A DNA stretch of 42,231 nucleotides from the NCBI GenBank assembly GCA_025353105.1, contig JANXRG010000102.1, forward strand, positions 1-42,231, read 5' to 3'. The notes under the pieces are model-generated. The model saw only the letters and a program-made list of their open reading frames with translations. It was not told the DNA's origin and made no database searches. The translations under genes were made by a program, and so were the position numbers. Source of the stretch: Verrucomicrobiota bacterium (GTDB lineage: Bacteria > Verrucomicrobiota > Verrucomicrobiia > Chthoniobacterales > SZAS-18). This document shows, piece after piece, positions 1-42,231 of this stretch. The number at the start of each line of letters is the position of its first letter. The stretch's first letter is position 1.

Positions 1-430
1 TCGTGGGCGGATGGAGGCTGTCGATGTCGTTGATCAACAACCGGTGCAGCGCGGTGAGCTGCACATCAAGGGCGGTCGGATTGTCGCCGATGCTTTGCGC
101 GCGCTGGAGCATGACGCCACAGGCGGTGGGATCGTTGGTCGGGGCAATCAGGCCGCGATACGTGAATGTGGCCGCGGAATCGGGCAGGCCATTCTTCTGG
201 TAGACGGCAAGCGTGCGCCCATTGAGAAGTCCGGGTGTGTTCTCGTTCAGCACCACGTAGGCCCAGGGGCGACCGGCGGAATCGAGCGTCGTGGTTGCCG
301 CCGACCGGATGAGCAGCGGAGACTGCTGCGCCTTGACGGGCGCGATGCCGGCCAGCCCCACGACGGCACAAAGGAGAAGCGCGCGCCAAGGCGTGCTGCG
401 GCCCGCCGAAAATGTGAGAGGCGTCGTCAC
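1..430 (-). CDS. Secreted protein of unknown function, C-terminal part outside window
   Basis: An open frame of 143 codons runs from a GTG at 430 to the left edge of the window with no stop, so the gene is 3'-truncated. The first 35 or so residues look like a signal peptide: a positive stretch (GRSTPWR), a hydrophobic core (ALLLCAVVGLAG) and a likely cleavage region near APVKAQ. The mature part begins with a beta-type stretch (TTTLDSAGRPWAYVVLNENT) followed by a helical segment with LTALHRLL. The GTG lies 4 nt after the stop of the giant gene upstream, so it is probably co-transcribed and translationally coupled; there is no Shine-Dalgarno. I do not recognise the family. An overlapping plus-strand frame (11-514) lacks any recognisable feature and is taken as a shadow. 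Confidence 0.7.
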   Translation of the reverse strand, partial: MTTPLTFSAGRSTPWRALLLCAVVGLAGIAPVKAQQSPLLIRSAATTTLDSAGRPWAYVVLNENTPGLLNGRTLAVYQKNGLPDSAATFTYRGLIAPTNDPTACGVMLQRAQSIGDNPTALDVQLTALHRLLINDIDSLHPPT

Positions 431-434
431 GGGT

Positions 435-3400
435 CTAGAATTTCAGCTTCTTCACGAGGAAACCGCCCGGGGGTGGCGGAAAAGGCGGCGCGAGGTAGGT
501 GCCGGTCGCCGTGAAATCGAATTCCTGACTGAGGCCCAACGCCTTGGCGGTGAATCTCCCCGTGATGACACCGGGAAAGGCCAACGGAATCGGAGCCGGG
601 AACAATGACTTGGCGATATCCGCAATGCCGTCGGTGCTCGCCAATGAAACGGGCCCAAGGCCGAGGCCGTTGAGCGTATGCAGGTCGACATCGACCGTCA
701 CACCAAAGATGCCGACGCCGATGCCAAGATCCCAACGCAGGCCGGGGGTCACGAAGGATCCTCCCGCCGCGGGAACTAGAAACGCAAAGTTACCCTGGCC
801 CCCGCGGGCCTGCAGTTTGACCACATCGTCGGGAATGGCCAGAATCCGGTTGAGCGACACGCCACCCAAGGCGTGGAAATAGAAACCGGTGACCGGATTC
901 AGGTAGCGGCCGGAGGGTACATCGATCGAGGTGTCAATCCCAAAGCCTTTCAGCAACGGATCGATCAGGGGGTCGACCTTCTTCAGGATCGCCGGGTCGG
1001 AAGTGCGTCCGACGAATGAACTCACGTCGACATCGAAAATCAGAATGCTGCCGGCGCCCTGCGCGTAGAGGTAGTTGTCGCCCTGGCCGAACGCGAAATC
1101 GAACTCCGCGTGCTTCAAATTGACGATGTCTAGATGGACATCCGAGTCCAACGAGAGCGAACCGGAGACAGCGAGTGGATCGCCCGTGCTGCTCATCGTG
1201 TACTGGCCCATGGCATGCGCGTGGACGGGCGGGCAGCCGGCGATCGAGGCGTTTCCATCGAGGGTCGTCGTGATCACGACCGCGCCATCCGGGATCCCGC
1301 CGACCGCGCAGGCGGGCACGGGCTGGCTGGCTTGATAATGCTGGTAATCGAGCGACCCGCGCAAGGTTAGCGGACCGCCGACATTCAAGGTGGCGATGGC
1401 TTCGACATGCGCGCGGTCAAGCACGTTGCCGATGACGCGCGCGGTGCCGTTGATGCGCGTGAGACGAAAGGCGTCGCTGAAACCGCCGATCGCCTTGTTG
1501 GCGTTGGCGACATTTTCATTCACCGCTTCGAGTACGGTGTTGGTCAGGTCGCTGAGCGCCGAGCGCACGACGTCGTTCAGGACGCCGTGAATCTGATGGA
1601 AGGCGTCGGTGTATTGATCACTCAACGGTTCGACCAGACCGCGCACGGTCGATTGCAGATCCGTGACAAAAGTTGACTGGTTGATGACCTCGTGGGCCGC
1701 GCGCTTGAGGTCGGCCTGCAGTTTTCCGGAGGCGGCCATTTCGACCACGTAGTTGCCGGTGGGATCGTACGCCTTCGCGAAATAGTCCTGCATCGCTCCC
1801 GCCACCTCGTTGGGCAGCGTGCCGCCCACGGCATTGACGGAGGTGAGCGCGCCCTGAATCAGACCCTGGATGGGCATGACGGACGCGCGCGCGTCCCTCA
1901 CGAGCGCATGCACGTCGTTCACCGCCCGTTGCAACTCGTCCAGGGTGGAGGCGAGCTGCACGTTGATGAGATTGTCGATTTGCATGTAAACCGGATCCCC
2001 GGGGCCGACGTCGAGCCCGCCCAGCGCGCTGCACAGCGACAGGGTGGAGAGGAGAAAGGCTCCGCGTTTGCCCATGCCGTCCTTGGCCAGGATCACGTCG
2101 GCCGCCGCCAGGCCGTCGTCGATTTTCCTTAGCGCATCGCTGATGTCCCTCATCACGGAGTTCGCGTCGGTGGCAACGCCGACAATGTTTTTTAATTGGA
2201 GTTGGAGGGCGTTGCTACCGTTGACGGGGACGGAAAGGTAGGCGCTGGCCGCGCTGGCCGACGGAGCGACCACCTTCAATTGATCCACCAGGAGGGTCAG
2301 GAAGACGTCGAGCGCGGCGTCCACGCCATTGGTGATGAGTTGATCACTCTGCCCGCTCAGCAGGAGATCAAAGGCATGGACCGCGGCGACGAGCTCGGCG
2401 CCGTGCGGTATCAGGCCGGTCAGCTTATTCGTCAACTCGCCCTCATCGGTGAGGAGTCCTGCGAGATTCACCCGGGGTAAGCCTTCAAATTGCAGACCGA
2501 AGCGAATGTCCGCTCCCGAGGGGACGAGCTGGCTGATCACGCGCTGGCTCTTGAAGACGAGAAACCGTTCCTCTTGGGGCGTGGTCGAGACGAAGCGCCG
2601 CAGCGCCGCATCCCACCTCAGCGGAAAATCAAAATTCACGACTCCGAGCCAGTTTTGCTTGGCGTGCGGATTGTAGGGAGTTGGCGAGAGAGGCGACGGC
2701 GGCAGCGCCGGGTCTTCATAATCAGTTAACAACACGCCCGGGGGAAAACCGCGGTTCTCCTGGTCAAACTTGGTGTTGCTGAAAAAATCATTGCCGGGCA
2801 CGCCCCAGCCCGACCGCACATTAGTGTCTCCGCCAGTCGCACGCGCCAGCACGTGAACTTTCAGGTCGCGGAAAAACGGCACGCTCACGGTTCCTGCGAA
2901 GGCGACGAAACCCAAATCGGGCGAACCTGGCCCGGCGTCGGTGAAATAGATGTCGGAGACGGGCTGGGCAGAGAAAGCGGGACGCGACGCGCTGAGCAGC
3001 GAACCGGTGCCGTGCAGACCAATCGTTTTCGGCGGCTTGAGCCGCGAACTCACGCCCGGAAAACCTTCGCTGGCGGCCACAAGATTCCCCCCGGGATAAA
3101 AACCGAGACCGCCCCGCAACGGTTCTTTCACCACGCCGGGGAGAAAGACCTCCGCGCCGAAGATGAGCGCCCACCTGCTCGCGTCGGCCGGCTTCTGCTG
3201 GAAATTCCCCGCCAGCGGATGAAATTGAGCGCGCCAGTAGGTCAGATTGTGCAGGAAGTTGTTGGGCAACGGGATGGTGATTGGGCCCAGCTCGCCCTTG
3301 TCTGTCAGCGTCAGGCGATCAAAGGGCTGTACAAATCCGGCGAGGGTGGGCCGCGCGCCCGGCACGCTGACACTCCCGGTGATTAGTGACTCGTGCACAA

Positions 3401-5912
3401 TATTGTCCAGGAACGAGAGCTGAAAATTGCTCAGCGAAAGCGCAAACCCATGCACGGTCAGCGCACCCGCTAGGCCGGCGAACGAGGAGGTCACCGCCTC
3501 ATGGATTCCACTCACGCCAGCGGGCCGCGCGTAGTACTTGCTCGTGCCGCGCAGTGCATACGGTCCGAGCGTCGCATCGCCAATTTCGCTTGTGGCGGTT
3601 TGCGCGCCGTCGCTGCCCACGCGGAAATTCAGCCCAGCATAGTCCGCGGCGCCAATCGCGTAGCTCGCATCGCCCGGACGCTCGACGTAGCTTGCGTCTC
3701 CCGGCTGGCCGGAGCCGGTCAGCAGCAGCTCACCCGGGCGATTGTCATCGAGCGTGGTGGCGAGCGCCCCGCGCAGCACGTGGCCCGGCAGGTGGGCGTC
3801 GGCGACCGAAAAATTGCCCGTGACGTCAGCAAAGGTGGCGTCAGCCCTGGCGCCCCAGCGCAGCGGCACCGGCACCGTCGTCCCTTCCGCGCGCAGTCCG
3901 CCATCGGCGGTGAAATTCCAGGTCGCCGCGGCGGGCGTGAATGTAAACGTGTCGTCCGGACCGACAAAGGCGGGCGGGATGGGCGCGGGCGGATTGGCCG
4001 GCGCGCCGGGCCAGCTGTGAAAGGCGACATCGGACGCGCCCGGCAGCGAGCTCTGCGTCAAATCGAGCGCGCCATCCTGCACGACGACCGCGCCCGTTTG
4101 TCCCCACGCGACATTCGTCCCCAGTGGAAAATGCGCGATGAAATTTCCGGAAACCAAATCCAGGTGCGCGGTCGTCAGGACGGCACGGCCCTGCGCGTCC
4201 GCGGTGATGACGATGTCTGCCCCCGCGGAACCGTCGACGAACTGGAAGTATCCCTCGTTCGACGGACGATCCGCGGCGGTGGGATCCGTTAGGGTCCCGC
4301 GGTTTAGAGAGAGCAGGCTCAATTCACCGCGGCGGACATAGCGGCTCCCGCTGCGCGCCAATCGAAAGGTGCCGGCATTGGGATCCCAGGTGATGCCCGA
4401 GCACTCGAAATAGACGGGCAAGTCGTCATGCACCACGTAAAGATGCGTCGCGTCAATCGTTGAGGGTAGGAATGCAACCGTCCCTCCCGTCGGTTGCAAA
4501 TTTCCATCAAGCGGCACGTTGTAGGCGAGGTAACTCCCCAGCAGTCGTCGAACGGTCGTGGCGTAGGTCACACCGAGGCCGGCGGGAAAATTGACGGTCA
4601 GGAAACTGGCGGTGGCGCCGGTAGGGCCGAGGATCACATTCTGACGTGAAAACGTCACGCCGTTGATCGAGCCCGTATCCGTCGGCGTCGGTGCGCCGAC
4701 GAACGCGCTTCCCATCGTGACCACGGCAGTGCCATCGATCTTCAACAGGACATTGAGGTCGCCGGCCCCGGTGACGATATACGACGGAAACGCAGACAGG
4801 ACCGCGCCGTCAGGCGCCAAATCAATGATCGTGTTCTCACCGACCATGGGCACGGTGCCCAAGGGCACGGGTTCGTTCGAAAGCGCGCCAATCGTGGCCG
4901 AGACGGCACCGAATAAAAGGGTGCCGTTGAAATGCAAAAGCCGCTGACCGCTCAAGGCGTTGGGGTCGGGCGTCGACTCGATATTGTCCGGCCCGGTATA
5001 CGACACCTTCACGGTCACCGTGTAGCTGTCGGTTGAATCAAGCTGCCCGGCCGGCTGCAGCATGAGCGTGTTGGACAGCGGAAGGCTCGCCGGGTTGCCG
5101 AGCGCGTCGTGATTCGGCAAAGGCACCGTGATGGTCGTGCGCGAATTGACCAGCGGAACATCGGCGAGCGTGGTCTCGGACCTAATTTGGGCGTCAAAAT
5201 TGACCTGGTAATTGTCGGTGGACACCGGACTGCCAAGCTGGTCGCGCCGGCCGATGATGCCCTGGACGTCGACCTGAAACGACTCGCGTCCAACGATCGT
5301 CGCCACCGCATAGGACCGGCTTACGGTCGGACTCTCCAGCCACACGGCCACCGCGTTGGACGCGGCCGAATCGACGACGTCAAAGCGATAGGTGTGATCC
5401 GTGGCAAAGCCCTGCGTCGTGAAAACGCCGGGGCTCGTCTGTTTATAGAGCTGCGTCCGCAGCGTGTAGGTCCCGCCGGTGTTCAGCCCGGCGGGAAAGA
5501 GCGTCTTCGGAATGGAACCTGTGAACACCTCGCGCGCAGGAAAGGTATGGGTGAAAGGCGTGGAGAAAACCTCCGGTCCGCTGACGCTCACCCCACCGCT
5601 GTCCCGTAACTGAAAACCCATGCGGTAGGTGGACGTCACGGTGCCCCCGAGGCCAGTGAGCTTAAAATCTCCGTTTACCGGCAGTGGATCGAGTGTCCCG
5701 TTCGTGCTGACCTCAATCCCGGTGTAATTCGTAATCGCGTTCGCCGTCGCGCCGCCAATTTGCGCGTGGACAAGGCGGGCGGAAAGCACTGCGACGAACA
5801 GGCCAAGCGTGAGGCCCGCCACCCGTCTGGTGCGGGTGCGGCCCTGCGTGACCACGGTCGGGATAGCTCGTCTCACATCCTTATTCTCCGGTTTTCGAAC
5901 GCGAAGTTTCAT
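435..5912 (-). CDS. Giant secreted or surface protein of unknown function (1825 aa)
   Basis: The start chosen is the ATG at 5912, because the protein then opens with a basic stretch (MKLRVRKPENKDVRR) and a long signal peptide whose core is VAGLTLGLFVAVLSARLVHA, cut before QIGG. An AAGG lies 4 nt upstream. The frame stays open a further 41 codons upstream but that part is Pro/Gly/Arg-rich and unconvincing. Residues of about 30-1150 are beta-rich and Ser/Thr/Gly-rich with few charged residues, like Ig-like or beta-helical surface proteins. Residues of about 1170-1480 switch to amphipathic helices (for example LDELQRAVNDVHALVRDA). The last 350 residues return to beta structure. Only a handful of Cys and no anchor motif are visible, so it may be periplasmic, secreted or outer-surface. 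It is the first gene of a unit with the GTG gene at 430, and it is divergent from the sigma/kinase pair. No function is assigned. Confidence 0.85.
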   Translation of the reverse strand: MKLRVRKPENKDVRRAIPTVVTQGRTRTRRVAGLTLGLFVAVLSARLVHAQIGGATANAITNYTGIEVSTNGTLDPLPVNGDFKLTGLGGTVTSTYRMGFQLRDSGGVSVSGPEVFSTPFTHTFPAREVFTGSIPKTLFPAGLNTGGTYTLRTQLYKQTSPGVFTTQGFATDHTYRFDVVDSAASNAVAVWLESPTVSRSYAVATIVGRESFQVDVQGIIGRRDQLGSPVSTDNYQVNFDAQIRSETTLADVPLVNSRTTITVPLPNHDALGNPASLPLSNTLMLQPAGQLDSTDSYTVTVKVSYTGPDNIESTPDPNALSGQRLLHFNGTLLFGAVSATIGALSNEPVPLGTVPMVGENTIIDLAPDGAVLSAFPSYIVTGAGDLNVLLKIDGTAVVTMGSAFVGAPTPTDTGSINGVTFSRQNVILGPTGATASFLTVNFPAGLGVTYATTVRRLLGSYLAYNVPLDGNLQPTGGTVAFLPSTIDATHLYVVHDDLPVYFECSGITWDPNAGTFRLARSGSRYVRRGELSLLSLNRGTLTDPTAADRPSNEGYFQFVDGSAGADIVITADAQGRAVLTTAHLDLVSGNFIAHFPLGTNVAWGQTGAVVVQDGALDLTQSSLPGASDVAFHSWPGAPANPPAPIPPAFVGPDDTFTFTPAAATWNFTADGGLRAEGTTVPVPLRWGARADATFADVTGNFSVADAHLPGHVLRGALATTLDDNRPGELLLTGSGQPGDASYVERPGDASYAIGAADYAGLNFRVGSDGAQTATSEIGDATLGPYALRGTSKYYARPAGVSGIHEAVTSSFAGLAGALTVHGFALSLSNFQLSFLDNIVHESLITGSVSVPGARPTLAGFVQPFDRLTLTDKGELGPITIPLPNNFLHNLTYWRAQFHPLAGNFQQKPADASRWALIFGAEVFLPGVVKEPLRGGLGFYPGGNLVAASEGFPGVSSRLKPPKTIGLHGTGSLLSASRPAFSAQPVSDIYFTDAGPGSPDLGFVAFAGTVSVPFFRDLKVHVLARATGGDTNVRSGWGVPGNDFFSNTKFDQENRGFPPGVLLTDYEDPALPPSPLSPTPYNPHAKQNWLGVVNFDFPLRWDAALRRFVSTTPQEERFLVFKSQRVISQLVPSGADIRFGLQFEGLPRVNLAGLLTDEGELTNKLTGLIPHGAELVAAVHAFDLLLSGQSDQLITNGVDAALDVFLTLLVDQLKVVAPSASAASAYLSVPVNGSNALQLQLKNIVGVATDANSVMRDISDALRKIDDGLAAADVILAKDGMGKRGAFLLSTLSLCSALGGLDVGPGDPVYMQIDNLINVQLASTLDELQRAVNDVHALVRDARASVMPIQGLIQGALTSVNAVGGTLPNEVAGAMQDYFAKAYDPTGNYVVEMAASGKLQADLKRAAHEVINQSTFVTDLQSTVRGLVEPLSDQYTDAFHQIHGVLNDVVRSALSDLTNTVLEAVNENVANANKAIGGFSDAFRLTRINGTARVIGNVLDRAHVEAIATLNVGGPLTLRGSLDYQHYQASQPVPACAVGGIPDGAVVITTTLDGNASIAGCPPVHAHAMGQYTMSSTGDPLAVSGSLSLDSDVHLDIVNLKHAEFDFAFGQGDNYLYAQGAGSILIFDVDVSSFVGRTSDPAILKKVDPLIDPLLKGFGIDTSIDVPSGRYLNPVTGFYFHALGGVSLNRILAIPDDVVKLQARGGQGNFAFLVPAAGGSFVTPGLRWDLGIGVGIFGVTVDVDLHTLNGLGLGPVSLASTDGIADIAKSLFPAPIPLAFPGVITGRFTAKALGLSQEFDFTATGTYLAPPFPPPPGGFLVKKLKF

Positions 5913-5940
5913 AAAACCTTGTGGACGGGTCGATGGGAAA

Positions 5941-5982
5941 AAGGGGCCCCGCCCTGAAGGGCTGAAGCGAAGGGGCCCCCTT
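5941..5982. repeat. Repeated palindrome cluster in divergent intergenic region
   Basis: The 10-mer AAGGGGCCCC occurs at 5941-5950 and again at 5970-5979 (29-bp period). Each contains the perfect palindrome GGGGCCCC, and a small hairpin GCCC-TGAA-GGGC (5951-5962) lies between. The second copy continues as CTT, so the two outer arms can also pair with each other. It sits 28 bp upstream of the giant gene's start and about 190 bp upstream of the sigma gene. It could be an operator, a 5'-leader structure or a remnant repeat; there is no T-tract, so a terminator is not favoured. Confidence 0.5.
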
Positions 5983-6165
5983 GAAGGAACGGCGCCCGGC
6001 CGCTGCCCGGCGGGCCCGACGACCTCGTGCTGCACCGAAGTGCATGAGCAACCACGCTTTACACAGAAGCGGGAAAAGGCGCGCGGCGCGCCTTTGTTCC
6101 GTCATTTCGACCCGCCGTCGATTCGACTCGCAACCTTGGTTGGCGAACCTTAACTCTTTTCCACG

Positions 6166-6921
6166 ATGGTCAGCGAAGGGGCATCAGCCAATTTCACGCA
6201 AGCGGGCTTTCACACCACGCAATGGAACCTGGTGCTCGCGTCCGTGCAGGGCGATGACGTGGCCGGGGCGGACGACGCGCTCGATGATCTTTGCCGCAGC
6301 TATTGGTCGCCGCTTTACGCATTCGCGCGAAGGCGCGGGAAATCGCCGCCCGACGCGCAGGATGCGGTGCAGGGATTCTTTTTGCATTTCATCGAAACGC
6401 GCGCGTTTGCGCGGGCGGACCCGCAGCGCGGGCGCTTCCGGGCGTTCCTGCTGGGATCGTTCATTCGCTACATGGCCGGTGAATGGCAGCGCAGCCACAC
6501 GCAAAAACGCGGTGGAAATCGCGAGATCGTATCGTTGGACATGAAATTGCTTGAAGCCCATGGGCTGCCGGAACTGACGACCGCGGCGACGCCCGAGCGC
6601 GCGTTCGAGGAGCGCTGGGCGCTGACCGTGGTGGAGCGGGCCATGGCCCAGCTCGCCGCCGACGCGGAGACGCGCGGCAAGAGCTCGGCTTTTTCTGCGG
6701 CGCGACCCTTCTTGACGGGCGAGGGACACGCCGAGTCCTACCAGCAGGCCGCGGCGGCGCTGGGGATGGGTACCGGGGCGTGGAAGACGTTGATTCATCG
6801 CCTGCGCCGCGAGTTCGGCACTTTGCTGCGGCGCGAGGTGGCTCGCACCCTCTCTGACCCCGCAGAAGTCGACTCCGAACTGCGGCATTTGCGCGGCGTC
6901 CTTGCCGAGATCCTGCCCTGA
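6166..6921 (+). CDS. ECF-type RNA polymerase sigma factor (PVC-type, kinase-associated)
   Basis: This 251-aa protein resembles the sigma factors common in Planctomycetes and Verrucomicrobia. The N-terminus carries the family's FHTTQWNLVL stretch (residues 15-24). A sigma region 2-like helical part (about 38-112) includes DAQDAVQGFFLHFIE. A region 4-like helix-turn-helix (about 150-225) includes SYQQAAAALGMGTGAWKTLIHRLRR as seen in the sequence, with the usual A-x-x-L-G core. The linker is longer than in classical ECF factors. Start ATG 6166 has no Shine-Dalgarno; TTAACT lies 9 nt upstream. The Ser/Thr kinase gene follows 131 bp downstream. By analogy with kinase-linked planctomycetal ECF factors, the kinase may control this sigma factor; that is inference. 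No anti-sigma gene is adjacent. Confidence 0.85.
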   Translation: MVSEGASANFTQAGFHTTQWNLVLASVQGDDVAGADDALDDLCRSYWSPLYAFARRRGKSPPDAQDAVQGFFLHFIETRAFARADPQRGRFRAFLLGSFIRYMAGEWQRSHTQKRGGNREIVSLDMKLLEAHGLPELTTAATPERAFEERWALTVVERAMAQLAADAETRGKSSAFSAARPFLTGEGHAESYQQAAAALGMGTGAWKTLIHRLRREFGTLLRREVARTLSDPAEVDSELRHLRGVLAEILP

Positions 6922-7040
6922 CCGCGATCGCGTTGAGCACCAGCCGCGCAGAAATCTCGAAACCGGCAATCGCCAATTCGGTGAACTTCCCACGCCATGC
7001 GGTGTCGCAATCACGAGTGAGCCGACAAGCTCTCCACGCT

Positions 7041-7046
7041 TAGAAT
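7041..7046 (+). promoter_or_regulatory. -10-like element TAGAAT just before kinase start
   Basis: TAGAAT ends 6 nt before the kinase ATG at 7053, so a transcript starting at the usual distance would begin at or next to the start codon. No convincing -35 box lies 16-18 bp upstream (TGAGCC at 17 bp). This suggests a leaderless mRNA, possibly made by an alternative sigma factor. Confidence 0.4.
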
Positions 7047-7052
7047 CACGCC

Positions 7053-10000
7053 ATGAGTTCGTCCTCGAGCACACCGCCGGAGCCGCCGATCAAGAAGGAG
7101 TCGGCCGCCAGCCTGCTGGACATTGCCATCGAGGTTGGACCCGAGGCCGCGGTGGACGACGACGGGGCGTGGTGGGAAGATCCAGCGCGCGAGTCCGTCG
7201 GCCGGTTTGGCCGCTACGATCTGCTGGAGGAAATCGCGCGGGGCGGCATGGGGGTCGTCTATCGCGCGAGGCAGCGTGACGTGCTGCGCATCGTGGCGTT
7301 GAAAACCATCCTGCCGCACTTGCTGGGATCAAGTGGCATGAAAGAACGATTTCGCGCCGAGGCCGAGGCAGCGGCCAGCCTCGATCATCCGGCGGTGCTG
7401 CCAATCTACGAGGTCGGCGAGCGCGATGGCGCGCCTTACTTCAGCATGAAATTTGCCGAAGGCGGCAGTCTCGCGGCGGCCGCGAAGCCGATGCTCCCGC
7501 CGGCGGCGGCCCGGCTGATGGCCATCGTCGCGCGCGCTGTGCATCACGCGCACCTGCGCGGGATCCTGCATCGCGATCTCAAGCCCGGCAACATTTTGCT
7601 CGATGCGCAGGGCGAGCCCTTCGTGAGCGATTTCGGACTCGCGAAATGGCTGGAGCGGTCCAGCGATCTGACGCTCTCGCAGGCCGTGCTCGGCACGCCA
7701 AATTATCTCGCGCCGGAACAGGCCCGCGGCGGCTCGGCCGCGCTCACCACCGCCACCGACATCTACGCACTGGGAGCAGTGCTCTACGACTTGCTGGTCG
7801 GCCGGCCGCCCTTCGTTGGGGATTCTGTGGTCGAGACGCTGCGTCTTGTCGCCGAAAAATCACCGACTCGGCCATCCACGCTGAATCGCGCCATCCCGGC
7901 AGACCTCGAAACCATTTGCCTGAAATGCCTCGAGAAGGACCCGGCGGCGCGCTACGCCACGGCCGAGGCGCTCGCGATTGATCTCGAACGGTTCCTCGCC
8001 GGCCGTTCGATCCTCGCGCGACCAGCCAGCGCCCCGGTCCAGCTTGGTCGTTGGGCGCGGCGCAATCCCATGGCGGCGGGCCTCGCCGGCGCCCTGGCCC
8101 TCGCCCTCGTGGCAGTGAGCGTGATCTCCGTCATTGCGGCCGTGCGCATCGCGCGCTCGCGCGACCAGGCGGTGGCGGCGGAGAAGGAAGGCGCGATCAA
8201 ACTGCGCGATTCGTACATCGCCCAGGCGCGCGCCGCGCGGCGCACCGCGCGGGCGGGCCAGCGCCTCGACGCCCTCGCGGCGCTGCGCAAGGCCGCGGCG
8301 CTCGAACCCACCGCGGAGGCGCGCACCGAGGCGATTGCCGCGCTCGCGCTAGCGGATCTGCAGGTGGAAAAAACTCTCCCCTCGCGCAGCCGCGCCGCCT
8401 CGTCCGTGGCCTTCGATCCCGTCAATCAGCGCTACGCCGCGGAAACCGCGCCGGGTGAAATCACGATCCGCGGGCTGGAGGAAAAAAGCGCGCCGATCAC
8501 GCTGCCCGCCCCGGACGGCGCGGCGGCGGCGTGCTTCCTCACGCCGTTTGCCGGCGACGGCCGCTATCTCGCCGTGCGGCATCTGCCCGGTGATCGATTG
8601 CGCGTCTGGGATCTGAATGCGGCCACGCTGGTTTGCGAATTCACCGATCGACCCACCGGCGGAATCGATCCGACATTCGCGACCGATTGCGCGCTGCGCC
8701 CGGACGGACAGGTGCTGGCGCTGGGGCTGCCAGCCGGCGGCGTGAGCTTTCACGATCTGCGCGATCATGGCAGGGAAATCGGGCGGCTGGCCACGGGATC
8801 GGTGCCCTCCTTCCTCGCCTACGATCCCGCCGGTCAACGTCTCGCGGTGATTGGTCGCGACGCCAAGGACGTGCGGGTTTTCGATCTTGCAACCGGCCGG
8901 CAGGTGTCTGCGGTGCCCCACGGCGCTGTCGTGATCAGCGCCGACTTCAGCTCCGACGGGAAAACGCTGGCGAGCGGAGGGAAGGACGGATTGATTCATC
9001 TCTCCGATGCCGCGTCAGGTGCGCCCCGGCAGATTCTGCGCGGTCACCGCAACCGCATCTCCCAGGTTGTCTTCCAGCCCGGCGGGCTGCTGCTCGCCTC
9101 CACCGGCGAGGACAACACGATTCGGCTTTGGTCCGCGCGTGACGGCCGGCCGCTGGTCCATCTGCCCGCGCAAGGCCGCGAGCCGGTGCTGCGTTTCAGC
9201 GCGGATGGATCGCGCCTGTTCACCGGTTCGTACGCCACCGAGCCGCTGATCTTGCGGCTCCACGCGCCGGAAGCGTGGACGGTCCTGCACGCTCCGCCGC
9301 CCGATGCCGGCGAGGAATCATCGGTCATCGGCGCGCTCGATGTCTCGCCCGATGGAAAACTGCTCGCCGCCACGACCAATGCCGCCGTGCACGTGATCGA
9401 CGCGAATCGCGGCGGGGAGCTCGTGGCGATTGAGTTCGATGGCAGGGCACGCAAGACGGCGGCCTTTGATCCGCGCGGCGGCGCCCTTTTCGTGTCGAGC
9501 TTTACGACCGCGCTGATTCGCCGCGACTACAGGTGGGAGGAAGGAGGCGCGGCTGGAGAGCGCTTGAAGCTGGGCGACCCGGTGGTGCTGGACAAGGCGG
9601 AGGGATTCCTCCTCAGCGGCATTCGCGCCGACGGACGCGTGCTCGGATTGACCTCACCGCGCGGCAACCTGGTGCGACTGATCTCGCCGGAGTCGCCCGA
9701 AACTCCTGGCGTCGTGCTCAAGCCGGCGCCGGGCGCCCGGCAGGTCACGCTCAGCGCGGACGGGCTTTGGGCAATCACCAACACCGACGGTTTCAGTGGC
9801 GAAAAGGAGGTGGTGAAATTGTGGTCGGCCGGCTCCGGCGCATTGGTGCGTGACCTCGACGAATTGGGTGAAAGCGGCGTCGCTGCGCTTCGAACGGACA
9901 GCCACCAATTCTTCGCCAACGGAAATCGCGGCGGCGGACTCTTTGAACTTCCTTCTCTCAAGCCGGGACCGCCACTCAGCGGGGAGCCGGCCGACGAATG

Positions 10001-10253
10001 CGAATGGGCGGTCTACTCGCCGAAGGGAAACGTGCTTGCCATGCTCGCCGGCGACCGCATCCACCTGATCGACCCGTCCAGCGCGCGGGCGCTGGCAGTG
10101 TTGGAACCGCCGGACCCGCTGGATGGCCAAGCCACGCTCATGTTTTCCCCCGACGAAGAGTTCATTTTCGTCACGGCTTCAGACGGCACGGTCACGCGCT
10201 GGAACCTGCGCGCCCTGCACCGCGAGCTCGCGAACCTGGGGCTCGATTGGTAA
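7053..10253 (+). CDS. Membrane Ser/Thr protein kinase with C-terminal WD40 repeats
   Basis: A Hanks-type kinase domain spans about residues 55-320. It has the Gly loop [11 protein letters not shown] (62-72), the ATP-binding lysine K84 in VALK, the catalytic HRDLKPGN (173-180, Asp175), the DFG motif (193-195) and [10 protein letters not shown] in the activation segment (214-223). One transmembrane segment follows at about 341-365. The rest (about 370-1066) is an extracytoplasmic, WD40-like beta-propeller region with repeats such as [17 protein letters not shown] and [14 protein letters not shown]. The 1066-aa length and layout match PVC-group WD40 kinases. It directly follows the sigma gene, which suggests a sensor-kinase/sigma pair. 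The key catalytic residues are all present, so it should be active. Confidence 0.92.
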
Positions 10254-10358
10254 GAGCCGAACGAGGACCGTCGGCGGAGTAACAGGAACCGGATTTCTGC
10301 GGAAACCGCCGTCATCTCCACGTGAGGGTCGCCAGCGCGACTGCGCAGGTCCGCGAGC

Positions 10359-10387
10359 TTTCAATTTCCGGAGGGTTCCGCTAAAAC
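10359..10387 (+). promoter_or_regulatory. Promoter candidate upstream of the DsrE gene
   Basis: TTTCAA (10359-10364) and TAAAAC (10382-10387) are separated by 17 bp. The -10 hexamer ends 7 nt before the ATG at 10395, again predicting a leaderless or nearly leaderless mRNA. Confidence 0.4.
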
Positions 10388-10394
10388 TCGAGGC

Positions 10395-10949
10395 ATGAGA
10401 ACTTTCCATCGCCTCATCCTCGCGACGCTGTCCGCCCTGGTCGCTGCTGCTTTCGCGTCCGCCGCGGATTGGCCGCCCGCCAAAGCCCCAGTGGTCCCGG
10501 AGGCCGACGGTTACGTAGTCATCCCCCGGGCGGCAGTTCCGCCCACGAATAGCCGGACCTATCGCGCGATTTTTGACGCGACCCGGGCCGCCGACAAACC
10601 GACCGAACTGGTTCCCGCGATCAATATGGCGGCGTCCGAGCTCAACGCGTTGGCCGTCGCTGGCGTATCGCTGCGACGTGCGAAGTTCGCGCTGGTCTTC
10701 CATGGTGCCGCGCTGGATGGCATTCGTGATGACGCGAGTTACCAGGCGAAGTTCGGCGTCAGCAATCCCAACCTGAAAGTCCTCAAGACGCTGCGAGACC
10801 GGGGAGTTGAATTGTTTGTCTGCGGGCAAAATCTCGTCTCGGACAAGATCGATCCGAAAACGCTTTCGCCCGACGTTTCGGTGGCGAGCGACGGGTTGAT
10901 CGTCCTCATGACCTACCAGAACCGCGGTTACGCCCTGCTGAGCTTCTAG
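10395..10949 (+). CDS. Secreted DsrE/DsrF-like family protein
   Basis: The 184-aa protein starts with a clear signal peptide (MRTFHRLILATLSALVAAAFASA, cut near residue 24), so it acts outside the cytoplasm. The mature part has the DsrE-like fold signature: a strand KFALVFHGAALDGI (97-110), then a helix with NPNLKVLKTLRDRG and the strand VELFVCGQN, carrying one conserved-position cysteine (C143). Classical DsrE proteins relay sulfur on such a cysteine; exported versions are common and their role is not settled. It stands alone between the kinase gene, 141 bp upstream, and the convergent folK gene. Family call good, function unknown. Confidence 0.8.
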   Translation: MRTFHRLILATLSALVAAAFASAADWPPAKAPVVPEADGYVVIPRAAVPPTNSRTYRAIFDATRAADKPTELVPAINMAASELNALAVAGVSLRRAKFALVFHGAALDGIRDDASYQAKFGVSNPNLKVLKTLRDRGVELFVCGQNLVSDKIDPKTLSPDVSVASDGLIVLMTYQNRGYALLSF

Positions 10950-10993
10950 GATTTTCCCTGTGAACTAGGAACCTGGTTCGCGTGCGCTCGACC

Positions 10994-11494
10994 TCACCAC
11001 TCAGCCTGCATTCGACGCGTCGAAACATCCGCTCCGAGATCCGCGAGCAGCGCCGCCACCGTTTTCGCCTGACCCGGCAGCACGAGCTGCGGGCGAAGCT
11101 CCGCCAGCGGCGCCAGGACAAACCGACGCAAATGGAGACGCGGATGAGGGATCGCAATCTCCTCGTTCCGCAGCGAGAGATTTCCCGCGTACAAGATGTC
11201 CAGGTCGATCCGGCGCGAGACGTTGCGCGGGTGCTTCAACGGCCGGCCCATCGCGACCTCGATGGCGCGCAGCGCGTCGAGCAGCGTCACCGGGTGACCA
11301 TCGTACTCGATCTCGATCACCGTGTTCAAGAATCCCGGAGTGCCTGGTTCGCAATCCACCGGATCACTCTCAAATATCGGCGCCGACCGCGCGGATCCCC
11401 TTACCCCCGGCAGCGCGAGAATCCGCGCGCGCGCGGCCTGCAGGGCTGCAAGGCGGTCGCCCATGTTGGACCCCAGGCCGATTCCGGTGAGCAT
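10994..11494 (-). CDS. folK: 6-hydroxymethyl-7,8-dihydropterin pyrophosphokinase (HPPK)
   Basis: It transfers pyrophosphate from ATP to 6-hydroxymethyl-dihydropterin in folate synthesis. The 166-aa protein shows the N-terminal GLGSNMGDR motif, the SRRIDLDILY segment holding the two metal-binding aspartates, and the PHPRLHLRRFVLAPL motif. I chose ATG 11494, which puts GLGSN four residues from the N-terminus as in the family. A GTG at 11542 overlaps the trpD stop (GTGA), but the 16 residues it adds are encoded by a C/T-rich tract and look non-coding. No Shine-Dalgarno is present; that C/T-rich tract sits right before the ATG. It is the last gene of a unit behind trpD. folC lies elsewhere in the window (29626-30882). 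Confidence 0.9.
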   Translation of the reverse strand: MLTGIGLGSNMGDRLAALQAARARILALPGVRGSARSAPIFESDPVDCEPGTPGFLNTVIEIEYDGHPVTLLDALRAIEVAMGRPLKHPRNVSRRIDLDILYAGNLSLRNEEIAIPHPRLHLRRFVLAPLAELRPQLVLPGQAKTVAALLADLGADVSTRRMQAEW

Positions 11495-11538
11495 TGAAGA
11501 GATGGAGGAAGGAAGAGGGAACAAGGAAGAAGAAGTTG

Positions 11539-12582
11539 TCACGCGGTCCGCGCGGCCTCGAGCTTGGCGAGGGCGCGGCCGCTGGCGAGTTGCTCCAGGG
11601 CGAGCGCGACGCCGGCGGGGAGGGTGTCGGCGAGACCGGCGACGACGAAACCCGCCGCGGCGTTCATGACCACGAAGTCGCGCCGTGCATCGGTGATTTC
11701 ACCACGCAGAATTCCGACAATCAGGCGCGCGTTCTCGGCGGGTTCGCCGCCCCGCAAGTCCGCCAGCGACGCCACCGGCGGAAGGCCAAATTCCGCGGCC
11801 TCGATTCGACCGGGCGTGACCACGCCGAGCTCGACGCGGCCCACGTCACTTGGACCCAGCGGCGAGATTTCATCCATGCCGCGCGTGGCGTCGACCCAGC
11901 CGTGCACGGCCCAAGCGCAAGTGCGCCCAAGATTCGCAAAGACCTCGGCGAAGACCGGCACGAGCTCCGCGGAAAAAACCCCAGTCAACTGACGCGGCGG
12001 GCGGGCGGGATTCAGCAGCGGGCCGAGCAGGTTGAACACGCTGCGTTCGCCGCGCTCCGCGAGCAGCCGTCGCACCGGCGCAATCGATTGGAAGGCGGGA
12101 TGGTAGTCCGGCGCGAACATGAACCCCAGGCCGTGGCGCTCGAGGCTTTCGCGGAGCCGCGCCGGCGGCAGCCGGATGGGCACCCCCAGTTCCGCGAGGA
12201 CATCGGCGCCGCCGCTCCGAGAGGTGATCGCGCGGTTCCCGTGCTTGACGATGCATGCCCCGCCCGCCGCCAGCACGAACATCGCTGCGCTCGAAACATT
12301 GAAGAGCTCGAGCCCGTCGCCGCCGGTGCCACACAAATCAATGACCGGGCCGGCAAGCCGCTGGAAGTCGATCTCGGGATCGACGGAGAACGCGAGCAAC
12401 GCCTTGGCCAGCGCGGAAATTTCCGCCGCGGTCTCGCCTTTGGTGCGCAGCGCGAGAAGAAAGGCCGCCTTTACTTCATCGTCATTATCCGGCGACATCA
12501 ACGCTGCGAGCGCCGTCGCGATTTCGTCGGCGGTCAGATCGCTCCGCTCGTGCTGCAATTTCCGAAGAAGTTCCGTGAGCAT
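11539..12582 (-). CDS. trpD: Anthranilate phosphoribosyltransferase
   Basis: It joins anthranilate to PRPP in the second step of tryptophan synthesis. From ATG 12582 the protein is 347 aa, the normal length. It has the PRPP-binding loop CGTGGDG (84-90), then FNVSS, KHGNRA (113-118), the SGGADVL stretch, and the DATRGMDE acidic motif that binds magnesium. The frame is open upstream to 12780, but that extension lies outside the conserved N-terminal helices (MLTELLRKL start). There are no other trp genes nearby; its neighbours are folK downstream and a membrane protein gene 104 bp upstream. Both folK and trpD belong to chorismate-linked metabolism, which may explain the pairing. Confidence 0.95.
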   Translation of the reverse strand: MLTELLRKLQHERSDLTADEIATALAALMSPDNDDEVKAAFLLALRTKGETAAEISALAKALLAFSVDPEIDFQRLAGPVIDLCGTGGDGLELFNVSSAAMFVLAAGGACIVKHGNRAITSRSGGADVLAELGVPIRLPPARLRESLERHGLGFMFAPDYHPAFQSIAPVRRLLAERGERSVFNLLGPLLNPARPPRQLTGVFSAELVPVFAEVFANLGRTCAWAVHGWVDATRGMDEISPLGPSDVGRVELGVVTPGRIEAAEFGLPPVASLADLRGGEPAENARLIVGILRGEITDARRDFVVMNAAAGFVVAGLADTLPAGVALALEQLASGRALAKLEAARTA

Positions 12583-12686
12583 ACGTGGCCGACTTGCGGC
12601 AGAAACCGCGATAGTAATTCGAAATTCCCGTTGCCGCCACGAGGGGAAGAGGATCCTGCGCAGGCACCCGGGCGCGCTGATCTGTC

Positions 12687-13355
12687 CTATTGCCGCAAAT
12701 ATATCACGCCGTTGTCGATGCGAACCTGCTTGACCCGCGCCAGGACCTCGCGCTGCGGAACGAGCGCATTGTAGATCCACGCGGAGCAGGCAAGCTCAAG
12801 GAGCTTGCGCCGGTCTTCCGACAGATTCTTCCCGCCGCTTGCGGCTTGCGAAATCGCGACGCGGGCGATGCCTTCGGTCAGACTCGGCGTCATGGTCGCC
12901 GAAAGATTGAGGTACCGGCCGGCAAAGCGCTCGGCCAGAAATGACACTTCACCGAGCGGAAGCGTGAAGGCAACTTCGGCGTGATCGCGCACGAGGCGCA
13001 GCTCGGCGCGGTCCGCCAGGGACGTCTTCGAGCGAAGCAGCGAGCGGAGATCGTCCTCCGTCAGATCAAAGACCGCCTCGTCCGCCGGCTTCGCCGCCGA
13101 GAAATCCCGCCAGCGCTTCTTGAAGAGGCGCATGTCGCCCTCGATCGAGAGCCGCGTCGGCTGAATCGCCGGCGTGGCATCCGTCAGGTCTCGAAGCTGC
13201 GTGATAAAACGGTCGCGGTACCAGGTGAAGCAAAACGTGCCGAGCGCGCCGAGCACGACCAGCAGAATCAGGCAGCGGGTGAACATCCCGAGCCGCGACT
13301 GCCGGAGAACGAATCGGCGGAGCGCGGGCGAGGCGACGGGGGCGGGAGCGCGCAT
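12687..13355 (-). CDS. Single-pass membrane protein of unknown function
   Basis: The 222-aa protein has a short basic N-terminus, a transmembrane helix at about 26-46 (CLILLVVLGALGTFCFTWY) and a soluble domain of about 175 residues, probably periplasmic. The soluble part contains alternating strands and helices (RLSIEGDMRLFKKRWRDF; AEVAFTLPLGEVSFLAERFA) and resembles lipid-binding-like or membrane-anchored hypothetical proteins, but I cannot name a family. It starts 3 nt after the stop of the DUF4388/RDD gene, so the two are surely one operon and may work together. Confidence 0.75.
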   Translation of the reverse strand: MRAPAPVASPALRRFVLRQSRLGMFTRCLILLVVLGALGTFCFTWYRDRFITQLRDLTDATPAIQPTRLSIEGDMRLFKKRWRDFSAAKPADEAVFDLTEDDLRSLLRSKTSLADRAELRLVRDHAEVAFTLPLGEVSFLAERFAGRYLNLSATMTPSLTEGIARVAISQAASGGKNLSEDRRKLLELACSAWIYNALVPQREVLARVKQVRIDNGVIYLRQ

Positions 13356-13358
13356 GGG

Positions 13359-14777
13359 TCAGGTTTCCATCACCCAGCGGATGACCCGCGTGCCGGCGAG
13401 GTAATCGTGCAGAGCCCGTCGTTCCGGGTTGAAGAACGCGACGAGAAATCCAAACGGAATGACCGAGCTGCACGCGCGCTTGAGTGCGGCGCCGAATCCG
13501 GCGCGTTCGTCGGTGTCCGCGGTGACGACGCGCAGGTGCAGGGCCCACTTGCCGGGCGTGGTGCCCCCGACCCAGACGAAGACCGTCCACCACACCAGCG
13601 CGCCGACAAACTCGGCGAGAAGAAAATTCGGGGCGAGAAAATAGCCGGGTTCAATCACACCCGTCTTCGCGAGGAGGATCCACGTGGACTTGGCGATGAT
13701 CACGTAAAGCAGCATATCGATGACCCAGGCTCCGAGTCGCCACGGCAGGCGCGCGACGGCCCGCCGCACGGCGCGGAAGTGCACACCGAGTTTCGGGAGA
13801 TTCCGGAAAAAATCGGGACGGCAGGCCTCGCAAATCCAGCGGTCCTGATAGTACATCATCTGCTCGCGAGAAAGAGTTTTCAGGCAGACGTGGCAGCGAG
13901 CGGTCCCGAGGGGATCGTCGGCCGGCCGTTTCCCGATTCGGCTGGTCGCGGCGCGTGGGCCCGGACGCGCCGCGTCGGCGAGGTCCGCGGCATGGACGTC
14001 CTCGTACGATGTCCACCGGCTCAGGCCCGGCCGCCAGATCATGCTCGCTGGCTGCATTTGTCCTGCGCTGATCCGGTGCAGGATCACCTCCTCCGCCACC
14101 GGACCAATCTCCTTGTCGCGGTCGAGATAAAACCATTTGGCCGGACCCACGGGTGAATCCGGCGGAGCCGGAATTTCCGACGTGGACCCCGCGGCGGGTC
14201 CGTCGATGTCGGCGGGGTCAGCCAGGTCCACCAGACCAAACTCCGCCAACTTGAGCAGGTAGAGCTGCACCTGGAGCACCGCCATCCCGGTGGACGCGGC
14301 GATTTCGTCGGCCGAGGCATCGCGCCGGAGCATGGCCGACGCCTGGCGCAGGAACCCGCGCAAATCACGATCGATTTCACCCACTTCAATCTGCGTGCGC
14401 CGAAATTTTCGCTCCGGGAGTGCAAACAGGTGGGTCGATCCGCGGATTTCGTCCGATCGCGAGACAACCTCCAGGACGATCGCGTCGAGCGAGAAATTGC
14501 ACAACTGCTCGAGCGACGGCGGAGGCACGGGGTGAAAGGCGAATTCGCCGGTGCGGCCCAGATTCACCAGCACCAGCTTGTCGACGACCTTCGAGAGGTC
14601 CGTGACGCGCGTGTGGTCGGGGCCGACGCGACACGCGCGCACCGATCCCTCCTGCAGGTCGAGTTCAAACTGCCCGAGGTTTGGCACCCGCGTAAAGACC
14701 AGCCGGCCCACGGAAAAGCGCACCGCGTTGACGACGTCGGTGAGTGGAAAATCGTGCAGGGCACCGGCTACAGGCAT
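13359..14777 (-). CDS. DUF4388 / GYF_2 / zinc-ribbon / RDD membrane fusion protein
   Basis: This 472-aa protein joins several modules. Residues 1-115 look like DUF4388, found in gliding and signalling proteins (the ALHDFPLTDVVNAVRFS opening is typical). Residues 135-190 form a helical, winged-helix-like segment. Residues 213-262 are a GYF_2-type domain (WFYLDRDKEIGPV to WTSYED). A CxxC pair (C295/C298 and C316/C319) makes a zinc ribbon. Residues 335-470 are an RDD domain with about three membrane helices and the TTPGKWALHLRV motif. The cytosolic modules may recruit partners to the membrane. The next gene starts 3 nt downstream. AATAAT lies 5 nt before the ATG, and a GGGAG 11 nt upstream could serve as a distant Shine-Dalgarno. 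Confidence 0.8.
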   Translation of the reverse strand: MPVAGALHDFPLTDVVNAVRFSVGRLVFTRVPNLGQFELDLQEGSVRACRVGPDHTRVTDLSKVVDKLVLVNLGRTGEFAFHPVPPPSLEQLCNFSLDAIVLEVVSRSDEIRGSTHLFALPERKFRRTQIEVGEIDRDLRGFLRQASAMLRRDASADEIAASTGMAVLQVQLYLLKLAEFGLVDLADPADIDGPAAGSTSEIPAPPDSPVGPAKWFYLDRDKEIGPVAEEVILHRISAGQMQPASMIWRPGLSRWTSYEDVHAADLADAARPGPRAATSRIGKRPADDPLGTARCHVCLKTLSREQMMYYQDRWICEACRPDFFRNLPKLGVHFRAVRRAVARLPWRLGAWVIDMLLYVIIAKSTWILLAKTGVIEPGYFLAPNFLLAEFVGALVWWTVFVWVGGTTPGKWALHLRVVTADTDERAGFGAALKRACSSVIPFGFLVAFFNPERRALHDYLAGTRVIRWVMET

Positions 14778-14980
14778 GAGGAATTATTCTCCCGTGAGCG
14801 ATCCCTTAGTAGAGCGGCGGCGGGACTGGTTGACAAGGCCTCGTCGGAGATGTTTGGACTGGATTTAATTCGGGTCGATGGCAATAGCGGACATCATGGC
14901 TCGACCTGTCACTGCAAGAGCCATGCCGGATCGGCGTCAGCCTCATCCTTTCTCGAGATTCCACCAAAACTCCGCCCAAA

Positions 14981-15616
14981 ATGTCTTCGCCATCCGCGCC
15001 GCCCGCCGAGGAATCGGTGCTCGTCATTCCCCGCACACTTTTCGACGAACTCGGGGCATTCGAGGGGCTTTGTTTTGAAGCCGACCGATACCTCGAGGCC
15101 ATCCTCGATCCGGCTCACGCAAGTTTTCTGAGTCGCCCCGCGGCGGAAAATGATCCTTCGTTCAAGCAGATCATCCCGTACGCGCTCGTCACAAATGGCG
15201 GCCGCATCCTGCATTACGTCCGCGGCCAGAAAACCGGCGAACAGCGCCTCGCCGCCAAAGGGAGTATCGGCATCGGTGGCCACGTGAATCTTTCCGACCT
15301 CGATTCGCCCCGGATCAACTCCGCCACGTACCGCAACGGCGTGCGGCGCGAGGTCTCCGAGGAAATCGTGTTCGAAGGAACCTTTCGCGAAAGCGTCCGG
15401 GCGTTGCTGAACGACGATTCGAGCGACGTTGGTCGCGTGCATCTCGGCGTGGTGCACGTCTTTGAACTCGAAACCTCCGCGGTGCAGCCCGGGGAAAGTG
15501 AGATCACCGATCTCGAGTTCCTCACGCCGGAAGAACTTCGGCCGCGCTACGATGCGCTGGAGAGCTGGTCGCGCATCTGCTTTGATGGTCTCGACGGATT
15601 GATCCGGAAGGATTGA
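14981..15616 (+). CDS. NUDIX-domain protein
   Basis: The 211-aa protein carries the Nudix helix signature RREVSEEI (122-129) after a Gly-Gly (99-100) in GIGIGGHVNLSD, with KQIIPYALV as the opening strand of the domain. The stretch between the glycines and the helix is longer than in the canonical box, so the substrate is unclear. A family of this shape is often annotated as phosphoesterase. The substrate is probably a nucleoside-diphosphate-linked compound, but nothing here decides it. The gene stands alone: its upstream neighbour is divergent (203 bp) and the downstream gene is convergent (14 bp). The leader before the ATG is A/C-rich and has no Shine-Dalgarno. Confidence 0.8.
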   Translation: MSSPSAPPAEESVLVIPRTLFDELGAFEGLCFEADRYLEAILDPAHASFLSRPAAENDPSFKQIIPYALVTNGGRILHYVRGQKTGEQRLAAKGSIGIGGHVNLSDLDSPRINSATYRNGVRREVSEEIVFEGTFRESVRALLNDDSSDVGRVHLGVVHVFELETSAVQPGESEITDLEFLTPEELRPRYDALESWSRICFDGLDGLIRKD

Positions 15617-15634
15617 CGTGCGGGTCCGCGTCAA
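15613..15634. terminator. Hairpin between convergent NUDIX and EamA genes
   Basis: TTGAC (15613-15617) pairs with GTCAA (15630-15634), and inside it GCG pairs with CGC around a GGTC loop. It covers both stop codons. No T-tract follows on either side, so termination here is only a guess. Confidence 0.35.
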
Positions 15635-16572
15635 CCCTCGAGTCCGCGCGAAGTGGCGAGGGCGACACCGGCCAGCACAACGCCGCCACCGAGCCAGACC
15701 GCGGCCCCGGCGACCTCGCCAAAGAACAGCCATGCGAGCACGCTGGACGCCACGGGCTCGAAGAGGACGAGCAGCGAAATCAATGTCGGGGAGAACCAGC
15801 GCACCGCCCAGTTCGTGCTCGTGTGCCCGACGAGCTGCGGCACGACCGCGAGCACCACAAGCCAAAAATAGAAGGCCAGATTATATTGCGTGTACGCCGG
15901 GAGACCGGGCGGCAAACCGAACAGAGCGGGTCCCGGCAGTAGGAGCAATCCGCCAACGCCGTAGGCTACGGCAGCATACGCGCCGATCGCGAGGCCACCG
16001 CGCTGCGCCCCGCGACCCAGCAGACGATAGACGGCCGCCAGCACGCCGCCCGCGAACGCGAGAAGATCGCCGAGGACCGGATTCGAAGCCATGGTGTCAG
16101 CGCCCGATTGCGAATCGCTGAGGCCAATGAGCAACGCTCCCCCGAGCGCGAGCAGGATGCCCGCCCACGACCTCGCACTCAAACGCTCAATGCCCATCCA
16201 GGTCCCGATCACCGCGGTCCAGACCGGCCCGAGCGTGACCAACACCGTGCTCGCGGTGACCGTGGTGTACGCCAGGGACGTGAACCAAGTCGCGAAATGC
16301 AGTGCAAGGGCGATCCCCGAGACAGCCGACAGCCACAGGGCGCGGCGCGGAATCGCCGGCTGCCGCAGCAGGGAAATCCAAGCGGGCAGCAGTAACGCGC
16401 TCGCGAGCAGCAGCCGTCCGGCACCAAGCAGCAGCGAGAGGCCGAAGGATTTTTCGCCGCCCGCCGCAAAAGCAAACCGAACGAAGATCGACGCGGACGA
16501 TATTGCCAGCACACCCACGGTGAGCACGACGGTCACCTTCCAGCGGGGAGGTGTCGGCGGTTGAACGTGCAT
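15631..16572 (-). CDS. EamA/DMT-family transporter
   Basis: An integral membrane protein of 313 aa with about ten hydrophobic helices arranged as two EamA repeats, which is the normal length for the drug/metabolite transporter superfamily. The family exports amino acids, metabolites or drugs, mostly by proton exchange; the substrate cannot be read from sequence. Typical features are the SSASIFVRFAF opening helix, STVLVTLGPVWTAVIG at the end of the first repeat and LVLFEPVASSVLAWLFFGE in the second. ATG 16572 was chosen over the frame's first ATG at 16659, whose added residues are non-conserved and would lie 18 bp from the divergent gene. TATGCT lies 17 nt upstream of the chosen start. Confidence 0.88.
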   Translation of the reverse strand: MHVQPPTPPRWKVTVVLTVGVLAISSASIFVRFAFAAGGEKSFGLSLLLGAGRLLLASALLLPAWISLLRQPAIPRRALWLSAVSGIALALHFATWFTSLAYTTVTASTVLVTLGPVWTAVIGTWMGIERLSARSWAGILLALGGALLIGLSDSQSGADTMASNPVLGDLLAFAGGVLAAVYRLLGRGAQRGGLAIGAYAAVAYGVGGLLLLPGPALFGLPPGLPAYTQYNLAFYFWLVVLAVVPQLVGHTSTNWAVRWFSPTLISLLVLFEPVASSVLAWLFFGEVAGAAVWLGGGVVLAGVALATSRGLEG

Positions 16573-16640
16573 GCGGGGGAAGGGCGTCGAGCATACGCCC
16601 GAGTCCGCGGGTCCGTCCACGGTCGACGGCGCGCCGTCAT

Positions 16641-16669
16641 TTGCGCGCATCAGGCGCATCGACGATAGG
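16641..16669 (+). promoter_or_regulatory. Weak promoter candidate for small membrane protein
   Basis: TTGCGC (16641-16646) and GATAGG (16664-16669) are spaced 17 bp apart, with the -10 ending 7 nt before ATG 16677. The match to consensus is poor. Confidence 0.25.
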
Positions 16670-16676
16670 GTTCCCG

Positions 16677-16904
16677 ATGGCCAAAGGCGCTCCCAATGTG
16701 AAATCCGGGGATCTTCCGCTGCACGGCGGCGGGTGGGTGATCGTGCTGGCCGTTCTGCTGCTCGCCGGATTGGCCACCGTCGCGCGCTTCATGGACGCCG
16801 ACCGGAAGCAGATCGCACGGCTGGATGCCTTCGTAAAATCGACCGAAGCGCTGCCGACACCGCCGCCGGTCAGCACCGAGGAAATGGATCCGGAAAAGGA
16901 ATGA
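16677..16904 (+). CDS. Small single-pass membrane protein (75 aa)
   Basis: The protein has a short polar N-terminus, one transmembrane helix (WVIVLAVLLLAGLATVARFM, about 20-39) and a charged tail ending in STEEMDPEKE. The start ATG 16677 is chosen because the upstream 42 codons of the open frame are Arg/Ser-rich and overlap the EamA 5' region; an AGGG lies 6 nt before it. It ends 3 nt before the stop of the convergent HAD gene. Function unknown; no family recognised. Confidence 0.65.
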   Translation: MAKGAPNVKSGDLPLHGGGWVIVLAVLLLAGLATVARFMDADRKQIARLDAFVKSTEALPTPPPVSTEEMDPEKE

Positions 16905-16907
16905 GCT

Positions 16908-17708
16908 TTAGGCGAAGAGCCGCTTGAGCGCGTCGACCAGACCGTAGCCATCCTCGGCCGCGGAGACGTGTCCACCCGCGCCGCGCACCGTCTGCTTCAC
17001 CGCGGGGATCGCATTCGCCGGACAGGCCACGTGCCTCGCCGCACGGCCGTCGAGCATCGGGAGGTCGTTGTAATGATCGCCCGCAGCGAAGATCGATTCG
17101 GACGGAATGTTCAGCAACCGGCCTAATTCCGCGAGCGCGGTGCCCTTGTCGTAATCGACGTGGCAGAAGCGCAGGTAAATGCTGTTGCGCTGGTAGTGCA
17201 GTTTGGGCAACTGCGCCTTGAGCGAATCAATGTAATCCACCACCCAATCCATCTCCACGTCGGTCTTCGTCATCAGGCCCGCCGGCTCGGAGGGACCGTT
17301 GACGTGATCAAAGTTGTAAAGAATCCGCGCGCGGGACCGCGATTTGATGACTTCAATGGCCTCGAGCAGCAACGGCTGCGCCGCGGTGAAAAGTTCGCGG
17401 TGCGCGGCGAGGGTTTGCTGGTTCCAATCGCCGTAGTCGACCCATTCCCCCACGCGCTGATCGCAGGGACGGTACACGTCGCGCTCGCTGGTCAGGGCGA
17501 AGTCGGGATGAAAATTGAGGCCGCAATGCTCCCAAGCGTCCTTGAGCAACCCCGGCGAGCGACCCGTGTTCACCGCCCAGCGCACACCGCGACGACGCAG
17601 TTCCGTGAGTAACTCGATGAGCTCGTCCGAAAAGGGCGCCGGGCCCCCGAACGCCGGCACAAGCGTGCCGTCGAAATCGGTGCTGATGAGCTTGATGTCG
17701 GCGGCCAC
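16908..17708 (-). CDS. HAD-superfamily (Cof/IIB type) phosphatase
   Basis: It probably hydrolyses a phosphorylated sugar or similar metabolite in the cytoplasm. From GTG 17708 the protein has 266 aa and begins MAADIKLIST, so that motif I DFDGT (Asp11, Asp13) sits where the family has it. Other marks are VNTGRS (motif II-like), a type IIB cap in the middle, and AAGDHYNDLPML (motif IV) with the paired acidic residues. A TTG six codons upstream would also work, but the GTG has TAAAGT exactly 5 nt upstream, matching the leaderless pattern seen elsewhere in the window. The gene is convergent with the 75-aa membrane protein gene. Substrate unknown. Confidence 0.88.
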   Translation of the reverse strand: MAADIKLISTDFDGTLVPAFGGPAPFSDELIELLTELRRRGVRWAVNTGRSPGLLKDAWEHCGLNFHPDFALTSERDVYRPCDQRVGEWVDYGDWNQQTLAAHRELFTAAQPLLLEAIEVIKSRSRARILYNFDHVNGPSEPAGLMTKTDVEMDWVVDYIDSLKAQLPKLHYQRNSIYLRFCHVDYDKGTALAELGRLLNIPSESIFAAGDHYNDLPMLDGRAARHVACPANAIPAVKQTVRGAGGHVSAAEDGYGLVDALKRLFA

Positions 17709-17713
17709 GCGGG

Positions 17714-17719
17714 ACTTTA
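17714..17719 (-). promoter_or_regulatory. -10-like TAAAGT before HAD start
   Basis: TAAAGT on the minus strand ends 5 nt before the GTG at 17708. A TTTCGG lies 17 bp further upstream as a weak -35. It helps decide the start codon and predicts a leaderless mRNA. Confidence 0.4.
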
Positions 17720-17842
17720 CGCGCAAACCGTCGAGGCCGAAAGCCCGGGACAGGGCCCCGCGCGGCCGAACCGCGACGCGAGATTGCAGTTGAAGCGACC
17801 GTCACCCGGCGCAAAGAATGGAGACGACATCGCCGACTCCCC

Positions 17843-18121
17843 ATGAAATCCGCCTACGAACTCGCCATGGAACGCCTCGAAAAGGCGGCCCCCTCCGTGA
17901 AATTGTCCGACGCCCAGCGCGCGGAAATCGCCGAACTCGACTCGATGTACAAATCCAAGATCGCGGAGAAGGAGGTTTTTCTCGGCGGCGAACTGGACAA
18001 GGCTCGGGCGAAGCGTGAGGTCGACGAGATCCAAGCCCTGCAGCTCCAGCTGCAACGCGAGGTACGGCGGCTCCAGGCTGAGTGGGAGGAAAAAAAAGAG
18101 CGTGTCCGCGGCGCCGATTAA
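17843..18121 (+). CDS. Small coiled-coil protein of unknown function (92 aa)
   Basis: Nearly all of the protein is charged helix with heptad character (EIQALQLQLQREVRRLQAEW), so it should form a coiled coil. It has no signal peptide or membrane segment. The gene ends 3 nt before the prepilin peptidase start, so the two are co-transcribed, which hints at a role in the pilus/secretion apparatus or simply operon sharing. The ATG follows a C/T-rich stretch and has no Shine-Dalgarno. Confidence 0.75.
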   Translation: MKSAYELAMERLEKAAPSVKLSDAQRAEIAELDSMYKSKIAEKEVFLGGELDKARAKREVDEIQALQLQLQREVRRLQAEWEEKKERVRGAD

Positions 18122-18124
18122 AGC

Positions 18125-19240
18125 ATGCCGATGCCTGTCATGTCGCCGTTGGACGGACTCGTCGCGCTCGGCGCGTTCGTGCTTGGCGCGAGCATCGGGT
18201 CGTTCCTGAATGTCGTCATCTACCGCCTGCCACTCGGCCTCTCGGTGAACGAGCCGAAGCGTTCCTTCTGCCCGCATTGCCGCCAGCCCATCCGCGTGCG
18301 GCACAACATTCCCATCCTCGGCTGGATGTTGCTCGGCGGGAAGTGCGCCGATTGTGGCGGCCCGATCTCCATTCGCTATCCGCTCGTGGAATTCCTCACG
18401 GGCGCCCTTTTCCTGGCGGTCTGGCTCCGCTTCGCCCTCGCCGACCCGTGGCTGGCCGCGCCGTACTTTGTCTTCGTGGCAATTCTGGTGGCGGCAACGT
18501 TCATCGATCTCGACCATATGATCATTCCGCACGAGCTGACCGCGGGCGGCGTGGCGGCGGGCCTCGGGTTCAGCTGTCTGCTCCCGCAACTGATGGATCA
18601 ATCCACGCGGCTCGCCGGCACGGGGTGGTCGCTCTTTGGCGCCGCCGTCGGTTACGGCCTGCTGCGGGTGGTCGTTGAGGTCGGGAAAATCGCGTTCGGC
18701 CGCAAACGCGTCTCGTTCGACCCGCCGGAAAAATTCGCCTGGAAGCGAGACGGGGATGACGACGCGCAGATCACGATGGGCAACGACGCGGAGCGTTGGA
18801 GCGAAATGTTTGATCGCGAGAACGACCGCCTCGACCTCGTCTGCGACCGGATCGAAATCGCGGGTCGCACGCATGAAAACGTGACGTTGCACGGCTACCA
18901 CAACCGCATCGAGTTGGGGACGGCGAACTACCCGCTGCGCATGCTCGACGCGTTCTCGGGCGTGGCGCGCGAGGCCACCTTCCCGCGCGAGGCGATGGGC
19001 CTGGGCGACGTGAATTTTCTGGCGGCCATCGGCGCGTTCCTCGGCTGGAAAGCTGTCTTGTTCACGGTCGCATCGGCCTCGATGGCGGGTTCCCTCGTCG
19101 GGCTCGCCATGGTGCCATGGAGGGGTCGCTCGCCTTATGGGCAATTGCCGTTTGGTCCCTATCTATCGGTCGGCGCGTTGCTCTGGTTGTTTATCGGCCC
19201 CGCCCTGGCCGAATGGTACTTCGGATTGTTCCGAAGCTGA
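18125..19240 (+). CDS. pilD: Prepilin peptidase / N-methyltransferase with a large insertion
   Basis: This inner-membrane aspartyl protease (family A24) cleaves and methylates type IV prepilins or type II pseudopilins. The N-terminal domain has the GSFLNVVIYRLP motif (25-36) and a four-cysteine zinc site (C49, C52, C74, C77). The catalytic aspartates are D128 in FIDLDHMIIP and D295 in GLGDVNF. At 371 aa it is about 100 residues longer than usual. The extra part (about 190-288, charged and hydrophilic, containing RIEIAGRTHENVTLHGYHN) lies between the two catalytic motifs. Downstream pilM-P-like genes fit its role. A hairpin overlaps the stop codon. Confidence 0.93.
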   Translation: MPMPVMSPLDGLVALGAFVLGASIGSFLNVVIYRLPLGLSVNEPKRSFCPHCRQPIRVRHNIPILGWMLLGGKCADCGGPISIRYPLVEFLTGALFLAVWLRFALADPWLAAPYFVFVAILVAATFIDLDHMIIPHELTAGGVAAGLGFSCLLPQLMDQSTRLAGTGWSLFGAAVGYGLLRVVVEVGKIAFGRKRVSFDPPEKFAWKRDGDDDAQITMGNDAERWSEMFDRENDRLDLVCDRIEIAGRTHENVTLHGYHNRIELGTANYPLRMLDAFSGVAREATFPREAMGLGDVNFLAAIGAFLGWKAVLFTVASASMAGSLVGLAMVPWRGRSPYGQLPFGPYLSVGALLWLFIGPALAEWYFGLFRS

Positions 19241-19246
19241 TTTTTT
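19219..19246 (+). terminator. Intrinsic terminator overlapping the pilD stop
   Basis: A perfect 6-bp stem, CTTCGG / CCGAAG with loop ATTGTT (19219-19236), is followed after CTGA by six T residues (19241-19246). The stop codon TGA lies in the spacer. It is the only hairpin with a T-tract I found in the window. Confidence 0.6.
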
Positions 19247-19260
19247 ACTGCCGATCGGAA

Positions 19261-19266
19261 TATTAT
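19261..19266 (+). promoter_or_regulatory. -10-like TATTAT upstream of small membrane gene
   Basis: TATTAT lies 24 nt upstream of the ATG at 19291 and just behind the pilD terminator, so it could restart transcription. The -35 region (TGATTT at 17 bp) is weak. Confidence 0.3.
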
Positions 19267-19290
19267 GTGCTGAGAATAGAAGACACCCGC

Positions 19291-19569
19291 ATGAACCCGA
19301 ACCCCTCTTCCAGCAACGAGCCCAAGATTCCCCGTGCCGATGCGGAAGCCATGATCAAACTGATGGAACAGGAATTGGCCCTGCAACGCGCGAAGCTCGC
19401 CACAAACAAGGCAACGGCCGGCGCCAACGTCGCGCGTTGGACCGCATTGGTGTTCGTGTTGCTTTTCCTCCTTGGTGTCATGATCTGGGGCTTTGCGAGA
19501 CTTCAGGCGGTGAAACTGGAAACCCCGACCCGGCCGCCTCCACCACCCTCGGCGCCCGCCCGGCGCTAG
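19291..19569 (+). CDS. Small membrane protein with N-terminal coiled coil (92 aa)
   Basis: Residues 15-45 form a helical, charged stretch (DAEAMIKLMEQELALQRAKL), followed by one transmembrane helix (about 50-70, WTALVFVLLFLLGVMIWGFA) and a Pro-rich tail. The ATG at 19291 is used because the open frame upstream overlaps pilD out of frame. This layout is common among small verrucomicrobial proteins of unknown role. It may belong to the envelope machinery encoded around it. Confidence 0.7.
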   Translation: MNPNPSSSNEPKIPRADAEAMIKLMEQELALQRAKLATNKATAGANVARWTALVFVLLFLLGVMIWGFARLQAVKLETPTRPPPPPSAPARR

Positions 19570-19607
19570 GAATTTTTGGGGATTCGCGCCGGCGAGACGC
19601 GGCCGAC

Positions 19608-19635
19608 TTCCCTTCCCACGGCCTCCCGCTATAAT
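19608..19635 (+). promoter_or_regulatory. Promoter with consensus -10 TATAAT
   Basis: TATAAT at 19630-19635 with TTCCCT (19608-19613) 16 bp upstream. The -10 ends 8 nt before the GTG at 19644, again giving a start at or next to the first codon. Confidence 0.45.
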
Positions 19636-19643
19636 CATTCCTC

Positions 19644-20765
19644 GTGCCGGTTTTGGATTCTGAACCGGCGCCCCGAGCCATGGAAGACGACGCCCTCATT
19701 CCCACGTCGCGCATCGATCCGGCCAACCACCTGCTGCCGCGGACGTCGCTGCAGCTCACGCTCGCCCAGTTGCAGAAGCTCGCCGATGATTTCGATCTTG
19801 GTCGGATTGTCCAGATGGATCGTCCGCTCGACACCCAGTGCAACACCACGGATCCGTTCCGCACCGGCCAGGGCACCTTCCTGCTGCGCGCCCGCCACGG
19901 CGAGGAGTTCGTCGAGCGCGTCGAGTACCTGCACTATCTCATCGACCAGCTCTGCGCGGATGATTTTCCGACGGCGGCGGTGGTACGGTCGCGTGCGGGC
20001 AAGAGCTGGACCACGTGGGGCGAGCGCATCGTGGAGATTCACCGATTCATCCCGCACGACCCGGGCATTCATCGCGACTGGCGGCGGATGAATGCGGCGG
20101 CGAGCGCATTGGGCGACCTGCACCGCATGCTCGAGAAGGCCGCGGCGGGTCGCACGCCAGTCCCGCCGGAAATGCGCAACGACGCCAACCCGCAGCAGTG
20201 CTGGATGCTGCTGCGCGAGGCCGAGCCGACGATCTCCGCCCACATCGGCGTGCATCCGCAGGCCGAGGCGGCGCTCGCGGTCATCCGACAGGCGCAGGGC
20301 TCACTCGAGCCGTTGATGGGTGATTACGCACGCATTATCGGAAGCCTGCCGTGGATGACCATTCACGGCGATTACCATTTCTGGAACGTCCTCTACCGCG
20401 CCGATCAGATCGCAGGCGTGGTCGACTTTGATTTCGTCCAGGAGCGCGAGCGCCTGTTCGATATCGCGTATGCCATGCAGAGTATCATCCTGCATCTGCG
20501 CCACGTGCAGGGCACCCGGATGAAGGGCTTCTCCGATCTGGCGTGGAGCAATGCCCGAATCTGGGTCGATCTATACGACGAGGCGGCACCGCAGCCGCTG
20601 ACGGCCGCGGAGCGCGCGTGGTTGCCGATGGAAATCCTCCGCATTTTCCTGGTCTGCATCGCGACCAGCTCCATGCAGGAGGACCCCGTGGCGACGGTGA
20701 TCAAGAACGGCCGTGACCTTCCGCTCTTCCTCTGGATCAGCGAGCAGAAGGATATTTTCCAGTAG
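19644..20765 (+). CDS. Aminoglycoside phosphotransferase/homoserine kinase-fold protein
   Basis: The C-terminal lobe has the APH-type catalytic loop IHGDYHFWNVLY and the metal-binding GVVDFDFV, both near residues 235-265. The N-terminal lobe has a GTFLLRARHG strand pair resembling the ATP-binding part. The family phosphorylates small molecules such as homoserine, choline or methylthioribose, or rarely proteins; the substrate here is unknown, and resistance to antibiotics should not be assumed. The GTG at 19644 gives 373 aa and fits the TATAAT box; ATG 19680 (361 aa) is the alternative. It sits between the prepilin peptidase and pilM, which may be coincidence. Confidence 0.78.
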   Translation: MPVLDSEPAPRAMEDDALIPTSRIDPANHLLPRTSLQLTLAQLQKLADDFDLGRIVQMDRPLDTQCNTTDPFRTGQGTFLLRARHGEEFVERVEYLHYLIDQLCADDFPTAAVVRSRAGKSWTTWGERIVEIHRFIPHDPGIHRDWRRMNAAASALGDLHRMLEKAAAGRTPVPPEMRNDANPQQCWMLLREAEPTISAHIGVHPQAEAALAVIRQAQGSLEPLMGDYARIIGSLPWMTIHGDYHFWNVLYRADQIAGVVDFDFVQERERLFDIAYAMQSIILHLRHVQGTRMKGFSDLAWSNARIWVDLYDEAAPQPLTAAERAWLPMEILRIFLVCIATSSMQEDPVATVIKNGRDLPLFLWISEQKDIFQ

Positions 20766-20794
20766 CCGGACGGCGGCCGCGGGGAAGTCCCGGG

Positions 20795-20822
20795 TTGCTT
20801 TTGCGCGACGGCTGGCTAAAAA
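20795..20822 (+). promoter_or_regulatory. Promoter candidate for the pilM operon
   Basis: TTGCTT (20795-20800) and TAAAAA (20817-20822) are spaced 16 bp apart in the 131-bp gap before pilM. It would give a leader of about 65-70 nt, ending in a C/T-rich tract. A second possible -10 (TATCAC) lies nearer the gene. Confidence 0.35.
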
Positions 20823-20896
20823 CCATTGGCATCGTCGCATCCGGCGGGTGTCACGGTTCTTGCTTATCACCATGTCGCTTCCCTTTTTCACCCCCA

Positions 20897-21958
20897 ATGG
20901 CAAAAGCGCTTAACTCCGCCGTCGGCATCGATCTCGGACAACACAACCTGAAGGGCGTGCTCTTGCAGCGCAAGAGTGGAAACCGCGTTCACCTCGCGGG
21001 TTACGCCATCCGGCAAACCGGGCCAGGCCCCATTCCGGGCGACAAGCTGGCGCATCACTTGAAGCTTCTCCTCCAGGAAATTGGGGGCACCGCGAAGGGC
21101 TATTCCGCCGCCGCCTCGAGTCCGAATGCCCTCGTCCGAATCATCGAGCAGCCACCCACCCCGCCGACGCTGCTCCGCGAGGCGTTGAAATTCAACGACA
21201 TGGTGCTTTTGAACCAGGACTGCAAAGAGTACGTCCTCGACTGCGACCTGCTCACGCAGCCGAAGAAGTCCGTGGCCGAGGGTGACGATGCCGCACCCGC
21301 TTCCGCGCCGAAGGCGCTGCGCTACCTCGTCGGTGGCCTGCCCCGGAGTGACGTGACGGAAATCTACGATGCCTTCGAGAAAAACCGGACGACGATCAGC
21401 CGGTTGCAACTCGCATCGCTGGCGACGTTCAACGCGTTTGAATTCGCCAAGCCCGACATCTTCGCGAACGAAGCGTTCATGCTCGTGGACATTGGCCACG
21501 CTGAAACCGTCGTCATGCTCGGGTGCAAGCGTGAGCTCGTCCTCGTGCGCACGATCGACTACGGCGGCCGCCACTTCATCGAGGCGATCTCCGGTGATGG
21601 TGCGATTGATTTGGCCGCGGCGATCACGCTGGTCGAGAAAGGCGATCCGGGTCTGAACGAAGTCGGGCGCGCCTCGCTCATGACGCTGGCGCACCAGCTG
21701 CGCAGCTCGATTGGATTCTTTGAAGGCCAGCGGGAGGAAAACATTGCCCGCGTGCATTTTTCCGGCGCGCTGGTGCGGGCGGATCTCCCGCTGCAGATTT
21801 TGAGCGACGAACTTGATATTCCCTGCGAGCTCTGGGATCCGTTTGAAAAGTGTGAAATCTCCCTGCCCCGAAACAAACGCGCTGGCTTCCACATCGACCA
21901 GCACCAACTGAACGTCGCCTGCGGCGCCGCCATTGAACTGCTGCGCGGTGGCATCTGA
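20897..21958 (+). CDS. pilM: PilM-like actin-fold ATPase, type IV pilus/secretion assembly
   Basis: PilM is a cytoplasmic actin-like protein that binds ATP and the N-terminus of PilN. This 353-aa protein has the phosphate-1 motif AVGIDLGQHNLKGV near the N-terminus and the phosphate-2-like MLVDIGHAETVVML in the middle, followed by TIDYGGRHFIEAI. ATG 20897 is chosen, as the open frame upstream (from 20795) lies in the leader region and shows no conservation-type sequence. The genes for PilN-, PilO- and PilP-like proteins follow on the same strand. The initiator lies after a C/T-rich stretch with no Shine-Dalgarno. Confidence 0.88.
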   Translation: MAKALNSAVGIDLGQHNLKGVLLQRKSGNRVHLAGYAIRQTGPGPIPGDKLAHHLKLLLQEIGGTAKGYSAAASSPNALVRIIEQPPTPPTLLREALKFNDMVLLNQDCKEYVLDCDLLTQPKKSVAEGDDAAPASAPKALRYLVGGLPRSDVTEIYDAFEKNRTTISRLQLASLATFNAFEFAKPDIFANEAFMLVDIGHAETVVMLGCKRELVLVRTIDYGGRHFIEAISGDGAIDLAAAITLVEKGDPGLNEVGRASLMTLAHQLRSSIGFFEGQREENIARVHFSGALVRADLPLQILSDELDIPCELWDPFEKCEISLPRNKRAGFHIDQHQLNVACGAAIELLRGGI

Positions 21959-21994
21959 GCCGTCGTTCTGTTTACCTCGACTGTTTTCCCGACC

Positions 21995-22654
21995 GTGGCC
22001 CTTTCCATCAATCTTCTTCACGAGAAGCACCGGCTCGAGCGCCAGCGCCAGCGCGATCCGCTCAAGCTGGGCGTGTATATCCTCGCGGGCATCGTGGCGT
22101 GTTTCCTTGCGTATTACCTGATGGTCTGGGCGGGCTCGCAGGGAAAATTCAGCCGGCGCGACGACCTCCGCGCCCAATGGGACAGGAAGCAGCGCGAGTC
22201 GGCGAAGGTCACGGAGCTCGAAGTGGACATGAATTTGACCGCCGCGGCCTCCGCGGCATTGAGCAACCGGATTGAGAAGCGGTTTTTCTGGGGTCCCGTT
22301 CTCGACTTGCTATACCGCACAGTTCCGCCCGAGATCCAGGTGGCAAGCTTCATCGGGGCGAATCCGCGCCGCGCCGATTTCGTGACTGTGCAGCTCGACG
22401 GCGCGTCCGCCGGCCCGGAGCCACGCGCCGTGGCGGAGAAATTCCGGAATGCAATGATCGCGGCGCTGAGCACGAAGTACTCGAATGTGACCTGTTCGTT
22501 CCGCCAGCTCGAGGAGCAGTCCGGAGTCACCGTGAAAGTGGGTGGTCAGGATCTACCGACCGCGCGCTTCACCGTCGACGTCAGATTTCGGAAGCCATCT
22601 GCCCCGGCCCCACCGCCGCCGACCCCGCCGCCGAGGCCAAAACCGAAAGGCTGA
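21995..22654 (+). CDS. PilN-like inner-membrane assembly protein
   Basis: The protein (219 aa) begins with a short cytoplasmic segment holding SINLL, the PilN sequence that docks on PilM. Then come a charged stretch, one transmembrane helix (about 25-46), a coiled-coil part and a ferredoxin-like periplasmic domain. The C-terminal tail is Pro-rich (APPPPTPPPRPKPKG). It starts with GTG at 21995, 36 nt after pilM, and the next gene starts 2 nt after its stop. The periplasmic domain is too divergent to assign from sequence alone; position and the SINLL motif carry the call. Confidence 0.75.
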   Translation: MALSINLLHEKHRLERQRQRDPLKLGVYILAGIVACFLAYYLMVWAGSQGKFSRRDDLRAQWDRKQRESAKVTELEVDMNLTAAASAALSNRIEKRFFWGPVLDLLYRTVPPEIQVASFIGANPRRADFVTVQLDGASAGPEPRAVAEKFRNAMIAALSTKYSNVTCSFRQLEEQSGVTVKVGGQDLPTARFTVDVRFRKPSAPAPPPPTPPPRPKPKG

Positions 22655-22656
22655 TC

Positions 22657-23253
22657 ATGGTCTCGATCAAGCTCCCCAACATCAAGCTCAGCAAGGACCA
22701 ATGGCAAAAGGTCATCCTCAGCACCATGCTGCTGATGTTCACGATCTACTGTTATTTCCAGTTCCTCCTGAACCCGTTGACCAACGGCGCCATCGCGGCG
22801 GAAGCGGAGAGCGTGTCGTTGGAAAAGCAGATCAGCGAGGCGAACGTAAAGATGCGCGGTTTTAATGAGCTGAAGGCCAAAGCCGTGGAAGCCGGAGAGC
22901 TGGTCACGCAAGTGAACGCGTTCATTCCGAACGGCGCGCCCATCGCGTGGTTCCCGCCGCGCATGCGCAATTTTTTCGACCGCCAGGGCTTGAAAAACAT
23001 CGTCGTCCGGCTGCGCAACACCGATCGGCCCGAACCCGAGCTGGCCAAAAGCTTCATCAATGGCAACTGGAACTTTGAGGTTCCGCGCGCGGGTTTTTTC
23101 CCGCTCGGCATCGCGATCACCGGCTTGGAGAACGAGGAGTTTCTGCTCGAGATCACGGATCTGCGTCTCGTAACCCGCGCGGATGATCCGGAGGTCCTCA
23201 GCGTCACGATCGATGCTCTCACTCTGCTCAAGGATCCCACGTCCACCAAGTAG
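22657..23253 (+). CDS. PilO-like inner-membrane assembly protein
   Basis: A bitopic protein of 198 aa: a short N-terminus, one transmembrane helix (about 18-38), a coiled-coil segment (EAESVSLEKQISEANVKM), then a periplasmic domain with NWNFEVPRAGFFPLGIAITG, the kind of beta-alpha-beta fold PilO has. It lies directly after the PilN-like gene, the usual order. AAAGG 6 nt before the ATG is one of the few Shine-Dalgarno-like sites in the window. In Akkermansia, the pilus-region protein Amuc_1100 is structurally PilO/PilN-like, so this gene or its neighbour may be a distant relative. Confidence 0.7.
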   Translation: MVSIKLPNIKLSKDQWQKVILSTMLLMFTIYCYFQFLLNPLTNGAIAAEAESVSLEKQISEANVKMRGFNELKAKAVEAGELVTQVNAFIPNGAPIAWFPPRMRNFFDRQGLKNIVVRLRNTDRPEPELAKSFINGNWNFEVPRAGFFPLGIAITGLENEEFLLEITDLRLVTRADDPEVLSVTIDALTLLKDPTSTK

Positions 23254-23279
23254 CCCTCACCCACGCCACGCCCGAGCCC

Positions 23280-23741
23280 ATGAAACGCGCAGCCCTCCTC
23301 GTTCTCCTCGCCGCCATCGCGCCCGCTTGCCTTTGCGCGCAGGCGCCTCCCGCCGCGTCCGCCGCTCCGACCCCGGCTCCGACCGCGGCGCCCGCGCCAC
23401 CGGCGCCACGCGAGGTTAAGATTACAAATCGTTCGAGCTTCGATCCCGACGGCCCCACCAAGCGCAGCCCCTTTCTTCCCATCGGCTACGTCCGAGCCAC
23501 CAAGGAGACGCCGCGCGAAGTGATCCCCGACGTCCGGGCCGAAATGTTTACGATTTCCGCGATTCTGCTCGGCGATCCACCGCTGGCGATCATCAACGGC
23601 AAGGATCGCGGAGTCGGCGATCGCATTCCGGTGAATGCGTCCGGCACGGAATTCGTCATCGTGCGGCGCATCTCCGACGGACAGGTCACGCTCGACCACC
23701 GCGGGCGGGCCATCGTCGTCATCGCGGGACGCCGGCGCTGA
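23280..23741 (+). CDS. PilP-like periplasmic protein
   Basis: The 153-aa protein opens with a signal peptide (MKRAALLVLLAAIAPACLCAQA), then a Pro/Ala linker and a compact beta domain (AEMFTISAILLGDPPLAIINGK, then VGDRIPV and QVTLDHRGRAIVV) like the PilP/GspC homology region that meets the secretin. The cysteine at 17 does not form a canonical lipobox, so it is unclear whether it is a lipoprotein like PilP. It closes the pilM-N-O-P-like set; no pilQ follows. Call rests on order, size and fold pattern. Confidence 0.65.
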   Translation: MKRAALLVLLAAIAPACLCAQAPPAASAAPTPAPTAAPAPPAPREVKITNRSSFDPDGPTKRSPFLPIGYVRATKETPREVIPDVRAEMFTISAILLGDPPLAIINGKDRGVGDRIPVNASGTEFVIVRRISDGQVTLDHRGRAIVVIAGRRR

Positions 23742-23833
23742 GTGTCCGTCCACGTGCCACGGCCGTTCGGTGAATTCCGGCTCGCGTTCGCGCCCGCTCT
23801 CGCCCAAAGTGCGCGCTCGACTCCATCCGCTTC

Positions 23834-24277
23834 ATGAATCCCGTCTCGCGAATCTTTTCCACGCCCGCCAGCCTGGCGCCCACGGTGCTGCGACTCGCGC
23901 TCGCGGCCGTTTTCCTCTACCACGGCGGGCAGAAGGCCTTCGGTTGGTTTGGCGGTAAGGGTTGGACCGAGACGCTGACGCAATGGACCGCCGCGGACGG
24001 ATTGAATTTTCCGTATTGGCTGGCCGCGCTCGGCGTGCTCGCGGAAATCGGTGGCGCGGTGGCGCTCGTGCCGGGAATTTTTACGCGGCTGGCGGCGTTC
24101 GGCCTGCTCTGCAATATGCTCGTCGGCATTTACACGGTGCATCTCGCCAACGGATTCGGCGGCGCGGGCGGTTATGAATACCCCTTCAGCCTCGCGGCGA
24201 TGGCGTTCGCCCTCGTCTGCATTGGCGGCGGGCGTTTCTCGATCGACCGCGCCATCTCGCGGCAACTTCTGCCGTAG
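23834..24277 (+). CDS. DoxX-family membrane protein
   Basis: A 147-aa protein with about four transmembrane helices and the DoxX hallmark near the N-terminus (LALAAVFLYHGGQKAFGWFGG). The third helix region FGLLCNMLVGIYTVHLANGF and the C-terminal LAAMAFALVCIGGG also fit. Members are small inner-membrane proteins linked to thiosulfate:quinone reduction or redox stress, but most have no defined role. It stands 92 bp behind the pilP-like gene and is convergent with the DUF21 gene (14 bp). Confidence 0.85.
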   Translation: MNPVSRIFSTPASLAPTVLRLALAAVFLYHGGQKAFGWFGGKGWTETLTQWTAADGLNFPYWLAALGVLAEIGGAVALVPGIFTRLAAFGLLCNMLVGIYTVHLANGFGGAGGYEYPFSLAAMAFALVCIGGGRFSIDRAISRQLLP

Positions 24278-24291
24278 GGATCCGACGCGCC

Positions 24292-25269
24292 TCAAACGGA
24301 CTTGGCCCCGAGCATCGCCTGGATAAGGTCATCCATCCGGATGATCCCGGCCCCGCGACCGTCGCGAACCATCACTGCCACCTCGCGGCGAGCCGCCCGC
24401 ATCCGGCGCAACACCCGGTGCGCCGGCTCGTCCGCCGCCGCTAGCAACACCTCCCCCGCCTCGCCGCGCAGCGCGCCGCCGCGATCCAGCGCAACGAGGA
24501 GATCAAACGTCCGCCCGATGAAGACGGGCTTGCCTCCGCCATCCAAAGTCAACACCACATCCGTGCCGCGCTGCCGCGCAAACGCGATGGCCTCGTCGAT
24601 CCGCAGATTGTCGCGATGCGACAGGACCGGCGGCAGTGGTCGCGCGAGATCGCCGGCGAGCAGGCGTCGAAATGCCAGCATTCGTGTGATCATTTCCCTT
24701 TGGACCGGTTTCAGCGTCGCGTCGGACGCGACCAGGCTCCCGAATTGTTCGCGGGCGATCGAAAGGCGCAGCGGGTCAAACGCGCGGCCGAGTCCGACCC
24801 GGCGCGACAACCCCGCCGCGAGCGCCACCAGCGGCGAGAGCAGGCGGGTGGTCAGTTCAAGGGACCCCGCCAGCAACGCCAGCGTGCGATAGGGAAAGCG
24901 GCGAAAAAGCGCCTTGGGCAGCATCCGCACGCCCACCAGGAAGATCGGCAACAGCAGCGGAAACGCGGCGGCATAACCCCACAAGCCCATCGCGTTGACC
25001 AGCGTTGCGGTCAGCAGCGCCAGCGCCGCGAGATCCATGAAATTGGTGACGAGGAGCGAGGTCGCAAGCAGCCGATCCGGCCGTCGCAGCAGACGTTCGA
25101 GCCGCTGCGCGGCCGGCTCGCCCGCCCGCGCGCGCGCGCGCAATCGGGCCGGATTCACCGCGAGCAATCCCGCCTCAACCCCACTGAACACAAACGAAAC
25201 GAACAGGCAAATCACGGCCAGCGGGACGGAAGCCGGCTGGACCGCCAGCCAGAAGGAGAGCGTCGTCAT
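24292..25269 (-). CDS. DUF21/CBS membrane protein, short form (CNNM/CorC-like)
   Basis: The N-terminal DUF21 membrane domain (about 1-150) contains ICLFVSFVFSGVEAGLLAVNPAR, the family's opening helix, and LLVTNFMDLAALALL. A CBS-like region follows (about 190-320, with DEAIAFARQRGTDVVLTLD and RDGRGAGIIRMDDLIQ). At 325 aa it lacks the C-terminal CorC_HlyC domain present in its upstream neighbour. Such proteins are thought to move or sense magnesium or cobalt. The start ATG overlaps the neighbour's stop by 4 nt (ATGA), so the two are made together and may form a heterodimer. Confidence 0.85.
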   Translation of the reverse strand: MTTLSFWLAVQPASVPLAVICLFVSFVFSGVEAGLLAVNPARLRARARAGEPAAQRLERLLRRPDRLLATSLLVTNFMDLAALALLTATLVNAMGLWGYAAAFPLLLPIFLVGVRMLPKALFRRFPYRTLALLAGSLELTTRLLSPLVALAAGLSRRVGLGRAFDPLRLSIAREQFGSLVASDATLKPVQREMITRMLAFRRLLAGDLARPLPPVLSHRDNLRIDEAIAFARQRGTDVVLTLDGGGKPVFIGRTFDLLVALDRGGALRGEAGEVLLAAADEPAHRVLRRMRAARREVAVMVRDGRGAGIIRMDDLIQAMLGAKSV

Positions 25270-26534
25270 CCGTGCGCGCCTCCCCGTTCGATGAGCACTG
25301 ACTCTACCCGGCGCCGCGTCGCGCGTTGAATGGTGAGCCGCAAACCGCCCGCCAGGTCGAGCGTCGTGCCGGCTTTTGGAATGTACCCGAGACGATTGAT
25401 GATCAGGCCACCGAGAGTGTCGAGGCCGACCGTCTCCAACGGGACTCCAAGCCGCTCGGCGAGATCGTCGAGTCGTGCCTGGCCGCTTGCCACGAGGCTT
25501 CCGTTGGGCTGATTCTCGATCGACGGACCATCGGCGCCGCCGGGCATCGCATCGCCGAGGATTTCCTCGATGAGATCCGCCGGCGTGACGATTCCCTCGT
25601 AGCCGCCGTATTCGTCGACGACCACCGCCATGCCCTGGCGATGCGTGAGAAAACTCCGCAGCAGTTGCACGGCGGCCATTGTTTCCGGGACATAGCTGGG
25701 CGGGAGCAGGCTCTCCACGTAGTGCTCGCCCGGCGATTCCAACAGGAAGGAGCGCGCATCGAGCACGCCAAGAATATCGTCGGGCGTGTCGCCGTACACC
25801 GGCACGAAACGATGCCGGCCCTCGCGCAGTTTTGCTTCGCCTCCAGCGTTGGTCAGATCATCCGACAACGCGAATGCGTCGACGCGCGGAGTCATGCAAT
25901 CCTTCGCCGTCTTGTTCCCCAGCTTGATCAACTCGCCGACGATCGCCCCTTCCGCTCCGCGCAAGGTGCCCGCTTCCCCCGCGAGTTCCGCCAGCGACTC
26001 CAGTTCCTCCGGCGTGAGCGGAGCGCCCGCCTTCCAACGGTGCGGCGTGAGCCAGTCGGCGAGCCATTCTCCCGTCCGTTCGAGCGCGTCGCCCACCGGT
26101 ACCAGCACCGGACTCAGCCACCGCAGCACGGCGACCGCCTGGCGCGCAATCGGCTCGGGCCGTTTGAGCGCGAGGAGCTTTGGAAACAAGTCGCAGGCGC
26201 CGATCACAATCGCAAAAAGGATCGGCGCCGCCGCCCACCGCGGCAGCTCCCGCGCGAAAAGCGCTGGAATCTGCTTCTCGAATAGCAGCAGGCAAAGCAG
26301 GCACAGCGGCAGGGTGACCAGCACGTCGGCCACCACCAGCATGCCCAACAGCCGCCGCGGGCGCGCCAAAAATTCCGCGATCAGCGCGCCATCGCGCGGC
26401 CGCGACGCCCTCACGGCCTCGATCTGCGCACCGCGCAACGAGAACAGCGCGGTCTCCGCCGCGGAAAAAAAGGCCGACGCCGCGCCGAGACATAAAATCA
26501 GGGCGAGCAGAATGGGCGTGAGACCGGGCGACAT
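25266..26534 (-). CDS. DUF21/CBS/CorC_HlyC membrane protein (CNNM/CorC family)
   Basis: A full-length family member of 422 aa: DUF21 membrane domain (SAFFSAAETALFSLRGAQIE), a tandem CBS pair (starting near TAKDCMTPRVDAFALS, with RFVPVYGDTPDDILGVLDA and GMAVVVDEYGGYEGIVTPADLIEEI as seen) and the C-terminal CorC_HlyC transporter-associated domain (ending with LRLTIQRATRRRVESVLIE). The family was first named for hemolysin C but works in divalent-cation homeostasis. It is the first gene of a two-gene unit; TAAAGC lies 9 nt before the ATG. Confidence 0.9.
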   Translation of the reverse strand: MSPGLTPILLALILCLGAASAFFSAAETALFSLRGAQIEAVRASRPRDGALIAEFLARPRRLLGMLVVADVLVTLPLCLLCLLLFEKQIPALFARELPRWAAAPILFAIVIGACDLFPKLLALKRPEPIARQAVAVLRWLSPVLVPVGDALERTGEWLADWLTPHRWKAGAPLTPEELESLAELAGEAGTLRGAEGAIVGELIKLGNKTAKDCMTPRVDAFALSDDLTNAGGEAKLREGRHRFVPVYGDTPDDILGVLDARSFLLESPGEHYVESLLPPSYVPETMAAVQLLRSFLTHRQGMAVVVDEYGGYEGIVTPADLIEEILGDAMPGGADGPSIENQPNGSLVASGQARLDDLAERLGVPLETVGLDTLGGLIINRLGYIPKAGTTLDLAGGLRLTIQRATRRRVESVLIERGGAHG

Positions 26535-26602
26535 GGGCGTTAGCTTTAGGTTACCGGTGGAAACCCTGAATTCGAATTCGATTTCTCCGCCCGGTCCGCC
26601 CT

Positions 26603-27058
26603 ATGAAGAAAAGTCAGCGTATTGCCCGGCTTGTCGCCTCGCTCCCGGTGGAGCACCAATCGGCGCTCGACGCCCGCTATCTCGGCTACTTTACCTGCTT
26701 CAATGCCGGCCAGTATTACGAGGCTCATGATGTCCTCGAGGATCTTTGGCTCCAGGACCGGTCGAATCCGGAGAGCGCTTTTTACAAAGCGTTGATCCAA
26801 TTCGCCGGCGCGTTTGTGCACCTCAAGAAGCAGCGGGAGCGGCCGCACCACCCCAAGGACCGCGATCGCCTCGCGCCGGCGGCGCGTTTGTTCAAGCTCG
26901 CCCGCAAACATCTGCAGCCGTTCACGCCGCACCATCGCCATCTGGCCGTCGCCCAGGTCTGCCAGCTCTGCGACCGCCTCAGCGAAGCGATCGCCGCATC
27001 GAATTTTCGCGAGAACCCCTGGAACCCAGCGCAGCCGCCCCAGCTCGCGCTGGATTGA
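26603..27058 (+). CDS. DUF309-domain protein
   Basis: A soluble protein of 151 aa. The DUF309 signature is visible: FNAGQYYEAHDVLEDLW (about 33-49) followed by ALIQFAGAFVHLKK (about 64-77). The family is all-helical and of unknown function; the conserved His/Glu residues of EAHDVLEDLW suggest metal binding. It is transcribed divergently from the DUF21 gene (68 bp between) and convergent with xdhC-like (24 bp). No Shine-Dalgarno; the start follows a C-rich stretch. Confidence 0.83.
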   Translation: MKKSQRIARLVASLPVEHQSALDARYLGYFTCFNAGQYYEAHDVLEDLWLQDRSNPESAFYKALIQFAGAFVHLKKQRERPHHPKDRDRLAPAARLFKLARKHLQPFTPHHRHLAVAQVCQLCDRLSEAIAASNFRENPWNPAQPPQLALD

Positions 27059-27082
27059 ATCACCCGCGCGCCGCATCGCCCG

Positions 27083-27853
27083 CTAGAGCTTGAGGTGGCC
27101 GCCCTTGCGACGGCGCAGAATTTGCAGCAGTTCGGCCACCACGCTGACCGCGATCTCCATCGGCGAATCGCTACCGATGTCGAGACCGATGGGCGCGAAG
27201 ACACGATCCAGGGACTCGCGCGAAACGCCCTGCGCGATCAATTCGTCAAACACGCGCCGGACCTTTCGCCGGCTGCCAATCATCCCGATGTAGCCGGGCC
27301 CCGGTTTCAGGCCCAGCGCGGCGGCGAGTGCGGCGCGATCCAAGTCCGGGTTCCGGTTCACGATGACGAGCGCGTCCGTCGCGCGCCAATGCGCCGTGCC
27401 GATAGTTTCCTCCGGCGGTCGACCGTCCGCGGCCGGCTGGCGATCATCCAGCAACGTGACGTGCAGGCCGCATTCGCCCGCCAGGCGCGCGGTCGCCGCA
27501 CCGCAGTGCCCCGCGCCAATCACGAAGAGTCGCTCGCGCGATCCCATCGGTTCGATGAACACCGTGACCCGGCCGCCGCAGATCGCGCCGAAGGACTCCG
27601 GCTCATCTTCGCGGAGGACGTATTCACGCAGCCGGGCGGCGCCGTCCGCCAGACAGCTCTGCGCCTCCGCGATGACGAGCGCTTCAAATTTCCCCCCGCC
27701 AATCGTGCCCGACACGCGGCAATCCGCATAAATGAGCATGCGCGCACCGGCCTCGCGCGGGGTCGAGCCATCGGCCTGCACGACCGTCGCCATGGCGAAC
27801 ATCACGCCCGCCAGACGGGCCGATTCAGCCTCGGCAAAAATGGACTCGGCCAT
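27083..27853 (-). CDS. XdhC/CoxI-family protein
   Basis: In the model systems, XdhC binds molybdenum cofactor, helps its sulfuration and hands it to xanthine dehydrogenase-type enzymes. This 256-aa protein has the N-terminal XdhC_CoxI part (TPREAGARMLIYAD, then GTIGGGKFEALVI) and the C-terminal Rossmann part (FVIGAGHCGAATARLA; then YIGMIGSRRKVRRVFDEL). No dehydrogenase genes are near, so its partner is elsewhere. It starts 6 nt after the response regulator gene, which makes an unusual operon. Confidence 0.88.
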   Translation of the reverse strand: MAESIFAEAESARLAGVMFAMATVVQADGSTPREAGARMLIYADCRVSGTIGGGKFEALVIAEAQSCLADGAARLREYVLREDEPESFGAICGGRVTVFIEPMGSRERLFVIGAGHCGAATARLAGECGLHVTLLDDRQPAADGRPPEETIGTAHWRATDALVIVNRNPDLDRAALAAALGLKPGPGYIGMIGSRRKVRRVFDELIAQGVSRESLDRVFAPIGLDIGSDSPMEIAVSVVAELLQILRRRKGGHLKL

Positions 27854-27859
27854 GCGCCG

Positions 27860-28318
27860 TCAACCTTCCATCGCGCGGGAAACCTCGCGCAGCAGCTCCG
27901 AGATGCTGTAGGGCTTGGTCACCATTCCACAAAATCCGTGATCGCGGTAATTGGTCAGCACGGGGTTCTGCAGATATCCGCTGGCCACGATCGCGCGGAC
28001 CTTCGGATCCAGATCGCGCAGGGCGCGAATCGTCTCCTCCCCGTTCATCCCACCCAGCGGGATGGTCAGGTCCATAATGACTAAATCAAACGGGCGGCCC
28101 AGCTCCATCGCCTCGCGATAACGGCGCACGGTTTCCCCGCCCTCGGCCGAGGTAGCCACCTCGTGGCCGAAGCTTCCCAGCAACTCGCGCAGCAGCTCGC
28201 AAATGATCTCCTCATCGTCCATCACGAGGATGCGTCGACGGACGGAAGCCGCTGCCGGCGCCTCCACGCGGGAAGGAGTCGGCTGACCGGCGTCAGAGGC
28301 GGAGGATGTGAAGATCAT
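27860..28318 (-). CDS. Single-domain response regulator (receiver only)
   Basis: A 152-aa protein with one receiver domain (about 28-150) after a disordered N-terminus. Visible residues are the acidic pair D34-D35, phospho-acceptor D83 in VIMDLTIPLGGMNG, S113 at the Thr/Ser switch position and K135 in TKPYS. There is no output domain. The domain resembles receivers found at the C-terminus of hybrid histidine kinases (LTIPLGGMNGEETI), so it may act in a phosphorelay with an unlinked kinase. It heads the unit with xdhC-like and is divergent from the glycosyltransferase gene (110 bp). Confidence 0.88.
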   Translation of the reverse strand: MIFTSSASDAGQPTPSRVEAPAAASVRRRILVMDDEEIICELLRELLGSFGHEVATSAEGGETVRRYREAMELGRPFDLVIMDLTIPLGGMNGEETIRALRDLDPKVRAIVASGYLQNPVLTNYRDHGFCGMVTKPYSISELLREVSRAMEG

Positions 28319-28417
28319 CCAGTTACCAGCAGCAGAAGCTAGTCTCGCGCCCGGTGCAGGTCAAAGCCTCACCTTGGGGCTGGCGAGTTTTTGCCTCCGC
28401 CCGATTATTTTCCCGTC

Positions 28418-28423
28418 TATCGT
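28418..28423 (+). promoter_or_regulatory. -10-like TATCGT before the glycosyltransferase start
   Basis: TATCGT ends 5 nt before ATG 28429. No good -35 at 16-18 bp (TTGCCT is 21 bp away). It fits the leaderless pattern. Confidence 0.35.
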
Positions 28424-28428
28424 GCCGG

Positions 28429-29622
28429 ATGCTCTATCTGGACGTCACGAGCTCCTGCAAATCACCCATGAGCACGGGCGTCCAGCGCGTCGTCCGTTCC
28501 ATCCACCGGGCGCTGAAATCGCGGACCCCCGTCCAGCCCGTGATTTGGGACGACCCCCTGGCCAGCTACTGCCGCCTGTCCGCGCGCGAGCAGGCCTTTC
28601 TCGAGTCGGCGGACACATCGACCTTCGCCTCCGCCGCGGAACCGGAGACCGCGGCGAATCCGTGGCCATGGAGCAAGGTCCAACGCCACTTTGCGCACCG
28701 CCTTTGCCGGCTCGACCTCGCCGCCCGGTTGGGCCCGGACGACGTGTTCTTCGTGCCCGAAATATTTCAGGATCGCCGGATTGAGTGGTTCGCCGCGCTC
28801 CCGGGGGATCGTCCCGCCCGGCGCGTCGCATTTTTTCACGACGCCATTGTCTGGCGTCATCCCGAACTTTGCCCGCCGCGACGCCACGCCCGGTTTGAGG
28901 AATACATGGCAGCCCTCGCTGGCTTCGACGGGATCGTCACCAATTCGGAACAATCCTCGTCGGACCTCCGCGATTTCTGGAAAACGCGCGGGGTCGCGCA
29001 CCCACCACGGGTGACGCCTCATCCATTGGCGATCGACGAGGCCGGCCGACCGAGGTCGCCCGTCGCCTCACCCGCTCCGCGCACGGTGCTTTGTGTCGCG
29101 ACGCTCGAGGCCCGGAAGAATCATCTCGCGTTGCTCGCCGCCTCCGAACGTCTGTGGAACGAAGGCGTCGTCTTCGAACTGGACCTCATTGGCCGCACGA
29201 CCCGCCATTGGGGTGAACGCGTGATCGCGGAAATTGAGCGCCTGAAAAAAGCCGGTCGCCCAGTGCGCTGGCAGATGCACGTGAATGACAGCCGACTCCG
29301 GCGCGCCTACGAGGAATGTCGCTTCACCGTGTTCCCGTCGCTTGTCGAGGGATTCGGACTCCCGATTCTCGAAAGTCTCTGGCACGGTAAGCCCTGTATC
29401 TGCGCGGATCGCGGGGCGATCGCCGAGACCGCCACGGGCGGCGGCTGCCGGACGATCGACGTCACCTGCCCCGATGCGATCACGGACGCCATGCGCGAAC
29501 TGCTGGCCAGCGACGAGGCACTCGATCGTCTCGCGCGCGAGGCCGCCGCGCGGATCTTCCCGACGTGGGACAACTACGCCGACTGGCTCCGCCCGACGCT
29601 AATGGAGGGGAGCAGGGAGTGA
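28429..29622 (+). CDS. Glycosyltransferase, GT4 family (GT-B fold)
   Basis: It moves a sugar from an activated donor to an acceptor, probably in polysaccharide, LPS or glycan assembly. The 397-aa protein (from ATG 28429) has an N-terminal opening MLYLDVTSSCKSPMSTGVQR, seen in the mannosyltransferase-like group, and a C-terminal donor-binding domain with the EX7E-type motif in VEGFGLPILESLWHGKP. VLCVATLEARKNH begins that domain. No other polysaccharide genes are near. Upstream in-frame codons to 28354 look non-coding. It is convergent with folC (3 bp between stops). Confidence 0.87.
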   Translation: MLYLDVTSSCKSPMSTGVQRVVRSIHRALKSRTPVQPVIWDDPLASYCRLSAREQAFLESADTSTFASAAEPETAANPWPWSKVQRHFAHRLCRLDLAARLGPDDVFFVPEIFQDRRIEWFAALPGDRPARRVAFFHDAIVWRHPELCPPRRHARFEEYMAALAGFDGIVTNSEQSSSDLRDFWKTRGVAHPPRVTPHPLAIDEAGRPRSPVASPAPRTVLCVATLEARKNHLALLAASERLWNEGVVFELDLIGRTTRHWGERVIAEIERLKKAGRPVRWQMHVNDSRLRRAYEECRFTVFPSLVEGFGLPILESLWHGKPCICADRGAIAETATGGGCRTIDVTCPDAITDAMRELLASDEALDRLAREAAARIFPTWDNYADWLRPTLMEGSRE

Positions 29623-29625
29623 TGG

Positions 29626-30882
29626 CTACTGCCAGCTTGGCTCGGGCACTTCCGCACCTCGCAGGAGCGCAAGCGCTTCACCGACGAGATAAAGCGAACC
29701 ACCGATCAGAATCGGCTCCGGAAATTCACGAGCCCGCTGGAGAGCGGCGGCGAGGCTTGGCATCGCCTCGCACGACGCGTGTCTCGCCACGATCGCACAA
29801 AGCGACTCCGCCGAATGGGCGCGCGGATTTCGCGCGGCGACGGCGAATCCACGCGCCATGAGCGGAGCGAGCGCGGCCGCGACCCCGTCCGCATCCTTGT
29901 CCCGCATCAGCGCAAGGATGACCGTTGCCTGGCGCGATCCAAACTGCTCCCGCCAGGTCTGAGCGAGGCGTTCCGCCGCCGCCGGATTGTGCGCGCCGTC
30001 GAGCACGAGGTGCCCGTCTTCGAGCACCTGAAACCGCCCCGGCCACGAGACATCGCGCAAGGCCGGCGCAATCGCTGACTCGTGGGGCGGTAGTCCAGCC
30101 GCCCGCATCGCCGCAAGGGCCAGTGCCGCATTGTGCCTTTGATGATCGCCCACCAGCCCGAGCGCGCGGTCCCATGACGCGGTGATAAACTCAATCTTTG
30201 ATCCTTGCGCGGTCGCCATGCCACGAAAGATCTCCTCGACCTCCGGTGCTTGCGGCGCCGACACGACGGGCACGCCCGGTTTGATGATGCCCGCTTTCTC
30301 GGCGGCGATTTCTCCAAGCGAATCGCCCAGATAGTTCTGATGATCGAGCGCCACCGGGGTGAGCACGGACACCGCCGGTAGCACGACATTCGTCGCGTCC
30401 AGGCGTCCGCCCAGGCCGGTCTCCCAAACGATGACCTCCGCGCGCTCGGCTCGGAAATGATCCAGCGCGAGCGCGGTAACGAACTCGAAAAAGGTCGGCG
30501 GATGCTCCCAATCGCGCGTCAGATCTCGCAGCGATTCGATCCCATCGCGCGCCCCGGCCTCCGCGATGTTCGTTCCGTCGACGCGAATCCGTTCACAAAA
30601 TGAAACGAGGTGGGGCGAGGTGTACAGGCCGGTGCGATAACCGCCCGCGCGGCAGAGCGCATCGAGCAGGGCGCAGACCGAGCCCTTGCCGTTGGTCCCG
30701 GCCACGTGAAGAAAAACGGGGGGGAAACGGCCCGGCGTCTCGTCGAAATCCAGCGCCGCGAGCAGGCGCCGCATGTTGTCGAGACCCAGCTTGATCCCGG
30801 TTACCTGTGTCGCGTAAAGCCAGCGCAACGAATCCGAAAATCGGTCGACCTTCGAGTGTCGGCCGTCGACCGCTGTCTTCAT
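29626..30882 (-). CDS. folC: Folylpolyglutamate / dihydrofolate synthase
   Basis: It adds glutamate to dihydropteroate and to folates in the cytoplasm. The 418-aa protein has the Mur-ligase-type ATP loop AGTNGKGSV (61-69), ETGLGGRLDATNV for the substrate side and DGAHNPAAAE, which starts the C-terminal domain. Length is normal. Its ATG overlaps the accD stop by 4 nt (ATGA), the accD-folC order known from many bacteria including E. coli. The folate enzyme FolK is encoded at 10994-11494. Confidence 0.95.
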   Translation of the reverse strand: MKTAVDGRHSKVDRFSDSLRWLYATQVTGIKLGLDNMRRLLAALDFDETPGRFPPVFLHVAGTNGKGSVCALLDALCRAGGYRTGLYTSPHLVSFCERIRVDGTNIAEAGARDGIESLRDLTRDWEHPPTFFEFVTALALDHFRAERAEVIVWETGLGGRLDATNVVLPAVSVLTPVALDHQNYLGDSLGEIAAEKAGIIKPGVPVVSAPQAPEVEEIFRGMATAQGSKIEFITASWDRALGLVGDHQRHNAALALAAMRAAGLPPHESAIAPALRDVSWPGRFQVLEDGHLVLDGAHNPAAAERLAQTWREQFGSRQATVILALMRDKDADGVAAALAPLMARGFAVAARNPRAHSAESLCAIVARHASCEAMPSLAAALQRAREFPEPILIGGSLYLVGEALALLRGAEVPEPSWQ

Positions 30883-31742
30883 TTCACGCTGCGCGCGGCC
30901 ATCATGTAGCCGAGCACGCGGGACAGCGTTTCCCGCATCTTGGGTCGAGGCACGATGATGTCGATCAACCCGTGGTCCTGTAAGAATTCCGCCGTCTGGA
31001 ATCCGGCCGGCAGATCCTGATGCGTCGTTTCCTTGATCACGCGTGGCCCGGCGAAGCCAATCATCGCCTTCGGCTCCGCGATGTGCAGGTCGCCGAGCGT
31101 GGCAAAGCTCGCGGTCACGCCACCGGTGGTCGGATGCGTGAGCACGGAGAGGTAGGGAAGCTTCTCCCGGGCGTGACGGGCGAGCGCGCCGCTCGTCTTG
31201 GCCATCTGCATCAATCCGAGCATGCCTTCGTACATGCGGGCGCCACCGCTCTGGCTGACGATGATGACCGGCACGCCGCGCTCGGTCGCGCCCTCGATGT
31301 TGCGGGTGATTTTCTCACCGACGACGGAACCCATGCTTCCGCCAAGAAACGAAAAATCCATCACGGAGATTCCGAGGACCCAGCCTTCAATGGCGCCGAA
31401 TCCACATACGACGGCCTCGTTCAAGCCGGTCTTGCGAATGTTCGTCTCGAGCCGCTCCGCGTACGAAGCGGCGCCTTTGAACTTCAACGCATCGACCGAG
31501 GTCAGGTCGGCGTCCGACTCCTCAAAGCTTCCGGCGTCGAGCAGATGATCGAGCCTTTCGTGCGAACCGATCGGGAAATGGTAGCCGCAGCTCGTGCAGA
31601 CGCGCTGGTTCTGGCTCAGCTCGATGTTGTGCAGGACGGCCCCGCAGTCCGGGCATTTCGTCCACAGCCCGTCCGGAATCGCACGCTTCTTCTTGCCGTC
31701 CCCGGAGAAGAGTCGCTTGGGAAAATTCGGCATGCCCGGCAT
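30879..31742 (-). CDS. accD: Acetyl-CoA carboxylase carboxyltransferase subunit beta
   Basis: AccD and AccA move the carboxyl group from biotin to acetyl-CoA, giving malonyl-CoA for fatty acids. The 287-aa protein has the N-terminal zinc ribbon (C30, C33, C49, C52) and the crotonase-like carboxyltransferase core (MDFSFLGGSMGSVVGEKI, SGGARMYEGMLGLMQMAKTS, and GFAGPRVI for CoA binding). Either ATG 31742 or ATG 31733 could start it; the TAACAC on the minus strand at 31749-31744 is better spaced for the second. No Shine-Dalgarno is present. Operon with folC. Confidence 0.95.
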   Translation of the reverse strand: MPGMPNFPKRLFSGDGKKKRAIPDGLWTKCPDCGAVLHNIELSQNQRVCTSCGYHFPIGSHERLDHLLDAGSFEESDADLTSVDALKFKGAASYAERLETNIRKTGLNEAVVCGFGAIEGWVLGISVMDFSFLGGSMGSVVGEKITRNIEGATERGVPVIIVSQSGGARMYEGMLGLMQMAKTSGALARHAREKLPYLSVLTHPTTGGVTASFATLGDLHIAEPKAMIGFAGPRVIKETTHQDLPAGFQTAEFLQDHGLIDIIVPRPKMRETLSRVLGYMMAARSVK

Positions 31743-31818
31743 CGTGTTAGTTGGTGCGCGAGGTCACGCGTCCGTCATCATTTAACAGTGAGCGCCGCAC
31801 CGCCGCAATCCCTCATCA

Positions 31819-32982
31819 TCACACCGCGTCAAGCGCGTACTTCAGATCCGCAATCAGGTCGTTGGGATCCTCCACGCCGCAAGACAGGCGCACAAAGGAA
31901 TCGACGATGCCCAGCGCCTCGCGCTGCTCGACGGGAATCGTCCCATGAGTCATCAGGGCGGGGTGCTCGATCAGGCTCTCGACCCCGCCGAGGCTTTCGG
32001 CGAGCGAGAACAGATGGCAGCGCTCCAGGAAGCGGCGCGTGCCGGCGAGATCGGTCTTCAGCGTCATCGCGATCATGCCGCCGTAGCCGCTCATCTGGCG
32101 ACCGGCGAGCTCGTGGTGCGGATGGCTGCGCAGACCCGGATACCGCACGGAGGCCACTTTTGGATTCCACTCCAACCACTCGGCGATGAGGAGCGCGTTC
32201 GCGCAATGCCGCTCCATGCGCAAGGCCAGCGTTTTGATGCCGCGCAGCGCGAGGAAGGAATCGAATGGCCCGAGGATCGCGCCCACCGCGTTTTGCAGAT
32301 ATGCGATTTTCTCGGCGATTTCCTGGTGACGCGGCTCGCGCCCCACGATGGCCGTGCCGCCAATCATGTCCGAATGCCCGTTGAGATACTTGGTGAGCGA
32401 ATGCACCACGACGTCGAATCCGACCTCGAGCGGCCGCTGCAGAATGGGGCTCGCGAAGGTGTTGTCCGCGACGCTGATCAAATTGTTGTCCTGTGCGAAG
32501 CGCGCGATCGCCTCGAGATCGATCAGCTTGAGCATCGGGTTACTCGGCGTCTCGACCCAGATCATGCGCGTCTCGGGCCGCAACGCGGATTTCAACACCG
32601 AGGGATCGCTGAGATCGAGGAATGTAAACCGATGGTTGGCGGAGCGTTTGCGCACGCGCTCAAACAGCCGGTACGTGCCGCCGTACAGATCATCGCTCGC
32701 GATGACGTGCGCTCCACTGTCGAGCACCTCGAGCACGGTCGACATCGCCGCCAGACCGGAGGCGAACGCGAACGCCCGCGAGCCGCTTTCGAGATCCGCC
32801 AGGCAACGTTCCAGTGCGCTGCGGGTCGGATTGATCGACCGCGCGTAATCGTAGCCCTTGTGCACGCCAGGGCTGTCCTGCACGTAAGTCGACGTGGCGT
32901 AGATGGGCGGCATGATCGCGCCCGTGGACGGGTCGGGCGACTGGCCGGCGTGGATGACGCGGGTGGGAAGCGTGTGGGACAT
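31819..32982 (-). CDS. Cystathionine gamma-lyase / gamma-synthase family (PLP)
   Basis: A PLP enzyme of the Cys/Met metabolism family, 387 aa from ATG 32982. The lysine that binds PLP is K198 in VVHSLTKYLNGHSD; other marks are YDYARSINPTRSALE and WVETPSNPMLKL. It follows the cystathionine beta-synthase gene by 29 bp, so the pair most likely runs reverse transsulfuration (homocysteine plus serine to cystathionine, then to cysteine), making this a gamma-lyase; gamma-synthase activity (metB) cannot be excluded by sequence. The frame is open upstream to 33486 but that covers the beta-synthase gene antisense-free in another frame and is not used. A C/T-rich tract, no Shine-Dalgarno, precedes the ATG. 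Confidence 0.88.
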   Translation of the reverse strand: MSHTLPTRVIHAGQSPDPSTGAIMPPIYATSTYVQDSPGVHKGYDYARSINPTRSALERCLADLESGSRAFAFASGLAAMSTVLEVLDSGAHVIASDDLYGGTYRLFERVRKRSANHRFTFLDLSDPSVLKSALRPETRMIWVETPSNPMLKLIDLEAIARFAQDNNLISVADNTFASPILQRPLEVGFDVVVHSLTKYLNGHSDMIGGTAIVGREPRHQEIAEKIAYLQNAVGAILGPFDSFLALRGIKTLALRMERHCANALLIAEWLEWNPKVASVRYPGLRSHPHHELAGRQMSGYGGMIAMTLKTDLAGTRRFLERCHLFSLAESLGGVESLIEHPALMTHGTIPVEQREALGIVDSFVRLSCGVEDPNDLIADLKYALDAV

Positions 32983-33011
32983 TGAAGAAAAGGAGGAAGG
33001 AGGAAAGCCCC

Positions 33012-34406
33012 TTATTTTACCGAGCGGCGCAGTTGGGCGAGCAGGTCGGTACGCGTGATGAGGCCGAGGAAACGGCCGTCTTCGCAGACGATGGCGACGT
33101 GGCCGCGGTCGAAAATCTCGGTGAGTTTTTCGCGCGACTCGGTGGGCGCCACGGTGACGAGCTTGTCGTTCATGGCCGTGCTCACCGGATCGCGGAATCG
33201 CTCGGCTGAGCCTTGGACGCGCAGAAGAAGATCGGATTCGTCGAGGATGCCGATCGCCTCGCCGGCGGCGTTGAGCACCGGCAACTGCGAGATCTCCGCG
33301 AGGCGCATGCGCTTGAACGCGGTTAGCAACGTGTCGTCCGGTCCGACGAACACCACGTCCGAGTCCTCGTGGCGGCGCGAAATCAGATCGCGCAGGTCGC
33401 CATGCTGCGGTCGGCGCAGGAAACCCTGCTCGGCCATCCAGAAATCGTTGAACATCTTCGAAAGATATTTGTTGCCGCTGTCGCAAAGAAACGTGACCAC
33501 GCGCTTGGGCACAGTCTGCGAGCGGCAGTAGCGCAGAGCGGCCGCGATGAGCGTGCCGGATGAGGATCCGCCGAGCAGGCCCTCCTTGCTCAACAGTTCG
33601 CGCGCGACGAGGAAGCTTTCCTCATCGGTCACGGTGATCGCATGGCGAGCGAAGGAGATGTCGCAGACGTCGGGAATGAAATCCTCGCCGATGCCCTCCA
33701 CGGCCCAGCTGCCGGCGGTGCCGAGTTTCCCGGTGTTCACGTACGACGCGAGAATGGAGCCTTCGGGATCCGCGAGCACCATCTCGCAGTCCGGGTTCAC
33801 GCGCGCAAAGTAGCGACCGAGCCCCGTCAGCGTGCCGCCGGAGCCGACTCCGACGACCACCGCATCGATCTCATGGCCCATCTGCTCCCAAATTTCCGGC
33901 CCGGTGGACCGCTCGTGCGCGATCGGATTGTCGGGGTTGTTGAACTGGTTCACGTAAAACGAATTCGGAATCTCGAGCGCGAGCCGGGCCGCGATGTCCT
34001 GATAATATTCCGGATGGCCTTTGCCGACATCGCTGCGCGTGATGCGAATCTCCGCCCCGAGCGCCTTGAGATGGAGGACTTTTTCCTGCGCCATCTTGTC
34101 GGGAATCACGAGAATCGTCCGGTACCCCTTTGCCTGCGCCACGAGTGCGAGACCGAGGCCGGTGTTGCCGGCGGTCGCTTCGATGACCGTCGCCCCCGGC
34201 TTCAATCGTCCGTCGCGCTCGGCCGCCTCGATCATCGCGAGTGCGATGCGATCCTTGATTGAACCCGTTGGATTCTGGTTCTCAAGCTTGACGAAAAGCC
34301 GGCAGAGCCCGGTGTCGATGCGGGTGATCTCAACGATCGGCGTATTTCCGATGAGGCCCAACACGCCCGGGGGGGCGAGTTCGGAAGTGGGGGCGGTGGG
34401 GGGCAT
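33012..34406 (-). CDS. Cystathionine beta-synthase (PLP domain plus CBS pair)
   Basis: The 464-aa protein has a fold type II PLP domain (about 12-325) with the PLP lysine K51 in NPTGSIKDRIA, the GNTGLGLA loop, and the phosphate-binding GVGSGGTLTGLG loop. A tandem CBS-domain pair (about 335-460) follows, as in eukaryotic cystathionine beta-synthases, and could bind S-adenosylmethionine or adenosyl nucleotides. No heme-binding N-terminus. Serine dehydration with homocysteine yields cystathionine. It is the first gene of the two-gene unit with the gamma-lyase gene. A cysteine synthase role is possible but less likely given the CBS domains and the partner. Confidence 0.9.
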   Translation of the reverse strand: MPPTAPTSELAPPGVLGLIGNTPIVEITRIDTGLCRLFVKLENQNPTGSIKDRIALAMIEAAERDGRLKPGATVIEATAGNTGLGLALVAQAKGYRTILVIPDKMAQEKVLHLKALGAEIRITRSDVGKGHPEYYQDIAARLALEIPNSFYVNQFNNPDNPIAHERSTGPEIWEQMGHEIDAVVVGVGSGGTLTGLGRYFARVNPDCEMVLADPEGSILASYVNTGKLGTAGSWAVEGIGEDFIPDVCDISFARHAITVTDEESFLVARELLSKEGLLGGSSSGTLIAAALRYCRSQTVPKRVVTFLCDSGNKYLSKMFNDFWMAEQGFLRRPQHGDLRDLISRRHEDSDVVFVGPDDTLLTAFKRMRLAEISQLPVLNAAGEAIGILDESDLLLRVQGSAERFRDPVSTAMNDKLVTVAPTESREKLTEIFDRGHVAIVCEDGRFLGLITRTDLLAQLRRSVK

Positions 34407-34412
34407 GCGACC

Positions 34413-34418
34413 ATCCTA
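34413..34418 (-). promoter_or_regulatory. -10-like TAGGAT before the CBS-synthase gene
   Basis: TAGGAT on the minus strand ends 6 nt before the ATG at 34406. Positions may be off by one base. The -35 region 17 bp upstream is TTTCCT, a weak match. It fits the leaderless pattern. Confidence 0.35.
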
Positions 34419-34487
34419 CCCTGAGATTCGCACGGAGGAAATTGGAGATTCCGGCGCGCGCAGCTGCGTCCGGCGGTTGAGGTTGCC

Positions 34488-34509
34488 GATGGGGGTTCCC
34501 CCTCCCATC
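34488..34509. repeat. Short hairpin in the CBS / remnant divergent gap
   Basis: GATGGG (34488-34493) pairs with CCCATC (34504-34509) around a 10-nt G/C-rich loop. It lies in the 113-bp divergent gap. No riboswitch known to me is recognised here; it could be an operator. Confidence 0.3.
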
Positions 34510-34519
34510 ACGCGGTGTC

Positions 34520-34902
34520 GTGCCCGTCACCAGCTTTCTTGGAATCCTGGCCTTCACGCTTGCTGGCGTGCTGGCCTGCGGACTCGTCGGCGGGGCGGTC
34601 GCATCGTGGCTGCCATGGCGTCAACGTCCGGCAGCCGCTGTTTTTCTCTCTCCCCTCCTCGGCGCGGCGGTCTTCGCGCTGCTGGCCACGCTCGTCGGCT
34701 GGATCGGCCACGGATTTCGCGCGTTCCCGGGCCGACTGGCGACCACGCTCGTCCTCGTCCTCGCGCGGCTTGGCAGCAGCGACGTAACTTCGGGTCGCCC
34801 GCCCGCCACGCGGCGGCGTGGACGTTGTTCGGCGGGATCGCATCCCTCCCGTTGCTGCATCAGTTCTGGGTCGCAGGCCCGCCAGAAAATTCGGGCGCAT
34901 GA
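34520..34902 (+). pseudogene. Probable frameshifted remnant of a membrane protein gene
   Basis: From GTG 34520 about 83 codons encode a convincing two- to three-helix membrane segment (FLGILAFTLAGVLACGLVGG and VFLSPLLGAAVFALLATLVG). Near 34768 the frame turns into Arg/Ser-rich nonsense and runs to 34918. Shifting frame at the GCGCGG tract (a 2-nt difference) continues sensibly as LVLVLA then AWQQRRNFGSPARHAAAWTLFGG and a further hydrophobic helix, ending at the TGA at 34902. The whole looks like the N-terminus of a larger multi-pass protein that was truncated and frameshifted. A sequencing error followed by a genuine small protein is the alternative. Confidence 0.5.
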
Positions 34903-34934
34903 CGCTGGAGCCGGCTGATGCGGCCAGTCGATAG

Positions 34935-36107
<1,173 letters not shown>

Positions 36108-36154
36108 CCGGACCGGCCGCGGACGATGGCAGGCCGGGGCGGCGACGGGTCCGG
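36108..36154. repeat. Inverted repeat behind gap
   Basis: CCGGACC (36108-36114) and GGTCCGG (36148-36154) flank a G/C-rich 33-nt loop, starting right behind the gap stop codon. It could fold in mRNA to protect or attenuate, explaining higher gap than downstream expression. No T-tract follows. Confidence 0.4.
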
Positions 36155-36179
36155 CTACCGCGACCAGGAAGATTGAATC

Positions 36180-36548
36180 ATGCCACTTCTGCGAAAGCTC
36201 CATCTCTACCTCGGCTGCATCTTCGCGCCGGTGTTGATCTTCTTTGCGTGCACCGGAGGCCTGCAGTTGTACAACCTGCACGAGAGCAGCAAAGACGGCA
36301 GCTACCGCGCGCCCAAGCTGCTCGCGGCGATGGGCCAGATTCACAAGAACCAAAATCTCCCGCGCGATCCGCGCGGCAGCGGCAAGGCGCTGAAAGTCTT
36401 TATGGTGGCCGCGGCGACCGGTCTGCTCCTGACGACACTGCTTGGCGTGTTTATGGCGTTCCGACTCAGTCGCAGCGCCCGGCCGGTGCTCGCGTGCCTG
36501 ACCGCGGGCGTGGCTTTGCCGCTCGCGATGTTGTTCCTGTTTCGCTAA
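36180..36548 (+). CDS. PepSY-associated-type membrane protein (122 aa)
   Basis: The opening LRKLHLYLGCIFAPVLIFFACTGGLQ is typical for PepSY-TM family proteins; a short loop of about 40 residues and two more hydrophobic helices follow. It is much shorter than full PepSY-TM proteins, so it may be a minimal member. Function unknown; family members often relate to iron uptake or redox. An AGGAAG lies about 8 nt before the ATG, one of the few plausible Shine-Dalgarno sites here. Its place between gap and pgk is odd. Confidence 0.75.
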   Translation: MPLLRKLHLYLGCIFAPVLIFFACTGGLQLYNLHESSKDGSYRAPKLLAAMGQIHKNQNLPRDPRGSGKALKVFMVAAATGLLLTTLLGVFMAFRLSRSARPVLACLTAGVALPLAMLFLFR

Positions 36549-36600
36549 GTCTGTTGCCAACCACTCCACCCGGCGTCATTTCCTTCCTGCCCGCGTTCCC

Positions 36601-37800
36601 ATGAAACTCTCGCTTCGTGATCTCGACGTCCGCAATCGCGCCGTGCTGGTCCGCGTGGACTTCAATGTGCCGCTCGAGGAAAAGGACGGCGCGCAGATCA
36701 TCACCGACGACACCCGGATTCGCGAAACCCTGCCGACCGTCGGGTTCCTCCGTGAGCGGGGCGCGAAGGTCATCCTCATGGCGCACCTCGGCCGGCCCAA
36801 GGGCCAGCCGACGCCGAAATATTCCCTCGCGCCGATCGCGCGGCATCTCGCGGATTTGCTCCACGCGCCGGTCGACTTCGCCCCGGATTGCGTTGGGGCG
36901 GAGGCCGAGGCCAAAGTAGCCGCGCTGGTGCCGGGCGGGGTGCTCCTGCTCGAAAATCTGCGCTTCCACGCGGAGGAGGAGGCAAATGACGACTCATTTT
37001 CCAAAGGGCTCGCCCGGCTCGCCGACATCTACGTCAACGATGCCTTCGGCGCCGCCCACCGCGCGCATGCGTCCACCGCGGGCGTGGCGGCACACGTCAA
37101 ACAAGCCGCGATGGGCTTCCTGATGGAAAAGGAGCTGAAATATCTTCAAGGCGAACTCGCCGATCCCCCTCGGCCGTTCGTCGTAATTCTCGGCGGCTCG
37201 AAGGTTTCCGACAAAATCGGTGTCATCAAATCGCTCATGCAAAAGGCCGATGTCTTCCTCATCGGCGGCGCGATGGCGTACACGTTTGACGCCGCGCGCG
37301 GGATTCCCGTCGGCAAGAGCCGCGTCGAGGCCGACAAGCTGGACCTCGCGAAGGAAATTCTCGCACTCGCCGAAGCGAAGAAGGTGAAATTTCTCCTGCC
37401 GGTCGACAGCATCGAGACGCAGGAAATCAAACCCGGCGCAGCCACCCGCGCGACAAAAGAGGGTGCCGGCGTCGACGAAGGCTGGATGGGCGTCGATGTC
37501 GGCCCGATCACGATCGAACACTTCAAGGCGGAAATTGCGCGCGCGCAGACCGTGTTGTGGAATGGGCCGATGGGAATTTTTGAAATCGAGGAGTTCAGCC
37601 ACGGCACGTTCTCAATCGCGCGCGCTCTCGCCGAGTGCGAGGGCATCAGCATCATCGGCGGCGGCGACAGCGTCACGGCCGTGCAGCAGTCCGGCCTCGC
37701 GGAACGCATGACCTTTCTGAGCACGGGCGGCGGCGCCTCGCTCGAACTGCTGGAGGGCAAGGATTTGCCCGGCGTCTCCGCGCTGACGGAAAAGGCGTAA
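36601..37800 (+). CDS. pgk: Phosphoglycerate kinase
   Basis: It transfers phosphate from 1,3-bisphosphoglycerate to ADP. The 399-aa monomer has RVDFNVPLE near the N-terminus, the substrate arginine motif MAHLGRPKG, VILGGSKVSDKI at the hinge and GGGDSVTAV for nucleotide binding in the C-terminal half. Length is normal. It lies 52 nt behind the PepSY-type gene and 15 nt before tpiA. A C/T-rich stretch without Shine-Dalgarno precedes the start. Confidence 0.97.
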   Translation: MKLSLRDLDVRNRAVLVRVDFNVPLEEKDGAQIITDDTRIRETLPTVGFLRERGAKVILMAHLGRPKGQPTPKYSLAPIARHLADLLHAPVDFAPDCVGAEAEAKVAALVPGGVLLLENLRFHAEEEANDDSFSKGLARLADIYVNDAFGAAHRAHASTAGVAAHVKQAAMGFLMEKELKYLQGELADPPRPFVVILGGSKVSDKIGVIKSLMQKADVFLIGGAMAYTFDAARGIPVGKSRVEADKLDLAKEILALAEAKKVKFLLPVDSIETQEIKPGAATRATKEGAGVDEGWMGVDVGPITIEHFKAEIARAQTVLWNGPMGIFEIEEFSHGTFSIARALAECEGISIIGGGDSVTAVQQSGLAERMTFLSTGGGASLELLEGKDLPGVSALTEKA

Positions 37801-37815
37801 CCATTCCCACTTCCC

Positions 37816-38586
37816 ATGCGAAAAAAAATCGTCGCGGCCAACTGGAAGATGAACAAGATCGCCGCCGAGGCGCGCTCTTACATCGAGTCACTGCTCGTCG
37901 AACTCGGGGAGGCGACCGACGTGGAGGTCGTACTCATCCCCCCATTCACGCTACTTCCGTTGTGTTCGCAAATGCTCGGCGAAAGCCCGTCGGTGAGACT
38001 CGGTGCGCAGAACATGCATCCCGCCAAGAGCGGCGCGTTCACCGGCGAGATCAGCGCGTCGATGCTGCGCGATTTGTACGCGCGCTATGTCGTGGTCGGC
38101 CACAGCGAGCGCCGCCAGCTTTTTGGCGAGTCGGACGGATTTGTCGGCGAAAAGGTGCGCGCCGCGCACGACGCGAGCTTGCGGCCGATTCTTTGCGTCG
38201 GTGAAACCCTCGGGGAACGCACCGCCGGCCACGTCGAACAGGTGATTGATCGCCAGCTCGGCGCCGGCTTGCACGGCGTGGACGCCAAGGAGATGGGCGA
38301 AACCGTCATCGCGTACGAGCCCATCTGGGCCATCGGCACCGGTCACAACGCGACCCCGGAGCAGGCGCAGGCGGTGCATGCCCACATTCGCGAGGTGATC
38401 GCCAGCCTGTACGCCGCCCCGGTGGCCGAGCGCGTGCGGATCCAGTATGGCGGCAGCGTGAAACCGGACAACGCGGCCGAATTGCTCCGGCAACCCGACA
38501 TCGATGGGGCCTTGGTCGGTGGCGCCAGCCTCGACCCCCGCAGCTTTGCCGCCATCGTCCACGCGGCGCGCGAGGCCAAGGGCTAG
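37816..38586 (+). CDS. tpiA: Triosephosphate isomerase
   Basis: It interconverts dihydroxyacetone phosphate and glyceraldehyde-3-phosphate. The 256-aa TIM barrel has K11 in AANWKMNK, H96 in VVGHSERR, the catalytic E168 in AYEPIWAIGTG and the phosphate-binding YGGSVKPDN near the C-terminus. It is last in the gap-pgk-tpiA set. Its stop TAG overlaps the stop of the convergent surface protein gene at a CTAG. Confidence 0.97.
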   Translation: MRKKIVAANWKMNKIAAEARSYIESLLVELGEATDVEVVLIPPFTLLPLCSQMLGESPSVRLGAQNMHPAKSGAFTGEISASMLRDLYARYVVVGHSERRQLFGESDGFVGEKVRAAHDASLRPILCVGETLGERTAGHVEQVIDRQLGAGLHGVDAKEMGETVIAYEPIWAIGTGHNATPEQAQAVHAHIREVIASLYAAPVAERVRIQYGGSVKPDNAAELLRQPDIDGALVGGASLDPRSFAAIVHAAREAKG

Positions 38587-39881
38587 AGCCAGCCCTTTCC
38601 TGCCGAGAACGATGGGCGGCGGCGTGGCGCGGCAACGGCGACCACCGCGAGCGCGCCCACGGCCAGCGCCGTCAGCCACTTCGCCCACGCAAACGGCGCG
38701 GCGCGCACGGCAACGTCGATGCCGGCGGAGTACCCACGCATTTGTCCCGCGTCGTTCAACGCCACGACGCGCAGGCAGTGGGTTCGCCCGCCACCGAGTG
38801 AGCCAATCCGCACGAGAATCGCCCCGTCGTCGGGCTGCGATTCGAGGGACGCCGGCACGGGCACCCAACTCACCTCGAGACGCTGCGCGGTGGCCACGGT
38901 CCTTCGCGTTTCCACGCGGTACGCGGCGGGTCCCGGCGTTGTCGCGGGCCAACGCAACAAAACGTTCTCCTCGGTCGCGGCCAACGCCACGACCTGGGCG
39001 ATGGGCGACTCTCCGCCCGGCTCCCGCGGAAACCACTCCGCGGAGTTTGCCGGACCACCCGACCAGCCATCCGCGTTGGCTTCCTCAGCCAGCGGCATGG
39101 CATCCGCCGGCGTAGGCGTGGGTTGCGTCTGCACATTTTCCGGTCCGGAATTCACGGGCAACACCGCCGGGTTGACGGGCGGACCGGACGGCGCCGAAGC
39201 GAGTCCAATTCCCGAGAGGCGGACCGCCTGGTTCGCCCCGGTCCCGAATCGGAGTTCGCCGCTGAAATTGCCGGCGACAGACGGCTGGAAGACGAGCGCA
39301 AAGGATTGGCGCTCACCGCGGCGCAACCGATAGCTCTGCGAGCCCTCGACCCGCCAGGGCGGCGGCGGCGCCACCCAGCCTTCGCACACGCCCCCGCCGA
39401 GGTTGACCAGCACGAGCGATTGGCGCGTCCCCACGTCGCCGGGATTCACCGGCCCAAAATCCAGTTGCGTCATCGCCACCGCGAGGAAGGATGGCGACTC
39501 GACGATCCGCACGGACACCGTCGCGGGAGGCGAGACCGCCCCGCCCGCCCGCTGCACCGTATATGTGAAGGTATCGTACCCCGCGCCCAAGGACGAATTG
39601 TGGGTATACGCGACCGTGCCGCCATCCCCCGCAATCGAGACCTGCACGGGGTCGAGCCGCCCCTTGCTCGGCCGCAGGCGAATCTGGATGTCGAGCGTTT
39701 TCCCGGCGGGCGAGCCGGTCGTCCCCAGCCGGATATCGATCCGGCCACCGTCCGCCACCTCGACGGAGCGCGTCATGGCGGTGGGGGGCGCCTCCCCGAA
39801 GGCAGGCAGTTGGCCACAGACGGTGGCGGCGGTGATCACAAGCAGGACGGACCGATACAAAAGTTCCGATGGAACGCTCAT
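38583..39881 (-). CDS. Surface protein with ASH-like and FN3-like domains, C-terminal anchor
   Basis: From ATG 39881 the 432-aa protein has a signal peptide (LLYRSVLLVITAATVCG), an Ig/cadherin-like part (about 30-145), an ASH-type domain of the choice-of-anchor D kind (DFGPVNPGDVGTRQSLVLVN to the end of AVRLSGIG, about 150-240), a Pro-rich linker, a fibronectin-III-like domain (about 285-385) and a C-terminal membrane helix followed by RRR. It probably sits at the cell surface, bound by its tail. There is no catalytic motif. The first ATG at 39914 is not used since the signal peptide starts at 39881. Convergent with tpiA. Confidence 0.78.
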   Translation of the reverse strand: MSVPSELLYRSVLLVITAATVCGQLPAFGEAPPTAMTRSVEVADGGRIDIRLGTTGSPAGKTLDIQIRLRPSKGRLDPVQVSIAGDGGTVAYTHNSSLGAGYDTFTYTVQRAGGAVSPPATVSVRIVESPSFLAVAMTQLDFGPVNPGDVGTRQSLVLVNLGGGVCEGWVAPPPPWRVEGSQSYRLRRGERQSFALVFQPSVAGNFSGELRFGTGANQAVRLSGIGLASAPSGPPVNPAVLPVNSGPENVQTQPTPTPADAMPLAEEANADGWSGGPANSAEWFPREPGGESPIAQVVALAATEENVLLRWPATTPGPAAYRVETRRTVATAQRLEVSWVPVPASLESQPDDGAILVRIGSLGGGRTHCLRVVALNDAGQMRGYSAGIDVAVRAAPFAWAKWLTALAVGALAVVAVAAPRRRPSFSAGKGWL

Positions 39882-39974
39882 CCGGGAAATTCGCGACCTG
39901 AACGGGTGCGGCAACGCCGATTTTGAGGTCCGGGCATGACTTTTGGAAGGCCCCCGGCAAAATTTCAGTTTGGA

Positions 39975-40002
39975 TTGACCGTCTCCGCCGAGGCATTATT
40001 CT
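39975..40002 (+). promoter_or_regulatory. Promoter of the L,D-transpeptidase gene
   Basis: TTGACC (39975-39980) and TATTCT (39997-40002) are spaced 16 bp apart. The -10 ends 14 nt before the GTG at 40017, so the leader would be only a few nucleotides. Confidence 0.5.
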
Positions 40003-40016
40003 GTGAGTCTTAGCCT

Positions 40017-40640
40017 GTGTATTCATCCCGCCGCGTTCTCGTATTTTCCCTTTTCTGTCTCGTCCTCGCCGGCACTACCGTGGCGTCGGGCCAGGAAGTG
40101 AGGCGAGCCGTCTACGTCCAGCCCCAGCCGCAGAAAGCGCCCGGTGATTTGATCCGGAAGCAGGACGATCCCCGCATCACCGTGAGACTCATGTCTACGA
40201 CCGGTCCGGACAACTCACGCGTGTACGTTTCGCTCTCCAAGCAGCGCGCCTATCTCATCAACACGACAACCGACGAAATCGTGATCGATTCCCCAATCTC
40301 GAGCGGCAAGAGCGGGCACACGACGCCCAAGGGAAGTTACGTGATCAAGCAGAAAGACCGGGACCACCGCTCGAGTATTTATGGGGATTTTGTGGACCGG
40401 AGTGGCCGCACCGTTCGTCGCGGCGTGAGCACGAAGATCGATTCCGCCCCCAGCGGTACGAGTTATGTGGGCGCGTCGATGAAATGGTTCATGCGGCTGT
40501 CCAACGAGGGCGTCGGCATGCACACCGGCTTTCTCCCCGGCTATGCTGCCTCCCACGGGTGCGTGCGGATGCCCGAGCAAATCGCGCAAATGTTTTACGA
40601 GCGCGTAAGAGTCGGGACGCCCGCCGTGGTCGCCGATTGA
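40017..40640 (+). CDS. L,D-transpeptidase (YkuD domain)
   Basis: The 207-aa exported protein has a signal peptide (VLVFSLFCLVLAGTTVASG) and a YkuD catalytic domain (about 67-205). The active-site motif is HTGFLPGYAASHGCVRMP, with H169, H180 and nucleophile C182. Such enzymes make 3-3 cross-links in peptidoglycan or attach proteins to it. GTG 40017 is the start because the signal peptide needs it. The unit stands alone, flanked by its own promoter and recR 67 bp downstream. Confidence 0.92.
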   Translation: MYSSRRVLVFSLFCLVLAGTTVASGQEVRRAVYVQPQPQKAPGDLIRKQDDPRITVRLMSTTGPDNSRVYVSLSKQRAYLINTTTDEIVIDSPISSGKSGHTTPKGSYVIKQKDRDHRSSIYGDFVDRSGRTVRRGVSTKIDSAPSGTSYVGASMKWFMRLSNEGVGMHTGFLPGYAASHGCVRMPEQIAQMFYERVRVGTPAVVAD

Positions 40641-40707
40641 CGACTCCCCCCGCTTGCGATCGCAGCGCGAGCAGGCCAGCGTCGCAGCGTGGTTGCCGCC
40701 TCCGCCC

Positions 40708-41328
40708 ATGACGCGCATTGATCATCCCGAGCCGCTCAAGCGCCTGGCAGTGCAGCTGCGCCGCCTTCCTGGCATCGGACCGCGCGGCGCCGAGCGCATC
40801 GCCCTCTGGCTGCTCGGAGGCAAGGATCGCACACGGCCTGGCGACCTCGCCGCCGCGGTGAAAGAGGCGGCCGATTCCGTTCATTCGTGCGTCCAATGCG
40901 GATTTCTCACCGACACGCCGATGTGCGCGATTTGTGCGGATGAGTCCCGGGCCGCGGGACCGCTTTGCGTGGTGGAACAGGCCACGGATATTCTTCCACT
41001 GGAACGCACGGGCGTCTTTCGCGGACGCTACCACGCACTCGGCGGGCGCCTCTCGCCGCTCGATCACGTGGGTCCGGACGACTTGCGCATCCCGGCGCTG
41101 CTGGTCCGCTGCCGGTCGACGCCCGCTCCGTCCGAGATTATTCTTGCCCTCGGGGCCGACGTCGAGGGCGAAGCGACCGCCCGCTACCTCGCCGAAATTT
41201 TGCACGGCGAATTCCCCCCGCTTCCGATCACGCGCATCGCGCAGGGTCTTCCCGCCGGCGGCGGTCTCGAATCGGCCGACGAGTTGACGCTCGCACGCGC
41301 GCTTTCGGGCCGCGTGGTGATCGGCTGA
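40708..41328 (+). CDS. recR: Recombination mediator RecR
   Basis: RecR works with RecF and RecO to load RecA on gapped DNA. The 206-aa protein has the helix-hairpin-helix LRRLPGIGPRGAERIA, the four-cysteine zinc finger (C61, C64, C73, C76) and a Toprim domain starting LCVVEQATDILPLERTG with the GRYHALGGRLSPLDHVGP stretch. ATG 40708 fits the family N-terminus; codons upstream to 40654 are not conserved-looking. C/T-rich leader, no Shine-Dalgarno. tyrS follows 56 bp downstream. Confidence 0.96.
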   Translation: MTRIDHPEPLKRLAVQLRRLPGIGPRGAERIALWLLGGKDRTRPGDLAAAVKEAADSVHSCVQCGFLTDTPMCAICADESRAAGPLCVVEQATDILPLERTGVFRGRYHALGGRLSPLDHVGPDDLRIPALLVRCRSTPAPSEIILALGADVEGEATARYLAEILHGEFPPLPITRIAQGLPAGGGLESADELTLARALSGRVVIG

Positions 41329-41344
41329 GGCACGCGAGCGCGCG

Positions 41345-42231
<887 letters not shown>

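Follow-up and report, generated by a model that had tools for sequence, protein, structure and literature searches.

The window, which is the whole stretch of DNA analysed and an entire contig (42,231 bp), carries at its start a gene for a giant secreted protein, the beginning of a partner gene and, on the opposite strand, genes for a sigma factor and a kinase. The giant is the first gene of what we call the cassette. The features are as follows:

2–430, minus strand: opening 143 aa of the partner, from a GTG at 430; predicted signal peptide at residues 1–34; cut by the contig end
435–5912, minus strand: giant secreted protein, first cassette gene; 1825 aa; ATG at 5912, stop at 437–435
5763–5912, minus strand: residues 1–50 of the giant, a predicted signal peptide ending VHA/Q (inferred cleavage site; crude score 3.0)
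3996–5762, minus strand: N-terminal part of the giant, residues 51–639, variable region of alignment A1
2481–3995, minus strand: beta-rich core of the giant, residues 640–1144, predicted by AlphaFold
1470–2468, minus strand: helical insert, residues 1149–1481 (~330 residues), predicted by AlphaFold; several long amphipathic helices, mostly at low confidence (pLDDT 40–70)
438–1469, minus strand: C-terminal domain of the giant, residues 1482–1825, predicted by AlphaFold; long antiparallel strands, last third at low confidence
6166–6921, plus strand: sigma factor of the ECF type, oriented divergently to the giant; Sigma70_r2 27.3 bits against a cut-off of 24
7053–10253, plus strand: 1066-aa Ser/Thr protein kinase that carries WD40 repeats; Pkinase E 7.7e-44

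The giant is a real member of an unnamed protein family. Intact-frame, full-length homologues occur across Verrucomicrobiota, so the reading frame is not a product of chance. The best Pfam match was a sub-threshold Ig-like Big_5 domain at residues 232–303 (E 0.066; 14.4 bits against a cut-off of 23.6), the NCBIfam scan gave no match, and phmmer against the PDB returned nothing credible (best E 1.4). The original prediction had described an 1825-aa secreted protein without a nameable domain, followed 4 nt past its stop (434–431) by a GTG-started secreted partner. The reading frames and N-termini confirm both genes, the domain searches left the giant nameless, and neither a known-family match nor absence of the pair from relatives was found. 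All three cassette proteins have signal-peptide-like N-termini by a crude, home-made measure of charge and h-region, which gave 3.0 for the giant, 3.1 for the partner and 0.04–2.48 for nine sigma and kinase control ORFs (one of nine above 2); start codons were picked to favour a signal peptide, and the score is thus biased toward detecting one.

The partner is cut at 143 aa because its frame runs off the contig end, and the rest of the gene was not found elsewhere in the source assembly. The surviving N-terminus (430–2) matched the partner profile (E 4.3e-32) and, by tblastn, 13 loci (E<1e-4); full-length relatives reach 1050–1320 aa. The partner is predicted to be a rod of FN3-like beta-sandwich domains. 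In the model of one relative (L071), residues 373–499 superpose on an FN3 domain of the IL-12 receptor (Z 11.0, 2.9 Å over 94 residues). This predicted tandem of sandwiches recalls bacterial FN3-array surface proteins; in contrast to those, Pfam fn3 matches only 3 of 24 partners, with E 0.015 at best and probably below threshold, the modelled N-terminal region is mixed alpha/beta, and the partner always accompanies the giant in the genomes searched.

Giant and partner form a conserved unit, as originally proposed, although the cassette has three genes rather than the two components then envisaged. Their profiles matched an identical 22 of 387 Verrucomicrobiota genomes (E<=1e-10), so the suggested search for the pair in other members of the phylum was successful. 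A third secreted gene, with FG-GAP/TSP3 repeats and usually directly after the partner, gave long matches in 21 of these 22 genomes (best E <1e-80 in each), and this is what makes the cassette one of three genes; the exception is the window genome, in which the locus is cut. That genome gave only weak matches to the third-gene profile (17–48 bits, none of cassette strength); the window contig breaks off within the partner, and no complete third gene turned up elsewhere in the source assembly. Among 32 loci of set 1, the partner was present at 30, directly downstream at 28, and the third gene at 24; the corresponding counts in set 2 were 31 and 25 of 32, with at least seven loci common to both sets. 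Intergenic gaps are short (median 34.5 nt between giant and partner, n=28; 18 nt between partner and third gene, n=23). The partner query set left out the downstream ORFs of L051 and L053; in set 2, the giant alignment was built without L072 and the partner alignment without L072, L074, L076 and L081, and L097 has no partner.

The third protein is probably a calcium-binding propeller. Among 15 members, TSP3_bac was found in 10 and FG-GAP_3 in 9; in the relatives, TSP3_bac reached 36.0 bits (L045; cut-off 25), and FG-GAP_3 scored 26.0 bits against a cut-off of 26.9. TSP3 repeats above the cut-off and FG-GAP-like repeats are shared with secreted proteins such as those of the NCBIfam families MtsD and Amuc_1099. 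These two assignments and CglD were not accepted, as the member shown falls below the curated cut-offs and the matches cover the TSP3 repeats only; full-length relatives are cassette members, except in G260, which has a third-gene relative without giant and partner. The third-gene profile matched 142 of 387 genomes at E<=1e-10, most of the matches listed spanning one short TSP3 stretch, and presence was counted from long matches only.

The three cassette proteins co-evolve. Distance correlations among them over 38 loci were 0.908, 0.856 and 0.908, and none of 2000 permutations was as high. It is improbable that these are unrelated secreted proteins kept together only through shared transcription or a shared mobile history. 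Signal-peptide-like N-termini in all three would fit that explanation, as would the patchy distribution of the cassette (22 of 387 genomes), which is sometimes multi-copy, the copy numbers being lower bounds since the phylum searches scored at most two candidates per genome. Against it stand the identical genome sets and matched divergence, and the retention of both pieces where the cassette is divided over two long contigs (G291) and of the parts where it is rearranged (L010, L053). Relatives of the giant were likewise not found in plasmids or viral contigs, nor relatives of the partner in phages. Two loci (L012, L067) lack an adjacent third gene. The 38 loci are 43 minus those with identical giants, and shared species history accounts for part of the distance correlation.

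A contig scan with the single giant sequence gave 21 stretches that matched peptide patterns, of which none was confirmed as a relative. An alignment of seven relatives led to 32 loci via one peptide pattern only, and absence from other phyla is therefore weakly tested. No description of the cassette was found in the open-licence PMC literature, a scope outside which subscription journals lie.

The predicted architecture of the giant combines a beta-rich core, an inserted helical domain and a long-stranded C-terminal sheet. The AlphaFold model starts at residue 640 (model residues 1–505 correspond to 640–1144) and is modest overall (pLDDT 67.9, pTM 0.50). The originally proposed beta-rich N half holds for the modelled residues 640–1144, residues 51–639 lying outside the model; the proposed amphipathic helical middle of about 300 residues and beta C-terminus both reappear, as low-confidence helices at 1149–1481 and as long strands at 1482–1805 that lose confidence in the last third of the domain. 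The model of the C-terminal domain has 16 strands of 11–16 residues each. Profile matches of the helical part to PDB entries (apolipoproteins, spike HR1, ZorA, Cry6Aa, chemoreceptors) were rejected as generic amphipathic helices, as were PADLOC matches to LeoA, ZorA and JetC.

Ten cysteines are conserved in the family, and none of them is present in the window giant. In alignment A1, which holds the window and 30 of the 32 set-1 giants (L051 and L061 were left out for broken frames; n=31), cysteine pairs are lost jointly: both members, neither or one are present in 26/5/0, 30/1/0 and 28/3/0 sequences. Because they are conserved in the family and lost elsewhere in matched pairs, the ten probably form disulfides of an exported protein.

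The amphipathic strands of the giant resemble, at modest confidence, the ApoB belt as well as outer-membrane barrels. An autotransporter-like arrangement, in which the C-terminal strands would be an outer-membrane barrel, the helices a linker or plug, and the remainder a passenger bearing the FN3 and propeller proteins outward, is in our view unlikely. OprD-type porins do align (Z 12.4–13.4 over 256–279 residues), BtuB and porins recur in Foldseek, and the last residue is Y, F, L or W in 44 of the 57 giants longer than 1500 aa. With OprD-type porins and autotransporters (type V secretion), the giant shares a signal peptide, many long antiparallel C-terminal strands, an often aromatic last residue and a helical segment before strands. 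However, the porin alignments have a large rmsd (8.7–10.6 Å) and low TM-scores, ApoB scores equally well, and autotransporter Pfam families were found neither in the giant (E up to 10) nor in seven relatives (E up to 0.1). Ten conserved, paired cysteines are unusual for a barrel. In the model the helices do not come ahead of the sheet but interrupt it, and the strands on either side of them join up; to our knowledge, no classic autotransporter has such an arrangement, and barrel closure is only putative.

A secreted carrier of lipids or other hydrophobic compounds, with the helical insert and amphipathic belt as an ApoB/vitellogenin-like lipid-binding body and the FN3 and propeller proteins as its dock, has a low probability. 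Like ApoB100 and vitellogenin, the giant is a very large secreted protein with a helical part and an amphipathic beta belt, and these proteins gave the best Foldseek E-values: the top four PDB matches were ApoB100 (E 9.6e-6 and 8.2e-5), lipovitellin and vitellogenin. ApoB100 aligned with Z 13.5 and 6.4 Å over 235 residues, tied with the porins, apolipoprotein-type helices appeared in the PDB profile search, and PF01442 matched one of seven family members (E 0.00093). In contrast, TM-scores are 0.04–0.11 (0.11/0.04 for the ApoB match with the best E), long amphipathic sheets and helices match each other generically, Vitellogenin_N is absent from the Pfam results for the giant and seven relatives, and the giant is bacterial and has two partner genes. 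Strand alternation was barely higher in the C-terminal domain (0.80) than in the core control (0.74) and does not discriminate a membrane barrel; the predicted model cannot separate such a barrel from another amphipathic sheet.

The ECF sigma factor and Ser/Thr kinase probably regulate the cassette. A sigma factor or kinase is the immediate neighbour at 6 of 33 loci (the 32 of set 1 and the window; ~0.3 expected), these six coming from only three genera, the source genus included, and most loci lacking such a neighbour. The promoter scan of the giant–sigma intergenic region gave nothing above chance, and Rfam gave no match. An ECF sigma factor adjoining a Ser/Thr kinase, with genes for exported proteins nearby, recalls ECF43 and its Hanks-type kinases (EcfP-PknT, EcfK-PknS). 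Unlike typical ECF43 members, which lack the DxxD motif of region 2.2 according to PMC13147305, the window sigma factor retains it (DAQD, in DAQDAVQ), and the window kinase carries WD40 repeats. That paper describes an ECF–kinase pair that activates an anti-amoeba type VI system, which would suit a multi-part toxin or antagonism system directed at competitors or predators, as would weak matches of the long helical bundle to pore-forming toxins. We regard a toxin as highly improbable: the helical matches are generic, Pfam and NCBIfam scans gave no toxin domain, TcA/TcB/TcC or Rhs domains were absent from Pfam scans of all three proteins, and neighbour clustering shows no recurring immunity-like gene.

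The cassette suggests an undescribed cell-surface complex. The reading we prefer, at roughly even chances, is that the three exported proteins work together in a single extracytoplasmic complex, most likely at the cell surface and with the giant as its anchor; its role would be adhesion or coating, and a sigma–kinase pair would act as a switch. A surface location and mutual binding of the products are inferred from the signal peptides, the paired cysteines and the kinds of domain. The giant would hold the complex in place and scaffold it: the beta domains of its N-terminal part would point outward, and the helical insert and the C-terminal sheet of long strands would lie at or in the outer membrane. 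The partner would project from it as a rod, and the third protein could form the tip or a docking piece. The domain types suggest that the complex adheres to a surface or coats one, and in the three genera with an adjoining sigma factor and kinase, an outside signal probably switches the cassette on through this pair. A bolder version, which we consider rather improbable, makes the giant a beta-belt protein embedded in lipid, braced by disulfides and carrying a helical domain as an insert, either a bacterial counterpart of ApoB/vitellogenin or a new outer-membrane anchor, that would join the FN3 rod and calcium propeller in a Verrucomicrobiota-specific surface organelle with its own ECF sigma–kinase switch.

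Giant secreted proteins without a known function easily stay labelled 'hypothetical'. A surface complex would offer a handle on how the Verrucomicrobiota hosts assemble or exploit their cell surface; the sigma–kinase neighbour would be a testable switch. The cassette is strictly co-inherited and occurs in cultured hosts, namely Haloferula luteola, Luteolibacter marinus and Coraliomargarita, so its function is open to experiment.

The genes for the 1825-aa secreted protein (the giant), the FN3-like protein that follows it (the partner) and an exported protein with FG-GAP and TSP3 repeats usually found 3' of the partner (the third protein) form a cassette whose functional link is strongly supported. 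The large ORF and the GTG-started ORF 4 nt after its stop that the original prediction described are both present:

5912 to 435, minus strand: giant, intact frame of 1825 aa
430 to 2, minus strand: partner, GTG start 4 nt 3' of the giant stop, running past the window end

The window is the entire contig C23 (42231 bp) of its assembly, which leaves no sequence into which to extend the partner; the remaining contigs of the source assembly yielded neither the rest of the partner nor a full-length third gene. The 143 partner residues in the window match the N-terminus of the partner family. As initially read, the giant has no nameable domain, with no match above the cut-off in Pfam, no match in NCBIfam and no credible sequence match in the PDB. 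Shadow ORFs of great length are common in this DNA, as illustrated by the overlap at 12981-14777, where long frames lie on opposite strands (12981-14156, plus; 13359-14777, minus) and Pfam domains (RDD, GYF_2) occur in the minus frame only. A PilM-like gene at 20795-21958 (Pfam PilM_2, E 1.8e-10) and the two short same-strand frames after it may constitute a pilus-type operon.

The giant and partner occur together in the Verrucomicrobiota genomes searched. Single-protein queries found the giant in 5/57 near genomes and 23/387 phylum genomes, own genome counted in each, with one phylum genome (G400) at E 4.4e-4. From these genomes 32 neighbourhoods were taken as set 1; set 2 comprised 32 further loci obtained via named genomes, every one titled Verrucomicrobiota (Pedosphaera, Pontiellaceae, Kiritimatiellales, Coraliomargarita, Prosthecobacter, Haloferula luteola, Luteolibacter marinus, Opitutales and others), with at least 7 loci common to both sets, as judged by identical lengths of their contigs. 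No giant relatives were found in plasmids or viral contigs, and no partner relatives in phages. The partner lies near the giant in 30/32 set-1 loci (exceptions L051, where the giant extends to the contig end, and L067) and is present in 31/32 set-2 loci, the contig of L097 ending within the giant. It is directly downstream in 28 set-1 loci; in L053 a 2137-aa frame intervenes. In L010, which belongs to the same genus as the window, the partner lies beyond the sigma and kinase genes, oriented away. When profiles of the giant (31 rows) and partner (24 rows) were searched against the same 387 phylum genomes, each matched 22 genomes at E<=1e-10, spanning 14 genera and including the window genome, and the two lists were identical, although many of these genomes also contributed rows to the profiles. 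The chance of identical lists would be about 10^-35.6 for two independent sets of this size, but related genomes are not independent.

The proposed two-component unit thus held as a recurring pair but proved incomplete, since another exported protein, about 650-1330 aa long, usually follows the two (24/32 set-1 and 25/32 set-2 loci). It is missing from seven set-2 loci: in six of them the sequence stops at or within the partner or giant, and the seventh, L102, shows a short match of 58 bits where it ends. The eight set-1 loci without it are L010, L012, L014, L051, L052, L053, L054 and L067; in L053 and L054 it lies outside the retrieved neighbourhood or on a different contig (genomes G370 and G104), and in L012 and L067 it is genuinely missing from the adjacent position. 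The giant and partner are separated by a median of 34.5 nt and the partner and third by a median of 18 nt, with 4-nt overlaps at 4/23 of the latter junctions. Long third-gene matches occurred in 21/22 giant- and partner-bearing genomes, and also in a genome that has neither giant nor partner (G260, locus L104 on contig C125). Genome G291 carries the giant alone on one long contig and the partner and third on another, both parts being retained. Over 38 loci, pairwise distances correlate at 0.908 for giant and partner, 0.856 for giant and third, and 0.908 for partner and third; 0/2000 permutations come near these values, which in part reflect common species history. In four related loci (L056, L057, L060, L061), the gene 3' of the third resembles that of a Na/Pi cotransporter and may encode one.

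The C-terminal strands of the giant are best named an amphipathic long-strand sheet on the predicted fold. Residues 640-1825, modelled with 30 relatives (mean pLDDT 67.9, pTM 0.50), gave a beta core (640-1144), then helices (1149-1481, mostly pLDDT 40-70) and, at 1482-1805, 16 strands each 11-16 residues long, so that the helical middle and beta C-terminus first read from the sequence reappear in the model. The first four Foldseek matches in the PDB were ApoB100 twice, lipovitellin and vitellogenin, followed by BtuB and porins, at E 9.6e-6 and weaker and with TM-scores <=0.15 against the query. In a second structural comparison ApoB100 (Z 13.5) and porins of the OprD type (Z about 13) scored alike. 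Most of these ApoB100 and porin alignments combine the last strands before the helices with those after, as though a single sheet had the helical region inserted into it. By strand alternation the C-terminal strands could not be told apart from the core; given this and the fold ties, the modelled sheet may be either a barrel or an open belt.

Paired cysteine loss points to an exported giant. Ten alignment columns hold a cysteine in 17 to 30 of the 31 aligned giants, and three column pairs are lost jointly only (both/neither/discordant: 26/5/0, 30/1/0, 28/3/0); the terminal CPxC pair is kept in 26, absent in 4 and discordant in 1. The loss in L060 is nested among relatives keeping the pair (L056, L057). 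This is the pattern that disulfides would give. The window giant lacks all ten cysteines (residues 637, 643, 871, 1534, 1638, 1734, 1773 and 1776, plus two alignment gaps).

Full-length partners have 1050-1320 aa. For the L071 partner, AlphaFold (pLDDT 79.3, pTM 0.45) predicts a mixed N-terminal domain and then beta sandwiches in a row. The PDB structures that match this model best are FN3 arrays, and its residues 373-499 superpose on a single FN3 domain (2.9 A over 94 residues); Pfam fn3 is weakly detected in 3/24 members of the family. The third protein carries TSP3 repeats in 10/15 members and FG-GAP repeats in 9/15. The best-supported account is a three-part exported assembly, likely at the surface, in which the giant would serve as anchor and scaffold, the FN3 rod as spacer and the third protein as a calcium-binding tip or dock. 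Membrane anchoring would be through the giant's C-terminal sheet, the three proteins would be in physical contact, and adhesion or surface coating would be the role. The partner and third consist of known domain types, and the giant belongs to a family that has no name. Searches of the open-licence literature turned up no account of the cassette. It would be a variant of multi-protein surface system, with a small chance that a lipid-associated body in the giant is new in kind.

Divergent from the window giant are genes for an ECF-type sigma factor and for a Ser/Thr kinase that carries WD40 repeats. Genes of these kinds are also immediate neighbours of the cassette in L010 (the window's genus), in L049 and L050 (both from one genome) and in L059 and L066 (both from one genus). 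With the window this makes 6/33 loci (set 1 plus the window) in three genera, compared to about 0.3 expected by chance (P about 1e-6 if loci are independent, about 0.005 if three lineages are counted); the set-2 locus L092 has a sigma gene nearby as well. Six genomes, of which five (the window's own among them) were picked for showing the link, have 5 to 27 sigma genes of this type apiece, so each such gene, including that of the sigma-kinase pair at 6166-10253, may serve its own target. In Xanthomonas citri such a kinase is reported to activate the ECF factor paired with it and thereby to turn on a type VI secretion system (PMC13147305). The window sigma retains the DxxD motif, which ECF43 members typically lack, and the ECF43 phosphorylation switch should therefore not be assumed for it. 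In six loci (L013, L014, L015, L057, L060, L061) a small DUF1573 protein is encoded divergently, immediately upstream of the giant.
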